NCBI GenBank assembly: GCA_937941455.1
Contig: CALDHM010000011.1
Span: forward strand, 1 to 64,000
Length of the DNA stretch: 64,000 nucleotides
Reading direction: 5' to 3'
Source of the DNA: an uncultured Pirellulaceae bacterium
GTDB lineage: Bacteria; Planctomycetota; Planctomycetia; Pirellulales; Pirellulaceae
The translations under genes and the position numbers were made by a program. Below are positions 1-64,000 of this stretch, one piece after another (position 1 is the first letter of the stretch; every line of letters starts with the position of its first letter). The notes below the pieces were generated by a model. The model was not told the DNA's origin. It saw only the letters and a program-made list of their open reading frames with translations, and searched no databases.

Positions 1-1
1 A

Positions 2-290
2 GGAGTCAACGTGCTGTACATCGAGCCTGGCTCGCCATGGCAAAACGGCCTGTGCGAGAGCGTTAACGGCAAGCTTCGCGATGAATATCGTCATCAGATC
101 GAGCTTTTTGAGCGAGGAAGATGCCCCAGGCTGGTTGGACGATTTCAATAATCGACGTCCACACAGCTCGCTGGGCTACCTAACCCCATCGGAGTTCGCG
201 CGACGCTGTGCTGATTGCGTTACGTTCGCTGCGTTCACTCCACGGAATCAGCACAGCGACCCCCTAAACCGTTACCCGTTACCCAACTAA
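2..290 (+). pseudogene. IS3-family transposase remnant (C-terminal part, frameshifted)
   Basis: From base 2 one frame reads EPGSPWQNGLCES and then NGKLRDE, the typical integrase-core block of IS3-family transposases. That frame stops soon after base 160. The matching C-terminal block RRPHSSLGYLTPSEF is in another frame, from about base 115 to the stop at 288-290. The linker that normally joins the two blocks is shortened. This is therefore a decayed transposase tail, also cut by the left window edge, and not an intact gene. No terminal inverted repeat could be identified. The family assignment is secure from the two motifs; the subgroup is not determined. Confidence 0.85.
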
Positions 291-375
291 ATTTTTCATA
301 ACCACCGGTGCAGAAAACTGGGGCATTCCACGCCGTCTTGGCAAGTTCGCCGTCAAAGGTCTTAACGCTGGCGTA

Positions 376-404
376 TTAATTGGCGAGCGGAACTGCGGTA
401 CACT
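376..404 (+). promoter_or_regulatory. Weak sigma-70-like promoter candidate for the long operon
   Basis: TTAATT and TACACT are separated by 17 bases, about 180 bases before the first gene of the eight-gene run. The match to consensus is modest (3 of 6 and 4 of 6). It is the only reasonable candidate seen in the gap between the transposase remnant and the first gene. This is inference only. Confidence 0.25.
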
Positions 405-582
405 ATAGGTGTTTTTAAGTCAGCGTTCACATCGAACCTGTTCGGGATTCGAGCGTTTCCCATGCGGGCCGCCGTCGGCTGCCAGTTGATTTTTTTACGG
501 CCGACATTTTTTCAAATTGGACCCATCGATGTCGAACCAATACGAGGACGAGAGTGGGCTAACCGGATGAACGATCGTTGGC

Positions 583-3144
583 ATGCGTCGTAGACAACGC
601 CCGTTACTTGAACTATCTTTGTCAGTGATTTGCTGGGTCGGTCTGGCTTCCGCTCCACTGGCAACTCTCGCGCAGAATCTCGAGGATGCTCGTGCCGCGT
701 TTCGACGAGGAGATTATTCAAAGACCTGGTCGCTGACGCAGACGGCGATCGAGGGGCGGCAGGCGGACGAAAGTTGGTATCGGTTGGCAGCCGAAGTCGC
801 GTTGGTTCGCGGAGAATATGCGGAGGCGGCGGCTGCGGCCGGCCAGGGCATGGGCTTGCATCGCAACAGCATCCACCTGCGCCGGCTCGCGGCCACGGCG
901 GAATTGTACTGCGGAAACCAGAATCGCGCAGTCGAACTCCTTGAAGAAATCGGTTTGTTGTATGAGCTTAGCAAGTGGCGTTATCGCCGTGACGAGGATC
1001 AGGCATTACTTGCTGATTACTATCTCCAACGCGGTCGCGATGCACGAGAGGTGCTGACGACGATCCTGCGGCCGTTGGGGAATGCGAGCTATCCTGCTCG
1101 CATGGCGATCGGCAATTTGGCGTTGTCGAAATCCGATGACGCCTTGGCCGCCGAAAATTTCCGTGCGGCTGCGGAGTTAGAACCTGATGATCCCGAGCCG
1201 CTGTACGGGCTGGCGCGGGCTTATGAGTCCTCCGACCCAGAGAAGGCCAACCAATACTTAACGGCCGCTCTTGAGCGAAATCCAAACTTCGTGCCCGCGC
1301 TGCTTCGGCGGGCCGAGGGTGCCATCGACGGGGAGAATTACGAGCTAGCCGATCGACTCCTCGAAGCCGTATTGGCGATCAATCCGCAGCAGGTCGCAGC
1401 GCTGGCGTTGAAGGCGGTGATCGCCCACCTCCAGAATGATTTTTCCAGCGAAGGGGAGCTGCGGCAACGCGCCTTGAGTACATGGAATGCGAATCCCGAA
1501 TTCGATCATCTCGTGGGCAAAAAGTTGTCACAGAAATATCGATTCGCAGAAGGCGCTCGTTACCAGGAGCGGGCTTTGGTCTACGATCCAAAGTATCAGC
1601 CGGCCAAAATCCAACTGGCTCTCGATCGCTTGCGTTTGGGAGACGCTGCCGGAGGTTGGAAATTGGCTGATGAGGTGTATCAAGCGGATCCTTATCAGAT
1701 TCTGGCACACAACCTGGTGTCGCTCCGCGATCGTTTGGCCGAGTATGCGACGTTGTCCAACGATGAATTTGTGATCAGGATGGCAGGGCGTGAGGCCCGG
1801 CTCTACGGTGACCAGGTCATGGCCTTGCTGCGCGAGGCGAAACGTCAGTTGGAAACCAAATACGACGTGCGAATCAAGCCGCCGATTTTTGTGGAAATCT
1901 ATGCGACCCAGCAAGACTTTGCAGTGCGGACGTTCGGGATGCCTGGAGTTCGTGGCTATTTAGGCGTCTGTTTTGGGAACGTCGTGACAATGAACAGTCC
2001 AGCCTCCCAAGGTAATCGGGCATCGAATTGGCAAGCCGTCCTGTGGCACGAATTTTGCCATGTCATCACCTTGCAAAAGACGGCCAACAAAATGCCGCGC
2101 TGGTTGAGCGAGGGGATTTCGGTTTACGAAGAACGCCAGCGCGATCCTTCATGGGGGCAGAGCATGACGCCCCGGTTCCGGGAATTGACGTTGTCGGACG
2201 AAGTGTTGCCGATCAGCCGCTTGAGCGAGGCGTTTCTCAACCCGCGAAGTCCGGAACACTTGTTATTTGCGTATTATGAGTCGTCGCTTGCCGTGGAGTT
2301 TTTGTTGGAAAAATTCGGACAAAAGATGCTCAACCGGTTGCTTGTCGAGCTCGGCTTGGGCGTTGCGGCGGACCGGGCCTTGGCGCAGTATGCGGGGCCC
2401 CTCAAGCAGCTAGATGCCGAATTCATCGAGTTCGTGCGGCGTCGCGCAATGACTTTGGGCAGCGATGAGTATTTGCAGAAACCGGCTGCCGAGGCGATGA
2501 CCTCTGTCGAAGCATTGCGCCGATTTGCCGAACAGAATTCGCCCAATTATTTCGTACAACGGGAATTGGCGCAGCATTATTTGAAGGAAAAGCAATGGGA
2601 TGCGGCCCTCGCCATGGCCCACAAGATGCTGGAGACTGTTCCCGAGTTGCAAGGTCGCGAAACACCCTATGCGGTCGCAGCGGCGGCCTATCGAGGTCTG
2701 GGGGATACTGAGGCGGAAATGGCGGCGCTGCGCGAGTGGGTGCGGCGGGATGCCGATGCCTACGATGGGGCGTTGCGTTGGGCCGAGTTGGCGATTGGCT
2801 GCGAACGCTGGGACGAAGCGTTGGAGGCTGCTCGCGCGGCGCTGGCGGTCAATCCGCTGCTGCCTGCTGGACATCGTTTCCGAGCCGCAGTTGCGGAAAA
2901 ACTGGGGCTGGACGAGGACCTGATCGAGGCCCTAGCGGCCGAAATCGAACTGGGGCCGGGCGATCCGGCCGACGTGCATTTGCGGTTGGCGCAGGCTTGC
3001 CTGCGGACCGGCAATATCGAACGGGCCAAACGGGAGGCGCTGCGGGCCCTAGAATACGCGCCACGTTACCGAGAGGCTCAGGAGTTACTTTTGCAGATCG
3101 TGGATAATCAAGATGAGTTATCAACTGGGAGGAAATCGCCGTGA
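583..3144 (+). CDS. Secreted TPR protein with a gluzincin (peptidase MA-like) domain
   Basis: 853 residues. An N-terminal signal peptide (hydrophobic core about residues 10-28, ending near ATLAQ) is followed by TPR-like helical repeats to about residue 390. A metallopeptidase domain comes next: HEFCH at residues 489-493 and a downstream glutamate in WLSEG (Glu510) match the HExxH...E zinc site of gluzincins of the peptidase MA type. A second block of TPR repeats fills the C-terminal third. It is the first gene of a long co-directional run; its stop overlaps the GTG start of the next gene by four bases. It probably acts in the periplasm. The substrate is unknown. An alternative reading, a non-catalytic TPR scaffold, is less likely because all zinc ligands are present. 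Confidence 0.85.
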   Translation: MRRRQRPLLELSLSVICWVGLASAPLATLAQNLEDARAAFRRGDYSKTWSLTQTAIEGRQADESWYRLAAEVALVRGEYAEAAAAAGQGMGLHRNSIHLRRLAATAELYCGNQNRAVELLEEIGLLYELSKWRYRRDEDQALLADYYLQRGRDAREVLTTILRPLGNASYPARMAIGNLALSKSDDALAAENFRAAAELEPDDPEPLYGLARAYESSDPEKANQYLTAALERNPNFVPALLRRAEGAIDGENYELADRLLEAVLAINPQQVAALALKAVIAHLQNDFSSEGELRQRALSTWNANPEFDHLVGKKLSQKYRFAEGARYQERALVYDPKYQPAKIQLALDRLRLGDAAGGWKLADEVYQADPYQILAHNLVSLRDRLAEYATLSNDEFVIRMAGREARLYGDQVMALLREAKRQLETKYDVRIKPPIFVEIYATQQDFAVRTFGMPGVRGYLGVCFGNVVTMNSPASQGNRASNWQAVLWHEFCHVITLQKTANKMPRWLSEGISVYEERQRDPSWGQSMTPRFRELTLSDEVLPISRLSEAFLNPRSPEHLLFAYYESSLAVEFLLEKFGQKMLNRLLVELGLGVAADRALAQYAGPLKQLDAEFIEFVRRRAMTLGSDEYLQKPAAEAMTSVEALRRFAEQNSPNYFVQRELAQHYLKEKQWDAALAMAHKMLETVPELQGRETPYAVAAAAYRGLGDTEAEMAALREWVRRDADAYDGALRWAELAIGCERWDEALEAARAALAVNPLLPAGHRFRAAVAEKLGLDEDLIEALAAEIELGPGDPADVHLRLAQACLRTGNIERAKREALRALEYAPRYREAQELLLQIVDNQDELSTGRKSP

Positions 3145-4112
3145 CGATCCGCGTGCTGGTCGGTTGGTCTGCGTTGCTGCTGTTGGGCGTTGTCGCGCTC
3201 GCTGGAGGTGGGCGTGATTGGCTTGCGATACGTCCGAATGGGGGGGGCAGCGAGGCATTGTCGAGTGCTCTGCCAGGCAACGGACACGCAGCGATGAACG
3301 CTATGCAGGACCCTATTCAGCTGCCGCGGCGTGGGAAAACGCTTGAGGAGCAGGTCGGCGGATATGGCTTGAACGCCCAGGGCTTTCCTACCTGGCCGAT
3401 AGATCCGATACATCGCCGCGATCATTTCACGTTTGCTCGTGTCCGTTATACATCGGGCTTGCGAGACGACGAACTGGGATTTGGCGGGCGGCGGTTCCGC
3501 CGATTCTATGACTGGTCGACGGATTTTCCCGAGGCGGATAACAACTTTTCCTTTCGCCTCGCGGAACTGACGTCCTTTCAAGTGAACCCCGAACCGGTGG
3601 TGGTGACCTTCGATAGCGAGGAGATTTACAATTATCCGTTTGTCTATCTTGTTGAGGCTGGGCACATGAAGCTGACGGATGTCGAGGTCGAGGGAATGCG
3701 CAAGTATTTGTTGCGAGGCGGTTTTTTACTGATCGATGATTTCTGGGGAGAATGGGAATACGAGACGCTTTTGCTGAACTTGAAGCGAGTTTTTCCCGAT
3801 CGCAGTCCTCGCGAATTACCGATCGACCATGAAATTTTCCACATTGTCTACGACTTGAAGGAAAAAATGATCGTCCCCAGCATCCACAGTTATTTGCGGG
3901 GTGCCTGGACCGAAAGGGCAGACGCTCGCGAACCGCATGTGCAAGGAATGTTCGACGACAACGGCCGCCTCATGATGGTCATTTTGCACAACACGGACCT
4001 AGGGGATGGCTGGGAACGTGAAGGTGTGGACGAAGGTTATTTTCGCAAGTACTCCGAGGCGTACGCTTATCCCTTGGGAATCAACATCATCGTCTACGCC
4101 ATGACTCATTGA
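3141..4112 (+). CDS. DUF4159 protein
   Basis: 323 residues, GTG start overlapping the previous stop (GTGA) with GGGAGG at 3127-3132 as ribosome site. The N-terminus has a hydrophobic stretch (about residues 6-22), probably a signal anchor. From about residue 95 the protein follows the DUF4159 pattern, with RRFYDWSTDFPEADNN, then a strand-rich region ending in GGFLLIDDFWG and PIDHEIFH. DUF4159 has a flavodoxin/GATase-like fold in predictions and is often found next to MoxR/DUF58/BatA genes in planctomycetes and Bacteroidetes. The biochemical role is not known. Its place between the TPR-gluzincin and the MoxR gene supports a shared envelope function. Confidence 0.85.
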   Translation: MTIRVLVGWSALLLLGVVALAGGGRDWLAIRPNGGGSEALSSALPGNGHAAMNAMQDPIQLPRRGKTLEEQVGGYGLNAQGFPTWPIDPIHRRDHFTFARVRYTSGLRDDELGFGGRRFRRFYDWSTDFPEADNNFSFRLAELTSFQVNPEPVVVTFDSEEIYNYPFVYLVEAGHMKLTDVEVEGMRKYLLRGGFLLIDDFWGEWEYETLLLNLKRVFPDRSPRELPIDHEIFHIVYDLKEKMIVPSIHSYLRGAWTERADAREPHVQGMFDDNGRLMMVILHNTDLGDGWEREGVDEGYFRKYSEAYAYPLGINIIVYAMTH

Positions 4113-4174
4113 AGAATAGGCTCGGAAACACTATCGCTTGCATTCATGGAATAGAAAAAAAAGGAAGGCCGACA

Positions 4175-5176
4175 TTGTCCACGCTAACACCGGAACAAGA
4201 ACAAGTGACCGCGCTGCAAATTCGCGATAGTCGGCAACGCATCTTCGAGCAATTGAACAAGGTTATCGTCGGGCAAAGGAGCGTGATCGAGCAGCTGTTG
4301 ATTAGCTTGTTCGCGGGAGGGCACTGCCTGATAACCGGCGCACCTGGGCTGGCAAAAACTCTTCTTGTCCGGAGTATCGCCCAAATTTTCCATTTGAAGT
4401 TTCAGCGGATCCAATTCACTCCAGACCTGATGCCCGCGGACATTACCGGGATGGAGATTCTGGACGACACCCCCGAAGGTCGGCGGATGCATTTTGTCAA
4501 GGGGCCGATTTTCGCCAATGTCATCTTGGCCGATGAGATCAATCGTACGCCGCCAAAAACCCAGGCAGCATTGCTCGAAGCGATGCAAGAACACCAGGTG
4601 ACGGCCGGGGGGCGAAGGTATTCACTCGAGGAACCTTTTTTTGTATTGGCTACGCAAAATCCGATCGAAATGGAGGGAACCTACCCGCTGCCTGAGGCGC
4701 AGCTCGATCGCTTCATGTTCAATGTGCATATTGACTATTTGCCCGAGGACGACGAGGTGGCGGTCGTTCAACAGACGACGTCGCGGGTAGCGCAGCCGAT
4801 CGAGCCGTTGTTTACCGGGGACGACGTGATTCGTTTTCACCAGTTGGTTCGCACGGTGCCTGTCGCGGAGTCGTTGGTTCGGTATGCCGTTCGGTTGGCC
4901 GATGCGACACGTCCGCATCGCAGTAGTACGGCTGAGTTCGTCAACGAATTCGTGACGTGGGGGGCAGGCCTGCGGGCGGCACAAAATCTTGTGCTGGGTG
5001 CAAAAGCGAGAGCCCTGTTGCTGGGACGTAATCATGTGACGGTTGAGGATCTGCGCGTTCTCGTGGAGCCCACGTTCCGACATCGCGTGATCTTAAGCTA
5101 TCGGGCCGAGGCGGAAGGCTTGACCGTCACTGCCTTGCTGGCTCGTATCCTCGAACATGTCAAGGTCCCGCAATGA
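4175..5176 (+). CDS. MoxR-family AAA+ ATPase
   Basis: 333 residues from a TTG start. The start is chosen because AAGGAAGG (4161-4168) lies six bases before it; an upstream in-frame TTG at 4109 would overlap the preceding gene but has no such site. There is no in-frame ATG before the core domain. AAA+ signatures are clear: Walker A GAPGLAKT, Walker B ILADEINRTPPK, sensor-1 region ATQNPIEMEGTYPLPEAQ, followed by the C-terminal lid. MoxR proteins are chaperone-like ATPases that work with VWA-domain partners, usually coded beside them as here (DUF58 and BatA follow directly). Cytoplasmic, membrane-associated through partners. Confidence 0.95.
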   Translation: MSTLTPEQEQVTALQIRDSRQRIFEQLNKVIVGQRSVIEQLLISLFAGGHCLITGAPGLAKTLLVRSIAQIFHLKFQRIQFTPDLMPADITGMEILDDTPEGRRMHFVKGPIFANVILADEINRTPPKTQAALLEAMQEHQVTAGGRRYSLEEPFFVLATQNPIEMEGTYPLPEAQLDRFMFNVHIDYLPEDDEVAVVQQTTSRVAQPIEPLFTGDDVIRFHQLVRTVPVAESLVRYAVRLADATRPHRSSTAEFVNEFVTWGAGLRAAQNLVLGAKARALLLGRNHVTVEDLRVLVEPTFRHRVILSYRAEAEGLTVTALLARILEHVKVPQ

Positions 5177-5198
5177 TCGGCCCTGCGAGGGACCCCGT

Positions 5199-6200
5199 AT
5201 GACCAACACGATGCAGGACAAGACGAAAACGGCTGGCGAGCCAAGCGCGCCGCGGTTGTCTTTCGATCCGGCGACCTTGATGAAGCTCAAGTCGCTCGAG
5301 TTGCGGGCGAGGGCGATTGTCGAAGGAATGAGCTTAGGCTTGCATCGTAGCCCGTTTCACGGCTATTCCGTCGAGTTCTCCGATTATCGGCCGTACAGCG
5401 TTGGGGATGATCTGCGGTATTTGGATTGGCGATTACTGGCCCGCATGGATCGGCGGTATATCAAACGGTTCGAGGATGAAACAAACCTCCGCTGCTATCT
5501 CGCTCTGGACTTGAGTCGCTCGATGCTCTATGCGGGGCCGCGCCAGATCGCCAAAATCGATTATGCGAGGATCTTGTTGGCTACCCTGGCATTTTTTCTC
5601 GCGCGGCAACGGGACGCTGTGGGGCTGGTAACCTTCGATGAGCAGATTCGCGATTTGATTCCGCCGCGGTTTCGGCCTGGTCACCTCCGTCGCTTGTTGG
5701 TGGCATTGGAGCGTAACCCGGCTGGAACGGGCACGAATATCCGCGCACCGCTGGAGCGGTTGGCCTTGACCTTTCGCAAACGTGGAATGGTGGTGTTGGT
5801 TTCCGACTTTCTGTTAAGTCCCGAGGATTTGCGGCGTCCGTTGGCAACCCTCCGTGCACTCGGGCACGAGGTGGCTCTCATCCGAGTGTTAGACCGCACC
5901 GAAAAGACACTCGAACTTGAGGAACCTGCGATATTCGTCGATCTGGAATCACGGCGAGATTTATATGTCGATCCAGTGGCCGGACAGCGAGATTATCGCA
6001 AACGCTTCGCCCAACATGCTGCTGGGCTGCAGATTCTCTGTCAGGAACTGGGGATCGACTGGCATGAAGTTTTCACCGATGAACCGTTGGAACGTTCCCT
6101 GCATCGCTTCATATCGAGAAGGAGATGGATTCGCTCGATTGCTGATAACACCCATGATTTGTCGATGGCATCTGAATTCGCGGAGGCAGCCGGCCCATGA
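5199..6200 (+). CDS. DUF58 protein (VWA-like partner of MoxR)
   Basis: 333 residues. The ATG at 5199 is preferred over an ATG at 5157 because GCGAGGGA (5185-5192) precedes it by six bases; the longer form would overlap the MoxR gene by 20 bases. The DUF58 signature is present: EFSDYRPYSVGDDLRYLDW followed by ARMDRRYIKRFEDE. After it comes a VWA-like fold with LALDLSRSML, a MIDAS-type DxSxS, and VLVSDFLL. DUF58 proteins are the usual cytoplasmic partners of MoxR ATPases. The stop overlaps the next gene start as ATGA. Confidence 0.95.
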   Translation: MTNTMQDKTKTAGEPSAPRLSFDPATLMKLKSLELRARAIVEGMSLGLHRSPFHGYSVEFSDYRPYSVGDDLRYLDWRLLARMDRRYIKRFEDETNLRCYLALDLSRSMLYAGPRQIAKIDYARILLATLAFFLARQRDAVGLVTFDEQIRDLIPPRFRPGHLRRLLVALERNPAGTGTNIRAPLERLALTFRKRGMVVLVSDFLLSPEDLRRPLATLRALGHEVALIRVLDRTEKTLELEEPAIFVDLESRRDLYVDPVAGQRDYRKRFAQHAAGLQILCQELGIDWHEVFTDEPLERSLHRFISRRRWIRSIADNTHDLSMASEFAEAAGP

Positions 6201-8395
6201 GTTTTCTCGCGATTGCTTTTGGACTGGGTAGTCTGGCGGTTGGTTTGCCGATCATCTTTCATCTGATTCGCCGTTCTCCGCAGCGACGGATCGATTTCAG
6301 TTCGTTGCGATTTCTGCAACCATCACCACCCCGTTTGACCCGGCGAAATCGGATCGAAGACTGGTTGCTGCTGCTTTTGCGGGGGACGGCGATCGTGCTC
6401 GTGACTCTCGCGTTCATGAGGCCGCTCATCCGCGATGCGGCGCTCGTGACCGAAGACGACTTGGCTGGTCGGCGCGTGGTGATCTTGATTGATACGAGTG
6501 CGAGCATGAGACAGCCGGAGGCTTGGGCGAATGCTCAAGCCGCGTTCCGAGAACAACTGGCGGGACTGCGTCCGCGCGACGATTTCGCCGTTGTCGCTTT
6601 CGATTCGACGACTCGCGTGATCATTCCCTTCGATGAACCAACCGGTAGGTCGCCACCGATGGAGAAGCGGGATTTGGCCAAGGCCGCGTTGGATGAGCTT
6701 GCCCCGACTTGGTTCGAGACCGACGTGGGTAACGCATTCAGTCAAGCCGTAGAACTTTTGGAATCTCAGCGAAGTGCCGGGCCCGAGCAGGTTGATGGGT
6801 ACATCGTGTTGATTTCGGATTTGCAGAGTGGAGCAAGTTTCGAAGCACTTGCAGGTATCGAATGGCCCGCTGCTGTCCGCGTGGATGTACGTTGCGTCGT
6901 CAAAAAACAACGAATCAATGCCGTTCCCAAGATTATGGTGGAACCGGGAGGGATCGGAGCGCGGCCTCGAATTCGCATTGCCCGTTCCGATGGTGCGGGA
7001 GCAGAAACGTTTTCCTTGGTATGGCAAGAGCAGGCCTCAGAGCAAGCCGCCGAACGATTCGCGATCGATGTGCCGGCAGGATCGATGAGGACGATCGAAA
7101 AGGAGTTGCCCGCATCAGGCCAGTGTTTTCAATTAGCTCTCTCTGGCGATGAAGTCGATTTCGATAATATCGTCTACTTGGCTCGGCCGACGATTGGCAA
7201 ACAGATCGTGTTGTTTGTTGGCGATGAAGGCTTGGATGATCCGGCTGCTTTGGGATATTTCTTGAAGCGAGCGATTTCGTCCGCACATTTTCAAGTAATG
7301 CAAGTATCAAATGTAGCGAACTGGGAGGCAGGCTTTGGCTTAGAGCCTATCCCACTCCCTCTTCATTCCCAGCCCACCTCCGCCGTAGGGGAGGAGGGAG
7401 CGACTTTCTCGAATGGGCCGGTAGTAAGTCGTCCAGCTTTGGTCGTCGTCGCCAAGCCGCTTCCCGATGAACAACGACGTGTTCTAGCCGATTACGCGGC
7501 GTCGGGAGGTATCGTCTTGGTGTGCGTGAACCGCCCGGACGTCGCTGCGAGTCTCGCGTCGTTGACCGGCGCAGTGCCTGAAAGCAACAACCAAGACGCC
7601 GACACCAAAACTACTGATGTTGGCTTCCATTCGAAATATCGATTGCTGATCGATGTTGACATGACCCACCCCTGGCTGGCTCCTTTTGCGTCCCCGCAGT
7701 TCAGCAATTTCACCAAGATTCGATTCTGGCGCACTTGCCCTGTGAGGGGTAATGAGCACGACCTACGAGTTATCGCTAGATTCGACGACGAGCGACCGGC
7801 CATGTGGGAAAACCCGATTGGTACGGGACGCGTCATCGGCTTGGCCAGTTCTTGGCATCCCGATGATAGCCAACTAGGACTCAGCTCGAAATTCGTGCCG
7901 TTGATGAAACGCCTGGTGGAGTTGAATCCTGAACGCCGACCGGTCGTCAACGACCTCGTTGTCGGGGAGTCTTGGCCAATTCCCACGAAATTCGCTGGAA
8001 AAAAAATCGTGATCACGCGACCAGATGGCACCCTGGAAGAATGTTCCGCGGAAGTCACGGAGTATCGCAAGACTGAGTTGCCCGGCATCTATCGAGTTCA
8101 AGCGGGTGATGACAGCGAGCGATTCGCGGTAAACCCAGCCGCTAGTGAATCAAAACTAGAACCAGTTCCCCTCGATCAACTAAAATCATGGGGTGTTCCG
8201 ATGGAAGCAGGCTCGAGCATCGCGCAGGAGATCCGCACCCAGCAATTTTTGAACGATCAAGCGGTCGAATCTCGGCAAAGGATTTGGAAATGGTTGATTG
8301 TTGCCGCATTGATCGTATTGACGATCGAGTCTTGGCTTGCGGCGTGGCAGCAGCGCCGGCGCCGTCTTGAGTCCACATCCGGAGCCCACTCATGA
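6197..8395 (+). CDS. BatA/VWA-domain membrane protein
   Basis: 732 residues. The N-terminus has two membrane segments (about residues 2-22 and 54-74) with a positive loop between, the usual BatA N-terminal domain. A VWA domain follows with a MIDAS motif DTSAS at residues 99-103 and VLISDLQSG later, so metal-dependent ligand binding is likely. The central and C-terminal parts are strand-rich with a GATase-like segment (ALVVVAKPLPDEQRR and ASGGIVLVCV). A last membrane helix lies at about residues 698-716, ending in Arg/Gln-rich cytoplasmic residues. ATGA overlaps join it to both neighbours, which indicates translational coupling. Role inferred: periplasm-exposed partner of the MoxR ATPase. Confidence 0.9.
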   Translation: MSFLAIAFGLGSLAVGLPIIFHLIRRSPQRRIDFSSLRFLQPSPPRLTRRNRIEDWLLLLLRGTAIVLVTLAFMRPLIRDAALVTEDDLAGRRVVILIDTSASMRQPEAWANAQAAFREQLAGLRPRDDFAVVAFDSTTRVIIPFDEPTGRSPPMEKRDLAKAALDELAPTWFETDVGNAFSQAVELLESQRSAGPEQVDGYIVLISDLQSGASFEALAGIEWPAAVRVDVRCVVKKQRINAVPKIMVEPGGIGARPRIRIARSDGAGAETFSLVWQEQASEQAAERFAIDVPAGSMRTIEKELPASGQCFQLALSGDEVDFDNIVYLARPTIGKQIVLFVGDEGLDDPAALGYFLKRAISSAHFQVMQVSNVANWEAGFGLEPIPLPLHSQPTSAVGEEGATFSNGPVVSRPALVVVAKPLPDEQRRVLADYAASGGIVLVCVNRPDVAASLASLTGAVPESNNQDADTKTTDVGFHSKYRLLIDVDMTHPWLAPFASPQFSNFTKIRFWRTCPVRGNEHDLRVIARFDDERPAMWENPIGTGRVIGLASSWHPDDSQLGLSSKFVPLMKRLVELNPERRPVVNDLVVGESWPIPTKFAGKKIVITRPDGTLEECSAEVTEYRKTELPGIYRVQAGDDSERFAVNPAASESKLEPVPLDQLKSWGVPMEAGSSIAQEIRTQQFLNDQAVESRQRIWKWLIVAALIVLTIESWLAAWQQRRRRLESTSGAHS

Positions 8396-11300
8396 TCAAC
8401 CGCATCGTTCAAGAGTATCTGGAACCGCTGGTAGCCCGCATTCGCTTGCGGAGATTTTGGCTGGTTGTCGCTGCGGTCGCTGTTGCGGCCCTGATCGTGA
8501 TGGCCGTTTGTTGGATGTTGAAACCACAAGTTGGGCCGCAGCTGCGCGGGTGGCTCGTTCTCGGATTGGGAGTCGGTTTTTTTGCCTTTGGGGCAGTTGC
8601 CGGACTTGCCTGGCATCGTCGCCGCTACCGCGACGATTTTCGTCGCGCAGCAAATTTGATCGAGCGAGCTTCCCCCGATTTAGAGATGCGTTTGGCCACG
8701 GCGCTCGAACAGATCCCCGAGGCGTCTAGTGGCCGTTTGAGTTATCTGCAGCAAGAGTTGATCCGCGAGGCGATCTACCACGGGATCAGTAAGCCGTGGA
8801 ATGCGATGGTGCCGCGGTGGCATCTCGTCGGAGCGATCTCGGCGGCCCTTGTCGGGCTTATGCTCGTCGCCATGCTGGGATTTGCATTTTTCCGGGGTGA
8901 TGGCACGAACTCCCAAACTCAGCAGTTGGCCTTTAGCGATGCGCGGATTGTCGATGAAGGCTACGGTTGCCTGGTTGAGCCGGGAAATGTTTCCATCGAA
9001 AAGGGATCTAGCCTTGCCATCGAGGCGCGGTTTGAAGCAGCCATTCCTCCTACCGCATTTTTGAACATCAAAAAATCTTCCGGGGCGGAACAGCGTCTGG
9101 GGATGATTCGCAGCCTCAACGATCCGATCTTTGCCGTTCGGGTTCCGGAAATCGACGAGCCGTTCGAATACAGTGTCGAATTCGAGTCTCAACGCACCGC
9201 CAGCTATCAAGTCGATGTCTATGAATTACCGGAGATACAACGGATTGATGTGGAGTTGCGGTTGCCCGACTACCTGCCATCGGCAATCACCACGATCAAA
9301 GACGTTCGGCGTCTCACGGCGGTTGAAGGTTCCGAAGCATGTTTTCGGATTTTGACAAAGCGGCCGATTGCTCGCGGGGAATTTGTTAGCTCAGCAGCAG
9401 AGTCAATCCCGATCGAAAGCTTGGATCCAGTCCAAAATTTGTACGCGCTCACATTGCCGTTGACCGAATCGAGGCAGTACGAGGTCAAGGTTTACGACGA
9501 CCAGAATCGCAGCAATCGATTCCCGCCGCGGCTGGTCATCACGGTTACGTCGAATCAGCTTCCCAAGATTGCGGTCAAAACTCCGGGGCGCGACATCAAT
9601 GCCTCGGCGTTGGAGGAGGTTCTTCTGGCTTGCGAAACTTGGGATGATTTCGGCATCCAGCGCGTTGGGCTGAGCTGGTCGATCAACGGCGGTCCCGCGC
9701 AGGACGTGACTTTGGCGTCCGACCTGCCGGCTCGGACGACGACCCTGCAGGCCTTCACGCTGTTTTTGGAAGATCTCGTTGTTGGCGAAGATGACCTCGT
9801 GGCGTATCACTTCTGGGCCGACGATTTAGATGCGCAAGATCTGACGAGGCGCTCCACCAGCGAGATCTACTTTATCGAAATTCGGCCGTTCGAAATGATC
9901 TATCGCGCGGGCGAGACTCCGAGTGCTCAGCAAATGCAGAATCGGGGTAACGGCGAGCAAAATAGCCAAGGGGCTCAGGCGGCGGCAAATCTTGCGGAAA
10001 CCCAGAAACAAATCATCGCCGCAACCTGGAATCTCATCCGCCGCGAGAGTGGTACTACCGTCAGTGACCAGTTCGCGAGCGATGCAGACTTGGTGGCACA
10101 ATCGCAAGCGGAAGCTCGCCAACAGGCCGCAGCATTGGCGGGCCAAGTTCAGGCCGCCGAGTCGCGGGGGCTCGTGGAACAAGTTCTGCAACAAATGGAC
10201 CAAGCCACCACGTTGCTGCAACGTGCCGCGCGAGAAGTGGAACCGAGCTTGCTGCGAGATGCTCTCAAGCCCGAGCAAATCACCTATCAAACCCTTTTGC
10301 GATTGCGATCCCGTGAGCTCGATGTCGTGCGGATGAGCCGCCTGCAAATGCAGAGCGCCCAAGCGGGCCAGGCCAACAGCTCCCCACAAATGCAGCAACT
10401 GGAAATGGACGATCAACGCAACCCATACGAAGAGGCGACCACTCCCTACGCACCTGAATCGCCACAGGCTCGCGAGAATCGCCAAGTGCTCAATCGTCTC
10501 CGAGAACTCGCGCAACGCCAAATGGATTTGAACGAGCAAATTCAGCAGTTGCAGTCAGAAATGAATCGAGCCACGGAGGACGGGAAGGCCGAAATCGAGC
10601 GGCGACTCAAGCGATTGCAGGAGGAGCAAGAACATATCCTTCGTGACAGCGATGAACTTCGCGACCGGATGCAGAACCAAGTCAACCAAGAACAAATGGC
10701 CAACGAGTCGCGCCAATTGGAGCAAGCTCGCGAAAATATCCAGCGCAGCTCCGAAGCCTTGCAAGATGCTCAATTATCACGAGCAGCCGCGGAGGGAGAA
10801 CGGGCGCAACGGCAACTCGAGGAACTGCGCGAGGAATTCCAACGCCGTTCCACCAGTCAATTTCAAGACGAATTGCAGCAAATGCAACGGAATGCCCGCG
10901 ATCTGGCTCAACGTCAAATCGAACTGAATCGGCAAATGCTGCGCGGAGAACAGCGGCCGAACGAACAGTCCAAGGGAACGTTGCGCGAAGCTGAAAACCC
11001 CGATGATTTGCCGACTCAATTGCGAGAACAGCGGCAGCGCTTGGAGCAGTTGCAACAATCGATCCGGGAAACCGTCGAGCGCGCGGAGCAAGCGGAGCCC
11101 TTGTTGGTGGATCAGCTTTACGACAGCTACCGCCAAGTCGCGCAACAGGAGCCCGATGAGGCATTGCAGGCTGCAGCCAGGGCTTGGGAGCGAGGTTGGC
11201 AACGGGAGGCTATCGAGCAGGCCGAGCGGGCGCGGCAGTCACTCGAAGCTCTGCGCGATGGCATTGAAATCGCCGGGGAACGGATCCTCGGTGATGAGAC

Positions 11301-12024
11301 GCAACGTTTGCGTCGCGCGGCCGCAGAACTCGAACGGCTCGGCCAGGAACTCTCCTCGGAAATTCAACGCCGCGATCCGGAAACGCGAGAGGACGAAACT
11401 CGTTCGGCGGCTGACGGGCGGCGGGAAACGCTGGCCGATGCAGCAGGCAATCGGCGGCAAGAAGGTGTGGAGACTGATCCGCTTGGCGATGATTCCCCAC
11501 GCAGTGGTGAATCGGAGGCGTCAAGTCGCTCAACAGCGCGCGCTCCCGAAAGTCCATCGCGCGAGTTGCGAACTGTCGAAGCCAATGGCCGCTCGCTCTG
11601 GGATGAGGGACTTCGCGATCAGCCGGACACCGATTGGTCGGGCGATCCGAATCGGCGGATGGGACGCAACATGCGTGAGATCAATCCGCTGTCGGGAGAA
11701 GAATTCCGACAGTGGCTTGACCGCCTCCGCGATGTCGAGGAAATGGTTGCCGATGAAGCGTTACGACAAGATGTAGCCCGGATTCGCCATGCAGTTCGCG
11801 AGTTTCGGCGGGAGTCGCAAAACCCGAACTCGCCCCCTCCCGCCTGGGATTTAGCACGCATCCGCATCATGCAGCCGTTGCGTCAACTGCAAGATCGCAT
11901 TCGCGAGGAACTGTTGAAAAAAGCCGGGGAAAAGATCAACGTGCCCCTAGATCGAGATCCTGTTCCCGCTGAGTACCAAGACGCGGTGCAACGATATTTC
12001 CAAGAATTGGGAGCCGGAAAATGA
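8392..12024 (+). CDS. Giant DUF4175-like membrane protein with long coiled coil
   Basis: 1210 residues. Two membrane helices near residues 22-42 and 53-73 and a third near 145-165 precede a strand-rich, probably periplasmic region (about 180-500). From about residue 520 to 1010 the sequence is very rich in Gln, Glu, Arg and Ala with heptad character, so it should form an extended coiled coil. The C-terminal 200 residues return to a mixed helical composition (REINPLSGEEFRQW). The plan matches DUF4175-type proteins coded in MoxR/BatA operons. No enzyme motif was seen. Overlaps the BatA gene start and the next gene by four bases each. Probable scaffold or tether in the envelope. Confidence 0.8.
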   Translation: MINRIVQEYLEPLVARIRLRRFWLVVAAVAVAALIVMAVCWMLKPQVGPQLRGWLVLGLGVGFFAFGAVAGLAWHRRRYRDDFRRAANLIERASPDLEMRLATALEQIPEASSGRLSYLQQELIREAIYHGISKPWNAMVPRWHLVGAISAALVGLMLVAMLGFAFFRGDGTNSQTQQLAFSDARIVDEGYGCLVEPGNVSIEKGSSLAIEARFEAAIPPTAFLNIKKSSGAEQRLGMIRSLNDPIFAVRVPEIDEPFEYSVEFESQRTASYQVDVYELPEIQRIDVELRLPDYLPSAITTIKDVRRLTAVEGSEACFRILTKRPIARGEFVSSAAESIPIESLDPVQNLYALTLPLTESRQYEVKVYDDQNRSNRFPPRLVITVTSNQLPKIAVKTPGRDINASALEEVLLACETWDDFGIQRVGLSWSINGGPAQDVTLASDLPARTTTLQAFTLFLEDLVVGEDDLVAYHFWADDLDAQDLTRRSTSEIYFIEIRPFEMIYRAGETPSAQQMQNRGNGEQNSQGAQAAANLAETQKQIIAATWNLIRRESGTTVSDQFASDADLVAQSQAEARQQAAALAGQVQAAESRGLVEQVLQQMDQATTLLQRAAREVEPSLLRDALKPEQITYQTLLRLRSRELDVVRMSRLQMQSAQAGQANSSPQMQQLEMDDQRNPYEEATTPYAPESPQARENRQVLNRLRELAQRQMDLNEQIQQLQSEMNRATEDGKAEIERRLKRLQEEQEHILRDSDELRDRMQNQVNQEQMANESRQLEQARENIQRSSEALQDAQLSRAAAEGERAQRQLEELREEFQRRSTSQFQDELQQMQRNARDLAQRQIELNRQMLRGEQRPNEQSKGTLREAENPDDLPTQLREQRQRLEQLQQSIRETVERAEQAEPLLVDQLYDSYRQVAQQEPDEALQAAARAWERGWQREAIEQAERARQSLEALRDGIEIAGERILGDETQRLRRAAAELERLGQELSSEIQRRDPETREDETRSAADGRRETLADAAGNRRQEGVETDPLGDDSPRSGESEASSRSTARAPESPSRELRTVEANGRSLWDEGLRDQPDTDWSGDPNRRMGRNMREINPLSGEEFRQWLDRLRDVEEMVADEALRQDVARIRHAVREFRRESQNPNSPPPAWDLARIRIMQPLRQLQDRIREELLKKAGEKINVPLDRDPVPAEYQDAVQRYFQELGAGK

Positions 12025-14399
12025 CCTGGGCCGATACTTGTTTGGCACCGGAATGGCTGGGCTGGGCTATCGCCTGCTTCGGCGCGGCCGCATTAGCCGC
12101 CTGGTGGTCTGCTTTTTCTGCTCCCATCTCATGGCCACAGCGATTCGCCGTGGCATTTTTGCAGATCGCTGGATTCGCCTTACTGGCCCTCTGTCTCCTG
12201 GAGCCAGCGATGCGCAGGGAGTTGCCGATCCCCCAAGCGAATTCTTTCGCCATTTTGGTTGACCGCAGTCGCAGCTTAGATATTCGTGACCAGGGAAGTG
12301 GGCATGCGACGCGCGCCGATCGTCTGCGGCGGTTGCTCGTCGAGGACGATCGGTGGCAAGCGGCACTCGCCGATTCGTTCGATTTGCGGCGATTTTATTT
12401 CGATCGCCAATTGACGGCAGTGAATGACTTTTCTGAATATCAGGCATCGGAATCGGGGAGCGCCTTGGGAGCGTCGCTCGAGGCGCTAGCCCGGCGTTTG
12501 CAGAGCAAGGCCTGTGCTGGCATTCTCTTGTTTACAGACGGCAATCGCACCGACGAGGGGCCACTCCCGCAAATTACCGGCGTGCCGATCTACCCTGTGC
12601 AGATCGCCGGGAAGGCGGTGCGCGATTTGTCCATCAAACAGGTGCATGTCAGCGAATCGAATTTCGAAGCGGCACCGGTTATGGTAACCATCGAGGCTGA
12701 AGCCCAAGGATTTGCAGGAAGTACGGTAGTCGCGGAGTTACTCAATCAAGCTGGCGAGGTGGTGCGTAGCGAGTTGGTCGCTGGCGTTGTCGATAATAAA
12801 CGATTTGCTATTCGTTTCGAAGACCGGCCCGTTGGCCCAGGTCCGCATTTCTACACTGTCCGAGTACGCGATCGGCAAGAGAATGAGTTGGTAGGCCGCG
12901 AGGGGGGGGATGAGGCCACCTATGCCAACAACACCCGCACCATCGCGATCGATCGTAATTGTGGTTATTACCGCATTTTATACGTCGCGGGTCGCCCGAA
13001 TTGGGAGCTCAAATTTTTAGACCGTGCCCTTGCTGAGGATGAAGAAATTGAGCTGCTGAAACTGCTGCGAGTCGCCAAACGAGAGCCGAAGTTTTCATTC
13101 CGTAGCCGGGCCGGCGAATCGAGTAATCCGCTGTTTCGCGGATTCAACAATGTTGATGATGCGGAAGCGGCCGCTTACGACGAACCTGTGTTGATCGCTT
13201 TGCCGGTTGGTCACCCAGTGCTGGCTAAATTGGAGCGAAAATTTCCGGTATCGGCCGAACAACTCTACCCATTCAGTGCAGTTATTTTGGATGATATCGA
13301 GGCCGATTTTTTTACGCCGGATCAACAGGCCTTATTGCAGCAATTCGTCGCCGAGCGGGGTGGAACCTTGTTGATGTTGGGGGGAATTGGTTCTTTCGAG
13401 CATGGCCAATATGAACGTACGCCCATCGGGCAGATGCTGCCCATCTATCTCAATCGCGGGGAATCGACCGCTGCAAACGGAAGTTTCCGATGGGACTTGA
13501 CCCGAGAAGGTTGGTTGCAGTCATGGATGAGACTGCGGAGCACCGAATCGCAGGAAACGGAGCGTTTGCGCAGCATGCCGGCTTTCGAAGTATACAGCCG
13601 CGCGAGGCTAGTCAAACCGGGAGCAACCGTATTGGCCCAAGTTCGCGGTGAAGATGGCATGGCACTTCCCGGTTTAGTGACGCAGAAATTTGGCAAGGGT
13701 AATACGGCGGCCTTGCTAGTCGGCGATTTCTGGCGATGGCAAATGAAACGGCCCGATCACGACGATTTATCGAAGTTTTGGCGCCAACTCAATCGCTGGC
13801 TCGTCGCCGATGTTCCGCAACGGTTGGAAGTCGAGATCAATCAAAATGACTTTTCGACGATCGAAGCGCGAATCGATGTCCGCGACGAAAGGTTCATGCG
13901 ACTGGATAACGCTCGCGTCACGGCAGAGATCGCTCATCTTGCTGCGGACTCCGGAGGGACTCCCGAAACCACTCGTGGGAGCGATCATACGAATATCTTG
14001 ATCCTTGAGGCAACGCCTTCCGAACGAGAGGCCGGAATTTACCTGCTGAAATACACGCCGCGGCAGGCCGGTCCCTATCGCATTACGTGGACGGCAACTG
14101 CTTGCGATGGAACGGAAATTGGAAAACGGACTTCGGGGTGGGTCTGTCAACCGAATCTCCGTGAGTTACGAGAGATCAACGCGAATCAGGCAGTGTTGGA
14201 CGAGTTGGCCACGCGGAGTGGCGGCAGGATCTTGCAAGCGAATGAGCTCGATTCGTTCGCTCGCTCAGTTCCGGTTAACTCGGCGCTGGCCACCGAAGTC
14301 AAGTTCGCGCCTTGGTGGCATCAGCCTGTGGTGTTCATGACAGCTCTCGGCTGCCTGATTACGGCTTGGGGGCTTCGCCGCTGGAGGGGCTTACCATGA
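12021..14399 (+). CDS. Membrane protein with VWA and glutamine-amidotransferase-like domains
   Basis: 792 residues. N-terminal helices at about 13-32 and 41-60 are followed by a VWA-like domain: DRSRS at residues 81-85 and ILLFTDGNRTD. A strand-rich middle leads to RILYVAGRPNWELKFLDR and then to a class I glutamine-amidotransferase-like fold (AVILDDIEADFFT, GGTLLMLGG), without an evident catalytic Cys-His pair. One C-terminal membrane segment (about 765-783) ends in RRWRG. Proteins of this plan commonly close MoxR/BatA operons in planctomycetes. It is likely a second VWA partner in the envelope. The enzymatic function of the amidotransferase-like part is doubtful. Confidence 0.8.
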   Translation: MTWADTCLAPEWLGWAIACFGAAALAAWWSAFSAPISWPQRFAVAFLQIAGFALLALCLLEPAMRRELPIPQANSFAILVDRSRSLDIRDQGSGHATRADRLRRLLVEDDRWQAALADSFDLRRFYFDRQLTAVNDFSEYQASESGSALGASLEALARRLQSKACAGILLFTDGNRTDEGPLPQITGVPIYPVQIAGKAVRDLSIKQVHVSESNFEAAPVMVTIEAEAQGFAGSTVVAELLNQAGEVVRSELVAGVVDNKRFAIRFEDRPVGPGPHFYTVRVRDRQENELVGREGGDEATYANNTRTIAIDRNCGYYRILYVAGRPNWELKFLDRALAEDEEIELLKLLRVAKREPKFSFRSRAGESSNPLFRGFNNVDDAEAAAYDEPVLIALPVGHPVLAKLERKFPVSAEQLYPFSAVILDDIEADFFTPDQQALLQQFVAERGGTLLMLGGIGSFEHGQYERTPIGQMLPIYLNRGESTAANGSFRWDLTREGWLQSWMRLRSTESQETERLRSMPAFEVYSRARLVKPGATVLAQVRGEDGMALPGLVTQKFGKGNTAALLVGDFWRWQMKRPDHDDLSKFWRQLNRWLVADVPQRLEVEINQNDFSTIEARIDVRDERFMRLDNARVTAEIAHLAADSGGTPETTRGSDHTNILILEATPSEREAGIYLLKYTPRQAGPYRITWTATACDGTEIGKRTSGWVCQPNLRELREINANQAVLDELATRSGGRILQANELDSFARSVPVNSALATEVKFAPWWHQPVVFMTALGCLITAWGLRRWRGLP

Positions 14400-14403
14400 T
14401 TTT

Positions 14404-15549
14404 ATGGGGGGCGCTCTGATGAATCCGCGATGCGACATTCGGCGAAAGATTTTCGCTTGGCAGGCCTCAGTCGCGTTTGGTGCCGCCATGCTGGGCCTAG
14501 GGGTCAATGATTTGGGAAGTTCCCGTTGCTGGGCCCAGGGGGCAGACAGCGCATCCCATCGCGGCGAGCAAATCGCAACGTCGATTGCCGAATGTTCACT
14601 CGGTGAATATTCGAGCGCCGATTGTCGACTCATGCTCGTGATCGTCGGTGCATCGGGCAAGCCGGAATATGCCGCGGCTTTTGCTGCACAAGCAGCGACA
14701 TGGCAGCAGAGTGGCAACAAAGCCGGTTTTCAAGTGCTGATGATAGGCCACGGAACTGGGCAAGATCACCAGGAGCAAGTGTCGGAACCGTCTCCTTCCG
14801 TTTCCGATCGCGAGCGGTTGATCGAAAGCCTCCGAAAAATTGCAGAAGGGCAATCGGCCGAATTGTGGATCATTCTTATCGGCCACGGTACCTTCGACGG
14901 GCGCGAAGCGAAATTCAATCTAGCCGGTCCCGATTTTTCTGGAGCTGAACTCGGCGAGTGGCTCGGCCATCTGCCGACGAACTTGCCGATCGTGATTGTC
15001 AACACGGCGCCGGCCAGCGGAGGAATGATTCGCGATTTGACGGGGAAAAATCGGATCGTCATCACCTCGACCAAGAGCGGCGCGGAAACGAATCTGACTC
15101 GGTTCGGCGACTACATGGCTCGGGCGGTGATGGCAAGGGCAGCTGACCTTGATAAGGACCAACAAATTTCCTTACTCGAGGCGTTTTTATTGGCTGCCCG
15201 CCAAACGCAGGAGTTCTATGATGCCGATTCGCGACTAGCGACGGAGCATCCTCTGCTCGAAGACAATGGAGACGGCCACGGTACCTCGGCGAGTTGGTTT
15301 CAGGGGATTCGTGTCGTCGGCCGCTCGCCAGACGGAAAAGAGCCGGATGGACCCTTGGCCCACCAGATGTTTCTCATTCCGCCGCAGATAGGCCAACTGG
15401 AAACTGTCGAGACAGCATCACAGCGTCGACAGTTGGAATTGGAAATCGAGCGACTGATTCGGCACAAGCGGAATTGGCCAGAGGAAGATTATTACCGCCG
15501 ACTCGAGGAATTGTTCGTCAAACTGGCTCGTTTGAATCGGGGGACATAA
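14404..15549 (+). CDS. Secreted caspase-fold-like protein lacking the catalytic cysteine
   Basis: 381 residues from ATG 14404; a second in-frame ATG at 14419 is equally possible. A signal peptide ends near CWAQG. The core resembles the caspase/C13 (clan CD) fold: hydrophobic strand then GHG (LWIILIGHGTFDG, His codon 14884-14886), second strand IVIVNT, where the usual D-A-C-x-S-G is replaced by NTAPASGG (15001-15024), so the cysteine is Ala. DLDKDQQISLLEAF looks like a calcium-type loop common in this family. The C-terminus is charged and helical. Last gene of the operon, four bases after the previous stop. Most likely a catalytically dead caspase-like partner; the fold call is by motif only. 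Confidence 0.65.
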   Translation: MGGALMNPRCDIRRKIFAWQASVAFGAAMLGLGVNDLGSSRCWAQGADSASHRGEQIATSIAECSLGEYSSADCRLMLVIVGASGKPEYAAAFAAQAATWQQSGNKAGFQVLMIGHGTGQDHQEQVSEPSPSVSDRERLIESLRKIAEGQSAELWIILIGHGTFDGREAKFNLAGPDFSGAELGEWLGHLPTNLPIVIVNTAPASGGMIRDLTGKNRIVITSTKSGAETNLTRFGDYMARAVMARAADLDKDQQISLLEAFLLAARQTQEFYDADSRLATEHPLLEDNGDGHGTSASWFQGIRVVGRSPDGKEPDGPLAHQMFLIPPQIGQLETVETASQRRQLELEIERLIRHKRNWPEEDYYRRLEELFVKLARLNRGT

Positions 15550-15695
15550 GCCGCAAATCTGAACACATCTTAATCGATGCGCTGCAGACTCGAGTATTGC
15601 CCGCGCCTATGCTTCCGATAGAGGGGCAAGTCGTCTCGGTATTTAATGATCGCTTGCATTAGGGTGGACCTGACAACAGAGCCCATTTTGATGGA

Positions 15696-18308
15696 CTAGT
15701 TCGCAGCGAACGTCGGCGATTGGGCAAGTACGATCTTTTGATTTTGAAATTCATAGACAACGCGCAAGGGGATCGGCACGTTGACCAGATTGCGGATTAG
15801 GTCAGCCTGTTCGTAGGCGATTTGACGTTTGGCCTGATGTTCCTCGAGCGCATTCGAGGCGGCCTTGGCTTCTTCGCGACGTTTGGTTTTTTCGCCGTAT
15901 GGTGCTTGGTCTGCCAATGTCTTCGCGATATTCGTTTTTACGAACAGTTGCTCGCTGATCGCATCGATTTGGGTCAACACGTCATTCAGCCCCTTCGGTG
16001 TGACGGAGATCCCAACTCCGCCGTCATTGCGCGCGTGAGCCTCAAGTCGCAATTCAACCTTCGGCTTGAAAACGGCAAAGATCGCCAACACAAAAATCTG
16101 ATCCTTGAGATCATTCTTGAAGGCGATCGTCGCCGGAGCCCGATTTACCAATTGGAGATTGTTCACTCGGCCGTCGCCGAACAGTTTGGGATCGAGTTTT
16201 CCAATTTCGATCTTGATGCCATCTGCCGGCAGATTTGGAACATCCAACGTGACTCGATTTGAAAAGCTCTTTTCCGTCAGCATCAGGCTGTCCATCGAGA
16301 TGGGCTTGCGCAGCGGGACAATTTTGATTTTGGAGCTGTTGATTTCCAAGCAAGTGTTGCATAGATAGACCGCGTTCGATTTCGCATCGATTGTTGGATC
16401 CCAGGCGAATTTCAGCTGATCTTCTTCGACTTTGAAGCGGGCCACAATTTTTGCCGAGGGATCCTCGGTGCGATTGGAATGCTTGACAATCCATTGCCGT
16501 TGGTCGGGTTCTCTCGCGATCGAAAAATAATTTTTACCACGCCCGCATTTTTCAGGATCGAAAATCAAGTCTAATTCAACGGTGGCCTCGGCAGCCAAGA
16601 TGAGCGGCGACAAGGTGGCAAACTCCCCCGAGCCGTCGGGCAACGGAAGCTCGAATGCATCGAGAATTTCAGGGTTGACCGATGCGGCTGTAGCGGGCCC
16701 TGTTGCCGTGTCGTTCTCGGAAGGGGTTGCTCCACCATCGTCAGGTTTCGCGGTCTTCTTCCGCGACCATGAGTTGCTTTTTTGGGGTTCCGCGAGAGGA
16801 GGAGTCGACGACGCATCGGCCGGTGCGGAACTACCCAAGAGGGCATCAGTCAACTCCTTGGAGCTCACGCCCTTGACGGGCTGCGTTGGATCGACGATTT
16901 TCTCTTGCTGATTTTCAGCAGAGCGTTCTTTGGATAGCGGTGTAGTGTCCTGTGGCAGCGGAGAGGCTGTTTGCCCGGTTTGATGAACTGGCAGAAAATT
17001 CGGCGGCGACTCGTCATCGGCTGCTGGCAGTTGAATGTCCGCTTGTTCAGCAGCGCCTTTCGACTTGCTCGAGGCGTTTGTTCGGCTGGACGTTTTCTTG
17101 GTCGTTTGCCGCGGTAACGCTGTAACCTGCGAATCGTCGACGGGCCGACGCGCAGGAGCGGTTACTGCCAACGACTGATCATCGTCTCGGAATGGCCGTA
17201 CAAATTGCGACCAGGCCCAAGTGGCGATGCTGCCAATCGCAAGTATCGTACCGAGAATCAACCCCGCCACGATTAGCCGCTGCCGCGGTACTTGCCGTTG
17301 CGCAGCGACACTCCCCGGCAGATTTTCTGCTGGCCGCGCCAAGCTCGATTGCGTCCTTGGCGAGACCGGAGCCTGCGATCGTTGGTTGTGTTGGAGTGAC
17401 TTCGTTTCTCCAGATTTCGTTGGATCGGATTCCGTGGGCGGTGCGGGTTGAGCAATTAACCTTGCTGCGATCGACTCGATTTCGCCGAGCGACGCCGACC
17501 TTTGCCCTAAACGAACTACCGCCGCTAGTAATTCGGCGTTGGCTTGCGGTCCCCACGTGCGAGTCAATATGTCGCCGATCAAGCTTTGCAAGGCGACACG
17601 GTCGAGCAGACCAAATTGGTCTAAAGGAGCTCGGTCGGGCTGCTGATTTCGCCCCAATACGCGTTCCTCCAAGACTCGTTTGATCAATCCGCGGATTTGG
17701 ATCTGCCGCGCTTCGTTCACCATGATTTCTTGTTGGTCGATCGAGCCGTGCAAGATCGAACGGCCATGCAAATAATGGACCGCCGATGCCAGTTCACGAA
17801 CCCAGCGCAAGGCCTCTGCCCGCGTTACTTGTTGCCAATCGACATGGTTCAGGGATTGTCCGTCGATCCGTTCCTGGACGACGAAGTAACGCCCGACTTC
17901 CTCGCCAACATCGAAGACGTGCGCCAAATTCGGATGATCCACTTTGATCAGCGTTTGTACGGTCTCGATGAAAGGCAGAAACTGCGGTGAGTTTTTCCCG
18001 AATTGTTTGGGTAAAAATTGCAATTCTACTTGTCGGTCGAGCGAGCGATGCCGAGCGAGGTAGCAATCTCCCAACTCATTTCGTTCGAGGCGTTGCAGTA
18101 AAAGATAGCCGCCGACATGCATCTGCTTGCGGCCGGACAACAATAGTTTTGCTTGCCATTCGGTGATGCGGTCTTGTTCAACCAGTTGTTTGGCGAGTTG
18201 TCGTGCATCAGCGAACCTGCCGAAATCGATATCGGCTATTTCCGCTTCGCCCAGCACCCCCGAAGTTCTCAGGGTTTGTTCAAAATCGGCAACAGAAAAC
18301 TCTGGCAT
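15696..18308 (-). CDS. Membrane pseudokinase with C-terminal secreted region
   Basis: 870 residues from ATG 18308; a TTG at 18383 would add 25 residues, and neither has a Shine-Dalgarno site. The N-terminal third resembles planctomycete Ser/Thr kinases: ADARQLAKQLVEQDRITEWQ, then GGYLLLQRL in place of the glycine loop. Catalytic residues are missing: VAIK is VELQF, HRD is HGS (17736-17750 codes HGSID), the DFG position reads RGL. One membrane helix (about residues 345-365, VAGLILGTILAIGSI) separates it from a long low-complexity stretch rich in Ser/Pro/Thr/Lys and a folded extracytoplasmic C-terminal domain with a coiled region. The call is a signalling pseudokinase or sensor. It stands alone, convergent with the MoxR operon. 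Confidence 0.75.
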   Translation of the reverse strand: MPEFSVADFEQTLRTSGVLGEAEIADIDFGRFADARQLAKQLVEQDRITEWQAKLLLSGRKQMHVGGYLLLQRLERNELGDCYLARHRSLDRQVELQFLPKQFGKNSPQFLPFIETVQTLIKVDHPNLAHVFDVGEEVGRYFVVQERIDGQSLNHVDWQQVTRAEALRWVRELASAVHYLHGRSILHGSIDQQEIMVNEARQIQIRGLIKRVLEERVLGRNQQPDRAPLDQFGLLDRVALQSLIGDILTRTWGPQANAELLAAVVRLGQRSASLGEIESIAARLIAQPAPPTESDPTKSGETKSLQHNQRSQAPVSPRTQSSLARPAENLPGSVAAQRQVPRQRLIVAGLILGTILAIGSIATWAWSQFVRPFRDDDQSLAVTAPARRPVDDSQVTALPRQTTKKTSSRTNASSKSKGAAEQADIQLPAADDESPPNFLPVHQTGQTASPLPQDTTPLSKERSAENQQEKIVDPTQPVKGVSSKELTDALLGSSAPADASSTPPLAEPQKSNSWSRKKTAKPDDGGATPSENDTATGPATAASVNPEILDAFELPLPDGSGEFATLSPLILAAEATVELDLIFDPEKCGRGKNYFSIAREPDQRQWIVKHSNRTEDPSAKIVARFKVEEDQLKFAWDPTIDAKSNAVYLCNTCLEINSSKIKIVPLRKPISMDSLMLTEKSFSNRVTLDVPNLPADGIKIEIGKLDPKLFGDGRVNNLQLVNRAPATIAFKNDLKDQIFVLAIFAVFKPKVELRLEAHARNDGGVGISVTPKGLNDVLTQIDAISEQLFVKTNIAKTLADQAPYGEKTKRREEAKAASNALEEHQAKRQIAYEQADLIRNLVNVPIPLRVVYEFQNQKIVLAQSPTFAAN

Positions 18309-18778
18309 ATCAACAACGCCATGGGCAGATAGGGACTGGTTGCCCGCACGGGGGCAAATCCGACTAAGCTTGGCCTTAGGCAATCAAGGCGATCATCATT
18401 TTATCGCCTAACATTAACATTTGCCAGGAATTTTGATCGAATTTTAACGAAGAGCCCATCCCGAAACCGTCAGCACTCCCAGCCCGAAGCGTAAGCGAGA
18501 ACTGTTTTTGGGATAGGCTCTGAACGACTCGGCGAGCGTTCTGACGCACTACCGCTTGGTGATCTGCAACGCGAGCGTTGGCTCCAATTCGGACAATCGT
18601 CTCAACTTCTCACTTGCTGATAGCGCAAGTAGCGAAGTTTCGGGTGAGCGAAGCCGAACGGCAACTTCAAAATAGTTCGGCACACGCGTCATCTCGTTTC
18701 GTATCCAAGCGAAGAGCTCAAATCAACTTCTGAGGCCGGGACAGCGGTGTTGGGCTTCGATTTGCGATGAATGCGTCG
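18309..18778. other. Gene-free gap with one palindromic repeat
   Basis: 470 bases between serC and the pseudokinase gene. It contains a family-B palindromic repeat (18452-18520). Nothing else was recognised: no ORF with coding character, tRNA or clear terminator. Confidence 0.6.
18452..18520 (+). repeat. Family-B palindromic intergenic repeat, copy 1 (69 bp)
   Basis: The ends GAGCCCATCCCGAAACCG and TTTTTGGGATAGGCTC pair as an imperfect inverted repeat; the loop contains GAAGCGTAAGCGAG. A second copy of the same length and plan lies at 55043-55111. The strand is arbitrary. Confidence 0.85.
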
Positions 18779-19888
18779 TCAACCATGGCGATTCGCGAAA
18801 TCACGCATGAGTTGCGCCAAGGTTTCGCAACCGGCACGGGGGAACGCATTGTAGATCGACGCGCGGATGCCGCCGGTGCTGCGGTGGCCCTTCAAGCCGT
18901 CCATGCGTTGTTCAGCGGCCGCTTTGAGGAACGCGCCTTCGAGATCGGGGTTTTTAAGGCGGAAAGTAACATTCATGTGCGAACGGCACCAACTTTGGCT
19001 GTGCCCGACGTAAAAGCCATCGCTTTCATCAATCGCGTCGTAGATCAACTGCGCCTTGGCGGCGTTGCGGCGTTCCATCGACTCGAGTCCACCCTGCTCC
19101 AAGATCCACTTGAACACAAGCCCCATGATGTAAATACCAAAGGTGGGAGGGGTGTTGTAACGAGATCCGTTCTTGATGTGGTTGCGGTAGTCCATCATTT
19201 CCATCAAATTCGAGTTCGCGGTTTCGGCGAAGTCGCGGCGGATGATCACGAGCGTGACCCCTGAAGGTCCGAGATTCTTCTGTGCACCCGCGTAGATGAG
19301 GACATGTCGATCGGTGTCGATTGGACGAGAGAACATTTCGCTGCTGGCGTCACAGATCAGCGGCGCGTCGGTCCGCGGTGGTGTCGGATACCGAGTGCCG
19401 AAAATGGTATTGTTGCTGCAATAGTGGAAGTAGCGAGCATTCGGCGATAACTTTCCCTCCAGATCGGCGTCGGTCGGCACACGAATGAAATTTTCGGCCG
19501 CGCCGTCGAAAGGCACATTGACCTTCCCGAACTTTTTGGCATCCTTAATCGCTTTGGTGGTCCATTCTCCGGTATTTGGATAATCGGCGATCCGATCGGG
19601 GCCAAGGAAATTCATTGGAATTTGACCGAACTGCGTGGACGCCCCGCCCTGCAGAAAAAGTACGGCGTAGTCGTCGGAGATATTGCCGACTTTGCGGCAG
19701 TCGGCTTCGGCCTCTTCGATCACGCGATCGAACACCTTGCCACGGTGACTGTGCTCGAGGATGCCGATCCCGGAGTCGCGAATGTTCCACAAGTCTTTCT
19801 GAGCTTGCTCGATGACTGATTCCGGTAAGACGGCTGGACCCGCGGAAAAATTGTAGATGCGATCGGTGGCAACTGCGTTAGCGTTCAT
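18779..19888 (-). CDS. serC: Phosphoserine aminotransferase
   Basis: 369 residues, ATG at 19886-19888 with AGAGGT upstream. A class V PLP enzyme that converts 3-phosphohydroxypyruvate and glutamate to phosphoserine (second step of serine synthesis; also acts in pyridoxine synthesis in some bacteria). Signatures: N-terminal IYNFSAGPAVLPESV, the small-domain SGIGILEHSHRG, VLFLQGGASTQF and the PLP-lysine block IYAGAQKNLGPSG. The C-terminus has RSTGGIRASIYNAF. Length is as expected for the family. Lies downstream of serA on the same strand, with a 400-base gap, so separate or joint transcription cannot be decided. Confidence 0.97.
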   Translation of the reverse strand: MNANAVATDRIYNFSAGPAVLPESVIEQAQKDLWNIRDSGIGILEHSHRGKVFDRVIEEAEADCRKVGNISDDYAVLFLQGGASTQFGQIPMNFLGPDRIADYPNTGEWTTKAIKDAKKFGKVNVPFDGAAENFIRVPTDADLEGKLSPNARYFHYCSNNTIFGTRYPTPPRTDAPLICDASSEMFSRPIDTDRHVLIYAGAQKNLGPSGVTLVIIRRDFAETANSNLMEMMDYRNHIKNGSRYNTPPTFGIYIMGLVFKWILEQGGLESMERRNAAKAQLIYDAIDESDGFYVGHSQSWCRSHMNVTFRLKNPDLEGAFLKAAAEQRMDGLKGHRSTGGIRASIYNAFPRAGCETLAQLMRDFANRHG

Positions 19889-20287
19889 TGGTTTTTACCT
19901 CTAATTAAACGAGAAAGTATCAGGGGACTGTCACGTAATGCGACCGTCTCTCGGCAGCAAAGCGGTCGTCTTGGAATTACTGAAACGTTATCGAAGTCGA
20001 GCCGATCGACTTGCCCAAAGCCACGGGCTTCGCCGCAGCAGTAATTGTTGGAGGTTGTGGTCCTAGGCCCGTTTGGGTGGAATGCAAAAAAACGCTCGTG
20101 GCGAAGGTTGCAATGCGGATCCTATTGTCAGCGCTGATAGAGAAACCATCAAGGTATCCGCAACGAAAACAAGACGAGGCGTCCCGGTTTCTTTGAATCG
20201 AATAGCAAAAAGATCTACAAAACTTGAGCCATTAGCCCGGGCTTTCACCGGTTTCAGGTGGCTCGCCTCGGACCAATGATGGGCGTA
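19889..20287. other. Gene-free gap between serA and serC
   Basis: 399 bases. Short open frames exist on both strands but have no start signal or recognisable product. No repeat of family A or B and no convincing riboswitch fold was seen. Confidence 0.5.
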
Positions 20288-21502
20288 TTAAGTTCGAGCG
20301 TTGAGTAGCGTTTGCTCGACAGACAGTACGTTTTTATTCGATTTGATTTGCTCGATATGTTGTGCGGCGAGTGGGGAATCGAGCTGAATCCTCGCGCAGG
20401 CGGCTTCGGCCCCTTCGTAGATGATGTTTTCCATTTCTTCGACGTTAATGCTGGCGGCCCCCACGATTTCGAAGATATGAGCCAAGACCCCGGGCCGATT
20501 TTTATGACGGACAGTGACCAACGACGTGGCGGGAGTTTTTACCGCCAGGTTAACGCAATTCAAAACCTCCCCGTTGTTCAAAAAATGACGGACGATTTTC
20601 ACCGTTTCATCAGCAATGGCATCCTGAGCTTGGTCGGTTGACGCCCCGACATGATGGGTCCCGACGAATCCTGGCACTTGACAAATTTCGGCCTGGAATG
20701 TCGCGGAGCTACCCCCTGGTTCGTTTTCGTAGACGTCCAAGCCGACCCGAATGCCCATTTGTTTCATGGCTGCGACTAAAGCCGATTGATCGACCACCGA
20801 TCCGCGACTGGTATTGATGAAGATTGTGCCGGGACGAATCGCGGTGATCACTTCCTCGTTGATCAGGTGATCGGTTTCGGGAGTGGAGGCGACATTGATG
20901 CTGATAACATCGCTGGTCCGCACCAGATCGACCAGTGAAGGACAAAAGCCTAGTCCTAACGCTTCGGCCTTTTCCGGTGTCAGACTACGGCTCCAGGCAT
21001 TCACCTCCATTTCAAACGCCTTGCCGCGTGCAGCGATTTCAAGGCCGATTTGGCCCGTCCCAACAATTCCCAAGCGGCGGCCTTTCAGCCCCCGCGCTTT
21101 GGAATATTCTCCTTTTTTCCAGTTGCCAGCGCGGAGATCGTGGGTCTGATCGGCGATGCGACGATCGCAAGCGAGAATCAGCCCCCATGCCAGTTCCGCG
21201 ACAGCCACGGCATTCTTGCCAGGGCAGTTCGCCACGTAGATGCCCTGGCGACTGGCCTCTGCGACATCGATCGAATCCACGCCGGCTCCTGCCCTTACGA
21301 TCAGCCGCAAATTTTTGCCAACTTGAATGGCAGCGGCCGTTACCTTTGTGCTGCGAACGATCAAGACATCCGGTCGGCGCTCGGCGATCAACTGCGGAAG
21401 TTCGGCAGCCGTGCAATCGGGAATCGAAATGACTTGGCAACCCAGTTCTTTGAGGATGGCGACTCCACTTTGTTGAAATTTATCAGCGATCAGGACGTTC
21501 AT
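20288..21502 (-). CDS. serA: D-3-phosphoglycerate dehydrogenase-like 2-hydroxyacid dehydrogenase
   Basis: 404 residues. The Rossmann motif GIVGTGQIGLEIA binds NAD. Catalytic residues are visible: Arg in NTSRGSVVD, Glu in ENEPGG and His in GTHHVGAS. An ACT regulatory domain forms the C-terminus (about residues 325-400, TVRHKNRPGVLAHIF). This fits the short SerA type with one ACT domain and no ASB domain. Reaction: 3-phosphoglycerate to 3-phosphohydroxypyruvate, first step of serine synthesis, probably with serine feedback through ACT. The neighbours serC and the DUF1015 gene support the assignment. ATG start at 21502; no strong ribosome site. Confidence 0.93.
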   Translation of the reverse strand: MNVLIADKFQQSGVAILKELGCQVISIPDCTAAELPQLIAERRPDVLIVRSTKVTAAAIQVGKNLRLIVRAGAGVDSIDVAEASRQGIYVANCPGKNAVAVAELAWGLILACDRRIADQTHDLRAGNWKKGEYSKARGLKGRRLGIVGTGQIGLEIAARGKAFEMEVNAWSRSLTPEKAEALGLGFCPSLVDLVRTSDVISINVASTPETDHLINEEVITAIRPGTIFINTSRGSVVDQSALVAAMKQMGIRVGLDVYENEPGGSSATFQAEICQVPGFVGTHHVGASTDQAQDAIADETVKIVRHFLNNGEVLNCVNLAVKTPATSLVTVRHKNRPGVLAHIFEIVGAASINVEEMENIIYEGAEAACARIQLDSPLAAQHIEQIKSNKNVLSVEQTLLNART

Positions 21503-21570
21503 AGGTGATGTTCTTACGGGTTAGCGAATCACAAGTGATGGGAGAGGTACGAATTGACGCCGTGCGAGTG

Positions 21571-22824
21571 TTAGACACGCTGCCTGTCGGCGGCCTGTTC
21601 GAAGCGATGCACAAACAGTCCGCTTCTCAACTTCGGCTCGAACCAAGTCGACTTGGGAGGCATAATCATTCCCGCGTCACTCACTGCTAACAATTGCTCA
21701 ATGCTGGTGGGGTACATGGAAAAGGCGACAGCCATCTCCCCAGCGTCGACCAATTGCTCCAGTTCTCGAGTACCACGGATCCCCCCAACAAATTGAATCC
21801 GCTGATCGGTCCGTGGATCACCGATGCCGAGAATCGGCTCCAGGATTCGGCTTTGCAGTAAGGAAACGTCGAGCGATTCGATCGGATTATTTTGATCAAT
21901 GCTGTGCGGTGGAAATGTAAAGCGATACCATCTCCCCGCTAAGAAGACGCAGATCGTGCCGGCCTGCGTTGGGATTGGGTCCGTCGTTTCTTCCAGCTTG
22001 CCGACGCTGGCCAGCCGCTCGCGAAAATCGTCAGGTGACAGACCTCTCAAGTCCTTGACGACACGATTGTAAGGGAGAATCCGCAGATGACTCGCCGGAA
22101 AAATCACCGCCAGAATCCGGTTGTATTCCTCATTCCCCGTGTGATGCGGATTAGCTCGTTGCCGCTGGGCGGCTGCTCGCTCGCCGCCGGCTGTCCGGTG
22201 GTGTCCATCGGCGATGTACATGGCGGGAATTCTCGCGAAGGTATTCGCATAGGCCTGCCAATCTCGAACCGGCCAAATCGTATGCTGCACGCCGTCACCC
22301 GCGATAAAGTCGATCAACGGTTGGCCGCTAACGTCTGAGCGGATCAGCGAATCCAACTCGGCTTGATCCCGCACCGTCAGAAAAACCGGTTCAGCATGTG
22401 CACTGCAGACCGTCATGTGCCGCGTTCGATCGTCTTCCTTGTCAGGTCGAGTTTTTTCATGCTTCTTGATGATGTCTTGCCGATACTGCTCGGCATCGCA
22501 CGTGCAAACCACTCCATACTGCTCGCGGCCGTTCCACACCTGGCGATAGAGGTACATGTCGCGGGTCGGATTTTCAATCAAGTGCCCAGCGCTAATCATG
22601 CCATCGAGATTACGGCGAGCCGTTTCGTACACCTCGGCATCGTAGGGGTTGGTGTCTGGCGGGAGATCGATTTCAGAACGAACCACGTGCAAGAAACTGA
22701 ACGGATTTCCGGCGGCCCGTTCGCGGGCTTCCTTCGTACTGATGACATCGTACGGTTCGCAAGCAATTTTGGCGGCAAGATCAGGCCGAGGCATGATGGC
22801 CGCAAAGGGGAAAATTTTGAGCAT
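21571..22824 (-). CDS. DUF1015 family protein
   Basis: 417 residues, ATG start. Begins with the usual IFPFAAIMPRPDLAAKIACEPYDVIS and contains NPFSFLHVVRSEIDLP, VYADGHHR-like IADGHHRTAGG and LPYNRVVKDL, which are typical of DUF1015. No catalytic mechanism is established for the family; it is frequently found next to serA/serC, as here, so a link with serine or related amino-acid metabolism is the best guess. Cytoplasmic, no signal peptide. It is 68 bases upstream of serA on the same strand and probably co-transcribed. Confidence 0.9.
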   Translation of the reverse strand: MLKIFPFAAIMPRPDLAAKIACEPYDVISTKEARERAAGNPFSFLHVVRSEIDLPPDTNPYDAEVYETARRNLDGMISAGHLIENPTRDMYLYRQVWNGREQYGVVCTCDAEQYRQDIIKKHEKTRPDKEDDRTRHMTVCSAHAEPVFLTVRDQAELDSLIRSDVSGQPLIDFIAGDGVQHTIWPVRDWQAYANTFARIPAMYIADGHHRTAGGERAAAQRQRANPHHTGNEEYNRILAVIFPASHLRILPYNRVVKDLRGLSPDDFRERLASVGKLEETTDPIPTQAGTICVFLAGRWYRFTFPPHSIDQNNPIESLDVSLLQSRILEPILGIGDPRTDQRIQFVGGIRGTRELEQLVDAGEMAVAFSMYPTSIEQLLAVSDAGMIMPPKSTWFEPKLRSGLFVHRFEQAADRQRV

Positions 22825-22975
22825 GGGGTCGATAAACTCCAGCGGCTGACTCGAGGCGTCGAGGAAGGCAATTTTTCATAGTTATCGTCCAAGCGTTCTC
22901 GCTATGTCAACCCTTGGCAAAAAGGCGCATCGTATCTCGGTAGCATGAATCTGATAGTCGGGGGCAGGTCGGGAT

Positions 22976-24316
22976 TCAAGCCCGTGTCCGGTTCGCGCGA
23001 TCGGGATGGAAACGGATTTCTTGACCGGCATTTGCGGCTCCAAACCACAGGCGCTCACCCTCGCGTCTGAAGACCTCCTGCCCCATCACCCAGGTACGGA
23101 CCGGCCAACCTGTCAAGGTTTCGCCGTGCCACGGGCTCCAACGGGACTTGGTCTGCTGTTCTTCGTTGCGAATGGTCAGCGCCAGATTCATGTCGACCAA
23201 GACCAAGTCGGCATCGTAGCCGACTTCGATTTTCCCTTTGCCTTGCAAATGCCATATTTCGGCGGGGGCTTGGCACATCCAGGACACAACCTGCGGGAGG
23301 GTACAGCGGCCGGAGTTGACTTGATTTAGCATCAAGGCGAGCGAATTTTCGACGGCAGGTAAACCGGAGGGGCACTGCGGATACGGTAACGCCTTTTCCT
23401 GCAGGGTATGCGGTGCGTGGTCAGTTGCAATCACGCGAACGATGCCATCGAGCAAGGCCTGCCAAAGGGCGGCGTTGTCCACTCGCGTCTTGATGCTCGG
23501 GTTCATTTTGATCAGCGACCCCAAGCGGCCGTAATCGTCCACCGAAAATAACAGGTAATGCGGACAAACCTCCGCAGTCACCCAGTGGGGGGCCGATCGG
23601 ATCAAGGGAATTTCATCGGCTGTCGATACATGCAAGATATGAAACTGATGGCGGTGCCGCGTCGCCAAATCAATCGCCCGGCGCGTCGCGATGACGGCCG
23701 CTTGATGATCGCGGACCTTGGAGTGAGTCGCCACGTCGGCCGCTCCCGCCAAACGGGCTTGGTTGCTGCGAACCGTCGTCTCGTCTTCACAGTGAGCGCA
23801 AATCGGCAAATTCGTTTCGGCGAAAATGCGTTCCAACGCGTCTTGGTCATCGACCAGTAAATCCCCGGTGCTGGAGCCGATGAAAATCTTGATGCCGGGA
23901 GTGCGCTTGGCAGTTGCGAGCTCGGCCACGTTGGTCGGCGTCGCGCCGATGTAAAAGCCGTAGTTAACGAGACATTTTCCGGCGGCGATCGCCAATTTTT
24001 CGTGCAACCGCTGAACCGTCGTGGTGGTCGGATCAGTGTTGGGCATTTCGAGAAAGCTCGTGATGCCTCCCTTGGCACAAGCGCGGGTCGCATGCGCGAG
24101 GTCTTCCTTGTGGGTAAGTCCTGGCTCGCGAAAATGAACTTGATCATCGACAACGCCCGGTAGAAGGTACAACCCCCGCGCGTCGACGATGTCATCGGCT
24201 TTTGAATGAATTGCCGGATCGAGGGCTACGATTTTCGGCCCCTCGATCAAAACAGAAATTCGTTCGGGACCGGACGGAGTCACCACCGTACCGTTTTTGA
24301 AAAGGGTCGTCTTCAC
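22976..24316 (-). CDS. pyrC: Dihydroorotase, class with Gln in place of the first metal histidine
   Basis: 446 residues, GTG start. Cyclic amidohydrolase of the dihydroorotase type: [16 protein letters not shown] near the N-terminus, [31 protein letters not shown] and [10 protein letters not shown]. The usual H-x-H metal pair reads Q-V-H (Gln codon 24140-24142, His 24134-24136). The same substitution is known in a recognised branch of bacterial dihydroorotases (Bacteroidetes type), so it does not by itself exclude activity. Reaction: N-carbamoyl-L-aspartate to dihydroorotate in pyrimidine synthesis. Alternatives are other hydantoinase-like enzymes. Followed downstream by the DUF1015 and ser genes. 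Confidence 0.85.
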
Positions 24317-24401
24317 GATTGATCCAACTTTGCCAGCGACTGCGGCCTACGGGGAACATCGCCAAGGGTGCCTCAACTTGGACCCTCGGCGCTTGCGACG
24401 G

Positions 24402-25589
24402 CTAATATAACTTTAGAATCGGCAGTACGGACGTTTGTAGTCCTCCGGTGACTTGTAGCGTCCCATCGCTGTGAATGTAGACATTCACCTCGCTGCGAAC
24501 CCCGAATTCCGGAAGGTAAATTCCTGGTTCGATCGAAAAGCAGGTATTGGGGAGTAGGAATCGCTCGTCGCGTGTCTCCAGGTTGTCGATATGCGTGCCG
24601 TTACCGTGCGTTTCTTCGCCGATATTGTGGCCGGTGCGGTGGACGAAATACTCGCCGTAACCCGCTTGTTCGATCACACGCCGCGCCGCGTCGTCGACTT
24701 CGCCACCGGTGATCGGACGGTTTTTCGCGAAGGCCTCTCGAGCCGTCGCAATCGACGCGTCGCGCGCGCGAGCCACGATCTGGAAGATTTTCTCGAATGT
24801 CTCGGGGGTCTGTTCACCGACAAAGCCGACCTTGGTCAGGTCGCTGTAGACTCCTTGCGGGCGATCCATCTTGGCCCACATATCGAGGAGGACGAAATCA
24901 CCGTTCTTGATTTCCGCATCGGCGCCTTTCTGAGGGGAATAATGCGGATCACCCGAATGGGGGCCAACTCCCACAATGGGCGGCGAGTACGTCGTCATCC
25001 CGTGTTCGCGATAATAAGCCATGATTCGGTCTTGGACCTCGGTCTCGCGCAACGTCTTTCCCTGCCGGCAGTGTTCGGCAATCATCCGCCAGGCCATGTC
25101 AAACGCGGCTTGGTTTAATCGATCAGCCTCCAGGTGCAGTTCCCACTGCGCGGGGGTCCAGCGCGACTCGAAAGCGGAGATCAAGTTTCCTGAGGAAGCG
25201 ACCTCAACATTGAAACCGCGCACAAGTTCAACAGTGCCGGCATCGACGCGCGAAATGTACGGGTTGCCGTTCCTTGGCGAGTACTCCATGGCCACCTTGC
25301 GGGCCGTTCCGAGAATTTTTTGAACCCCCTCCTCCAGCGATTGCCAAGTCAGGTAAACCGTTTTGTCACCGGGGAGATGATCAAGGGCTCCAGACTCGAT
25401 GCGATGGACCAACTTCTGGGGTGTGCCGCTGGCGGGAATAAAATAGAAGAATCTCCGCGAGCCCGCATGATTCGACGGGATTCCCAAGACCCGCAAGGCA
25501 AGGACGTTGATCCCGCGAAAGTCATACAACAGCCAACCGTCCAACCCGAATTGTTTGATCGTCTGTTGAATCGTCGCCAAATCAATCAT
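24402..25589 (-). CDS. M24 family metallopeptidase (Xaa-Pro peptidase type)
   Basis: 395 residues. The ATG at 25589 is chosen because AAGGAG (25595-25600 on the complement) lies five bases upstream; the GTG at 25673 would add a 28-residue tail without a site. The N-terminal creatinase-like domain (to about residue 135) precedes the pita-bread fold. Metal ligands are visible in LLDMWAKMDRP (Asp) and SDLTKVG (Asp), HRTGHNIGEETHG (His), SIEPGIYLPEFG (Glu) and RSEVNVYI (Glu). It should remove N-terminal residues before proline or act on a dipeptide; the exact substrate is open. Cytoplasmic. Confidence 0.92.
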   Translation of the reverse strand: MIDLATIQQTIKQFGLDGWLLYDFRGINVLALRVLGIPSNHAGSRRFFYFIPASGTPQKLVHRIESGALDHLPGDKTVYLTWQSLEEGVQKILGTARKVAMEYSPRNGNPYISRVDAGTVELVRGFNVEVASSGNLISAFESRWTPAQWELHLEADRLNQAAFDMAWRMIAEHCRQGKTLRETEVQDRIMAYYREHGMTTYSPPIVGVGPHSGDPHYSPQKGADAEIKNGDFVLLDMWAKMDRPQGVYSDLTKVGFVGEQTPETFEKIFQIVARARDASIATAREAFAKNRPITGGEVDDAARRVIEQAGYGEYFVHRTGHNIGEETHGNGTHIDNLETRDERFLLPNTCFSIEPGIYLPEFGVRSEVNVYIHSDGTLQVTGGLQTSVLPILKLY

Positions 25590-26098
25590 GAATGCTCCTT
25601 GCCAGAATGCGGGGGAGTCCCACAGCAAATGTGTTTCAGTTTCGAAGCGAAAAACAACAATCCGCCTCGTCACAATATGCTACTTAAGTTTTCCGCTGTT
25701 ACAATTGAGCATAAATGTCAGCTCTTTGTTTTCCCGGAACTTACGGCAAGACTCGCCCGACTTATCGGCATAAATTGCCTGGGCTACCAAAGGTAACACG
25801 GGATCACCGAGCCAGGCACTCCGCCGATCAGTGGTTCACCAACGAACGGCAGAGCCAAGGCACCACCAGGACCAACGTTGCACGTTTTGATGACTAGTGG
25901 CCAAAGACAATGCTTTTTTTAACCGGTTGCCTGCGATTGCCCACCTTGCAGGTGCGGTGAACTTCGGTAGGCTGACATCCAAACGAGGAAGGGAAACGTC
26001 AAGAATCCTGAGCGATGCAATACATGGAAACGAATTCCCTTCGTGGCACCAGTTTAGCTCCAATTCATACATTTTCATACTTTCTGATCGAGGTTACT
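25590..26098. other. Gene-free divergent gap
   Basis: 509 bases between the M24 gene (left, - strand) and the LecA-like gene (right, + strand). It must hold promoters for both. No strong -35/-10 pair or palindrome was picked out by eye, and no small gene is convincing. Confidence 0.45.
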
Positions 26099-27268
26099 AT
26101 GGCGATGCGATTTCTTGTGGGAGTTCTGAGCGGAGTCATTCTGCTGCTCGCTGTCTCGGCCCGTTGTCCTTGCGTCACCCACGCGGCGGCGTGGCAAGAT
26201 GATGAAGAGGAACAGGTCAAACAAAAACGAGAGCAGCAAGAAAAGCCAAAACAGGAGGGCGACAAAAAAGGCGCCGAGGGAAACCCGCAGGACGAGGAAC
26301 CGCTCATCGAATTGACGCCGGGGGAAAAGGTCGAACTTGGCCCACGCGAGATTCGGCTTACCCTGTGGGATGGCTCAGTGGTTCGAGGAAATCTAGGCTT
26401 CAGTACGCTGCATGTCCAAACGAAATTCGGCCGGCTCGAAATCCCCGTCGAAAATATCGTGACCTTTCGCCCCGGCCTGAATAGCCTTCCGGGCATCAAC
26501 CGGAAGGTCACCGAACTCATCGAAAAACTCGGCGACAAAGAATTCAAGGTGCGAGAAAAGGCCAAATTGGAATTGCTCGGCATGGGCCCGCAAATTCTCA
26601 AGCAGCTGCAGGCCGCATCCGATGGCAATAGCGCCGAACGCAAAAAAAACCTGCAGGCAGTCATCGAGGTGATTGCAGAGCAACAAGGCGATCAGGATGC
26701 CGACGCGACGAGTGCCGTTCCCGTCTTGGGAATGGAGGACACCATCACCACAGCGAGCTTTACCATCGTCGGCCAAGTCGAAGAAAAGCAGTATGAACTG
26801 ACGACCCGCTACGGAATTCTGAACGTTCGCCTCGAGGACATTCAAGCGGCGGACAGAACTTGGGGCTCAACCGGTGAAACGATCGAGAAAAAAGTCGAAA
26901 TCGCTGCCGACGCGTTCTTTCAACGATCCCCCGTTTCCACACGCATTCGAGTGAACGCCGGCGATCGGATCACGATCAAGGCCGAAGGATCGGTCAATTG
27001 GGCGTCCTGGGGAAACATTGTGTCGGACCCGGACGGGATCGCTTCGCACGGTATGTGGAATAGCTTTAATTGCGGTATGGTTGTGGCGCGAATCGGCAAA
27101 GGAAACGACTATTACGGCGTCGGTAGAAAAGCCTCTTTTGTGGCGAAATCCAGCGGCGAATTGTTCCTTGGCGTCGCCATGCAAGATAACTTCGCGAACC
27201 AGCGGGGATACCAGTGGACAGGCTCCTACAAAGCGACGGTCCGCATCGAGTCGTCAGGCAATCAATGA
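26099..27268 (+). CDS. Secreted protein with C-terminal LecA-like domain
   Basis: 389 residues from ATG 26099, chosen because GAGG (26091-26093 region) is seven bases upstream; an open frame continues 28 codons further. A signal peptide (MAMRFLVGVLSGVILLL) is followed by a charged Lys/Gln/Glu linker, then a small strand-rich domain about GSVVRGNLGFSTLHVQT repeated later as a similar motif, ASFTIVGQVEEKQYELTT; both read like one short repeat unit with RLEIPVENI/ILNVRLEDI. The C-terminal 130 residues (RIRVNAGDRITIKAEGSV ... VVARIGKGNDYYGVG) resemble LecA/PA-IL-type galactose-binding lectins. Fold call is moderate. It probably acts at the cell surface. Confidence 0.65.
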   Translation: MAMRFLVGVLSGVILLLAVSARCPCVTHAAAWQDDEEEQVKQKREQQEKPKQEGDKKGAEGNPQDEEPLIELTPGEKVELGPREIRLTLWDGSVVRGNLGFSTLHVQTKFGRLEIPVENIVTFRPGLNSLPGINRKVTELIEKLGDKEFKVREKAKLELLGMGPQILKQLQAASDGNSAERKKNLQAVIEVIAEQQGDQDADATSAVPVLGMEDTITTASFTIVGQVEEKQYELTTRYGILNVRLEDIQAADRTWGSTGETIEKKVEIAADAFFQRSPVSTRIRVNAGDRITIKAEGSVNWASWGNIVSDPDGIASHGMWNSFNCGMVVARIGKGNDYYGVGRKASFVAKSSGELFLGVAMQDNFANQRGYQWTGSYKATVRIESSGNQ

Positions 27269-27420
27269 GTCGGATCTGAGGAACCAGCCGCACGTCGTCC
27301 GCTTACCGCTCGCGACGATTGCTACTGAACGGCGATAATCCACCGCTTCAGGGGGCGCAACGTTATAGGTCGCACAGGTTGTCATCAAAATTTTTTCCAG
27401 CCGATACGAAGTCGAGTGAG

Positions 27421-28269
27421 ATGATTCCATTTACGAAGATGCACGGAGCCGGAAACGATTACATTTATTTAGATGGATTCCGCCATCCCATTCCCGAGGA
27501 CCTTAACAAATTGAGCCGGCGGATGTCGGATCGACATCGCGGGGTAGGGGGCGACGGACTGATTTTGATTAGTCCGCCGACTGAAGGCAACGATGCCGAT
27601 GCCACAATGCGCATGTTTAATGCAGATGGCAGCGAGGCTGAAATGTGTGGCAACGGTATTCGCTGCGTTGCCAAATATCTGTTCGATCATGGCTTGGTGA
27701 CGAAGCAGCAAGTCAAGGTGGCGACCGGTGCCGGGGTATTGACCCTAGATTTAATTGTTGATGCTGGGCATGTTTCGAAGGTGCGAGTCGATTTGGGAGA
27801 GCCGATACTCGACGCGCAGCGAATCCCGACAACCTTCACTCAATCCCCAGTGATTGGTCAGCCAATCGAAATCGGGGAGCGTCTATTGAGCGTGACTTGC
27901 GTGTCGATGGGCAATCCGCATTGTGTGGTGTTTGTTGATGGGCCACTGCATGACGAACTTGTGTTAGGCTTGGGGCCCCAGATCGAGCGGTCGGCTTACT
28001 TTCCGGCGCGTGTCAATGTAGAGTTCGTTCGTCAAATTTCTACGGACGAGTTCGAGCAAAGGACATGGGAACGGGGCTCTGGGGAGACGTTGGCCTGCGG
28101 AACCGGTGCGGCTGCCGTTTGTGTCGCAGGGGTCTTGAACGGTAAATCGCCCCGCAAGGTCACGATTCATTTACTCGGCGGCGATGTCGAGCTTGACTGG
28201 GACGAAGCGACCAACCACGTCTTCAAAACCGGACCGGCGGTCGAAGTTTTCTCGGGAATTTGGCCGTGA
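27421..28269 (+). CDS. dapF: Diaminopimelate epimerase
   Basis: 282 residues from ATG 27421; an in-frame TTG at 27319 would add 34 residues that do not resemble the family. The two catalytic cysteines are present: [11 protein letters not shown] and [11 protein letters not shown]. The start [20 protein letters not shown]-type block is typical ([11 protein letters not shown]). It interconverts LL- and meso-diaminopimelate for lysine and peptidoglycan synthesis. Cytoplasmic. No lysine-pathway neighbour in the window, so it appears to be a stand-alone gene. Confidence 0.97.
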
Positions 28270-28669
28270 TACTTCGCGTGTCCGTATGCTGGCGGAAAAG
28301 CAAGATTTCCGCGGATTTCGCCCCGAAATTCGTCCTAGTCGCCAAATCCGAATTGATCGCAAGCAGCAATCGAAATCAACGTTTCGCAAAAGCTTGTCTT
28401 CGGCTAAATTCAGTGAAGCAAAGGTTGCAATTCCAGCAGTTGGCTCATCGGCCCTGCGTTACGATCTGCACGTACGTCGTCACAGCAGCGGCATAATCAC
28501 GTCCAGGACGCCGCACTGTGAAACTGAAACTCCTGCCCAACGCAAGGGGCTCGCAATGCACGACGTGTCTTGACTCGTGTTTCCGATGCTCCCTAGCTGG
28601 CCCCGGCGGAGATTTGGAATTCAAGTCCTTCGCACCACGTCCGATTTTATTGGCAAGTAGCAGAAATTG
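28270..28669. other. Gene-free gap
   Basis: 400 bases between dapF and the acyltransferase gene. Nothing recognised: no repeat of either family, no tRNA, no convincing small gene. Confidence 0.5.
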
Positions 28670-29449
28670 ATGTCGAAGAATTCTCAATTGATCAAGGGGC
28701 TGATTGCGCGGTGCGCGGCAGTCGGACTTCCCTGGTATGCCACTGCGGTTCGTTGCCGCGTCTGGTCGGCTGATCCGAAAAACGATCCGGCTCGACTCGA
28801 CTGTCACGAGCCAGCGGTCTACGTCTTCTGGCATGAATTCATCCTGACCTTGCTTCCTTATTGGGGCTGGTCGGACTTGACCTTGTTGATCAGCCAGCAT
28901 CGCGATGCGGAATGGTTGAGCCAAATCGCCAATCGCCTTGGCTATCGAATGATTCGCGGGAGTTCAACTCGTGGGGGTGCTGCAGCGCTTAAACGCATAC
29001 AAACCGACGAAGCGAAATCATCCTTGGTCTTCACTCCCGACGGACCGAAGGGACCGCGGCGAGTGATGGCTCCCGGAGCGCTATATACAGCCAGCAAGTT
29101 GAATTTGCCCATCGTTCCCGTTGGCGTCGGCGTGTGGGGTGCGAAACGGCTCAAGACTTGGGATCGATTGGTCATTCCCTATCCACTGGGACGGGCACGA
29201 GTAATTTTCGGCGAGCGGATGTGGATTCCCAATATCGAAGATCGCGACCATTTAGCTCACGAAGTTGAAAGAATTTCGAAATCGTTGAATGAATTGACCA
29301 ATCTTGCCCAGGCGTGGGCCGAAAATCGGCAATCTCTCGCAGGCTACCGCCCGGAAAATCCTCGGCGTCGCAAACGAAAATTTAGCCGATTAGCTGCGGC
29401 GAGTGTTTCCGTTCCGGTGAATGGACAAATCGCGAGCATTGATCGATGA
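28670..29449 (+). CDS. DUF374 lysophospholipid acyltransferase-like protein
   Basis: 259 residues from ATG 28670 (a TTG directly before it is also possible). Motifs of the DUF374 branch of acyltransferases: VFWHEFILTLLPY (region near residue 50), LISQHRDAEWLSQI, RGSSTRGGAAALKRI and FTPDGPKGPRR. DUF374 proteins are thought to acylate lipid A or lysophospholipid-type acceptors at the inner membrane. Family assignment is firm; the acceptor is not known. No clear co-transcribed partner. The C-terminal tail is Arg/Lys-rich. Confidence 0.85.
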   Translation: MSKNSQLIKGLIARCAAVGLPWYATAVRCRVWSADPKNDPARLDCHEPAVYVFWHEFILTLLPYWGWSDLTLLISQHRDAEWLSQIANRLGYRMIRGSSTRGGAAALKRIQTDEAKSSLVFTPDGPKGPRRVMAPGALYTASKLNLPIVPVGVGVWGAKRLKTWDRLVIPYPLGRARVIFGERMWIPNIEDRDHLAHEVERISKSLNELTNLAQAWAENRQSLAGYRPENPRRRKRKFSRLAAASVSVPVNGQIASIDR

Positions 29450-29851
29450 AGCGCGGGGAGGCCGTCCAACAAGTCATTCGCCTGACTTAGGAATTCCTTT
29501 GGCCGTAAAGTCCACGTGCGGACCGTGAGCAGTTGTGGTCGGTAGTTTATCGACGCGATTGACAAGATCATCGAGGAGGTTGACAATCGACAGAGCGTCA
29601 GGGTCGCCTCAATGGCGATGGGCGACCTGGTGCGTAGTTTAGCGCATCGGTCGAAGGTAACTCTGGGCTTGAGCAGAGGGTACTTGCTGATCCGTCGCTC
29701 ATGCATGGCGTTTCCTCTCGTGCATCGGATCTTGAATATTTGGTGTTCCTCTATTGTTGACAGGAATGACTCGTCTGCCACGACTTGCGTTGAGTTCGCT
29801 ACTCCCGGGCAACAAGTTTTCAAATGGTTATGGGGTAGCAAGGAATTAAAC
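29450..29851. other. Gene-free gap with a small hairpin
   Basis: 402 bases. A perfect seven-base inverted repeat (GGTCGCC 29602-29608 with GGCGACC 29621-29627) could form a hairpin but lacks a T run, so it is not called a terminator. Nothing else recognised. Confidence 0.4.
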
Positions 29852-30385
29852 ATGTGTAAATCAATGAACTGGAAACTGATTGCTGGTGGATTCGCCTTGG
29901 GCTTGCTTCCATTCATATTGGCGGGGTGCGACTCGGCCGACCCGGCGGCCGGAAGCGGAAAAGCTAAGGTTGCCAATGTCGCGATTCCCCGGGCGAATGT
30001 CGGCAAGACCGAGGATGGTTGGCACCAAAGCTATGCCGATGCCGCTGCCGAGTCAAAAGCCAAGGGCAAACCAATCTTGATGGACTTCACCGGAAGCGAT
30101 TGGTGCGTGTGGTGCATTCGCCTGGATCAGGAAGTCTTTGAAAAAGAGGAGTTCAAAAAGTGGGCGGCTGACAATGTGGTCCTTTTGAAACTCGATTATC
30201 CTCAATCCAAACCACAAGCCAAGGACGTCATCGAACAGAATTCGGTCCTGCAACAAAAATATGCTATTCGCGGATTCCCTACGGTTTTGTTGACGGACGC
30301 CGAGGGAAATCTGCTCGGTAAACTCGGTTACGAAGCGGGCGGGCCTGAGAACTGGACGCGCAAAGCTAGTAGTTTGCTGAGATAA
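29852..30385 (+). CDS. Thioredoxin-fold lipoprotein
   Basis: 177 residues from ATG 29852; AAGGA (29840-29844) precedes it and supports this start over an upstream open frame. A lipoprotein signal peptide ends in the lipobox LAGC, followed by Asp at +2, so the protein should be membrane-anchored on the periplasmic side. Then a thioredoxin-like domain of the DUF255/thioredoxin_7 type: FTGSDWCVWCIRLDQEVF contains a CxxC (C-V-W-C) redox pair, and RGFPTVLLTD carries the cis-proline. Probable role: thiol oxidoreductase in the envelope; partner unknown. Stand-alone gene. Confidence 0.9.
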   Translation: MCKSMNWKLIAGGFALGLLPFILAGCDSADPAAGSGKAKVANVAIPRANVGKTEDGWHQSYADAAAESKAKGKPILMDFTGSDWCVWCIRLDQEVFEKEEFKKWAADNVVLLKLDYPQSKPQAKDVIEQNSVLQQKYAIRGFPTVLLTDAEGNLLGKLGYEAGGPENWTRKASSLLR

Positions 30386-30704
30386 TCCGCGCGCTTTAGA
30401 ATGGTTCGCCGATCTGCCGCCGAGCGGTTGGCAAGCACTCATCACCCGTTGTAACCGACGTTTCGTCTGGGGCGGAACTAACCAAGATCTTGTCGATTGG
30501 CTGTTTCTCTCCGCGCCGAACCCTGAATTTTCATTGAGTTCGCGATTGCAGTTCGCTCGACCGACCGCACGATACGGTTGATTGGTTGCGATGGGTACCG
30601 AACTAGGCTTTGTGCCAAAACTCATCAGCCCAAGGGGCACTAGACCGCGGTTCTCTCGAAAACCGGACGCTAGCGCGTTCCGGCTAATCGTTTGGGGACA
30701 ACGC
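30386..30704. other. Gene-free gap containing family-A repeat
   Basis: 319 bases between two convergent genes. The right half is a family-A palindromic repeat (30603-30708), which runs into the stop codon of the FliG-like gene. Nothing seen in the left half. Confidence 0.6.
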
Positions 30705-30708
30705 CTAG
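30603..30708 (-). repeat. Family-A palindromic repeat, copy 1 (about 106 bp)
   Basis: Outer arms pair imperfectly: left CTAGGCTTTGTGCCAAAA... (30603-30630) and right ...GGGGACAACGCCTAG (30682-30708), 28 and 27 bases. The interior carries AAAACCGGACGCTAGCGCG, shared with the other copies. Relative to copy 2 it is in the opposite orientation. Its end supplies the TAG stop of the FliG-like gene (30705-30707). Confidence 0.9.
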
Positions 30709-31682
30709 GTCGGCGTCGGTAAGCCGAGCGTTTGGCACAAGTCCAACAGCCGAGCTCTCGCCTGTTCTTGCATTGCGGGAGATACCCACGCTTGCTCATG
30801 GATTTCTTTCAATAGCAAGGCGGCTGGCCGCGGTGCCATGCTGAGGATGACGTTGTTGATCACGGATAAATCCGTGCGAAACAGAGCGGGCGCCCACAGA
30901 GAAGTGTCAGCTGTCTTGAGCAGTCTCTGCATATCCGACTTGGAGAATTTTGTTAAGTCGGCAAAGGTGAGAACCCTGCGTGCTGGTGGGATTACGAGCT
31001 CTGAAGTTTCAGCAGGCGATACGCCCTGCTGACCATCCATCGTGCGCGAGCTTGGAGGAGCGGTCGAGCTTGATGCTCCGGAAGTCGTGAGACGTCCTGC
31101 CGATTTGGCCAAACGCTTTTCCCGAATCAAATTATCAAGGTACTCGCGGCTTGTATCACTAATTCGATCCAGCTCGCAAAGGCGCTTGACGATCGACAAA
31201 CGCAAGCTTGGTTCAAATCGTTTCAAAGCGTTTGCAATTTGATGTGGGGCCAGTAACGCCAACGCTTGGGCAATCAAGTGCGGATGCTCGCCATCAAGCA
31301 GTTCGACTATCTCGGCCGTATCCAGATTGCGCCAGTCAGTCACGGCGATGCAGTTAGATTTACCCGCTTCGGCGCAGCGATGATTCGACCGATTGGTCGA
31401 TCGTTCAACTTTGGTCTCGTGATCCCATTGGTTATCGCGATCCGTTACCCGCCCTGATCTAACAACTCGACTAGCCATTTCGTCGTGAATCCGACTAGTC
31501 GCAATTTCTCTGGCCAGAAGTTCGACCGCGGCGGCACGATCGTGATCGGAAACGGATTGCTGCTCTGGGAAAAACGACAAAAGCCGCTGCAGATCCCCCG
31601 GTTCTAGCCGAGCCATTACCCGCGACGCGTAGTCGGGTGGCAACGAACCCAGGGCCACGGCAGCTTGGACAATGGACTTCAT
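30705..31682 (-). CDS. FliG-like protein (flagellar switch homologue)
   Basis: 325 residues from ATG 31682; no Shine-Dalgarno site, and an upstream ATG at 31811 would add a basic 43-residue tail. Three regions resemble FliG: an N-terminal part with AVALGSLPPDYASRVMARL, a middle domain with the EHPH motif (VELLDGEHPHLIAQALALL, the FliG EHPQ motif), and a C-terminal domain (LTFADLTKFSKSDMQRLLK ... LLKEIHEQAWVS). Its length matches FliG. No other flagellar or chemotaxis gene is in the window, so it may be a second FliG copy or a flagellar gene placed apart. The stop codon lies inside a dispersed repeat. Confidence 0.7.
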   Translation of the reverse strand: MKSIVQAAVALGSLPPDYASRVMARLEPGDLQRLLSFFPEQQSVSDHDRAAAVELLAREIATSRIHDEMASRVVRSGRVTDRDNQWDHETKVERSTNRSNHRCAEAGKSNCIAVTDWRNLDTAEIVELLDGEHPHLIAQALALLAPHQIANALKRFEPSLRLSIVKRLCELDRISDTSREYLDNLIREKRLAKSAGRLTTSGASSSTAPPSSRTMDGQQGVSPAETSELVIPPARRVLTFADLTKFSKSDMQRLLKTADTSLWAPALFRTDLSVINNVILSMAPRPAALLLKEIHEQAWVSPAMQEQARARLLDLCQTLGLPTPT

Positions 31683-32555
31683 ACGGTAATTTGCCGTGAA
31701 TCGTGATCGGAGAAACAATTCCTCAATTCGTTGATCGGAATTTCTCGCCTTCCTCGTTTCACGCATTCTTCCTCGGTGTGAGTTCTGACCGAGCTGGCAA
31801 CGGATCAGCATGTTTAACCAGTAAATTCCAAATCTCTCCCCAAGATCACGGATTCGGTGAGTTTGCTGATTATGCCAGTTCGAACGTCAAAGCTCATCGC
31901 GCCCTAGCCCATTCGCCCCGCGGAAGATCAGTTGGAAACGACGCAGGAAAATTGCTTCCCTCAGAAGCAGCATGCACCAACGCAGGTATTTTTCTGAGAA
32001 GTCCCGCCGAGCTTCGCAAGGGACGGGCAGACGCCGTCTAGTCGAACCATCGCGAATTCTCGCCCCATCGCCCCACTGCATGGCAATCGACGAAGTAGTC
32101 AACAAGATTCCCGCCCCCCTGCAAATCGTTAGATCGTTCGATAATGCTTTCGCTTGGGAGCTTTAACCCTCGGGTGCGTAGCCTCGTAATCAACGCCGGT
32201 TGTCAAAAATTCGTTTTGCGGCTAAACTTGAGGGCCATTTATGAAAAAGACTACGCATTTTCGATTCGTCAATCGGAACGAAAGTAGGCGTCTGTGCAAT
32301 ATTCCACTTGGTTGAGTTCGAAACCTGGACGGTTGAGGTTTCCTACGGTAACGGATCCAGTGATCGCGAATTCGTTCCGTGCAAACATACGTGCTGATCG
32401 GCATGAGTGTTGCCGCGTTGGGTGGGACTTAGACCTCGCTTTGCGATGATGGCGAGGTCGGGAATGCTACGCTGTCTGTCGATCTTTTCCGAGCAATCGG
32501 TGCGTATTGCAGCTTAATTCGTATGTAATTCGATTGGATTGAGGGAGTTTTTCTC
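31683..32555. other. Long gene-free gap
   Basis: 873 bases. Two short palindromes are seen: TGCTTC/GAAGCA (31953-31969) and GTCCC/GGGAC (32001-32024). Open frames here have no start signal and no family resemblance. An unrecognised structured RNA cannot be excluded. Confidence 0.4.
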
Positions 32556-32645
32556 GTGGGGACAAAGAAAACCGGCAAGGGACGACGCAAACTTGGCAGC
32601 AAGAAACGGCGAAACCGTGCGAAGATTCGCCATCGCAAAAAGTAA
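32556..32645 (+). CDS. Tiny very basic protein (29 residues), ribosome-type
   Basis: GTG start with GAGGGAG (32541-32547) eight bases upstream, TAA stop at 32643-32645. Of 29 residues, 17 are Lys or Arg; it reads MGTKKTGKGRRKLGSKK then RRNRAKIRHRKK. The size and composition resemble small rRNA-associated proteins such as the AURKAIP1/COX24-type or THX-type proteins. No TMs or cysteines. It is a separate small gene missed by a length cutoff. The function is inferred from composition, and the ribosome site makes expression likely. Confidence 0.7.
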   Translation: MGTKKTGKGRRKLGSKKRRNRAKIRHRKK

Positions 32646-33011
32646 CGTCTGCCCAAGGTTCGGTATTTGAGTGGCGACGACTGCTCCATTTTTCTCGGTT
32701 CGTTGGCGAGCAATCGTCCCGCGACAGGTTGGTCTGCACCCGACTCTTTCCCGGCCTTAACAGTAGGTCCCGACTAGAATTCCTTGAAATTCTTCCAGTC
32801 GGTGTTTGGCTCCCCATACGGCAGGTCGCTTCTGCAAAGCAGCCGACTAGGTTGAAGGGCCGAGTCCGAGATCGCTGTAATCTTAGGCATCGTCCCTAAG
32901 CTTTTAGCCGCAACGCAATAGTGTCCGGTTTTCGCAAGAACTGCAGGCTAGTACCCTGCGGCTGACAGAGTTTGGCTTAAAGCCTGAATCTTTATGTTTT
33001 TTTGTGGACGG
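32646..33011. other. Gene-free gap with a family-A repeat
   Basis: 366 bases. It contains family-A copy 2 (32883-32987). No other feature recognised. Confidence 0.55.
32883..32987 (+). repeat. Family-A palindromic repeat, copy 2 (105 bp)
   Basis: Left arm 32883-32909 (TTAGGCATCGTCCC...) and right arm 32960-32987 (...GGCTTAAAGCCTGA) pair imperfectly. The interior carries GTCCGGTTTTCGCAAGAAC and CTAGTACCCTGCGGCTGAC, shared with copies 1, 3 and 5. Confidence 0.9.
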
Positions 33012-33338
33012 TTAACCCATTGGGTGCCAACATAATCGCAGCAGTTGATTTTGAACTTTGATCGCGCGAATCAACGTCCAGACTTGATCGGGAGTGAATT
33101 GTTTTGGATCTGAGTGAGCTAACTCCTCGAGTTCGCGAGTGATCGCCTCATGCTGCTCCATGGCTGATCGCAAGGTCAGATTCGCACGCTCCCAACATTG
33201 ATCGCCAATTACGGCGGATGGCGCGTCATCCCGCAAGGGTTCCGCCGACAGCATAACGGTCAAGATTCGCGCTACTTCACGTGGCGATGCACCGGGCATG
33301 CGCCGCTCGATCACTTGAGTCAGTTCACTACAGTTCAT
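33012..33338 (-). CDS. Small hypothetical helical protein
   Basis: 108 residues from ATG 33338; an open frame extends 101 codons further upstream but that part has no coding character. The protein is mostly helical with charged segments (TRELEELAHSDPKQF) and no signal peptide, membrane helix or cysteine pattern. No family recognised. It lies between a dispersed repeat and the DUF4340 gene, with the same direction. Could be a planctomycete-specific protein; existence is moderately supported. Confidence 0.5.
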   Translation of the reverse strand: MNCSELTQVIERRMPGASPREVARILTVMLSAEPLRDDAPSAVIGDQCWERANLTLRSAMEQHEAITRELEELAHSDPKQFTPDQVWTLIRAIKVQNQLLRLCWHPMG

Positions 33339-33691
33339 TGGTATTGCAAAGATTGGATCGGATATAAATGAATGGCATGGTCTTGAATGCATCGTTTGAG
33401 TGCCCTGGAGCCGCTCGACCAATCCGTTCCACGCATTCGCCTGGCCAGCCCGAGGAGCCGAACCGACACCCGACCTTAAATTCATCCCGAAGTCAGCGCG
33501 GTGCTTTGGTAACGTACTGGCCAGGGATGTCCCGATAAACCTAGAGGATATTTGCCGCGAAGCAACTCGCCGAGTGGCACTGCAGCAGGTTTGTGAATAG
33601 ATTAGCTTAAGATTACCGCCGATCGCCCGATTTTTGGGCAAAATCTGCGTCGCCTCATCGGCTTAACCGTTACAATCGTCCGCGAAGCGGA
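33339..33691. other. Gene-free gap
   Basis: 353 bases between the small hypothetical gene and the DUF4340 gene. Nothing recognised apart from the unlikely 5' extension of the neighbouring frame. Confidence 0.45.
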
Positions 33692-35656
33692 TCAAGGCGC
33701 GGGGCAGCCATCGGCAGAGCTGTCATCGCCATCTCCTGCCGTTTGATCCTTTTCCTGATTCTCACCGCCGTCTGCTCGAGACTTGGACGGATCGGATTCT
33801 GAAGCTGCATTCTCTGCCACGTTTTCGGCGGTCGCTTTGTCACCCATCACGGTACCTGACGATTCGAGCGGCGTGCCAGAGTCATCGCGATTTGACTCTG
33901 GCTCATCTTGAGTCGATGGTGGTACTGGCTCGATCAGCGACGCTCGATCGGTGCGTAGCGATTCGAGATTCGCTGCAGAGACGACGTAGTACCAGGCACC
34001 GTAGCGCTCGTTCATTTCGCCAAGTTTTTTCCGCGCCGCCTGCAAATCGCTCTGGTACTTTTCTAAGGCCTTTTCATATCGGCTCAGGCTGATCTCGTAT
34101 TCGATCTTTGCCGCTTCGTACTTGGCCAAATCCTGATCGTATTTTTCGAAAGCGGGATCTCGTGGCGGCACGTTCTCGACCGGGGGGGGAGCCGCGTCGT
34201 CACCTTGCTGTTGTTGTTTCTCGGCATCTTCCGATTTTTCCTCGGTCTTCGCCTTGGCTTCAGGTGGTAGCGTATAGCCTTCGGGTTTCTGCGGCTCTTC
34301 GGGCGGATTGGGCTTGACCGGCGGACCGCCGCCGACACGACTCTCGTCGAGACCGACACGAATCAAGACAAAGCGATTCTTGCGGGATGGCTCCTTGACT
34401 TTTTCTTGGGATTCCCCAGATGTTTCGGCGGCATTTTTTGATTCTGCACCGTCAGCCGCCGCAGCGTCGAGTTCCGCATCGGCGGTGCCGATTTCGATCG
34501 CTTTCGGATCGCCTTCGATCGTTTTTCCCAAGTCAAGGTTAAAGACGAACCCGTCCCTGGTCGTGAATGCCAGTTGCCCGAATTCGGAGACCATTTGGAG
34601 CGAGTTCAAGTCGTCCCCTTGTTCTGGGGCTTGCAGGTAAAACCCTCGGCGTGATAAGTCGAGTGCCACAGTTTGCAGGAGTTTGCCGAACTGCTCACGG
34701 TCTTGCATCAGTTCAGGATCCTCGACCAATTTCATGTCGGGGCCGATCAAGGATTTGCCTTGATAGCGGAATTTTTCGCGAACACCCACGATCTGCAAGT
34801 TAGTAATGATGTCGATCAATTGGTCGACCTGTCGGGTATTCACCCGTTCCTTTGTTTCGTCGATTCCGGGAATCGTCCAGCGATTGCCGTCCGCCTGGGT
34901 GAGCAGAATTTGATCTCCCTTTTGTTTGATACGGCTATTGCCCAGCGGGTCGCGCGGGTTATTGATCAGTTGATAATTGTCGATGCTGAGCGCGACAACT
35001 TGGGGATCCTCGAGAGCAATCAAGCGGGTGTCGATCCAGTCGGAGAATTTTGTGGACAGGTTTAGCTCCAAGTTGGTCTTGAAAACTTGATTTTCATCGG
35101 CTCTACGGACATAAACTTCATTTCGCGGCGGCCGATTCAGATTCAGGTCAGCAACGGACTTGTTCCCCTGCTCGACTTCCTGGCCGATGATCAAATCAGC
35201 AAGCGTTTTTCCGGATTCGTCGCGCAGGATCAAACGTTTGCCGGCCTGACTCGCCTCCGTGGCGTCGGTGGACTTGGGATCTCGTACTCCGAAACGGCTA
35301 TGCTCAGCAGCGACTCTGCCGACGATGGCCTCACGTTTTAAACCGATCAACGCTGTAGCGACCTTAGCCAAGCGTTCAGCCGCTTCTGCCGGATAATCGC
35401 TGTGCGTAGGAATACGCCAGATTCCTTTGACCTTGTGCAGCACGAACGATTGGAGTTCGCCGTCGTCGTTCAACGCTGAAATTTCGAGAAACGCGGCAGA
35501 TTTGGCGTCTTCAAAGTTCTCGAAGAACGCTTTGCCAACCAATTCAAATTCCTTCGATTGGGGTGGACGGTTGGCGTAGTAGGACCAACCTGCCAACGCG
35601 CTGGAGATTCCCGCCAGGACGACAAACAGCACGGTTTTGAGCGATTCCGATAACAT
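33692..35656 (-). CDS. DUF4340 domain protein (Gld-like exporter partner)
   Basis: 654 residues. An N-terminal membrane anchor (about residues 6-25) is followed by the DUF4340 domain (residues 50-450; LHKVKGIWRIPTHSDYP, SRFGVRDPK, LRDESGKTLADLIIG). A central acidic/proline stretch and a coiled segment of about 50 residues (DQDLAKYEAAKIEYEISL-type) come next, and the C-terminus is low-complexity, rich in Glu, Asp, Ser and Ala. In many bacteria DUF4340 proteins follow GldF/GldG genes, exactly as here (39-base gap). Role: probable periplasmic part of an ABC export machine; substrate unknown. Confidence 0.85.
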   Translation of the reverse strand: MLSESLKTVLFVVLAGISSALAGWSYYANRPPQSKEFELVGKAFFENFEDAKSAAFLEISALNDDGELQSFVLHKVKGIWRIPTHSDYPAEAAERLAKVATALIGLKREAIVGRVAAEHSRFGVRDPKSTDATEASQAGKRLILRDESGKTLADLIIGQEVEQGNKSVADLNLNRPPRNEVYVRRADENQVFKTNLELNLSTKFSDWIDTRLIALEDPQVVALSIDNYQLINNPRDPLGNSRIKQKGDQILLTQADGNRWTIPGIDETKERVNTRQVDQLIDIITNLQIVGVREKFRYQGKSLIGPDMKLVEDPELMQDREQFGKLLQTVALDLSRRGFYLQAPEQGDDLNSLQMVSEFGQLAFTTRDGFVFNLDLGKTIEGDPKAIEIGTADAELDAAAADGAESKNAAETSGESQEKVKEPSRKNRFVLIRVGLDESRVGGGPPVKPNPPEEPQKPEGYTLPPEAKAKTEEKSEDAEKQQQQGDDAAPPPVENVPPRDPAFEKYDQDLAKYEAAKIEYEISLSRYEKALEKYQSDLQAARKKLGEMNERYGAWYYVVSAANLESLRTDRASLIEPVPPSTQDEPESNRDDSGTPLESSGTVMGDKATAENVAENAASESDPSKSRADGGENQEKDQTAGDGDDSSADGCPAP

Positions 35657-35695
35657 GGCGTCAACCTATGAATATTCAACAACGTGTACGATCGA

Positions 35696-38527
35696 TCAGT
35701 TATGAACCAACCGTTCCGGGCGAACTTCGCGCCGTTCGCGCAGGGCTCGGTTGGTCAAAACGAACAACCCCATCAACAAGGCCGGAACCGGAGCGAGGCC
35801 GACCGTAATCATACGAATCCAATTTTCGAGCGAGCGGACTTGCCGGGCTTCCTGGGCTTTGAGCCCCTGGTTTTTCGCGGCCAGTTCTTTCTCGAGGCGT
35901 TCTCGCTCACGATCAAATCGTTCTTGGGCACCCATCGCTTCCTGGGAGGACAATTGAATCTTTTCGATAAAGCTTGTCGTTTCGTCCTTGTCGATTGATT
36001 GGAGACTCATGTCGAGTTTTTCTTGCGCCGCTTGCAGTTTTGCGTCCAACTGGCGCCGATTTTCTGCTTCGGCATCGACCCGTTGTTGCCGGTAGACAGC
36101 AATCATTTTCTCGAACGCCGTCAACGTGCGGGGGGCGGAGCGGCGATTTCGCAGCGCGACAAAATCAGCCTTGCCAGCTAATACCTCGATCGCGTTTTCC
36201 AGCAAGCGATAATTGTCCAAGGACGGACTCTTCAGGGCTTCCTGCTGCTCGTGATACATTTCGGAGACGAAATCCAAATCGGCGATCACGACGACGTTCA
36301 TTTTGGAGAGGTCACCATTTTTGCCCCGCACGTGTGCCGCAACGGTTTTGGTTTCCGGATCGATAATTGCCGGTGGGTTGGGGTGGGGCAGATACAGATC
36401 GTCGTCCGTGATTTGATTGCGGATCGGTTCCTCGCGAACGCGAATGCGGCGAGTTGCTGGATCCATCGTTTGCACTCGCTCGGTGGGGGTCATGGTGACT
36501 TTTTCCCAGGGGATCACCCCAGACCGCTCATTGAGCTGGATGAGGGGGATGAATTCCAAGTCTTCCGTGTCCAGCGACGAAAGGTGACCCGGGTAGATGA
36601 AGAGTAACTCGCGCAGATATTTCGAAATCTGATTCTCGGTATTAAAGCCTTGATTTTTCCCGGTTTCACCACGCGTCACGAATACGAAGGACGTTTCGTA
36701 TCGTCCATAATACATCGGCCATGTCGGCCCGAGATAGGTCGGCCAGTAACCGTTAAAGTTGGGGTGGGGATTGTTCAGGTGCCAGGCCACGTCGCCGTTG
36801 TTCCAACGCACGCCGATGGCATCGAAGACCCTTTTAGCAGTGCCACCATCAACCTTGGGACCCATCGTGCTGGTCAATTGCTGCGCGTAGGGTGAACGGA
36901 ACGAAACGCGAGGCTGTCGCGGGGCATTGATAATGCCGAGCTCCTGTGGCTGGCGAGAGGTCCAGAAAAAGGGGAGCGGATCGGTAAGAATTAGAACCGG
37001 CTTGCCTGTTCCGAGGTATTTCACCAAAGCGTCTGCCGCTTTATCGCTGAGACTTGCCGGGTCGGGGACGAGGAGTACATCGGGCGCATCGCGGATGTTT
37101 TCGGCTCCCTCAACATACTCAGGTAGTTCATCTTGGTTGATGTGGACCAGTTCGTAGTTCGCCTGCAGCTGCCGCATGGTCGAGGTGTAGGGGAGCCACA
37201 ACAGTCGTTCGCCGCGAAACATGATGCCGCCGAAATGCGTGTCCGTGTCGACGATTCCCAGTTTGATTTTCCAATCTTTGCGTGACGTTGTCGTTAGGGC
37301 ACGGGTCAATTCATACTCGATCGAGGATTGAGGCTCGAGTTTGGCAATCGTCGCATCGTTGTAAACACTGGAGACGAATGCCCCGAGATAAACTTTCTGT
37401 TGCACCAATTTGCCACCGACCTCACTGGTGGTTTCTTGGGCTGTGATCCCGGTACGTTCGGCCGTCTCGGCCTCCTCCGAATTGGGGCTGACGGTGACGA
37501 CATTGATGTCGATATTCTTTCCACCGGCGTAGGCGAGTTGCCGCAGCAACCCCAAGAATTGTTTCTTGACCCCGACATACTCGCGGGGAACTTCGTCGCT
37601 GACAAATGCCTGGATCGACACCAATTGTTCACCGTCGCGAATGTTTTTGAGGGCTGCTAAAGTCGTTTGATCGAGGGAGAATGATTTTTCCTTCGTCATG
37701 TCGAGCCGAGTCAGCGGGCTGGAGGAATTCACCGTCAACACGTACCCGAGCGACAGCAGAATCACAACCAGCGAGGCGAGACGAATCAAATAGCGGCTCC
37801 ACATCGATAGCGAATTGTTCGTTCGCCATTGCCGTTTGCTGATCACGATCAAGTTCAAATACAGGAACACGATCACTAAGCCGACGAAATACAAGATGCT
37901 TGAGGCTGAAATCAAGCCGCTGTTGAAATCACTCAAGTGCCAAGCGAAACCCCAACTTTCCAGCAGCGGGTTTCCCGCAAAATATCTGCCGATCACGACG
38001 GGAACCGCACCCAACAGGGCGCCCAGCACGAAAGCCACGGTGGGACTATCGGTCAGAGATGATGCGAACATGCCAATCGCCAGCAAGGCAAGTCCGGCCA
38101 GTAGATACCCAAGGTAGGTCGTGACCAGCACTCCGATATCAGGTTGCCCCAAATTGAAGAGCCCGATCAATTGAGGCAGAGAAAACAACAGGGCGATCGC
38201 ATAAACACACGCGACCGCCGTGAATTTTCCCAACAAAATTTCGACGTCCGAGGCGGGAAGCGTGAACAAAAGGGCATCGGTTCCTTGCCGCCGTTCGTCC
38301 GCCCAGACGGTCATGGTGATCGCGGGGATCAAAAACAGAAGCAGCCACGGAAACCAACTCGATAACTGGTCGAGGGAGGCGAGGTTCTCCGCAAAAAACT
38401 GCTGATTGAACATCGCCAACGAGCACATGGTCACAAATGCGCCGATGAACAAATATCCGAGAACTCCCGAAAAATACTGGGCCAGGTTCCGCATGGCGAT
38501 GGCCCAAATCACATGCAATCGAAACAT
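35696..38527 (-). CDS. Fused ABC-2 permease and GldG-like protein
   Basis: 943 residues. The first 250 residues form six membrane helices typical of GldF/ABC-2 permeases (LGYLFIGAFVTMCSLAMF, FFLIPAITMTVWADERR-like region with TVWADERRQGTDALLF). The rest is an extracytoplasmic GldG-like domain (about residues 285-780; VLILTDPLPFF, KLGIVDTDTHFGG), then a coiled-coil stretch (about 815-885) and a final membrane helix (about 910-930). GldF and GldG are usually separate; here they are one chain, a known fusion type. It works with the ATPase coded upstream and the DUF4340 protein downstream. AGGAGA lies 12 bases before the ATG. Confidence 0.88.
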   Translation of the reverse strand: MFRLHVIWAIAMRNLAQYFSGVLGYLFIGAFVTMCSLAMFNQQFFAENLASLDQLSSWFPWLLLFLIPAITMTVWADERRQGTDALLFTLPASDVEILLGKFTAVACVYAIALLFSLPQLIGLFNLGQPDIGVLVTTYLGYLLAGLALLAIGMFASSLTDSPTVAFVLGALLGAVPVVIGRYFAGNPLLESWGFAWHLSDFNSGLISASSILYFVGLVIVFLYLNLIVISKRQWRTNNSLSMWSRYLIRLASLVVILLSLGYVLTVNSSSPLTRLDMTKEKSFSLDQTTLAALKNIRDGEQLVSIQAFVSDEVPREYVGVKKQFLGLLRQLAYAGGKNIDINVVTVSPNSEEAETAERTGITAQETTSEVGGKLVQQKVYLGAFVSSVYNDATIAKLEPQSSIEYELTRALTTTSRKDWKIKLGIVDTDTHFGGIMFRGERLLWLPYTSTMRQLQANYELVHINQDELPEYVEGAENIRDAPDVLLVPDPASLSDKAADALVKYLGTGKPVLILTDPLPFFWTSRQPQELGIINAPRQPRVSFRSPYAQQLTSTMGPKVDGGTAKRVFDAIGVRWNNGDVAWHLNNPHPNFNGYWPTYLGPTWPMYYGRYETSFVFVTRGETGKNQGFNTENQISKYLRELLFIYPGHLSSLDTEDLEFIPLIQLNERSGVIPWEKVTMTPTERVQTMDPATRRIRVREEPIRNQITDDDLYLPHPNPPAIIDPETKTVAAHVRGKNGDLSKMNVVVIADLDFVSEMYHEQQEALKSPSLDNYRLLENAIEVLAGKADFVALRNRRSAPRTLTAFEKMIAVYRQQRVDAEAENRRQLDAKLQAAQEKLDMSLQSIDKDETTSFIEKIQLSSQEAMGAQERFDRERERLEKELAAKNQGLKAQEARQVRSLENWIRMITVGLAPVPALLMGLFVLTNRALRERREVRPERLVHN

Positions 38528-38626
38528 TGCGATTGAACTCTCCTGAATTTCTCAATCCAACTCTCTATTCTCTATTTCTCGATCCAACGCTCTGCGAACA
38601 GAAATCGTTGCCCAAAGGCATCCGGG

Positions 38627-39358
38627 TCAGGCCGTTGCGAGAAACCCGGTCAAGCGATGGAAAGTTGCCTCCAAACCTTCAGTCTTTGTCAACTCGCCGA
38701 TGAGGCCGTCAAACACCAAGCGGCCTTGATTGATCAAAATCACTCGATCGCAGAGGGCCTCGACTTCTTGCAAAATGTGCGTAGAAAGTAACACAGTTTT
38801 GTTTTTGCCGAGATCGCGAATCAACTGGCGGATCCCCACTAGTTGATTGGGGTCGAGACCGCTGGTCGGTTCATCGAGAATAAGTACATCGGGGTCATGG
38901 ACCAAAGCCTGAGCCATGCCGACCCGCTGCCGAAACCCGCGCGAAAGCTTGTAGATTGGCTTGTGCCACACCTCGCCCAAGTCGCATTTGTCAACGACGT
39001 AACTGATACGGTCACGCCGACGAGTGGCGTTCAAGCCGCGAGCTTTCGCGATATAGTTCACCGCCGATTCGGGAGTCATTTCGCTGTACAGCGGGCCGTT
39101 TTCGGGCAGGTAGCCGATCCGCTCGCTTCCAAGCAATCGTTGCGTCTCCATATCGAAACCAGCAATCCGCACGCGGCCCGAGGTCGGCGCCAAATAGCCC
39201 GTCAAAATTTTCATGGTGGTGGATTTGCCGGCACCATTCGGCCCCAGAAACGCGCAAACTTGGCGGCGTGGCACCTCAAACGTCACATCGCTGACAGCGG
39301 CGAAGTTGCCGTAGTGTTTATTCACACCGTTGGCAGCGATCATGATGTCATCACTCAT
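38627..39358 (-). CDS. ABC transporter ATP-binding protein (GldA-like)
   Basis: 243 residues from ATG 39358 (AAGG seven bases upstream); an in-frame extension to 39463 looks non-coding. Walker A GPNGAGKST, signature LSRGFRQRVGMAQAL in place of LSGGQ, Walker B VLILDEPTSGLDP, and switch STHILQEVE are all present. The signature variant is typical of the GldA/ABC-2 exporter branch. It should drive the GldF-GldG fusion coded next. Cytoplasmic, peripheral to the membrane. Confidence 0.93.
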   Translation of the reverse strand: MSDDIMIAANGVNKHYGNFAAVSDVTFEVPRRQVCAFLGPNGAGKSTTMKILTGYLAPTSGRVRIAGFDMETQRLLGSERIGYLPENGPLYSEMTPESAVNYIAKARGLNATRRRDRISYVVDKCDLGEVWHKPIYKLSRGFRQRVGMAQALVHDPDVLILDEPTSGLDPNQLVGIRQLIRDLGKNKTVLLSTHILQEVEALCDRVILINQGRLVFDGLIGELTKTEGLEATFHRLTGFLATA

Positions 39359-39995
39359 ATGGTTGCCTTGCTCCCTAGATCGAGTCTCAAACCAGCCCGA
39401 CTCCGCGATCTCTAAGTCGCCCGACGGGCTTAACAATCCTAAACGGCCCTGCGCGAATTCCAAAAAAATTCAAAAAAGGGGCCTGCTTAGGCCTCGCTCG
39501 TCCGCAGCAGCAGTTCCGTGCACGCTCTGAGGACGCAAGCAATCAGAAAGGCTCCCTCCACGCGGCGATCGTCGGTCGCTCCCCGTATTTTACGGACCGC
39601 TTCGGCGATGGCATGGCGTGTTAGGTGCGATTTGGAATGTACGCTGCCGTACCTGCGCTAGCCCCGGAAAATTCCACCGGACCGGAATCATCGGGACCGA
39701 ATATTTAGGTTCGGCAACTTTACCATTATGAAAAATCGGACCCACATTGCAAGTATCCCTCAGCGTGCTGCGACCGAAGGCCGTGTTCGCGATGCCGTCT
39801 CCCGAAGACGGCGAATTTGCCCCGAGCCCCCGCACGCTGCCAGCTATTAGGGTTCATACTCGGACCCCCACCGAGCACCGTCTGGGGAACCCGAGCGAAG
39901 TCGCCACTGAATCGCCAGGCGATCCGACAACGATTGCCACCTATCGTTCATCGCACAGCGTAGATTGGCTGAGGTTGAAACTTGCAGCCGACAAG
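39359..39995. other. Gene-free gap upstream of the exporter genes
   Basis: 637 bases between the GNAT gene and the ABC exporter set. A hairpin (GCCGTCT with AGACGGC, 39794-39812) is present. No coding frame is convincing, and no repeat of families A or B. Confidence 0.45.
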
Positions 39996-41036
39996 CTACA
40001 ACAGAGATTTTAACATCATGCGACCTTCGCCAACTTGTTCAAAACGAAACTTGTGGAACATCGCGCAGGCAACGGCGTCGTCCGCTGGCGCTTGGACTTC
40101 AACGACACCGATACCTTCCTGGGCCAAGCAACGCATCGACTCACCGAGCAGGTAGGTCGCCAATCCGCAGCGGCGATAGTCCTCAGCGATGCGCAGATCA
40201 TTCAGCCCCATCGCCCGCACTCCCCAGCAGCTGGCCAACGGTTCAATATCCCAAAAAGTCACCCCCCCCACCACAGCAGTCCCATGACGTTCTGTCAATT
40301 CGAATCGCGAGCGGGTCGCGAAGCCCATCGTGCAGGCATCCCACCAAGTTTCGAAAAGCGGATCCGTATTCACCTGTACCTGGTATTGTCGCCGCACGGT
40401 CATTTGCTGGCTGTCCACGAGCGGACGAAAACCCGCCAAACGCCGATGAAAGATCAACACTTGCCCGCACACCGTAAAGCCACCGCGCTCCAAGGCCTCG
40501 AACATCACATGGTCGTCGGCCAAGACTCCGGGAATGCGACTGCCTCCATACAAGCCATGGTAGTAAGGGGAAGCCGGGAACCGGCCACCTGCATGGACAC
40601 ACTCGGCGCCAGCCTCTTGCAGGTACGATCCGGCTCGTTCCAGCAGCTCCGCCGCGATTTCCGGACCATCGGATCGCTCGATCACGCGCAGCTGCGAGAC
40701 GACCCCTTGCCGCCGATCGATATCGGAACCATCTGGAAGTGGGCAAAATCCCGTTTGAACGAAACCTACAGGTTGGTCATCGTCGAAAGCTAAGATCAAT
40801 CCGCGGGCCTCGAAGTAAGGTTTCGCGGCAATCAAGTCATCAAACATTTGATGCGTGAGACGATCCGCTAAGCCACGAAAACGCCGCTGTTTCCGCCAGA
40901 TCTCGACGATCAAGGGAGGATCCGTATTCAAAAAGCTGCGAAACGACAGGGCCACGATCGATGCGGAGAAACAAAGAGTTGACACGCGAGCACACCAGTC
41001 GCGATCGATTCTAAACGCGCCGCCTCGAACTGACAA
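39996..41036 (-). CDS. Tandem GNAT N-acetyltransferase
   Basis: 346 residues from a TTG; a GTG 17 codons later (40985) is another possible start. Two GNAT-like halves are seen: the first about residues 40-170 (FDDDQPVGFVQTGF, LRVIERSD) and the second 210-345 (GGVTFWDIEPLA, DYRRCGLATYLLGESMRCL with the R/Q-x-x-G-x-A acetyl-CoA motif, then VEVQAPADDAVACAMFHKF). Only the second half has a clear acetyl-CoA loop, so the first half may be degenerate. The plan resembles mycothiol synthase-type tandem GNATs, but the substrate is unknown. Confidence 0.75.
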   Translation of the reverse strand: MSVRGGAFRIDRDWCARVSTLCFSASIVALSFRSFLNTDPPLIVEIWRKQRRFRGLADRLTHQMFDDLIAAKPYFEARGLILAFDDDQPVGFVQTGFCPLPDGSDIDRRQGVVSQLRVIERSDGPEIAAELLERAGSYLQEAGAECVHAGGRFPASPYYHGLYGGSRIPGVLADDHVMFEALERGGFTVCGQVLIFHRRLAGFRPLVDSQQMTVRRQYQVQVNTDPLFETWWDACTMGFATRSRFELTERHGTAVVGGVTFWDIEPLASCWGVRAMGLNDLRIAEDYRRCGLATYLLGESMRCLAQEGIGVVEVQAPADDAVACAMFHKFRFEQVGEGRMMLKSLL

Positions 41037-41052
41037 CAGAACGGAGCCAATC

Positions 41053-42789
41053 TTAACTGATCCGCAAGGGCCGCATGTCTTGATATTGGTTGCCGAACAT
41101 GTCGCGAGTCACGACCTCGAGCGCATGTACGCCAGGCTCGAGATCATCCGGCAAGGCCGCTCGCCACAGATGCGGACAGATGCTCGGCTTCGAGGCTCCG
41201 AAGTACGGCGGAGCGAGTTCCCGATCGCGCTCGTAGAGTGCCACATACGCCGGATCGTGCGCGGCGACCTGCTCCATCGCTACCCAGGGGCGATCGCCGA
41301 CACGCAGCCGAACCTCTGATTTGGTCGATCCATTGAAGACGTTAACGAATACAGCGTGTTGCGACAACTCAGCCAGCGGCACGTCGCTGGCCACATGAAT
41401 CCGCATTTGATGCTGCTTGGATTGGCCAATTGCCCGGTAACCGTCGATGTTGAAACGATTTCCCTCGAACTCCACCTCCAGATAGCCCCGCGGCGTCCCG
41501 TCGGACATCACCCCATGGGGGATGCCATCCGGCCCAGGCGCTCCGCGGAACCAACTGCCGCACAGCGTGCCGGTGATCACATGGTGATGAGGCAAGGCTC
41601 CCCGCCAGCCATGCCGCTCGTCCAAAAATACATGACCGTGCCAATGCAGGTGGGCGGAAAACGACAGCGTGTGCCGCCGCCGCTCAAGAATTCGAAATAG
41701 GTCCTCTCGATCAACCGTGCAAATGCTCGGCCCCGGATCGCCGCCTGGATGTAACGGGATATGCATCAAGAGCACCACGAGTCGCTCTTCCGGAACTTGC
41801 GCCAGATCATTGCGGATGAATTCCAATTGCCGCTCGCCGAGGAAGCCGCGGTAGCTCCCCTTGGAATTCGGATCGTTGGGATCGGCTCCTGTCCATTCGA
41901 CATTATTGAGCACCAGAAAATGGACAGGTCCCCAGTCGAAGGCATAGTAGGTCGGCCCATAGACGCGACGGAACGTTTCATTCGCGAATTGATTGGTACG
42001 CGAGTCAAAGTTTAAGTCGTGATTACCCAGCACATTGAACCAGGTACGGCCGACGAGTGACATCGCGTCGTTCAGTCGATCGAAATGCTCGAGTCGATCG
42101 AACATGATGTCCCCCAAGCTGACGCCGAAGGCGGCGCGGGACTGTTTCAACTGCGGCACTGCCGATTGAGCAATGAAATCCACCTCGCGGGCATCGCGAG
42201 GCTGCGGATCACCGCAAAGTAAAGCGGTGAATCGATCCGGCTCGACTTGCGGTCGCAAACCGAAATCGATCGACGCAGGTAATGGCCCCGTCGGTGCGAT
42301 TCCCGCATATTGTTGCTGGGGCGATCCAGCGGGGCAGTGAATGTAATAACCACGAAGAATTTGCCGGCGACATTTGGCCGGGATCCATCCTCGCGGCTTG
42401 ATCACAAAAAACGTTGTACTTTCGCCCTCGACCGGCAATTCCCAAGCACCATGTTCATCGGTACGCGTCACCAAGCGTCCGTTCGAAACAAGCACATCCG
42501 GCAACCCACGCGATCGATCCGTGCGCCGGCCGGAGCCGTCGGCATCCTCGAAAACGATACCCCGCGCCAGATCGGGCACATCCCGGGACTTGGCGAACCC
42601 GTAAGGTGCAGCCGCGAGCACTGCGCCACCGCAACTCATGGCCGCCAGGAAATCACGTCGTGGCCAGCTTCGCTGGCTCGTCGAGCTAATCTCGCGGTCA
42701 ATCACCGAGGCAGCGGCGTTGCCGTTATGGTCTGATTTGCCGAAATTCGCAGCAGTCGGCGGACGTGAGACATTCATTGCTTCGGACAT
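41053..42789 (-). CDS. Tat-exported calcineurin-like phosphoesterase
   Basis: 578 residues from ATG 42789 with GGGAG upstream; the frame is open further to 42936. A Tat signal is likely: SWPRRDFLAAMSCGG near residues 40-60. An N-terminal strand-rich (SdrD-like) domain, EDADGSGRRTDRS and TDEHGAWELPV, precedes the metallophosphatase core: LLCGDPQPRD, SLGDIMFDR, NVLGNHDLNF, HIPLHPGGD and FSAHLHWHGHVF carry the metal ligands. The C-terminal part corresponds to the metallophosphoesterase C-terminal domain. It hydrolyses phosphoesters outside the cytoplasm; the natural substrate is unknown. Confidence 0.9.
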   Translation of the reverse strand: MSEAMNVSRPPTAANFGKSDHNGNAAASVIDREISSTSQRSWPRRDFLAAMSCGGAVLAAAPYGFAKSRDVPDLARGIVFEDADGSGRRTDRSRGLPDVLVSNGRLVTRTDEHGAWELPVEGESTTFFVIKPRGWIPAKCRRQILRGYYIHCPAGSPQQQYAGIAPTGPLPASIDFGLRPQVEPDRFTALLCGDPQPRDAREVDFIAQSAVPQLKQSRAAFGVSLGDIMFDRLEHFDRLNDAMSLVGRTWFNVLGNHDLNFDSRTNQFANETFRRVYGPTYYAFDWGPVHFLVLNNVEWTGADPNDPNSKGSYRGFLGERQLEFIRNDLAQVPEERLVVLLMHIPLHPGGDPGPSICTVDREDLFRILERRRHTLSFSAHLHWHGHVFLDERHGWRGALPHHHVITGTLCGSWFRGAPGPDGIPHGVMSDGTPRGYLEVEFEGNRFNIDGYRAIGQSKQHQMRIHVASDVPLAELSQHAVFVNVFNGSTKSEVRLRVGDRPWVAMEQVAAHDPAYVALYERDRELAPPYFGASKPSICPHLWRAALPDDLEPGVHALEVVTRDMFGNQYQDMRPLRIS

Positions 42790-43251
42790 TTCGGTTGCTC
42801 CCTTATCGATCAGAACGGGCGATGAGGCGGTCGGAGTGGCTCTAGTCGGGATGGTCCTGAGGGAGGTCGTCACACCTCCGTTACCATGCCAAATCAGCGA
42901 TCGATTGTAACCATTCGAAATCCGCTCTGTTGTCACGTTTCGATCAAGAAATCGTGAATTTTCTAATTGAACAGCACCAGTTTCAATCGATTCTGCCAGA
43001 TATTGTGGATTGAAAGTGGTCGAATTTAGTTACTGTCGCCAGACGGTAGATTCCCAAAATTATCGGCGTTTTGATGAGCGCGGCTACATAAACGTGGCGC
43101 TGTCCGACGAATCTGCTCACTCGATTGGACGTTTTTCCAACCAAATCATCAGGCCATCGCAGGGACCGGAAGCGTCTTCAAACTTCAAGTTTTCGATTCT
43201 TCTTTTTCCGGTCAGATGCAGCAAGAGAATGGGCTGCTCGAGATCGAGAGG
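42790..43251. other. Gene-free gap
   Basis: 462 bases between the phosphoesterase gene and the end of the frameshift-dependent tail described at 43252. Nothing recognised. Confidence 0.45.
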
Positions 43252-43386
43252 TTAGTCCAAAAGCTCGAGTCGGCTGTTGCCGTCGACCCCTAAGCCGACA
43301 AAATCGAAGCGATGCATCGCCAACGTCGAATCGGTCAGCCAATGCTGCTCGTCGTTCGTTACGCGAAAGCTTTGTTGCCGAAAAAA
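43252..43386 (-). other. 42-codon stop-free tail reachable by a -1 shift at T6
   Basis: Just before the stop of the 112-residue gene the complement reads CGT TTT TTC, and T TTT TTC (43380-43386) is a classical -1 slippery heptamer. A -1 shift there enters a frame open for 42 codons (from 43380 to TAA at 43252-43254) reading RQQSFRVTNDEQHWLTDSTL then AMHRFDFVGLGVDGNSRLELLD. This composition is protein-like. The alternatives are a real mutation in a homopolymer or an assembly error. Confidence 0.55.
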
Positions 43387-43697
43387 CGTTGGTTTCCTCG
43401 TTCGATTAAGGCGTCGAAGGTCAAGATGGCGTGGCCCGCGCTTGGCTCCGAGCGAACAATCACCGTGACGACCGCTGGTTGATCCGCCCGCGACGGAGCG
43501 CTCCCACCGGCCGCAAGCCGGTCCGCGGCGGCAACCGCAGCGGCTTCATCCAGTCGAAATCTGAAAATGGCCTCGTTCGGGACCTCATCCACATTTGGCG
43601 CCACGGGAATGTTTTTCATGGCGGCCCAAAAGTCGGCCGCAGCGAGTCGGTCGAGCCGCACGCGCAAGAGGAACTCGAACGGCAACCCACGTAACAT
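43359..43697 (-). CDS. Hypothetical protein of a coupled small-gene pair (possibly frameshifted)
   Basis: 112 residues in the standard frame. ATG follows directly after the TAG stop of the preceding small membrane gene (TAGATG), so translation is probably coupled. The chain is helical with an Ala-rich stretch (DEAAAVAAADRLAAGG) and ends in strand-like TVIVRSEPSAGHAILTF. No family recognised and no signal peptide. The end of the frame is suspicious: a T6 run lies 25 bases before the stop and a -1 shift opens 42 more codons (to 43252), which would give about 147 residues. Confidence 0.55.
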   Translation of the reverse strand: MLRGLPFEFLLRVRLDRLAAADFWAAMKNIPVAPNVDEVPNEAIFRFRLDEAAAVAAADRLAAGGSAPSRADQPAVVTVIVRSEPSAGHAILTFDALIERGNQRFFGNKAFA

Positions 43698-43937
43698 CTA
43701 GCCCCCGAACTCCTCGGGTAACTCAATCGTTCGAATGTACGGTTCGATTGCTTTATCCGATTCGGGCAGTAACCCCAATTTTCGGCAATAGAGATTTTCG
43801 CGGGCCATGATCGCCAGCAATTCACTGCGCATTTGCTCGACGGCAAGATGAGCCACGGCCACCTTTCGCCCCGCTTCTGCGCGGTGGCGACTTACCAGAG
43901 CAACGGCCCATAAGACGACAGCAACCACGAGGGCCAA
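43698..43937 (-). CDS. Small single-pass membrane protein
   Basis: 79 residues in the open frame counted from a TTG at 43937; the true start is uncertain because the frame remains open upstream without an ATG, and the only nearby ATG (43966) is in another frame and stops after 24 codons. The N-terminus is one membrane helix (ALVVAVVLWAVALV) followed by basic and helical residues (HRAEAGRKVAVAHL). Middle gene of a three-gene run after the TPR gene; its TAG overlaps the next ATG. Function unknown. Confidence 0.55.
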   Translation of the reverse strand: MALVVAVVLWAVALVSRHRAEAGRKVAVAHLAVEQMRSELLAIMARENLYCRKLGLLPESDKAIEPYIRTIELPEEFGG

Positions 43938-43984
43938 CCAAAATAGGGTTGCAATGCTAACTTCATAGGATTCTCCCCACCGTG

Positions 43985-44905
43985 CTACTTGCTTTTGCCG
44001 AGTCGCTCAAGTTCAACCTCTGCCGCGATGTAGCCGAACGCGGCTTTAGCCGATCCGCGAACCAAACGCTCGAAAATGCCCCGCGCCCGCGCGACGTCCC
44101 CTTGCATCAGGTACCAATGCCCTACGCCGAAGCCATAGGTCGCGAGTTCCACCTCGTGGGCGGCAGCGCTGTTTTGAGACCGGCCCGAATCATCAGTCTT
44201 GCTCAAGTCGGGGAGCAAATCTGCGGGCTGCAGCAATCCGCGATACATCAGGAGACGACGGTGATAAGCATGATTTTCGATAATTTTCCAAGCGGGCGTG
44301 ACGGTTGAGATCAAATGTTCGGCTTCGTCCCGCTGGCCGAGGCGGCACAAGGTCATGTATTGCCAATCTAACACCGCGACACGCATGTCGTCGTTACTCG
44401 CCGCTTGCCAGCACCGATCGTAGGCATCGCGAGCCTTGTTGAAATCACCCGTGAGGAAGTAGGCCAGCCCCAAGTGATACCAGATATTCGCGTGCAATGT
44501 GCTGGTGGGAATTCCGGCAGCGTTCGGCTGCCCATCGGGCTCGATTTGATCCGCCGTTCCCTCGATCAGTTGGGCAGCCGCCTCGAGATCGGCGATCGCG
44601 CGGTCGAACCGACGCAGGGTGATCCAGCGGTGTCCACGATGCCGCAGAAAGCGAGCGTCCTTTGGAAAACGCTCGCGGCCTTGCGTGAACGTTTCGATGG
44701 CCTCATCGTAAAGTCCCAGATAGGCTTGCCGCCGACCGACCCAGATCCAGTGATCGGGATTGTCCGGTTCCGCATCGCGTCGCTGGACTGCCTCGAGCAG
44801 ATCGCTTTCGGGGTCGCTGCCGGTGGTTTGCCACCCGCCGACTGTCGGGCTTGGTAGGAGCGTCGCGGCGATAAGGCACGACACGAAGCGCCGGAAAAAT
44901 GGCAT
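43985..44905 (-). CDS. Secreted TPR protein
   Basis: 306 residues from ATG 44905, chosen because GAGGA precedes it by six bases; another ATG lies seven codons upstream. A signal peptide (FVSCLIAATLLPSPTVGG) is followed by several TPR repeats (YLGLYDEAIETFTQGRERF, LGLAYFLTGDFNKARDAY, GHWYLMQGDVARARGIF). It should act as a protein-binding scaffold outside the cytoplasm. It heads a run with two small genes of unknown function. No enzyme motif. Confidence 0.82.
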   Translation of the reverse strand: MPFFRRFVSCLIAATLLPSPTVGGWQTTGSDPESDLLEAVQRRDAEPDNPDHWIWVGRRQAYLGLYDEAIETFTQGRERFPKDARFLRHRGHRWITLRRFDRAIADLEAAAQLIEGTADQIEPDGQPNAAGIPTSTLHANIWYHLGLAYFLTGDFNKARDAYDRCWQAASNDDMRVAVLDWQYMTLCRLGQRDEAEHLISTVTPAWKIIENHAYHRRLLMYRGLLQPADLLPDLSKTDDSGRSQNSAAAHEVELATYGFGVGHWYLMQGDVARARGIFERLVRGSAKAAFGYIAAEVELERLGKSK

Positions 44906-44987
44906 CGAAGTTCCTCGCATGAACATGTGATGGGACTCGCGCTATTTTAACGGCCAACAAGCGGCGCGTTCGATCAGAGTGGCGTCG

Positions 44988-45932
44988 TCAAGCGGCCCGC
45001 TGTTCGCCGGCTTTTTTAGTTTGCCGCACCGGCTTTTCTTTCCATCGCTTGTGTAGCCACCAGTACTGTTCCCGATCGTTGTGGATCGCCTCGGCCATCC
45101 GGTCGTTGTACCACTGAGTCAAACTCGTGACGTCGCGTAAATCCGCCGGCAGGTCGAATGGGTCGGCGATGCCGGTGCAACCGATCTCAAAATGGAAGGG
45201 GCGAGTGGCATGTTTGCAATAGCTGACCATCATCGGCGCGTTGCCGCTCAGCGTAAACAGCGCGATCGCCTTGTGACACGATGCCGGACGTCCCAAGAAG
45301 TTGATCCAGCAGCCCTTGGTTCCTGCGTGTTGATCCCCCAGCAAACTCAGAATTTTGCCCTGCGAAATTTGGTGCTGCACCGCGGTGGCACTCCCGTCCT
45401 TCGGCAACAAAAACTGACCATTTTTTTCACGAAATTGATTGATGAAGCGATCGAGGTAGGGATTGTCGAGTGTCCGGGCTACCGAGTAACTGCCCATGCC
45501 GAGCAACCCCAAGACGTAGCCGCCCATTTCGAAGTTGCCGAAGTGTCCGGAGACGACCACCAAGGGGCGATAGTCAATCAGCCGCTCGGTCATGCGCTGC
45601 TCATCGCGAATCCAAACGTAACGTTGCCAATTGGTCTCGTGCACTTTGCGCGGTACCAGAATCACCTCAATCACCATCATCGCCAGGTGATACCACATGC
45701 TGCGGGAGATATCTTGCAGCTCACGCGGGGTCAATTCGGGATAAACGGCTAGAAGATTTTCCGAAATCACCTTGCGGCGAAATTTGATAACATCGGCCGC
45801 TAGCCAGGCCATGAAGCGGGCCAACGCGGCTGCTTGCTCGATGGTCAACACTTGAATCAAGCAAATTACGGTTCGCGCAGCCGCGTACTCGACGAACCAT
45901 CGCAGTCTCTCGCGAGATATTTGCCGAAACAT
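44988..45932 (-). CDS. Lipid A acyltransferase family protein (LpxL/HtrB type)
   Basis: 314 residues from ATG 45932; an upstream open frame to 46283 runs through dispersed repeats and is rejected. An N-terminal hydrophobic segment is followed by the catalytic H-x4-E motif in SGHFGNFEMGG, and LLGDQHAGTKGCWINFLG and FTLSGNAPMMV are typical of the family. Reaction: transfer of an acyl chain to lipid A or a related acceptor at the inner membrane. Planctomycetes make lipid A, which fits. No clear Shine-Dalgarno site; stand-alone. Confidence 0.9.
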   Translation of the reverse strand: MFRQISRERLRWFVEYAAARTVICLIQVLTIEQAAALARFMAWLAADVIKFRRKVISENLLAVYPELTPRELQDISRSMWYHLAMMVIEVILVPRKVHETNWQRYVWIRDEQRMTERLIDYRPLVVVSGHFGNFEMGGYVLGLLGMGSYSVARTLDNPYLDRFINQFREKNGQFLLPKDGSATAVQHQISQGKILSLLGDQHAGTKGCWINFLGRPASCHKAIALFTLSGNAPMMVSYCKHATRPFHFEIGCTGIADPFDLPADLRDVTSLTQWYNDRMAEAIHNDREQYWWLHKRWKEKPVRQTKKAGEQRAA

Positions 45933-46190
45933 TCCGGTCAGCGGATTCTTGAGAACTCGGAAACGTGATGGGGAAACACAAAGGCCAACGGCGGCTGAGC
46001 AAGCGGCCTTGCACTTCTCTGCCGTGCACGATTCGCTGCGGCCATTGTGCCAGGTCGGCAGTATTCCCGAAATATCAGTTTTTTTGGAAAATCCGAGCGC
46101 GGAGCAACAGCACATCAATGTCGAACCGTTTCGTCCCTGCGAACTTCGCTGGGGGAACTTTATGGCCGACGTGAGATTCGCGCGCGAGCC

Positions 46191-46212
46191 AGGCTTTGTT
46201 CCCAAACGATTA
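46191..46212 (+). repeat. Family-A repeat, isolated left arm
   Basis: AGGCTTTGTTCCCAAACGAT plus two bases matches the left arm of the family-A element; a full copy starts 45 bases further on. Probably a remnant of a tandem copy. Confidence 0.65.
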
Positions 46213-46256
46213 TTCGGTATGGCAGCGGTAGCGCGCCGGCCCTCCAGTGTTAGGTC

Positions 46257-46373
46257 GGACTTTGTTCCAAAACGATTGCCCATAGAAGCTTACCCGGTAC
46301 GCGTTAGCGTCCGGTTTTTGCGAAAACCGCGGGCTAGAGCCCTGCGGCTGACAGCTTTTAGGATAAAGCTTAG
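46257..46373 (+). repeat. Family-A palindromic repeat, copy 3 (about 117 bp)
   Basis: Left arm (GGACTTTGTTCCAAAACG) at the start, core CGTTAGCGTCCGGTTTTTG and GCCCTGCGGCTGACAG, right arm ending in AAAGCTTAG. Same order and orientation as copy 2. Confidence 0.88.
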
Positions 46374-46465
46374 CTATTTCATCTCTCGCGTATCGCGACG
46401 AGATCGCCAGGATAAAGGCAAAGTCAACCGGTGGCTTCGCTGCCCGTCTGGCTCGCTCGCTTGGC

Positions 46466-46924
46466 CTACTCGTCGCTGGCTCGGAACCAGGGGGTCAGGC
46501 AGGGCGTATAACCCACCAACTCATCAGTCTTGAAATAAAGATTGATTTCGCGGCTCGCCGCCTCCGGACTGTCCGAGGCGTGTACCAGATTCATTTGGCG
46601 GCTACTGCTGAAATCGCCGCGGATCGTGCCGGGCGCCGCTTGCAAACCGTTCGTCTTCCCGAGCATCTCCCGAACGACTCGGATTGCGTCGAGCCCTTCC
46701 AGGACCATCGCCACGATGGGTGCGGCCGTGATGAACGACTCGAGGGCGGGGTAAAACGGCTTAGAAACGTGCTCGGCATAATGCTGCTTGGCCAATTCCG
46801 GGGTGACTCGCATCATTTTCATGCCGACGATCGTCAACGCCTTGTCTTCGAAGCGGGAAATGACGCGGCCGATCAGGCGGCGTTCGACACAGTCGGGCTT
46901 GAGCAGTATTAGAGTGCGTTCCAT
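46466..46924 (-). CDS. ndk: Nucleoside diphosphate kinase
   Basis: 152 residues from ATG 46924 (a second ATG two codons upstream is equally possible). The family blocks are all present: ERTLILLKPDCVERRLIG, VSKPFYPALESFITAAPIVA and GTIRGDF. The catalytic histidine lies in NLVHASDS. It exchanges the gamma-phosphate between NTPs and NDPs. The C-terminal TPCLTPWFRASDE tail is slightly longer than the minimal family. Cytoplasmic, single gene next to a repeat-rich gap. Confidence 0.96.
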   Translation of the reverse strand: MERTLILLKPDCVERRLIGRVISRFEDKALTIVGMKMMRVTPELAKQHYAEHVSKPFYPALESFITAAPIVAMVLEGLDAIRVVREMLGKTNGLQAAPGTIRGDFSSSRQMNLVHASDSPEAASREINLYFKTDELVGYTPCLTPWFRASDE

Positions 46925-47175
46925 GGTCATGGGTCAAATGGTCAAAGTGGTGAATCGTCTGTAAAAACTGCGGATTCTAGCAGAGATTTCCCCCTTTCGA
47001 AAAGGCGGGGGATGTGCGAAAATCTCAGGCTTTCTGGCGTTGCTCTGGTTCGCTCGACGCTCAAGCGCAAGCGGCTCTACCAATGTCTCTGAACTCGTTC
47101 ACGATCGGTAACCAAGCCCTCGCGGGACAAATGGACGCCATTTAATTTCTTTATTTTTTTGGTTAGTGAGCCGCT

Positions 47176-49050
47176 ATGTCGTCCACTTCGACGTCGCCCG
47201 AGCTAATGGAATTCTTGGACTCCAGCAAACCTCGTCAAGCTATCTCCGGAGTCACTGTCCGCCTGGTCGGCGATTCGGGCGATGGAATGCAACTGCTGGG
47301 AACCCAATTGACCAACGTGTCGGCCCTTGCGGGTAACGACGTCGCAACCTTTCCAGATTTTCCGGCTGAAATTCGCGCCCCGCGAGGTACCCGAGCCGGA
47401 GTCAGCGGCTACCAAGTCCACTTTGCATCGGAAGAGATTTTCACTCCCGGTGACGGCCTCGATGCCCTGGTTGCGATGAACCCGGCGGCACTCGTGACGA
47501 ACATCGGCGATTTGAAGCCAGCCGGCTATCTCATTCTCAACCGTGACAGCTTCGACGCGAAAGACCTGAAACTGGCGAAGCTGGACCAAGACCCACGCCA
47601 AGGCGATCGGCTGAAGCCCTATCACGTCATCGAGGTGCCGATGACCACCCTGACCAGGACCGCCGTCGAGGGGACCGGCCTGTCGGTCAAAGAAGCGGAT
47701 CAATGCAAGAACTTCTTCGCCATGGGCTTGGTGTTTTGGCTCTACGGCCGCGACTATCGGCCGACACTCCGCTTCATCGAGGCGAAATTCAAGCATCTCC
47801 CGGCGGTTGCTGAGGCCAACCGCCGCGCTTTGACTGCCGGGTGGAATTACGGCGAAACGACGGAGCATTTCGCCTCGACGTACCAGGTTGCCCCGGCGCG
47901 ACTGCAACTTGGGACCTATAAAAACGTGATGGGAAACCAAGCTCTGGCCTGGGGCTTGATGGCCGCTGCTGAATTGAGCGGCAAGGAACTCTTTGTTGGT
48001 GCTTACCCCATCACCCCGGCCAGTGATGTGTTGCACGAGCTGAGTCGGTACAAACATTTCGGCGTACGCACGTTTCAAGCCGAAGATGAAATCGCCGCCG
48101 TCTGCTCGGCGATCGGCGTGTCCTTCGGGGGCGGCATGGGGGTGACGGTCAGCAGCGGGCCAGGCATCGCGCTGAAGACCGAGGGGATGGGGTTGGCGGT
48201 AATGCTGGAACTGCCCCTTTTAGTTCTTAACATTCAAAGGGGGGGGCCCAGCACCGGACTCCCCACCAAAACGGAACAGGCCGATCTGCTTATGGCGATG
48301 TTCGGCCGCAACGGCGAAGCCCCGCTCCCCATCATCGCCGCTCGAAGCCCGGCCGATTGCTTCGATGCCGCGATCGAGGCTTGGCGGATCGCGACCCGAC
48401 TCATGACTCCCGTGGTCTTGCTCTCCGATGGCTACATTGCCAACGGTGCGGAGCCGTGGCGGATTCCCGACTTGAGCAAATTACCCAAGATCGAAATTCG
48501 GCATCCCGCGGCTCAATCCAGCGGCGAGCCGTTCCGGCCTTATCTCCGTGACGAATACTTGTCTCGGCCTTGGGCTGTCCCCGGCACTTCTGGCTTGATG
48601 CATCGGATCGGAGGACTTGAAAAAGAGGATGTCACAGGAAACATCAGCTACGACCCGAAAAATCACCAACATATGGTCAACACGCGAGCGCAAAAGGTGG
48701 CCAACGCCAGCCAATTGATCGATCCCGTTCAAGTGACGGGCGACGACTCGGGCCTACTCGTGTTGAGCTGGGGAGGAACCTACGGAGCGTGTTACACGGC
48801 AACCGTGCGGGCGCGAGCCCAAGGCAAACGAGTAGGCCATGCACACCTCCGCTGGCTCAATCCATTCCCCGCGAATTTGGGTGAAATCCTCAAACGCTAC
48901 CAACGCGTACTCATCCCCGAACTCAATACAGGACAACTGCGGTTCTTGATCGACGCCAAGTTCCGAACCGGTGCCATCGGCTTGAACAAAGTCCAGGGGA
49001 AACCGTTTACTGTGTCTGAACTCGTCGACGAAATCCTCCGGCTCGCTTGA
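47176..49050 (+). CDS. korA: 2-oxoacid:ferredoxin oxidoreductase, alpha subunit
   Basis: 624 residues, a gamma-alpha fusion. The N-terminal ~200 residues are the gamma-like domain with VRLVGDSGDGMQLLGTQL, then the alpha (pyruvate-ferredoxin oxidoreductase) domain, YPITPASDVLHELS and SSGPGIALKTEGMGLAVM, and a C-terminal transketolase-like part, LVLSWGGTYGACYTA. The layout matches KorA-type 2-oxoglutarate oxidoreductases. It oxidises 2-oxoglutarate (or another 2-oxoacid) with CoA to the acyl-CoA and passes electrons to ferredoxin, with the beta subunit that follows. ATG start; no strong ribosome site. Confidence 0.92.
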   Translation: MSSTSTSPELMEFLDSSKPRQAISGVTVRLVGDSGDGMQLLGTQLTNVSALAGNDVATFPDFPAEIRAPRGTRAGVSGYQVHFASEEIFTPGDGLDALVAMNPAALVTNIGDLKPAGYLILNRDSFDAKDLKLAKLDQDPRQGDRLKPYHVIEVPMTTLTRTAVEGTGLSVKEADQCKNFFAMGLVFWLYGRDYRPTLRFIEAKFKHLPAVAEANRRALTAGWNYGETTEHFASTYQVAPARLQLGTYKNVMGNQALAWGLMAAAELSGKELFVGAYPITPASDVLHELSRYKHFGVRTFQAEDEIAAVCSAIGVSFGGGMGVTVSSGPGIALKTEGMGLAVMLELPLLVLNIQRGGPSTGLPTKTEQADLLMAMFGRNGEAPLPIIAARSPADCFDAAIEAWRIATRLMTPVVLLSDGYIANGAEPWRIPDLSKLPKIEIRHPAAQSSGEPFRPYLRDEYLSRPWAVPGTSGLMHRIGGLEKEDVTGNISYDPKNHQHMVNTRAQKVANASQLIDPVQVTGDDSGLLVLSWGGTYGACYTATVRARAQGKRVGHAHLRWLNPFPANLGEILKRYQRVLIPELNTGQLRFLIDAKFRTGAIGLNKVQGKPFTVSELVDEILRLA

Positions 49051-49082
49051 CTCTACATCCGCGATAATCTCGAAGGCAATCT

Positions 49083-50096
49083 ATGTCCACCGATCTACCC
49101 GTACTCACCGCAAATGATTTCACGTCAGACCAAGACGTCCGCTGGTGCCCCGGCTGCGGAGATTATTCCATCTTGGCTCAAATGAAGAAAATCCTCCCGA
49201 CGCTGGGAATCCCCCCCCATCAAACTGTGTTCATTTCAGGAATCGGTTGCTCCAGTCGTTTCCCGTACTACGTCAACACATACGGGCTGCACAGTATCCA
49301 CGGCCGCGCTCCGGCGTTCGCCACGGGATTGAAAATGACGCGCCCCGAACTTAGCGTGTGGGTGATCACCGGTGACGGGGATGCCCTCAGCATCGGGGGC
49401 AACCACTTCATTCACCTGATGCGGCGCAATGTCGATTTGAATATCATCCTGTTCAACAACAGCATTTACGGTTTGACCAAGGGGCAATATTCTCCCACCT
49501 CGCCGCTCGGCAAGGTGACCAAGAGCACACCGATGGGCTCGCTCGACTTCCCTCTCAATCCCATCTCCGTCGCTCTGGCTGCAGAGGCCACCTTCGTAGC
49601 ACGGTCGGTCGATACCAATATCAAACATCTCGGCGAGGTTCTGCTGAGGGCTGCACGGCACAAAGGGACGTCATTCGTCGAGGTCTACCAGAATTGCAAC
49701 GTCTTCAACGATGGAGCTTGGGATTACGCGAAAGATAAGGCGGTCCGTGAGGAAAATACGATCGAACTCGAACACGGTAAGCCGCTGGTTTTCGCGGGGG
49801 GCAAAAAAGGCATCCGCTTGAACGGCTTCGAGCCCGAGATCGTCAACCTGGATGGCCGCGTTTCCCAAGACGACTTGCTGTTTCATGATGAACGGGCGCA
49901 TTCGCCGACCCTGGCTTATCTCTTGAGTCGTATGCGGTACCCTGAATTTCCGGAGCCGATCGGCGTATTTCGCGCCGTCGAGCGTCCAACCTACGACTAC
50001 CTGGTCAACCATCAGATCGAACAGGCTCGTGTGCAGCGCGGTGTCGGTGACTTGCAAAAATTCCTCGCCGCGGGCGATACCTGGACAGTCACGTAG
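49083..50096 (+). CDS. korB: 2-oxoacid:ferredoxin oxidoreductase, beta subunit
   Basis: 337 residues, 32 bases after the alpha gene. It binds TPP and an iron-sulfur cluster: WCPGCGDYSIL (Cys pair), ISGIGCSSR, the TPP loop GDGDALSIGGNHF, and NNSIYGLTKGQYSPTS, the last being typical of 2-oxoglutarate-type KorB. VEVYQNCNVFND supplies the fourth Cys. Works with the alpha subunit in ferredoxin-linked oxidation of 2-oxoacids, giving this organism a non-classical TCA route. Substrate preference is inferred from sequence only. Confidence 0.94.
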   Translation: MSTDLPVLTANDFTSDQDVRWCPGCGDYSILAQMKKILPTLGIPPHQTVFISGIGCSSRFPYYVNTYGLHSIHGRAPAFATGLKMTRPELSVWVITGDGDALSIGGNHFIHLMRRNVDLNIILFNNSIYGLTKGQYSPTSPLGKVTKSTPMGSLDFPLNPISVALAAEATFVARSVDTNIKHLGEVLLRAARHKGTSFVEVYQNCNVFNDGAWDYAKDKAVREENTIELEHGKPLVFAGGKKGIRLNGFEPEIVNLDGRVSQDDLLFHDERAHSPTLAYLLSRMRYPEFPEPIGVFRAVERPTYDYLVNHQIEQARVQRGVGDLQKFLAAGDTWTVT

Positions 50097-50391
50097 CTGT
50101 CACGGCGTTTCGCTTCTGGCTCGTTGAATTATCGGATGGCTCGCAAATTTCCAAGGCCAAACCAACGACGAGCGATCCGAATGCCTTGGCGATGCCCGAG
50201 AATTAAGTTATTTTGAAGAAGGCTGTAGTGTGCGCGAGGGGATCGATGAAAAATTTCCCCCGGCGGGCCGAGAGCGTCCTGCGGTCGGCCCAAAAACGTC
50301 GAAGGCATTCGTCGATCTTTCAATTTGGCCAGCCGCAGTTCCGGCAACAAAAACCGAAGGAATCATTTCAATAATTTGCAGGAGAATTTCC

Positions 50392-50664
50392 ATGGATCTA
50401 CCACGCGTTGCGGCGACGTGCCCAGCAAAGATCGAGTTAGAAGGTGGGAAGAATTACGCATACTGCACGTGCGGGTTATCCGCGAAGCAACCCTTCTGCG
50501 ACGGTGCTCACAAAGGAACCGAGTTCCGCCCGACCTTGTTTACGGTCCCCGAGGGAAAGACGGCATACCTTTGCCAATGCAAAAAAACCGGTAATGCCCC
50601 GTACTGCGATGGTTCCCACAAACAAATTCCGCAAAACCCCCAAGTTGCGCCGGAAATTGCCTGA
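50392..50664 (+). CDS. Dual CDGSH-type iron-sulfur protein
   Basis: 90 residues from ATG 50392; GGAG (50381-50384) seven bases before supports it over an upstream open frame. Two iron-sulfur motifs of the mitoNEET type: CTCGLSAKQPFCDGAH and CQCKKTGNAPYCDGSH. Each carries three Cys and one His for a 2Fe-2S cluster. Such proteins act in electron transfer or cluster transfer. It lies about 295 bases after korB; a joint role in redox metabolism is possible but not shown. Confidence 0.93.
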   Translation: MDLPRVAATCPAKIELEGGKNYAYCTCGLSAKQPFCDGAHKGTEFRPTLFTVPEGKTAYLCQCKKTGNAPYCDGSHKQIPQNPQVAPEIA

Positions 50665-50728
50665 CGCGATTTTCATGAGACAATCGCTGCAGGGGGCCGA
50701 GTCCCTGGGTGGCGTGTGATCAGTACCT

Positions 50729-51823
50729 ATGGAATATCAAGAGGTTCGCAGAAAGGGATGCTTAGGGATTCTCGTGCGAGTCGCCGCGTGGGGGATGGCG
50801 ATTCTTTTTTTGATCATTGCCTTAACGCCGACGGTTTTGAAGTCGTTTTCGATCGACCTTTCGAAACCGCAGGACATCAGCCGCGAAGTCCAAATCATCG
50901 AGTGGAGTTGGTTTTTCGCGATGGGGCTAATGTTTGCCCTTTGGTTGCTGTTTTTGGGGGGGAGTGTCGCAAGTTTCTTGAACGTGGTCGCTCAGCGATT
51001 ACCGCAAGGGCGGTCTATTTTGGGAACAAGTGCTTGTCCCCAATGCGGGAAACGTTTGACGTTTCGGGAGAATCTGCCGATCATCGGCTGGTTGAAGCAA
51101 AAAGGTGTGTCGGCTTGTTGCCAACAACCGATTCCGGTTCGATATCTCGGCGTCGAGTTGTTGCTGGGCAGCATCTTTTTGATTGTGGGGTTGCTTGAAT
51201 TCGGTTTTTTGGCCGTCAATATTCCCAAGTGGTATATTCAGCGGCCCCACGGCTTTTTTCAACTCGATGGACTCCATCTTTGCATGGTGATCAGGCATTG
51301 GATTTTGATCAGCCTGCTGTTTACATTCTGTTTGTTTCGCTGGCAGGGTGACAAGATTCCGTCGAGTGTCTTTGTCGTTGGCCTTGTGGTCCACGCTCTT
51401 ACTCTACCCCTGATGGCGAACCCCGGCTGGCTCGGTGCTGTATTTGTAGCGCGGAAGTATTCCTTAGGCTTGATTGGAATTCAAACGGTGCTGGCCTTGG
51501 TGGGAGCCGTTGGGCTGGGGTGGGCGCTGGCTCGGCTGGAGGCCCGATTTATCGCGAATGGCCGCAGCGATTCGCAACGCGAGTTGGTCTTCGGGTTGAT
51601 GTTGATTGGGTTGCTCGGCGAGGCCGATCTCATGTTTTTGACCGCGGCAAGTTATGCCGTACTGACATTGCTCCTCGTGGTGCTGCGCAGGACGGGGGAT
51701 GGAACGCGATGGTTGGCTCCGGCCCATCGAGTTTTCATCGCCTTCGTTATTCATTTGCTCGTGTGGCGATGGATTACCTTGGGCGATTTAGCGAAACGAA
51801 TTTTGACGTTATGGGAAGGCTGA
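50729..51823 (+). CDS. Prepilin peptidase-like (A24) membrane protein
   Basis: 364 residues, about eight membrane helices. The N-terminal half carries the prepilin-peptidase zinc domain: GGSVASFLNVVAQRLPQG and TSACPQCGKRL then NLPIIGWLKQKG and ACCQQPI. The second cysteine pair is C-C rather than C-x-x-C, which is odd. The possible catalytic Asps lie in FRWQGDKIPSS and LLGEADLMF, where the second should be GxGD. Function: prepilin peptidase/methylase-like, probably divergent. ATG at 50729, weak ribosome site. The next gene (rsmA) starts five bases after its stop. Confidence 0.7.
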   Translation: MEYQEVRRKGCLGILVRVAAWGMAILFLIIALTPTVLKSFSIDLSKPQDISREVQIIEWSWFFAMGLMFALWLLFLGGSVASFLNVVAQRLPQGRSILGTSACPQCGKRLTFRENLPIIGWLKQKGVSACCQQPIPVRYLGVELLLGSIFLIVGLLEFGFLAVNIPKWYIQRPHGFFQLDGLHLCMVIRHWILISLLFTFCLFRWQGDKIPSSVFVVGLVVHALTLPLMANPGWLGAVFVARKYSLGLIGIQTVLALVGAVGLGWALARLEARFIANGRSDSQRELVFGLMLIGLLGEADLMFLTAASYAVLTLLLVVLRRTGDGTRWLAPAHRVFIAFVIHLLVWRWITLGDLAKRILTLWEG

Positions 51824-51827
51824 CATC

Positions 51828-52760
51828 ATGTCGCGTGCCAATCGGCAAACGATTTCTTACTTGACTCGCCGCTTTCGCGAGGTGGGGCTCGAGCCCAATC
51901 GAAAACACGGGCAGAATTTTTTGATTGACTTGAATTTGATCGAGTTACTGGCCCGCACCGCCGCGCCCGACGAGCACGATGTCGTTTTGGAAATCGGGAC
52001 AGGGATGGGGTCTCTAACAGGAATGTTGGCCGAAACCGCCGCGGAAGTGATCACCGTCGAGATCGATGAGCATCTCTTCCAATTGGCTCGGGAAGAACTC
52101 GAGTCCTTTGACAACGTGACTATGCTTCATCAGGACGCGCTGAGAAACAAAAATCATTTCGATGATGACGTACTGACAGCGATCGATGAGGCTATGTCGC
52201 GAGGACCGAATCGCCAACTGAAATTAGCAGCAAATCTGCCGTACAACGTGGCGACGCCGATTCTCAGTAACCTTTTGTTGTGCAAGCATGTACCGGTGAC
52301 ATTAACTGCAACGATCCAACTCGAACTGGCTCAGCGAATCGTCGCGACGCCGAATTCGAAGGATTACAGTGCCCTGAGCGTTTGGATGCAAAGCCTGTGC
52401 GATGGGGAGATCGTTCGCGTGTTGCCGCCGGGACTGTTTTGGCCACGTCCGAAGGTCGAATCGGCGATCATCCACTTGGTCCATCGCCAAGATCGGCGAG
52501 TAGCCATTCCCGATCTCAAGTATTGGCACGATTTTTTGAGAATCATTTTTTTCCATCGCCGGAAATTTTTGCGGGCGGTCGCCATCAGTGGTTTCCGCGA
52601 CAAGCTGACCAAGGCCGAGGTCGATGACGTTCTGGCAAACCAAGGACTAGGGGCAGAAGCCCGCGCAGAGCAAATGTCGGTCGAGAAATTGTTCCGTTTG
52701 TCCGAGGCTTTTCGAAACGCCCTTGTGGCCCGTGGCGTAGAGACGAGCTTCAAGTTTTGA
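51828..52760 (+). CDS. rsmA: 16S rRNA adenine dimethyltransferase
   Basis: 310 residues, start at 51828. Methyltransferase motifs are all visible: GQNFLIDLNLIELL, motif I VVLEIGTGMGSLTGML, acidic loop TVEIDEHLFQLA, and motif IV KLAANLPYNVATPI. It dimethylates two adjacent adenines of 16S rRNA helix 45. Coded five bases behind the membrane peptidase-like gene, so the two are likely co-transcribed. Cytoplasmic. Confidence 0.95.
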   Translation: MSRANRQTISYLTRRFREVGLEPNRKHGQNFLIDLNLIELLARTAAPDEHDVVLEIGTGMGSLTGMLAETAAEVITVEIDEHLFQLAREELESFDNVTMLHQDALRNKNHFDDDVLTAIDEAMSRGPNRQLKLAANLPYNVATPILSNLLLCKHVPVTLTATIQLELAQRIVATPNSKDYSALSVWMQSLCDGEIVRVLPPGLFWPRPKVESAIIHLVHRQDRRVAIPDLKYWHDFLRIIFFHRRKFLRAVAISGFRDKLTKAEVDDVLANQGLGAEARAEQMSVEKLFRLSEAFRNALVARGVETSFKF

Positions 52761-53126
52761 CTCGAATGCGGCGCGGCGGGGCTCTCTTCGCCGGCGGCTT
52801 ATCGACGGCGCGGCGACGCACCTTTAAACCAAGAGAAATTCCGGGCTTCTTCAGGGACCGAGAGCGCGGACCGCGGGAATGCCTTCTCGCTCTGCGTTCC
52901 TCGTTCTGTCTTATCCGATCGAACTATCCTCGCCGTCGCTAGAAGTGAAATTCGAACAAACTTCGTTCAAAAATGCTTGTGGGTCGCTTGGCAAGTTTCC
53001 GCAGGGCACAGTGCAAGACCACTGGGATGGGCAGGGATCAACTTCTTTTTGATTCAACCCATGAGGGCGAGCGGCAATTGAAAACATACCGTTGCTACCG
53101 TCGCCAAGCGGTAGTCGTGCCTGGCA
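52761..53126. other. Gene-free gap
   Basis: 366 bases between rsmA and the metzincin gene, which converge. No terminator-like hairpin was clear and no small gene is convincing. Confidence 0.45.
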
Positions 53127-54512
53127 TCAACCATCTGGCGACGTAGCTGCCGATCTGCCGCTCGCCTGAAGCCGGTCGCCTGCAAAACCGCTGCAGACTC
53201 GATTTTGGCGGCATACGACCAGCAAACTCAGCAACACAACGAATGTAAATCCACCGGGCTCGGGAATGGCGAGGATATTTCCGGTTAGGAAATACGATCC
53301 CATGTCGTAGAACAGTTTTTGATCCCAGTTACCGTTGGGGCCCAAACTTGCAAATTTTCCACCGGCACTCGAGACTTCAATGACGTAATTCCCGGGATTG
53401 AGAAACGTTGAAATCGTTTCGCTGAAACTCGATGTGGCGGAAAAGGCAATCTGGTTGCCATCGGTATCGAACAGCCGCAAAGTGGCGTCTAGGGATTGGT
53501 GAGGGTCAGGAACGCCAGGGGTGATCCATTGCGTTCCGGAGTTGACCGTGATGGTGTTGATGCCAGCGGCGACGGTTGTGAATGAAAAATAGCCCTTCGT
53601 ATAATTACTGACTCCGATCGGATCGGGATTGGTTGCGCTGACCGGAACGATGACGCCTTGATTCGCCAACGAATCGATCGAGTTGCCGTTGAGTACCAGA
53701 GGCGTGGCTGTATCGAGAGTTTGCCCGATTCCGTCATTGACGAATCCGCCCATGCCACTGTTTTGAATGATTCGAAACGCGTCGTTTTGAATGAAATTGA
53801 CGTTGGTGTTCACGCGACCGACCGCCCAGACGATACGATTCTGGGCATTACCGGTGCCCAGTGCAGGTCGCGTGTTGGTTGAGCCGTTGTTCGTCGAGTA
53901 TTCGTTGATGCGTGTCGCTCCAACATAATCACCTTGGTGCGATAATCCAGCAGCATGGCCGTTTTCGTGGGTGGTGACCGAGGCGATTCGCTTGAACGAG
54001 TTGTATCCTCCGGACCGGTTTGTAAAGGTCCAGTTGGTGCCAAAGCCGGAGCCCGCCGCATGGGAACCCGACCAGACTCCAACGTAGGAAACCCCGGCTG
54101 CCCCGCCAAAGAAATTACTGGCCCCATCGCCAATCACAGTGTGATGCACACGAGCCGTGGTGTCATAGTAATGTTGACGCGCCAAATAGGTGGTATGCCC
54201 TGCTGCAGCAGCTGGATCGACAGTGGTCACATTGACGTCGAACATCGTCCAGGTTTCGGCGATTCGCGCCCAAATGTTCTTGATGTTGGCCTGTTCGGCA
54301 GCGGTGAAGGTGGGGCCTGTCTGATTATTGTAGGCCGGGGTGATTCCTGGCGTTTGTCCACCCCATTGGCCCGTGTATTGAAATCCGGTGAAGTTCAAAT
54401 AAAGAGTGTAGGCTGCGCCGGGACGGCTATTCAAAACTGGTGCCACCGGCTGCGCCGACAGAGACGAGAACGCAGCAATCGCCAAAAACATTGTGAGCAG
54501 AATCTTTTTCAT
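53127..54512 (-). CDS. Secreted PEP-CTERM protein with a metzincin zinc motif
   Basis: 461 residues from ATG 54512 (GAGAGG eight bases upstream). Signal peptide KKILLTMFLAIAAFSSLS-type, then a domain with the full metzincin site HENGHAAGLSH (codons 53937-53969), i.e. HExxHxxGxxH. A strand-rich C-terminal half (TITVNSGTQWITPG, SFSETISTFLNPGNYVIEV) looks like a CalX-beta/pre-peptidase type domain. A PEP-CTERM signal is present: IPEPGGF, hydrophobic helix FVVLLSLLVV and basic RQNR. The last ~24 residues beyond it (from CSGFAGDR) are unusual. It should be a surface-sorted zinc protease. Confidence 0.85.
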   Translation of the reverse strand: MKKILLTMFLAIAAFSSLSAQPVAPVLNSRPGAAYTLYLNFTGFQYTGQWGGQTPGITPAYNNQTGPTFTAAEQANIKNIWARIAETWTMFDVNVTTVDPAAAAGHTTYLARQHYYDTTARVHHTVIGDGASNFFGGAAGVSYVGVWSGSHAAGSGFGTNWTFTNRSGGYNSFKRIASVTTHENGHAAGLSHQGDYVGATRINEYSTNNGSTNTRPALGTGNAQNRIVWAVGRVNTNVNFIQNDAFRIIQNSGMGGFVNDGIGQTLDTATPLVLNGNSIDSLANQGVIVPVSATNPDPIGVSNYTKGYFSFTTVAAGINTITVNSGTQWITPGVPDPHQSLDATLRLFDTDGNQIAFSATSSFSETISTFLNPGNYVIEVSSAGGKFASLGPNGNWDQKLFYDMGSYFLTGNILAIPEPGGFTFVVLLSLLVVCRQNRVCSGFAGDRLQASGRSAATSPDG

Positions 54513-54960
54513 CGCATCAGCCTCTCTCATTTTTATGATCCTCGAAAACAATCTCGAAAGGTTGACAAGGAATCCTGTAACCGAGTTTCCGCCAGCGCTT
54601 CAATTGCGAAAAGCTGATGCGATGGCCCCGGTTGATTTGGACGCTCTGTTGGGCAATCTCGCAGGAGCCAACGATTCGCATTGGAGTCTGCTCCCAATCA
54701 GTGGGGCAACGCGCTCAAGCATTGAACAACAAAATTCTGTCGGTTTGTGTGGACGTTTCCACGACGATCAGATCGTACGTTCGTCTCACGCGTTTCCAAC
54801 ATATCGTGTGCCATGTTTCGTGAATCGACCTAGGCCGACGCAAACTAGTTTAAAAGATGGTCGGCGAATTGCTAGACTTCCTCCCAAAACTATTCTCCGG
54901 AACCCATCAACGTCCCATTGTCAAGAAAGAACTGCCCACTAGTCTGTGAGTCACGACTGA

Positions 54961-55043
54961 TCAGCCGCTCGGAAATGGTCTGATTTTTGCGTGGAAATCG
55001 GACGCTAGAGCGTTCCGGCAAATCTGATCGGGACAAAGCCTAG
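54961..55043 (-). repeat. Family-A repeat, copy 4, fragment (reversed)
   Basis: It carries GGACGCTAGAGCGTTCC and GGGACAAAGCCTAG of the family-A element in the same orientation as copy 1; the left arm is degenerate. It directly abuts the family-B copy. Confidence 0.8.
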
Positions 55044-55111
55044 TGCCCATCCCAAAACCAAAAGCACCCGTAACCTGAAGCGTAAGCGAGGGCTGGTTTT
55101 GGAATAGGCTC
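55043..55111 (+). repeat. Family-B palindromic repeat, copy 2 (69 bp)
   Basis: GTGCCCATCCCAAAACCA at the left pairs with TGGTTTTGGAATAGGCTC at the right; the loop holds GAAGCGTAAGCGAG as in copy 1. It sits between two family-A fragments. Confidence 0.85.
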
Positions 55112-55146
55112 CTAGTACCCTGCGGCTGACGTGGTGTCGGAAAAGC
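55112..55146 (+). repeat. Family-A repeat, fragment 5
   Basis: CTAGTACCCTGCGGCTGAC is identical to the internal part of copy 2, followed by a degenerate right arm. It may be the other side of a family-A element split by a family-B element. Confidence 0.65.
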
Positions 55147-55270
55147 TTTGAAGTGCACCGAGATCAAGTCGCGACCTTGGCTCACCGAGCGAAAAAAAAC
55201 GCTGGTCTTCGCGATATTGCCCTAAAGCCAGCGCCATTCGGAAATTCGAGGAGGCTTTCGAACGGGCCCG

Positions 55271-55993
55271 TTAGTCCCGCGAGCTCATGAACAGCTGAAG
55301 GACATACCAAAACAGCGTGCCCAAAGAGGAAAACAGGGTCAGTGCCGCGGCGACCGATTGATCCGTGCGATAGTGGTGCAAGATGCTCGATGTATTGTAA
55401 AGGATGTAGCCTGACATCAGCACGACCATGGCACCGCTAAACCAAAATCCCCAACCTCCCAAGTTGAAGATCGTCGCGGCGATGACATATGCCAACGCGG
55501 CAAGGCCAGCAACAAACAAAAACGTTCTCAGGAACGAAAAATCTAGCCGAGTGAGGAGCACGAACAAGGTCAATCCGCCGAAAATCGTCAGCGTGGTAAT
55601 GGCTGCCATCGGAATGGCACCGGGGCTGACGCGATGGGCGAGATACAGCAGCGGTGCCAAAATGATGGCCTCAGCGCAAGTGAACAGCGCCAAGCCGGCG
55701 TATTGGGTCCCCAAGGTCTTGCCGGTGTGTGCCCAGTAGTCCGCGATCCAACTGACGAGCATGAACGCTCCGAGCACAATCAGCCAGCTATACCGCATGC
55801 CAAACGCCCAACCAACGAAAGCCTCCAACTGCGGTGTGAAAAAGGTGAACATGGTCAACTGCAACATGACGAATGCGAAAATCGCTCCCGCCAGATGCAG
55901 GTAGGTATTTCGAATGAATGAGATACGTTCATCAATCGCGGCCACGGCGGCAATGTTGTACGTGTGGGGGGGGAGGTAAGGGTTGGATGACAT
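55271..55993 (-). CDS. Bax inhibitor-1/YccA family membrane protein
   Basis: 240 residues from ATG 55993 (a second ATG lies four codons upstream). Seven membrane helices, with the family patterns NTYLHLAGAIFAFVMLQL and VLMSGYILYNTSSILHHYR near the C-terminus. BI-1/YccA proteins are integral membrane proteins with a pH-sensitive calcium-leak activity or, in E. coli, inhibition of FtsH. It shares its strand with the aromatic amino acid hydroxylase gene upstream; co-transcription is not shown. Confidence 0.92.
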   Translation of the reverse strand: MSSNPYLPPHTYNIAAVAAIDERISFIRNTYLHLAGAIFAFVMLQLTMFTFFTPQLEAFVGWAFGMRYSWLIVLGAFMLVSWIADYWAHTGKTLGTQYAGLALFTCAEAIILAPLLYLAHRVSPGAIPMAAITTLTIFGGLTLFVLLTRLDFSFLRTFLFVAGLAALAYVIAATIFNLGGWGFWFSGAMVVLMSGYILYNTSSILHHYRTDQSVAAALTLFSSLGTLFWYVLQLFMSSRD

Positions 55994-56219
55994 GGCTGAC
56001 CTCATGTTGGGAAAGATTCGAAGGCGGACGACGCTACGAGCAATCGCCTCGCCTTATTATAGACGGGTTTCGCAAGAGAAAGAAAGAGAAATTCCCAGGC
56101 CGTCGCGCATTCAGCCTTCAGCTCTTCACGGGGTTCTCCAATCGACCATGGCCAGAAGCAACAAAAACTCAGGAAGCGGCGAGCAGAGTAGAATTTTGCA
56201 AAAAAAAAGAAAGTCTCGT

Positions 56220-57533
56220 TTATGAACGATCGTGACGATTTTTCCACCAGTTCACAATCGATGGCGGGACTGGGGGCGGCGGCAACTTCAGGTCGCGATA
56301 ACCGTTGGCTTCATCGAAGCCGGCAGCGATAATGTTAAGATTTCGCGTCGCGCAGCGAGTTAAACATTCGTCTAGCTGGTCGCCTGCCTGCAACCGAAAA
56401 TACTTTTCGTTGATTCCAGTCACTCCGCGCCCGACGTTGATGACTTGATCTCCCGGTACGATTTCCCGCCAGGTGTAATGGGGAAGTTCCATCGCTCGCT
56501 TGGCCGCCCACACGATCCGCTCGGGAGTCAGCGACTCGAGCCGATCGAAGCTTTTCATCACGAAGTAGGTTTTTTGGAATTCGCTGATCAAGTAGTCCGT
56601 AACGGCCAACCGCAAGAGATCGGCATCTTTGGCCGGATCGATCAGGACGCGGGATGGCTCGGGAGAATCGATGCTGAAAATCGTCTCGCCTGGCGAGGAT
56701 AGAATACCTGCCCCAAAATCGCGGACTTCGCCGTCTTGCATGACGAGGCCGAATTCTACGGTAAACCAATAAATGCGACCAGCGTACAACAGCAATTCAT
56801 CCGCCCACGCGATGATTTTGGCCTTTTCGTCCTCCGACTGCGCCTGCTTCAGCTTTTCATCCCGTTCGGCGTAAACCATATCCCGGGCCTTGCCGTGATT
56901 TCGCATGACCGAGGCGACGGCCGGAATCGTGAACGTTGCTACATGCCCGGCGACGTCGTGACCGATGTCGGGCTCTTGTAAATAGTCCTGCTCCAGAGCA
57001 CGCATGAACGTCGTCACCGGGAAAAACCGGCGGCTATGGCACGTGAAGAACAACTCCGCCGGGATGATCTCGCTGACCGTTGCCAATTGCCAACCCGTCG
57101 CCTGATAAATCCGCGCGTTGAGCAGATAGTAATCGGGTATCGTTGTCCCGCGAATCGCGAAGAGTTGTTCACCCTCGAGGTATTCGCGGCACGCATAACG
57201 ATGTTTGGTTTTTTGCTGCTCGACGATCAGGCAAGCCCAGCTCAGGTGCTCGGCCAGCGAGTATTGATCAAAGTGTTGAAAATTTTCGTAAGGTCCCAAA
57301 TCGACCGATTCGTCGGTAAGGGAGCCGACACCAAACGGGGCAGCCGACTCCGCCAGAGCCAGATACTTTTCTGCAGTTTCCGGCGGAATCGGAAAACGGA
57401 CGTCGGTCCTGGCGAGTTGTTCTTTGAGAGCGACGATCCGCTGAGCAAAATCAGGCGGCACCACATCGCGGAGGCTTAACCCGTGCCTTGCCGCGATTTC
57501 CGAAAGTTGTGATTCGGTGAAGGTCGCACTCAT
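56220..57533 (-). CDS. Biopterin-dependent aromatic amino acid hydroxylase
   Basis: 437 residues. The iron site is clear: RRFFPVTTFMRALEQDYLQ and EPDIGHDVAGHVATF (His and His in HxxxxH) and YWFTVEFGLV (Glu). The N-terminal ~100 residues are a variable region, and the last 90 residues extend beyond the usual catalytic domain (IPGDQVINVGRGV-type segment). It hydroxylates phenylalanine, or another aromatic amino acid, using tetrahydropterin and O2. No pterin gene is nearby. Such enzymes are known in planctomycetes. Exact substrate is open. Confidence 0.92.
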   Translation of the reverse strand: MSATFTESQLSEIAARHGLSLRDVVPPDFAQRIVALKEQLARTDVRFPIPPETAEKYLALAESAAPFGVGSLTDESVDLGPYENFQHFDQYSLAEHLSWACLIVEQQKTKHRYACREYLEGEQLFAIRGTTIPDYYLLNARIYQATGWQLATVSEIIPAELFFTCHSRRFFPVTTFMRALEQDYLQEPDIGHDVAGHVATFTIPAVASVMRNHGKARDMVYAERDEKLKQAQSEDEKAKIIAWADELLLYAGRIYWFTVEFGLVMQDGEVRDFGAGILSSPGETIFSIDSPEPSRVLIDPAKDADLLRLAVTDYLISEFQKTYFVMKSFDRLESLTPERIVWAAKRAMELPHYTWREIVPGDQVINVGRGVTGINEKYFRLQAGDQLDECLTRCATRNLNIIAAGFDEANGYRDLKLPPPPVPPSIVNWWKNRHDRS

Positions 57534-57566
57534 GGCAGGTAACTTTCGTTCATTAAGAGCCCATGT

Positions 57567-59375
57567 TTAGGCGAGATCGCGATCCTCGAACAAGACCAAC
57601 GCCAACAAAATCGCCGCGGATCCATACAGTAACGTGTACACCGTTGACCAACCTAGGTAGATCCATGGCACCGTGCTATTGGTATTGATCGCCGTTTGCA
57701 CGTCGAAGTGATTCAGCACAGGGAAGATGATCGAGATGAACTGCCCGAAGAATCGTACCGTATCGATCGAGCCGGCCACTTGCTCGCTCATGACGATCAG
57801 CGGCGTCAGGTGTCCCAGCACATATATGCAGAAGCAGATCATTAGATTGGCCGTTACCCCCAAGCGGGTTGAAATGGCCACGCTGATTGCCACGAAGATC
57901 ACGACCTCCAGAAATGCTAAAAAAATCGCCGGCAAAACATGAGTTGCCTCCCTGAAGCAGACGGTCCATTCGACCATTTCCATCGACATTTCACGGGCAT
58001 CATAGACAGGCTTGTAGGAAACCCAGAAGAAAAACCAGATTCCTAAAATCAGGAACAAGATGGCGATGGCCGATGAAATCCCAAAAATTTTGCCAAGAAT
58101 GAACTGCCGACGTCCCACGGGCTTGCTCAACACCGTCAACGCCGTCCGCCCTTCGATCTCATCGGCGACCGATTTACTTGCGGCCCAAATTGCAACAAAA
58201 ATTGCAATGACCTTCAGTAGCGTCAGTCCCGAATCCTTATACATCTTGATGTCTTCCCCCAGCGTGTTGTAGGGAATGTAGATGGACACGACAACGAAGA
58301 TCGCTCCTAGCACAAGTATCAACAGAAAAATCGGTTGGCTGACTTCGGATTTGAACGTCGACAAGGCGATCGCTGTGACCTTCGGTGCCAAAATCAACAG
58401 GCTCAAATAAACCGCGAATAGCGCGAACGTCGCAAAGGCCATGACCGGAATCAAATAGACCTCCGGGTACTGCGGCATCACAAGGTATTCCATGCGGATC
58501 GTTGCCGGATTTTTGCCGCGATTGGCGATGTACAGACCCTCGAGTTCTTTTTCTGGAATGATGGTTCCCCGCGAAAATCCCATTCCATTTTGCAACGATG
58601 TCGACGGGACCCGAAAGAACTGATCGATTTGAGTCGAAATGGTGATCGGCTCGGCGGCGACTTGGAGATTCTGATTCGCGAAGAACCGCAATTGTTGCAG
58701 TTCGCGGCCGTCGATCGTAATTCTCTTGCCGAACTGTTCGAACGGAACAAATTGCCCTCCCTCTCCGTCAGGCGTCGGCGCGAAGTCGATCAATTCTTGA
58801 CGGTACACGCCGCTAGTCGGCAACCGGGCCAAGGAACGGAGCATTCCCCGCGGGTCGTCCACGATCTTGAACACGCCGAAGCCGTTGAAGATGCCGAGGA
58901 TCAGACCGAGCGCTGCGAAACCGGCCAGGACCGTCGAGATCACGGTCAGCCAATACAGAAAACCTTCCTTGATCAGCACCAGCACTTCGTCGATCCGTTT
59001 CTTCGATCCCAGTCGCCAGAATCCGAAGCCGACGATCAAACAGAAGACGGCACAAAAAATGACCCCCAACAACGAGCCGCGGCCGTCAGGACTGGAAATT
59101 TTGAACAAATTTTCCCGGTCGTACAGCAACGACAAGGCGAACAGGCAGCCCGCAAACAACGCGGCGGCAACCAGCAGCGAACTGAAAACATAAGCCGTGC
59201 GATGTTCGGCGATCGTGTTCAGGCCCGGAACCTTCGATATCAGGGCGATCAAGCCGACAAAGAGCATCACAAACACCAAGCCGACGGTAACGCCAACGGA
59301 AAAAATCCACGTCGGCGTGAACCAGTTCATGATTTCAATCGACTGCGCCAGCAATTGGAGGTTGGTTTCAATCAT
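57567..59375 (-). CDS. ABC-2 type transporter permease
   Basis: 602 residues from ATG 59375 (a TTG four codons upstream is possible). It has about ten membrane segments: one cluster in the first 190 residues, a soluble extracytoplasmic loop of about 130 residues (VYRQELIDFAPTPDGEG) and the ABC-2 core near residues 330-600, with EIEGRTALTVLSKPVGRRQFILGK, the usual cytoplasmic signature of ABC-2 permeases. No ATPase gene is adjacent, so it must pair with one coded elsewhere. Exported substrate unknown. The hydroxylase gene follows 33 bases downstream. Confidence 0.85.
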   Translation of the reverse strand: MIETNLQLLAQSIEIMNWFTPTWIFSVGVTVGLVFVMLFVGLIALISKVPGLNTIAEHRTAYVFSSLLVAAALFAGCLFALSLLYDRENLFKISSPDGRGSLLGVIFCAVFCLIVGFGFWRLGSKKRIDEVLVLIKEGFLYWLTVISTVLAGFAALGLILGIFNGFGVFKIVDDPRGMLRSLARLPTSGVYRQELIDFAPTPDGEGGQFVPFEQFGKRITIDGRELQQLRFFANQNLQVAAEPITISTQIDQFFRVPSTSLQNGMGFSRGTIIPEKELEGLYIANRGKNPATIRMEYLVMPQYPEVYLIPVMAFATFALFAVYLSLLILAPKVTAIALSTFKSEVSQPIFLLILVLGAIFVVVSIYIPYNTLGEDIKMYKDSGLTLLKVIAIFVAIWAASKSVADEIEGRTALTVLSKPVGRRQFILGKIFGISSAIAILFLILGIWFFFWVSYKPVYDAREMSMEMVEWTVCFREATHVLPAIFLAFLEVVIFVAISVAISTRLGVTANLMICFCIYVLGHLTPLIVMSEQVAGSIDTVRFFGQFISIIFPVLNHFDVQTAINTNSTVPWIYLGWSTVYTLLYGSAAILLALVLFEDRDLA

Positions 59376-59512
59376 TCCCAGAATCAATACAAAGTCGAAT
59401 TTTCGCCATCATGCCGCCACACCTTTACATTATGGTTCCGAAGATTCGATTGTTCAAAGGGGGATGAACTGCTGCGGCCAAGCCGTGCGTGCAGCATGGG
59501 CCTTGCAAGCCA

Positions 59513-60565
59513 TCAAGTGCCAACGAAACGCGTGTACAGAGCCCGTGCTAACGTGGTGTCGTCCGTTCCCTCGATGATCGCTCGACCGTCGGCGAATACG
59601 GTAATCCGCTGCGGATCGATGACAAACCTGACGTAATAAGGATTGCATTGGATGGACAAACCGGCGGCGGCGATGCGTTCGGCCAGCTTTGCCAAGTCAC
59701 GCTGCTGCGAATCACCGGGGTTGATTTGAATCGACTTTCGACCGCACAGGCGGATCGTCTCCGAAAAACGATTCCCCTCGAGCCATTCAAATCGGCGGGC
59801 GAAACACGTTGGACATTTGTTCTCGTCCCTCAGGCGATCGAGCGGCAACACCCGAGTTCGATGATTCCACAGGGAGACGACATGCAATCCGGCTGCGACC
59901 GCGTGGTCGTTATGGGAAAGGATTTTGATCGCCTCCATGGCTTGCCATGCGGCCATGGTGTAGACAATTGGCCCTAAAACGCCTGCTGTGTCGCAGGTAT
60001 CGATCGTTCCGGGTGGTCCCAGCGGCATCAGGCAGCGCAGGCATGGCGTGCTGCCGGGGTGGACCACGAGCATTTGACCGTCGCTACCCAAGCAACCGGT
60101 GTAGATCCAAGGCTTCCCCTCACGCACAGCGAGATCATTCAACAAAAAGCGAATCTCGAAGTTGTCGGTTCCGTCGAGAATCAAATCGACATCGCGAGAG
60201 AATTCCACAACGTTTCTCGGTGTGACGTCGGCTACGATCGATTCGATGGAGATTTCCGAATTAATTTGCCTCAAGCGATTCCGCGCTGCGATGGCTTTTG
60301 GCGTTCCCTCGCGCGCATCTCGCTCATCGAACAGGGATTGCCGCTGCAAATTGCTCAAGTCCACAAAATCCCGATCGACCAAACGCAAAAAGCCGACACC
60401 GGCCCGCGCCAGAATTTCCGCGGTGACCGTCCCGAGGGCGCCGACGCCGACCAGCAAAACTTTGCCAGCGGCCAGGCATTCGTGCCCCTCCCTCCCCAGA
60501 GGTTGGAACCGAATTTGTCGGGAATAGCGATCGTGATGGAGGTAAGTCTCTTGCGAATTACTCAT
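59513..60565 (-). CDS. ThiF/MoeB-type adenylyltransferase (E1-like)
   Basis: 350 residues from ATG 60565, which overlaps the end of the UvrA-like gene by eight bases (ATGAGTAA). Rossmann site KVLLVGVGALGTVTAEIL, Arg/Asp block DLSNLQRQSLF, catalytic-cysteine region DTCDTAGVLGPIV and two zinc Cys pairs (CLRCLM and CPTCFARR). It adenylates the C-terminus of a ubiquitin-like sulfur carrier (ThiS or MoaD) for thiamine or molybdopterin sulfur transfer. No carrier gene is in the window. The C-terminal ~90 residues are a separate small domain. The overlap suggests coupled translation with the UvrA paralogue. Confidence 0.9.
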   Translation of the reverse strand: MSNSQETYLHHDRYSRQIRFQPLGREGHECLAAGKVLLVGVGALGTVTAEILARAGVGFLRLVDRDFVDLSNLQRQSLFDERDAREGTPKAIAARNRLRQINSEISIESIVADVTPRNVVEFSRDVDLILDGTDNFEIRFLLNDLAVREGKPWIYTGCLGSDGQMLVVHPGSTPCLRCLMPLGPPGTIDTCDTAGVLGPIVYTMAAWQAMEAIKILSHNDHAVAAGLHVVSLWNHRTRVLPLDRLRDENKCPTCFARRFEWLEGNRFSETIRLCGRKSIQINPGDSQQRDLAKLAERIAAAGLSIQCNPYYVRFVIDPQRITVFADGRAIIEGTDDTTLARALYTRFVGT

Positions 60566-63380
60566 GACGGTAGAGCCAGCGCCCGAAGCGCGAGGTCGCG
60601 GAGGTAGCCATCTCCTGCGGGGGCCCTTGAAACAGAACCACCCCCCCTGCCGAGCCTGAACCGGGACCAAGTTCGATCAGCCAGTCCGCATCATGAGCGA
60701 GCAACGGCTGATTGTCAACGACGATCAGCGAATGGCCTACCGACAGCAACGAATCGAAACAATCGACTAAACGCGACAGCTCCGCGGGATGCAAGCCCTT
60801 GGTCGGGTGCATGACGACGAATAATTTTCGGCCGCGGGCAATCGTGCCCAGATACTGGGCGAGCTTGAGTCGCCGTTCCTCCCCATGGCTCAATGTCCGC
60901 AGCGATTGGCCGAGGCGGAGATAGCCGAGTTCGGCATCCATTAGCGATTTGAGGGTCAGCTGCAGCTTTTTTTGTCCGCGGAAAAAGGGAAATGCTTGCT
61001 GCGCCGTCATCTCCAATACTTCCGTGATATTTTTTCCGCGATACTGGGCCTTGAGCACGTTCGGGCGAAACCGCGTTCCGCGACACTCATCGCACACCAG
61101 GCGCATGTCGGCCAGAAAATGCATATCGACATCCAGAAACCCCTCACCCAAACATTTCTCACAGCGACCACCGGCCACATTAAAACTGAAATGACTTGCT
61201 TTCAGGCCTTGCCGTTTCGCCTCTTCGGTTTCTGCAAATAGATTGCGGATCAATGCGTAGGTGTTCATGACCGTCGCGGGATTGCTGCGGCTGCTGCGCG
61301 GGGCGGGTGCATCGTCCACCAGCACAACTCCTTCGATTCGGTCAGCGCCGATCAGTTTTTCGTGGGGGAGGGGCGGGTCATCGGCCTCGCCAAAATGTGC
61401 AGCAAGTGCCTGATAGAGCGTATCGCGAATCAGCGAGGTTTTGCCCGACGCTTTAACGCCGACGACCTGCACCAGTACCCCAAGAGGAACGTCGAGGTCG
61501 ATCCCCTTCAAATTGCGGCCCGTACAGCCGCGGATGCCAACGACCTTGAGCGGGGAGGTGGGCCGCGGTGTTCGTGCGTCACGATGAAAAGGCTTGAGGT
61601 AACGTCCTGTTGGCGATTGTGGATGCTTTGCCAAGCGGCTGGGAGGGCCATCGAAGACGATCGCCCCCCCCTGCTCTCCCGACCCCGGACCAAGCTCGAT
61701 GACTCGCTCGCAAGATCGAATCAAATGAGTGGAGTGGTCGGCCACGATGACCGTATTTTTCCGAGCAGATAATTGCTCGAGCGCCTTGACGACGTTCTCG
61801 GCGTCGTCGGGGTGAAGGCCAGAGGTTGGTTCGTCGAAGGCGTAAACCAAATTGACGAGAGAGGAGCGGATCAGCCGACCGATCATCAGCAGTTGCCGCT
61901 CGCCGCCGCTGACGGTTTGCATGGGCCGTCCTAGGGGGAGGTCGCCAAGCCCCAGGTCGAGCAATCCTCCCGTCAATTCCAATATTCGCAGCGCGATCAT
62001 TCGTCCGGGTGTTTCCAGGACTGCGTCAGCCGCCAGATCGCGCAGGAAGCCATCGAGCTCCTGCAAAGTCATTGCATAAATTTGAGCGATGTTTCTGCCG
62101 CCAACGCGGTATACTAACGCTGCTTCATTCCAGCGTGCGCCACGGCAAGTTTGGCACGGATGAAAACTTTTCCAGCGAGCCGCGAAGATGCGCATGTGCA
62201 TCTTGTAGCGCTTTTTCTCGACCCACCGAAAAAAACCGGTCACGCCACCAAAACTTCGCTCCGGCACGCCGTCCCAAATCAGCTGCCGCACGGTTTTGGA
62301 AAGTTTGCGATACGGCAGATCGACATCGATCCCGTAGTCGCCCGCCAGCGCCAGCAGTTCCTCCCGCTCGTGCTGATAGCTCGGCGAGTTCCAAGGAGCG
62401 ATCGCTCCCTGCCGGATTGACAGGCTTTCATCGGGGACAATTTTCTGTGGATCGTAGGTGCTGACGCTTCCCAAACCTTCACAAGTCGGGCAGGCTCCCA
62501 ACGGGCTCGAGTTGCTCAGCCGTTGTGGATCTGGCGCAAAGAAACGCCGGCGGCAACCGCTGCAAATCAGGTCGCGAAAAAATGACGACTCGCTCCAGCA
62601 TGCCCCATCAATCGACCGTGACGAAGTATTCGGGAGGGACTCGTCGTTCGACGCCAGTTCTCGCACGATCGTGCAGGCTCCGCCACCCTGTTCCAATGCT
62701 GTCGTGACCGAATCGATGATGCGTTCGCGGGGTGCCTTGCCTGCCACCAAGCGATCCACGATGACAAGTGTCGAGGGAGCCAGCGAACCGTCGATTTCGT
62801 CCAGCGTCCGTATGCGATCGCCGACGAGCACTCGCGAAAAACCGGCCCGTCGCAGTTCTTTGGCGGTATGACGTTCATCGTCGTCGGTTGGGAATCCGAC
62901 CATGATTTTGACTCCCGCAGGAATTTTGTCGATCCATGCCACGATCGACTCGGTTGTGTGGCGAACGACGGGCTTTTGACACGCGGGGCAGACAATCGCT
63001 CCGGCTCGTGTGAACAGCAACTGCAAGTGATGAAGCAACTCGATGGCAGAAGCTACGGTCGCCTTTCGGCCAAAGCGAACGGGTCTGGCAAAGTAGCCGA
63101 TGGCCGGCGGAATACCCTGGAGCGACTCGGCGGCCGGCCGTTCGATTTGATCGAGAAATTGCCGAGCGTAGGGGGAAAACGTTTCGACATAACGGCGTTG
63201 GCCTTCGGCGAAGATCGTGCCGAAAACCAGGCTCGATTTGCCACTGCCGCTCGGGCCGCAAACGGCCAGTCGCTGGCCATGGGGAATTTCCAAGTCGATA
63301 TTCTTGAGGTTGTTGACGCGCACTCCGCAAAGCTTGATCGCCTTGCGGTGCCGCACGACCTTATCGGTGGCTTGTTTCAT
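60558..63380 (-). CDS. Divergent UvrA paralogue with a degenerate second ATPase site
   Basis: 940 residues from ATG 63380; a longer frame to 63515 overlaps the superoxide dismutase gene and is rejected. Layout follows UvrA: first Walker A CGPSGSGKSSL, zinc pairs CPACQKP and CSGCRRRF, signature VSGGERQLLMIG, Walker B FDEPTSGLHP. The second half keeps a zinc pair (CEKCLGEGF, CDECRGTRF) but its nucleotide site is altered: Walker A VKASGKTSL, signature LSHGEERR and Walker B MHPT (60801-60812) in place of DEPT. Hence a one-sided ATPase. It probably works in DNA-damage or drug resistance, not as the main UvrA. It starts 17 bases after the sodA stop. Confidence 0.88.
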   Translation of the reverse strand: MKQATDKVVRHRKAIKLCGVRVNNLKNIDLEIPHGQRLAVCGPSGSGKSSLVFGTIFAEGQRRYVETFSPYARQFLDQIERPAAESLQGIPPAIGYFARPVRFGRKATVASAIELLHHLQLLFTRAGAIVCPACQKPVVRHTTESIVAWIDKIPAGVKIMVGFPTDDDERHTAKELRRAGFSRVLVGDRIRTLDEIDGSLAPSTLVIVDRLVAGKAPRERIIDSVTTALEQGGGACTIVRELASNDESLPNTSSRSIDGACWSESSFFRDLICSGCRRRFFAPDPQRLSNSSPLGACPTCEGLGSVSTYDPQKIVPDESLSIRQGAIAPWNSPSYQHEREELLALAGDYGIDVDLPYRKLSKTVRQLIWDGVPERSFGGVTGFFRWVEKKRYKMHMRIFAARWKSFHPCQTCRGARWNEAALVYRVGGRNIAQIYAMTLQELDGFLRDLAADAVLETPGRMIALRILELTGGLLDLGLGDLPLGRPMQTVSGGERQLLMIGRLIRSSLVNLVYAFDEPTSGLHPDDAENVVKALEQLSARKNTVIVADHSTHLIRSCERVIELGPGSGEQGGAIVFDGPPSRLAKHPQSPTGRYLKPFHRDARTPRPTSPLKVVGIRGCTGRNLKGIDLDVPLGVLVQVVGVKASGKTSLIRDTLYQALAAHFGEADDPPLPHEKLIGADRIEGVVLVDDAPAPRSSRSNPATVMNTYALIRNLFAETEEAKRQGLKASHFSFNVAGGRCEKCLGEGFLDVDMHFLADMRLVCDECRGTRFRPNVLKAQYRGKNITEVLEMTAQQAFPFFRGQKKLQLTLKSLMDAELGYLRLGQSLRTLSHGEERRLKLAQYLGTIARGRKLFVVMHPTKGLHPAELSRLVDCFDSLLSVGHSLIVVDNQPLLAHDADWLIELGPGSGSAGGVVLFQGPPQEMATSATSRFGRWLYRHE

Positions 63381-63397
63381 GCGGATAGCAGCGACTG

Positions 63398-64000
63398 CTA
63401 CTTCATGAGATCGGCATAAACAGCGTTCACGCGATCCCAATTGATCACGTTGAACCAGGCCTGAACGTAATCCGCCCGTTTGTTCTGGTATTTGAGATAG
63501 TAAGCGTGTTCCCACACGTCGATACCGAGCAAGGGGAACATGCCATTGGTCAGCGGATTGTCTTGATTCGGCGTACTGACGATTGCCAGGCGTCGGTCAC
63601 GATTGAGTACGAGCCAACCCCAGCCACTCCCGAATTGTCCGACCGCCTTGGTAGCGAACGCTTTTTTGAATTCCTCCACGCCGTTAAAGGTTTCATCGAT
63701 CGCCTTTTGCAATTCGGGAGATGGTTTTCCCGACTTGGCCGCCGGCGTCATCATCGTCCAGAACAGTGAATGGTTGTAATGGCCCCCCCCATTGTTGCGG
63801 ACGGTCGTCCGAATCGATTCGGGGAGTTGATCATAGTTGCAGACGATGAATTCAATCGTGTTGTTCAGCCATTCGGGGGCCTCGGCTGTCAATGCCTTAA
63901 CGAGGTTATCGACATACGCTTTGTGGTGTCGCGAATGATGGATGGTCATCGTTTCGGCGTCGATGAAGGGTTCCAGAGCGTCGACCGGGAAGGGAAGATC
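63398..64000 (-). CDS. sodA: Superoxide dismutase, Mn-type (5' end cut by window edge)
   Basis: 200 residues are visible; the frame stays open to base 64000 and reads DLPFPVDALEPFIDAET before MTIHHSRHH, so the true start lies outside. Metal ligands: His in IHHSRHH, His in GGHYNHSLFW, Asp and His in DVWEHAYY. Residues that usually separate Mn from Fe enzymes point to Mn: Gly-Gly before HYNH and Gln in PNQDNPL. It dismutates superoxide to peroxide and O2. Head of a sodA / UvrA-like / ThiF-like run. Confidence 0.95.
   Translation of the reverse strand, partial: DLPFPVDALEPFIDAETMTIHHSRHHKAYVDNLVKALTAEAPEWLNNTIEFIVCNYDQLPESIRTTVRNNGGGHYNHSLFWTMMTPAAKSGKPSPELQKAIDETFNGVEEFKKAFATKAVGQFGSGWGWLVLNRDRRLAIVSTPNQDNPLTNGMFPLLGIDVWEHAYYLKYQNKRADYVQAWFNVINWDRVNAVYADLMK

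Follow-up and report, generated by a model that had tools for sequence, protein, structure and literature searches.

On the minus strand of the window (the whole stretch of 64,000 nucleotides analysed here, from an uncultured Pirellulaceae bacterium), a gene for a TPR-repeat protein is followed by a chain of short open frames (Table 1). The preliminary description had seen here a coupled trio of a TPR gene, a membrane protein gene and a small gene, the last of which carries near its end a slippery heptamer where a -1 shift would yield a second, longer product. Its sequence and coordinates were all recovered: the heptamer is present in the correct phase with the 0-frame stop close behind, and the open reading frame (ORF), its stop and the 42-codon -1 frame are where it had placed them. 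The shorter product has 112 residues as described, and the shifted one comes to 148 by our count (104 + 2 + 42) rather than about 147. As for the trio, the TPR gene does lie upstream, but the second and third genes are not separate, since they share one frame with only a TAG between them. The former "membrane protein" (listed ORF 43698-43937) is piece 1 of Table 1 with a longer N-terminus in the latter.

Table 1. Features of the locus in the order in which they are read; residues are those of the intact homologue in the genus relative G001
Feature	Positions	Strand	Remarks
TPR-repeat protein gene, 313 aa	43985..44926	-	Orthologue in G001
ATG after GGGGAG stretch	43964..43966	-	Where the intact homologue has its start codon; both start with MK
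Piece 1, predicted membrane helix and following region	43701..43958	-	Aligns with residues 4-89
In-frame stop TAG between pieces 1 and 2	43698..43700	-	Ungapped alignment runs through; ATG codon directly behind
Small-gene ORF, 112 aa	43359..43697	-	In-frame stop 43361-43359
Piece 2, the "small gene" up to the T6 run	43386..43697	-	Aligns with the middle of the protein
T6 run	43386-43381	-	
T TTT TTC heptamer	43380..43386	-	Alignments in both frames overlap there
Piece 3, -1 frame tail, 42 codons	43255..43380	-	Aligned from residue 197; ends at TAA 43254-43252
In-frame stop TAA between pieces 3 and 4	43252..43254	-	Homology continues beyond it in the same frame
Piece 4, 44 codons and TGA 43119-43117, frame of piece 3	43117..43251	-	Aligns with the C-terminal part

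The TPR gene and its downstream junction

The orthologue of the TPR gene in G001, a genome of the same genus, is 67% identical over residues 26-303 and 64% identical over 313 aligned codons. At an E value of 0.001 the TPR gene finds matches in 17 of 40 genomes, most of them weak and through the repeats; besides the genome of the window itself (G000), the strong ones are in G001 (67%), G045 (54%) and G004 (51%). At 1e-40, four of 396 genomes of the order match, namely G000 itself, G004, G033 and G045. The gene is patchy in its occurrence, with G045, from another family, being as close as the genus member G004. In G045, G004 and G033 the TPR orthologue is not followed by the downstream gene discussed here, and two further members of the genus, G002 and G003, have neither a strong TPR match nor a match to that gene, although these genomes are only 77% and 87% complete.

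In the window, 18 bases lie between the TPR stop and the ATG of Table 1; the corresponding junction in G001 is an ATGA overlap. The homologous region, beginning at 43958, is in a different frame from this ATG, and comparison with the one homologue suggests that the frame is probably broken just after the start codon. A separate observation concerns the lipid A acyltransferase-like ORF at 44988-46283, whose listed start is probably too far upstream, since in four relatives of the genus the similarity sets in no earlier than residue 104-125.

An uninterrupted homologue in a genus relative

Directly after its TPR orthologue, G001 carries an uninterrupted gene of 290 codons (L004, 620-1492). This genome is apparently the metagenome-assembled genome (MAG) Pirellulaceae bacterium ACE_PLA12 (record JAHBXS010000002.1), the sole record returned by a pattern-based contig scan that finds close relatives only. 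The preliminary description had proposed comparison with the orthologous gene in related genomes, and G001 reads the whole region as one open frame. When the G001 protein is searched against the window genome, residues 4-201 match across a single TAG (E 8.3e-24, 31% identity), and residues 176-283 match in another frame across a single TAA (E 9.9e-14, 33%), both matches being parts of this locus. In the tblastn alignments, 197 residues run across the TAG without a gap and are 31% identical, and 108 columns with 6 gap positions run across the TAA and are 34% identical. Four consecutive pieces of the window are thus colinear with a single open frame over nearly the whole length of its product, and the window copy is interrupted by two internal stops and one frame change within a stretch containing T6. 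Homology reaches past the second stop into piece 4, as in GLMIWLEK of the window against GLMIWLQK of the C-terminal part in G001. The proposal that the -1 frame reads like a normal protein was well founded, since this frame matches the protein of the relative. G001 residues 177-201 are covered by the alignments of both frames, and T6 lies inside this overlap (about residues 194-196), which makes it the likely, though not proven, site of the frame change. The same search found no intact second copy in the window genome; as that assembly is 96.19% complete, one elsewhere in the genome is not fully excluded.

The homologue in G001 shares with the window copy its place after the TPR orthologue and its N-terminal hydrophobic stretch, and differs in being one open frame where the window copy has three or four interruptions. 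Protein identity between the two is 31-34% as against 64-67% for the TPR neighbour, so that the gene has diverged faster than its neighbour. Neither the intact homologue nor pieces 1 and 2 reached the cut-off of any family in Pfam or NCBIfam; DUF6187 (18.8 bits, cut-off 25) and PP0621_fam (13.3 bits, cut-off 45) fell below their cut-offs and were not believed. The intact homologue also found no match in a sequence search of the PDB, nor was there one in the plasmid collection. Its structural model is poor (mean pLDDT 44.8), and values above 70 are essentially confined to an N-terminal helix of about 27 residues. This one predicted helix looks like a membrane anchor, and the intact protein may accordingly be pictured as membrane-anchored with a domain outside the cytoplasm.

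As a sole query, the 112-residue product matched one of 60 genomes, its own, and therefore looked like an orphan; the homologue surfaced through synteny with the TPR gene. Searches with the G001 protein identified two of five genomes of the genus and two of 241 genomes of the family (G000 and G001 in both cases), and in the order G000 alone among 396 genomes. G001 must be absent from this order sample, since it would have matched. A three-row profile likewise found one of 392 genomes of the phylum, again G000. No homologue beyond these two was recovered in the family, order and phylum searches; within the genomes covered, the parent family is very small.

All four pieces retain the signature of coding sequence. 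GC content at codon positions 1/2/3 is gene-like (0.65/0.42/0.59, 0.70/0.49/0.68, 0.62/0.36/0.71 and 0.56/0.36/0.56 for pieces 1 to 4), unlike that of the downstream stretch (0.47/0.48/0.37). In both comparisons with G001, the second codon position is the best conserved (identity 43/52/24% and 46/64/33%). Within the pieces, a stop would result from about 3.3-3.7% of single changes; by our own arithmetic, two stops in 828 nt therefore correspond to some 55-60 neutral changes, though the range is very wide (roughly 7 to more than 200). That only two stops have arisen in some 828 nt while the coding pattern is kept means that either the break is recent or some constraint remains, and for the same reasons much of the divergence from G001 probably accrued while the gene was still coding. 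Synonymous sites between the window pieces and the G001 gene are saturated (the NG86 method returns no synonymous distance), so no dN/dS value is available and relaxed selection is not shown.

Decay, sequencing error or recoding

We consider it very likely that the locus is a pseudogene, a single gene broken by stops and frame changes. Given the whole copy in the relative, an ordinary decaying gene is the most likely account. The original would have been one gene of about 280-290 codons, encoding a protein with an N-terminal membrane anchor and lying just downstream of the TPR gene. In this lineage it would then have acquired two stops, a frame change at or near T6 and probably another at the start, which makes at least three and probably four interruptions. 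The 112-residue ORF and the -1 tail would be adjacent parts of this single gene, and what looks like a slippery heptamer would be a homopolymer where an insertion or deletion changed the frame. Translation of the window copy would end early and no functional product would be expected. Homology to an intact gene, one mark of a pseudogene, extends across the lesions (two in-frame stops, one frame change and one probable further one). We infer that the gene was whole in the ancestor, that its first break lies by the start codon and its second at T6, and that no full-length protein is made. Both this polarity and the exact sites of the lesions depend on a single comparison, as one intact homologue at 31-34% identity was found. 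The preliminary description had offered, as its second option, a mutation or sequencing error at the homopolymer; it was right about the kind of event but not about its extent, T6 being one among these several interruptions.

Whether the interruptions exist in the organism is a separate matter. That the gene is intact there, and that the interruptions are errors of a draft genome of 77 contigs (0.97% contaminated), seems unlikely to us. T6 is a homopolymer, the coding pattern and the homology are well kept in all pieces, and PMC11017572 notes that spurious pseudogenes can arise from assembly. In addition, PMC3711429, in its part on BLASTP-validated singletons, expects such frame changes to be sequencing errors and not genuine indels, an expectation that favours an assembly error at least at the T6 site. 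Two of the interruptions are stop codons, however, and three or four lesions fall within about 0.85 kb of one gene; extended by simple proportion to the rest of the listed coding sequence, the same density would amount to some 270 lesions. The longest listed ORF has 1210 codons, and together the listed ORFs span 92% of the window, although they were chosen for openness and their being open is therefore no independent test. For each of the ten ORFs tested, chosen from 48 listed, and likewise for the TPR and acyltransferase genes, the Pfam matches lie in one frame, which does not prove each neighbour complete. A pseudogene confined to this gene is thus likelier than an assembly error, while a local patch of bad sequence is possible. 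The window is otherwise dense in genes except at 30386-33691, where over about 3 kb the ORFs are sparse, show a weak codon pattern and leave gaps of 319 and 655 bases; this stretch may hold other degraded genes.

The readings that keep the locus functional are far less probable. Programmed -1 ribosomal frameshifting at T TTT TTC, yielding the 112- and 148-residue products, draws on a classical heptamer in the right phase, a nearby 0-frame stop and a tail homologous to a real protein, yet we regard it as highly improbable. Such a site is not exceptional here: the window ORFs of at least 100 aa, taken from a mechanical and greedy list in which some ORFs are doubtful, comprise 19,179 codon positions and contain 33 in-frame X XXY YYZ heptamers. 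A -1 frame of at least 44 codons, measured from the heptamer onward, opens at 11 of the 33, the one at T6 (44 codons) among them. The preliminary description had suggested looking for an RNA stem or pseudoknot downstream: in a pseudoknot-free prediction, the 81 nt after T6 fold at -23.5 kcal/mol, no more strongly than shuffled sequence (z -0.65, 52 of 200 shuffles as stable). The homologue in G001 covers the same region in one frame, and because this sole intact homologue is a single open frame, no conserved shift site can be demonstrated; moreover, the gene was found in only two genomes at the levels of genus, family, order and phylum. The shifted frame does not end where the homologous gene ends, and its product would still be without the N-terminal piece before the TAG and the last 44 codons behind the TAA. 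For full-length translation, ribosomes would have to read through two stops and probably shift a second time, which speaks against programmed frameshifting as originally proposed. Table 1 of PMC3711429 requires for a programmed frameshift a cluster of at least five genes and a conserved site, and the gene in the window shows neither.

That a single piece is still translated and useful alone, for example the 112-residue ORF from the ATG behind the TAG, is scarcely probable either. Reinitiation at this ATG is conceivable and the codon pattern is kept, but the ORF begins and ends inside the homologous protein, has no family match above cut-off and, as noted, finds only its own genome. Expression of a strongly down-regulated but maintained full-length protein, through read-through of the TAG and the TAA and a -1 shift at T6, appears to us extremely improbable. 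Such maintained recoding at several sites would account for the persistence of the codon pattern in each of the four pieces. It keeps a distant place among the possible readings because PMC7918605 describes in-frame stops as widespread within bacterial genes and holds that many such genes may not be pseudogenes. If true, it would combine several recoding events in a single gene, a rare situation.

Significance and comparison with known systems

As a pseudogene, the locus is one more broken gene in an environmental planctomycete and carries little weight by itself; a literature search for Pirellulaceae and pseudogenes found no report. It does offer a caution: where a slippery heptamer is followed by a protein-like -1 frame, further lesions, which betray a pseudogene, should be looked for beyond the next stop and on the upstream side of the start.

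The DNA polymerase III gene with a programmed -1 frameshift is dnaX. The gene in the window resembles that system, as portrayed in the relevant part of PMC3711429, in having a slippery heptamer in phase, but differs from it in that neither a conserved heptamer nor, in the predicted fold after T6, an evident stimulator could be shown, and in having other interruptions on both sides. With bacterial pseudogenes that carry frameshift and nonsense lesions, in contrast, it shares a frame change supported by a homologue, extra stops and the absence of a shown conserved shift site. Compared with the GeneTack singletons as PMC3711429 presents them in that part, there is no essential difference, except that the parent family of the gene in the window is very small.
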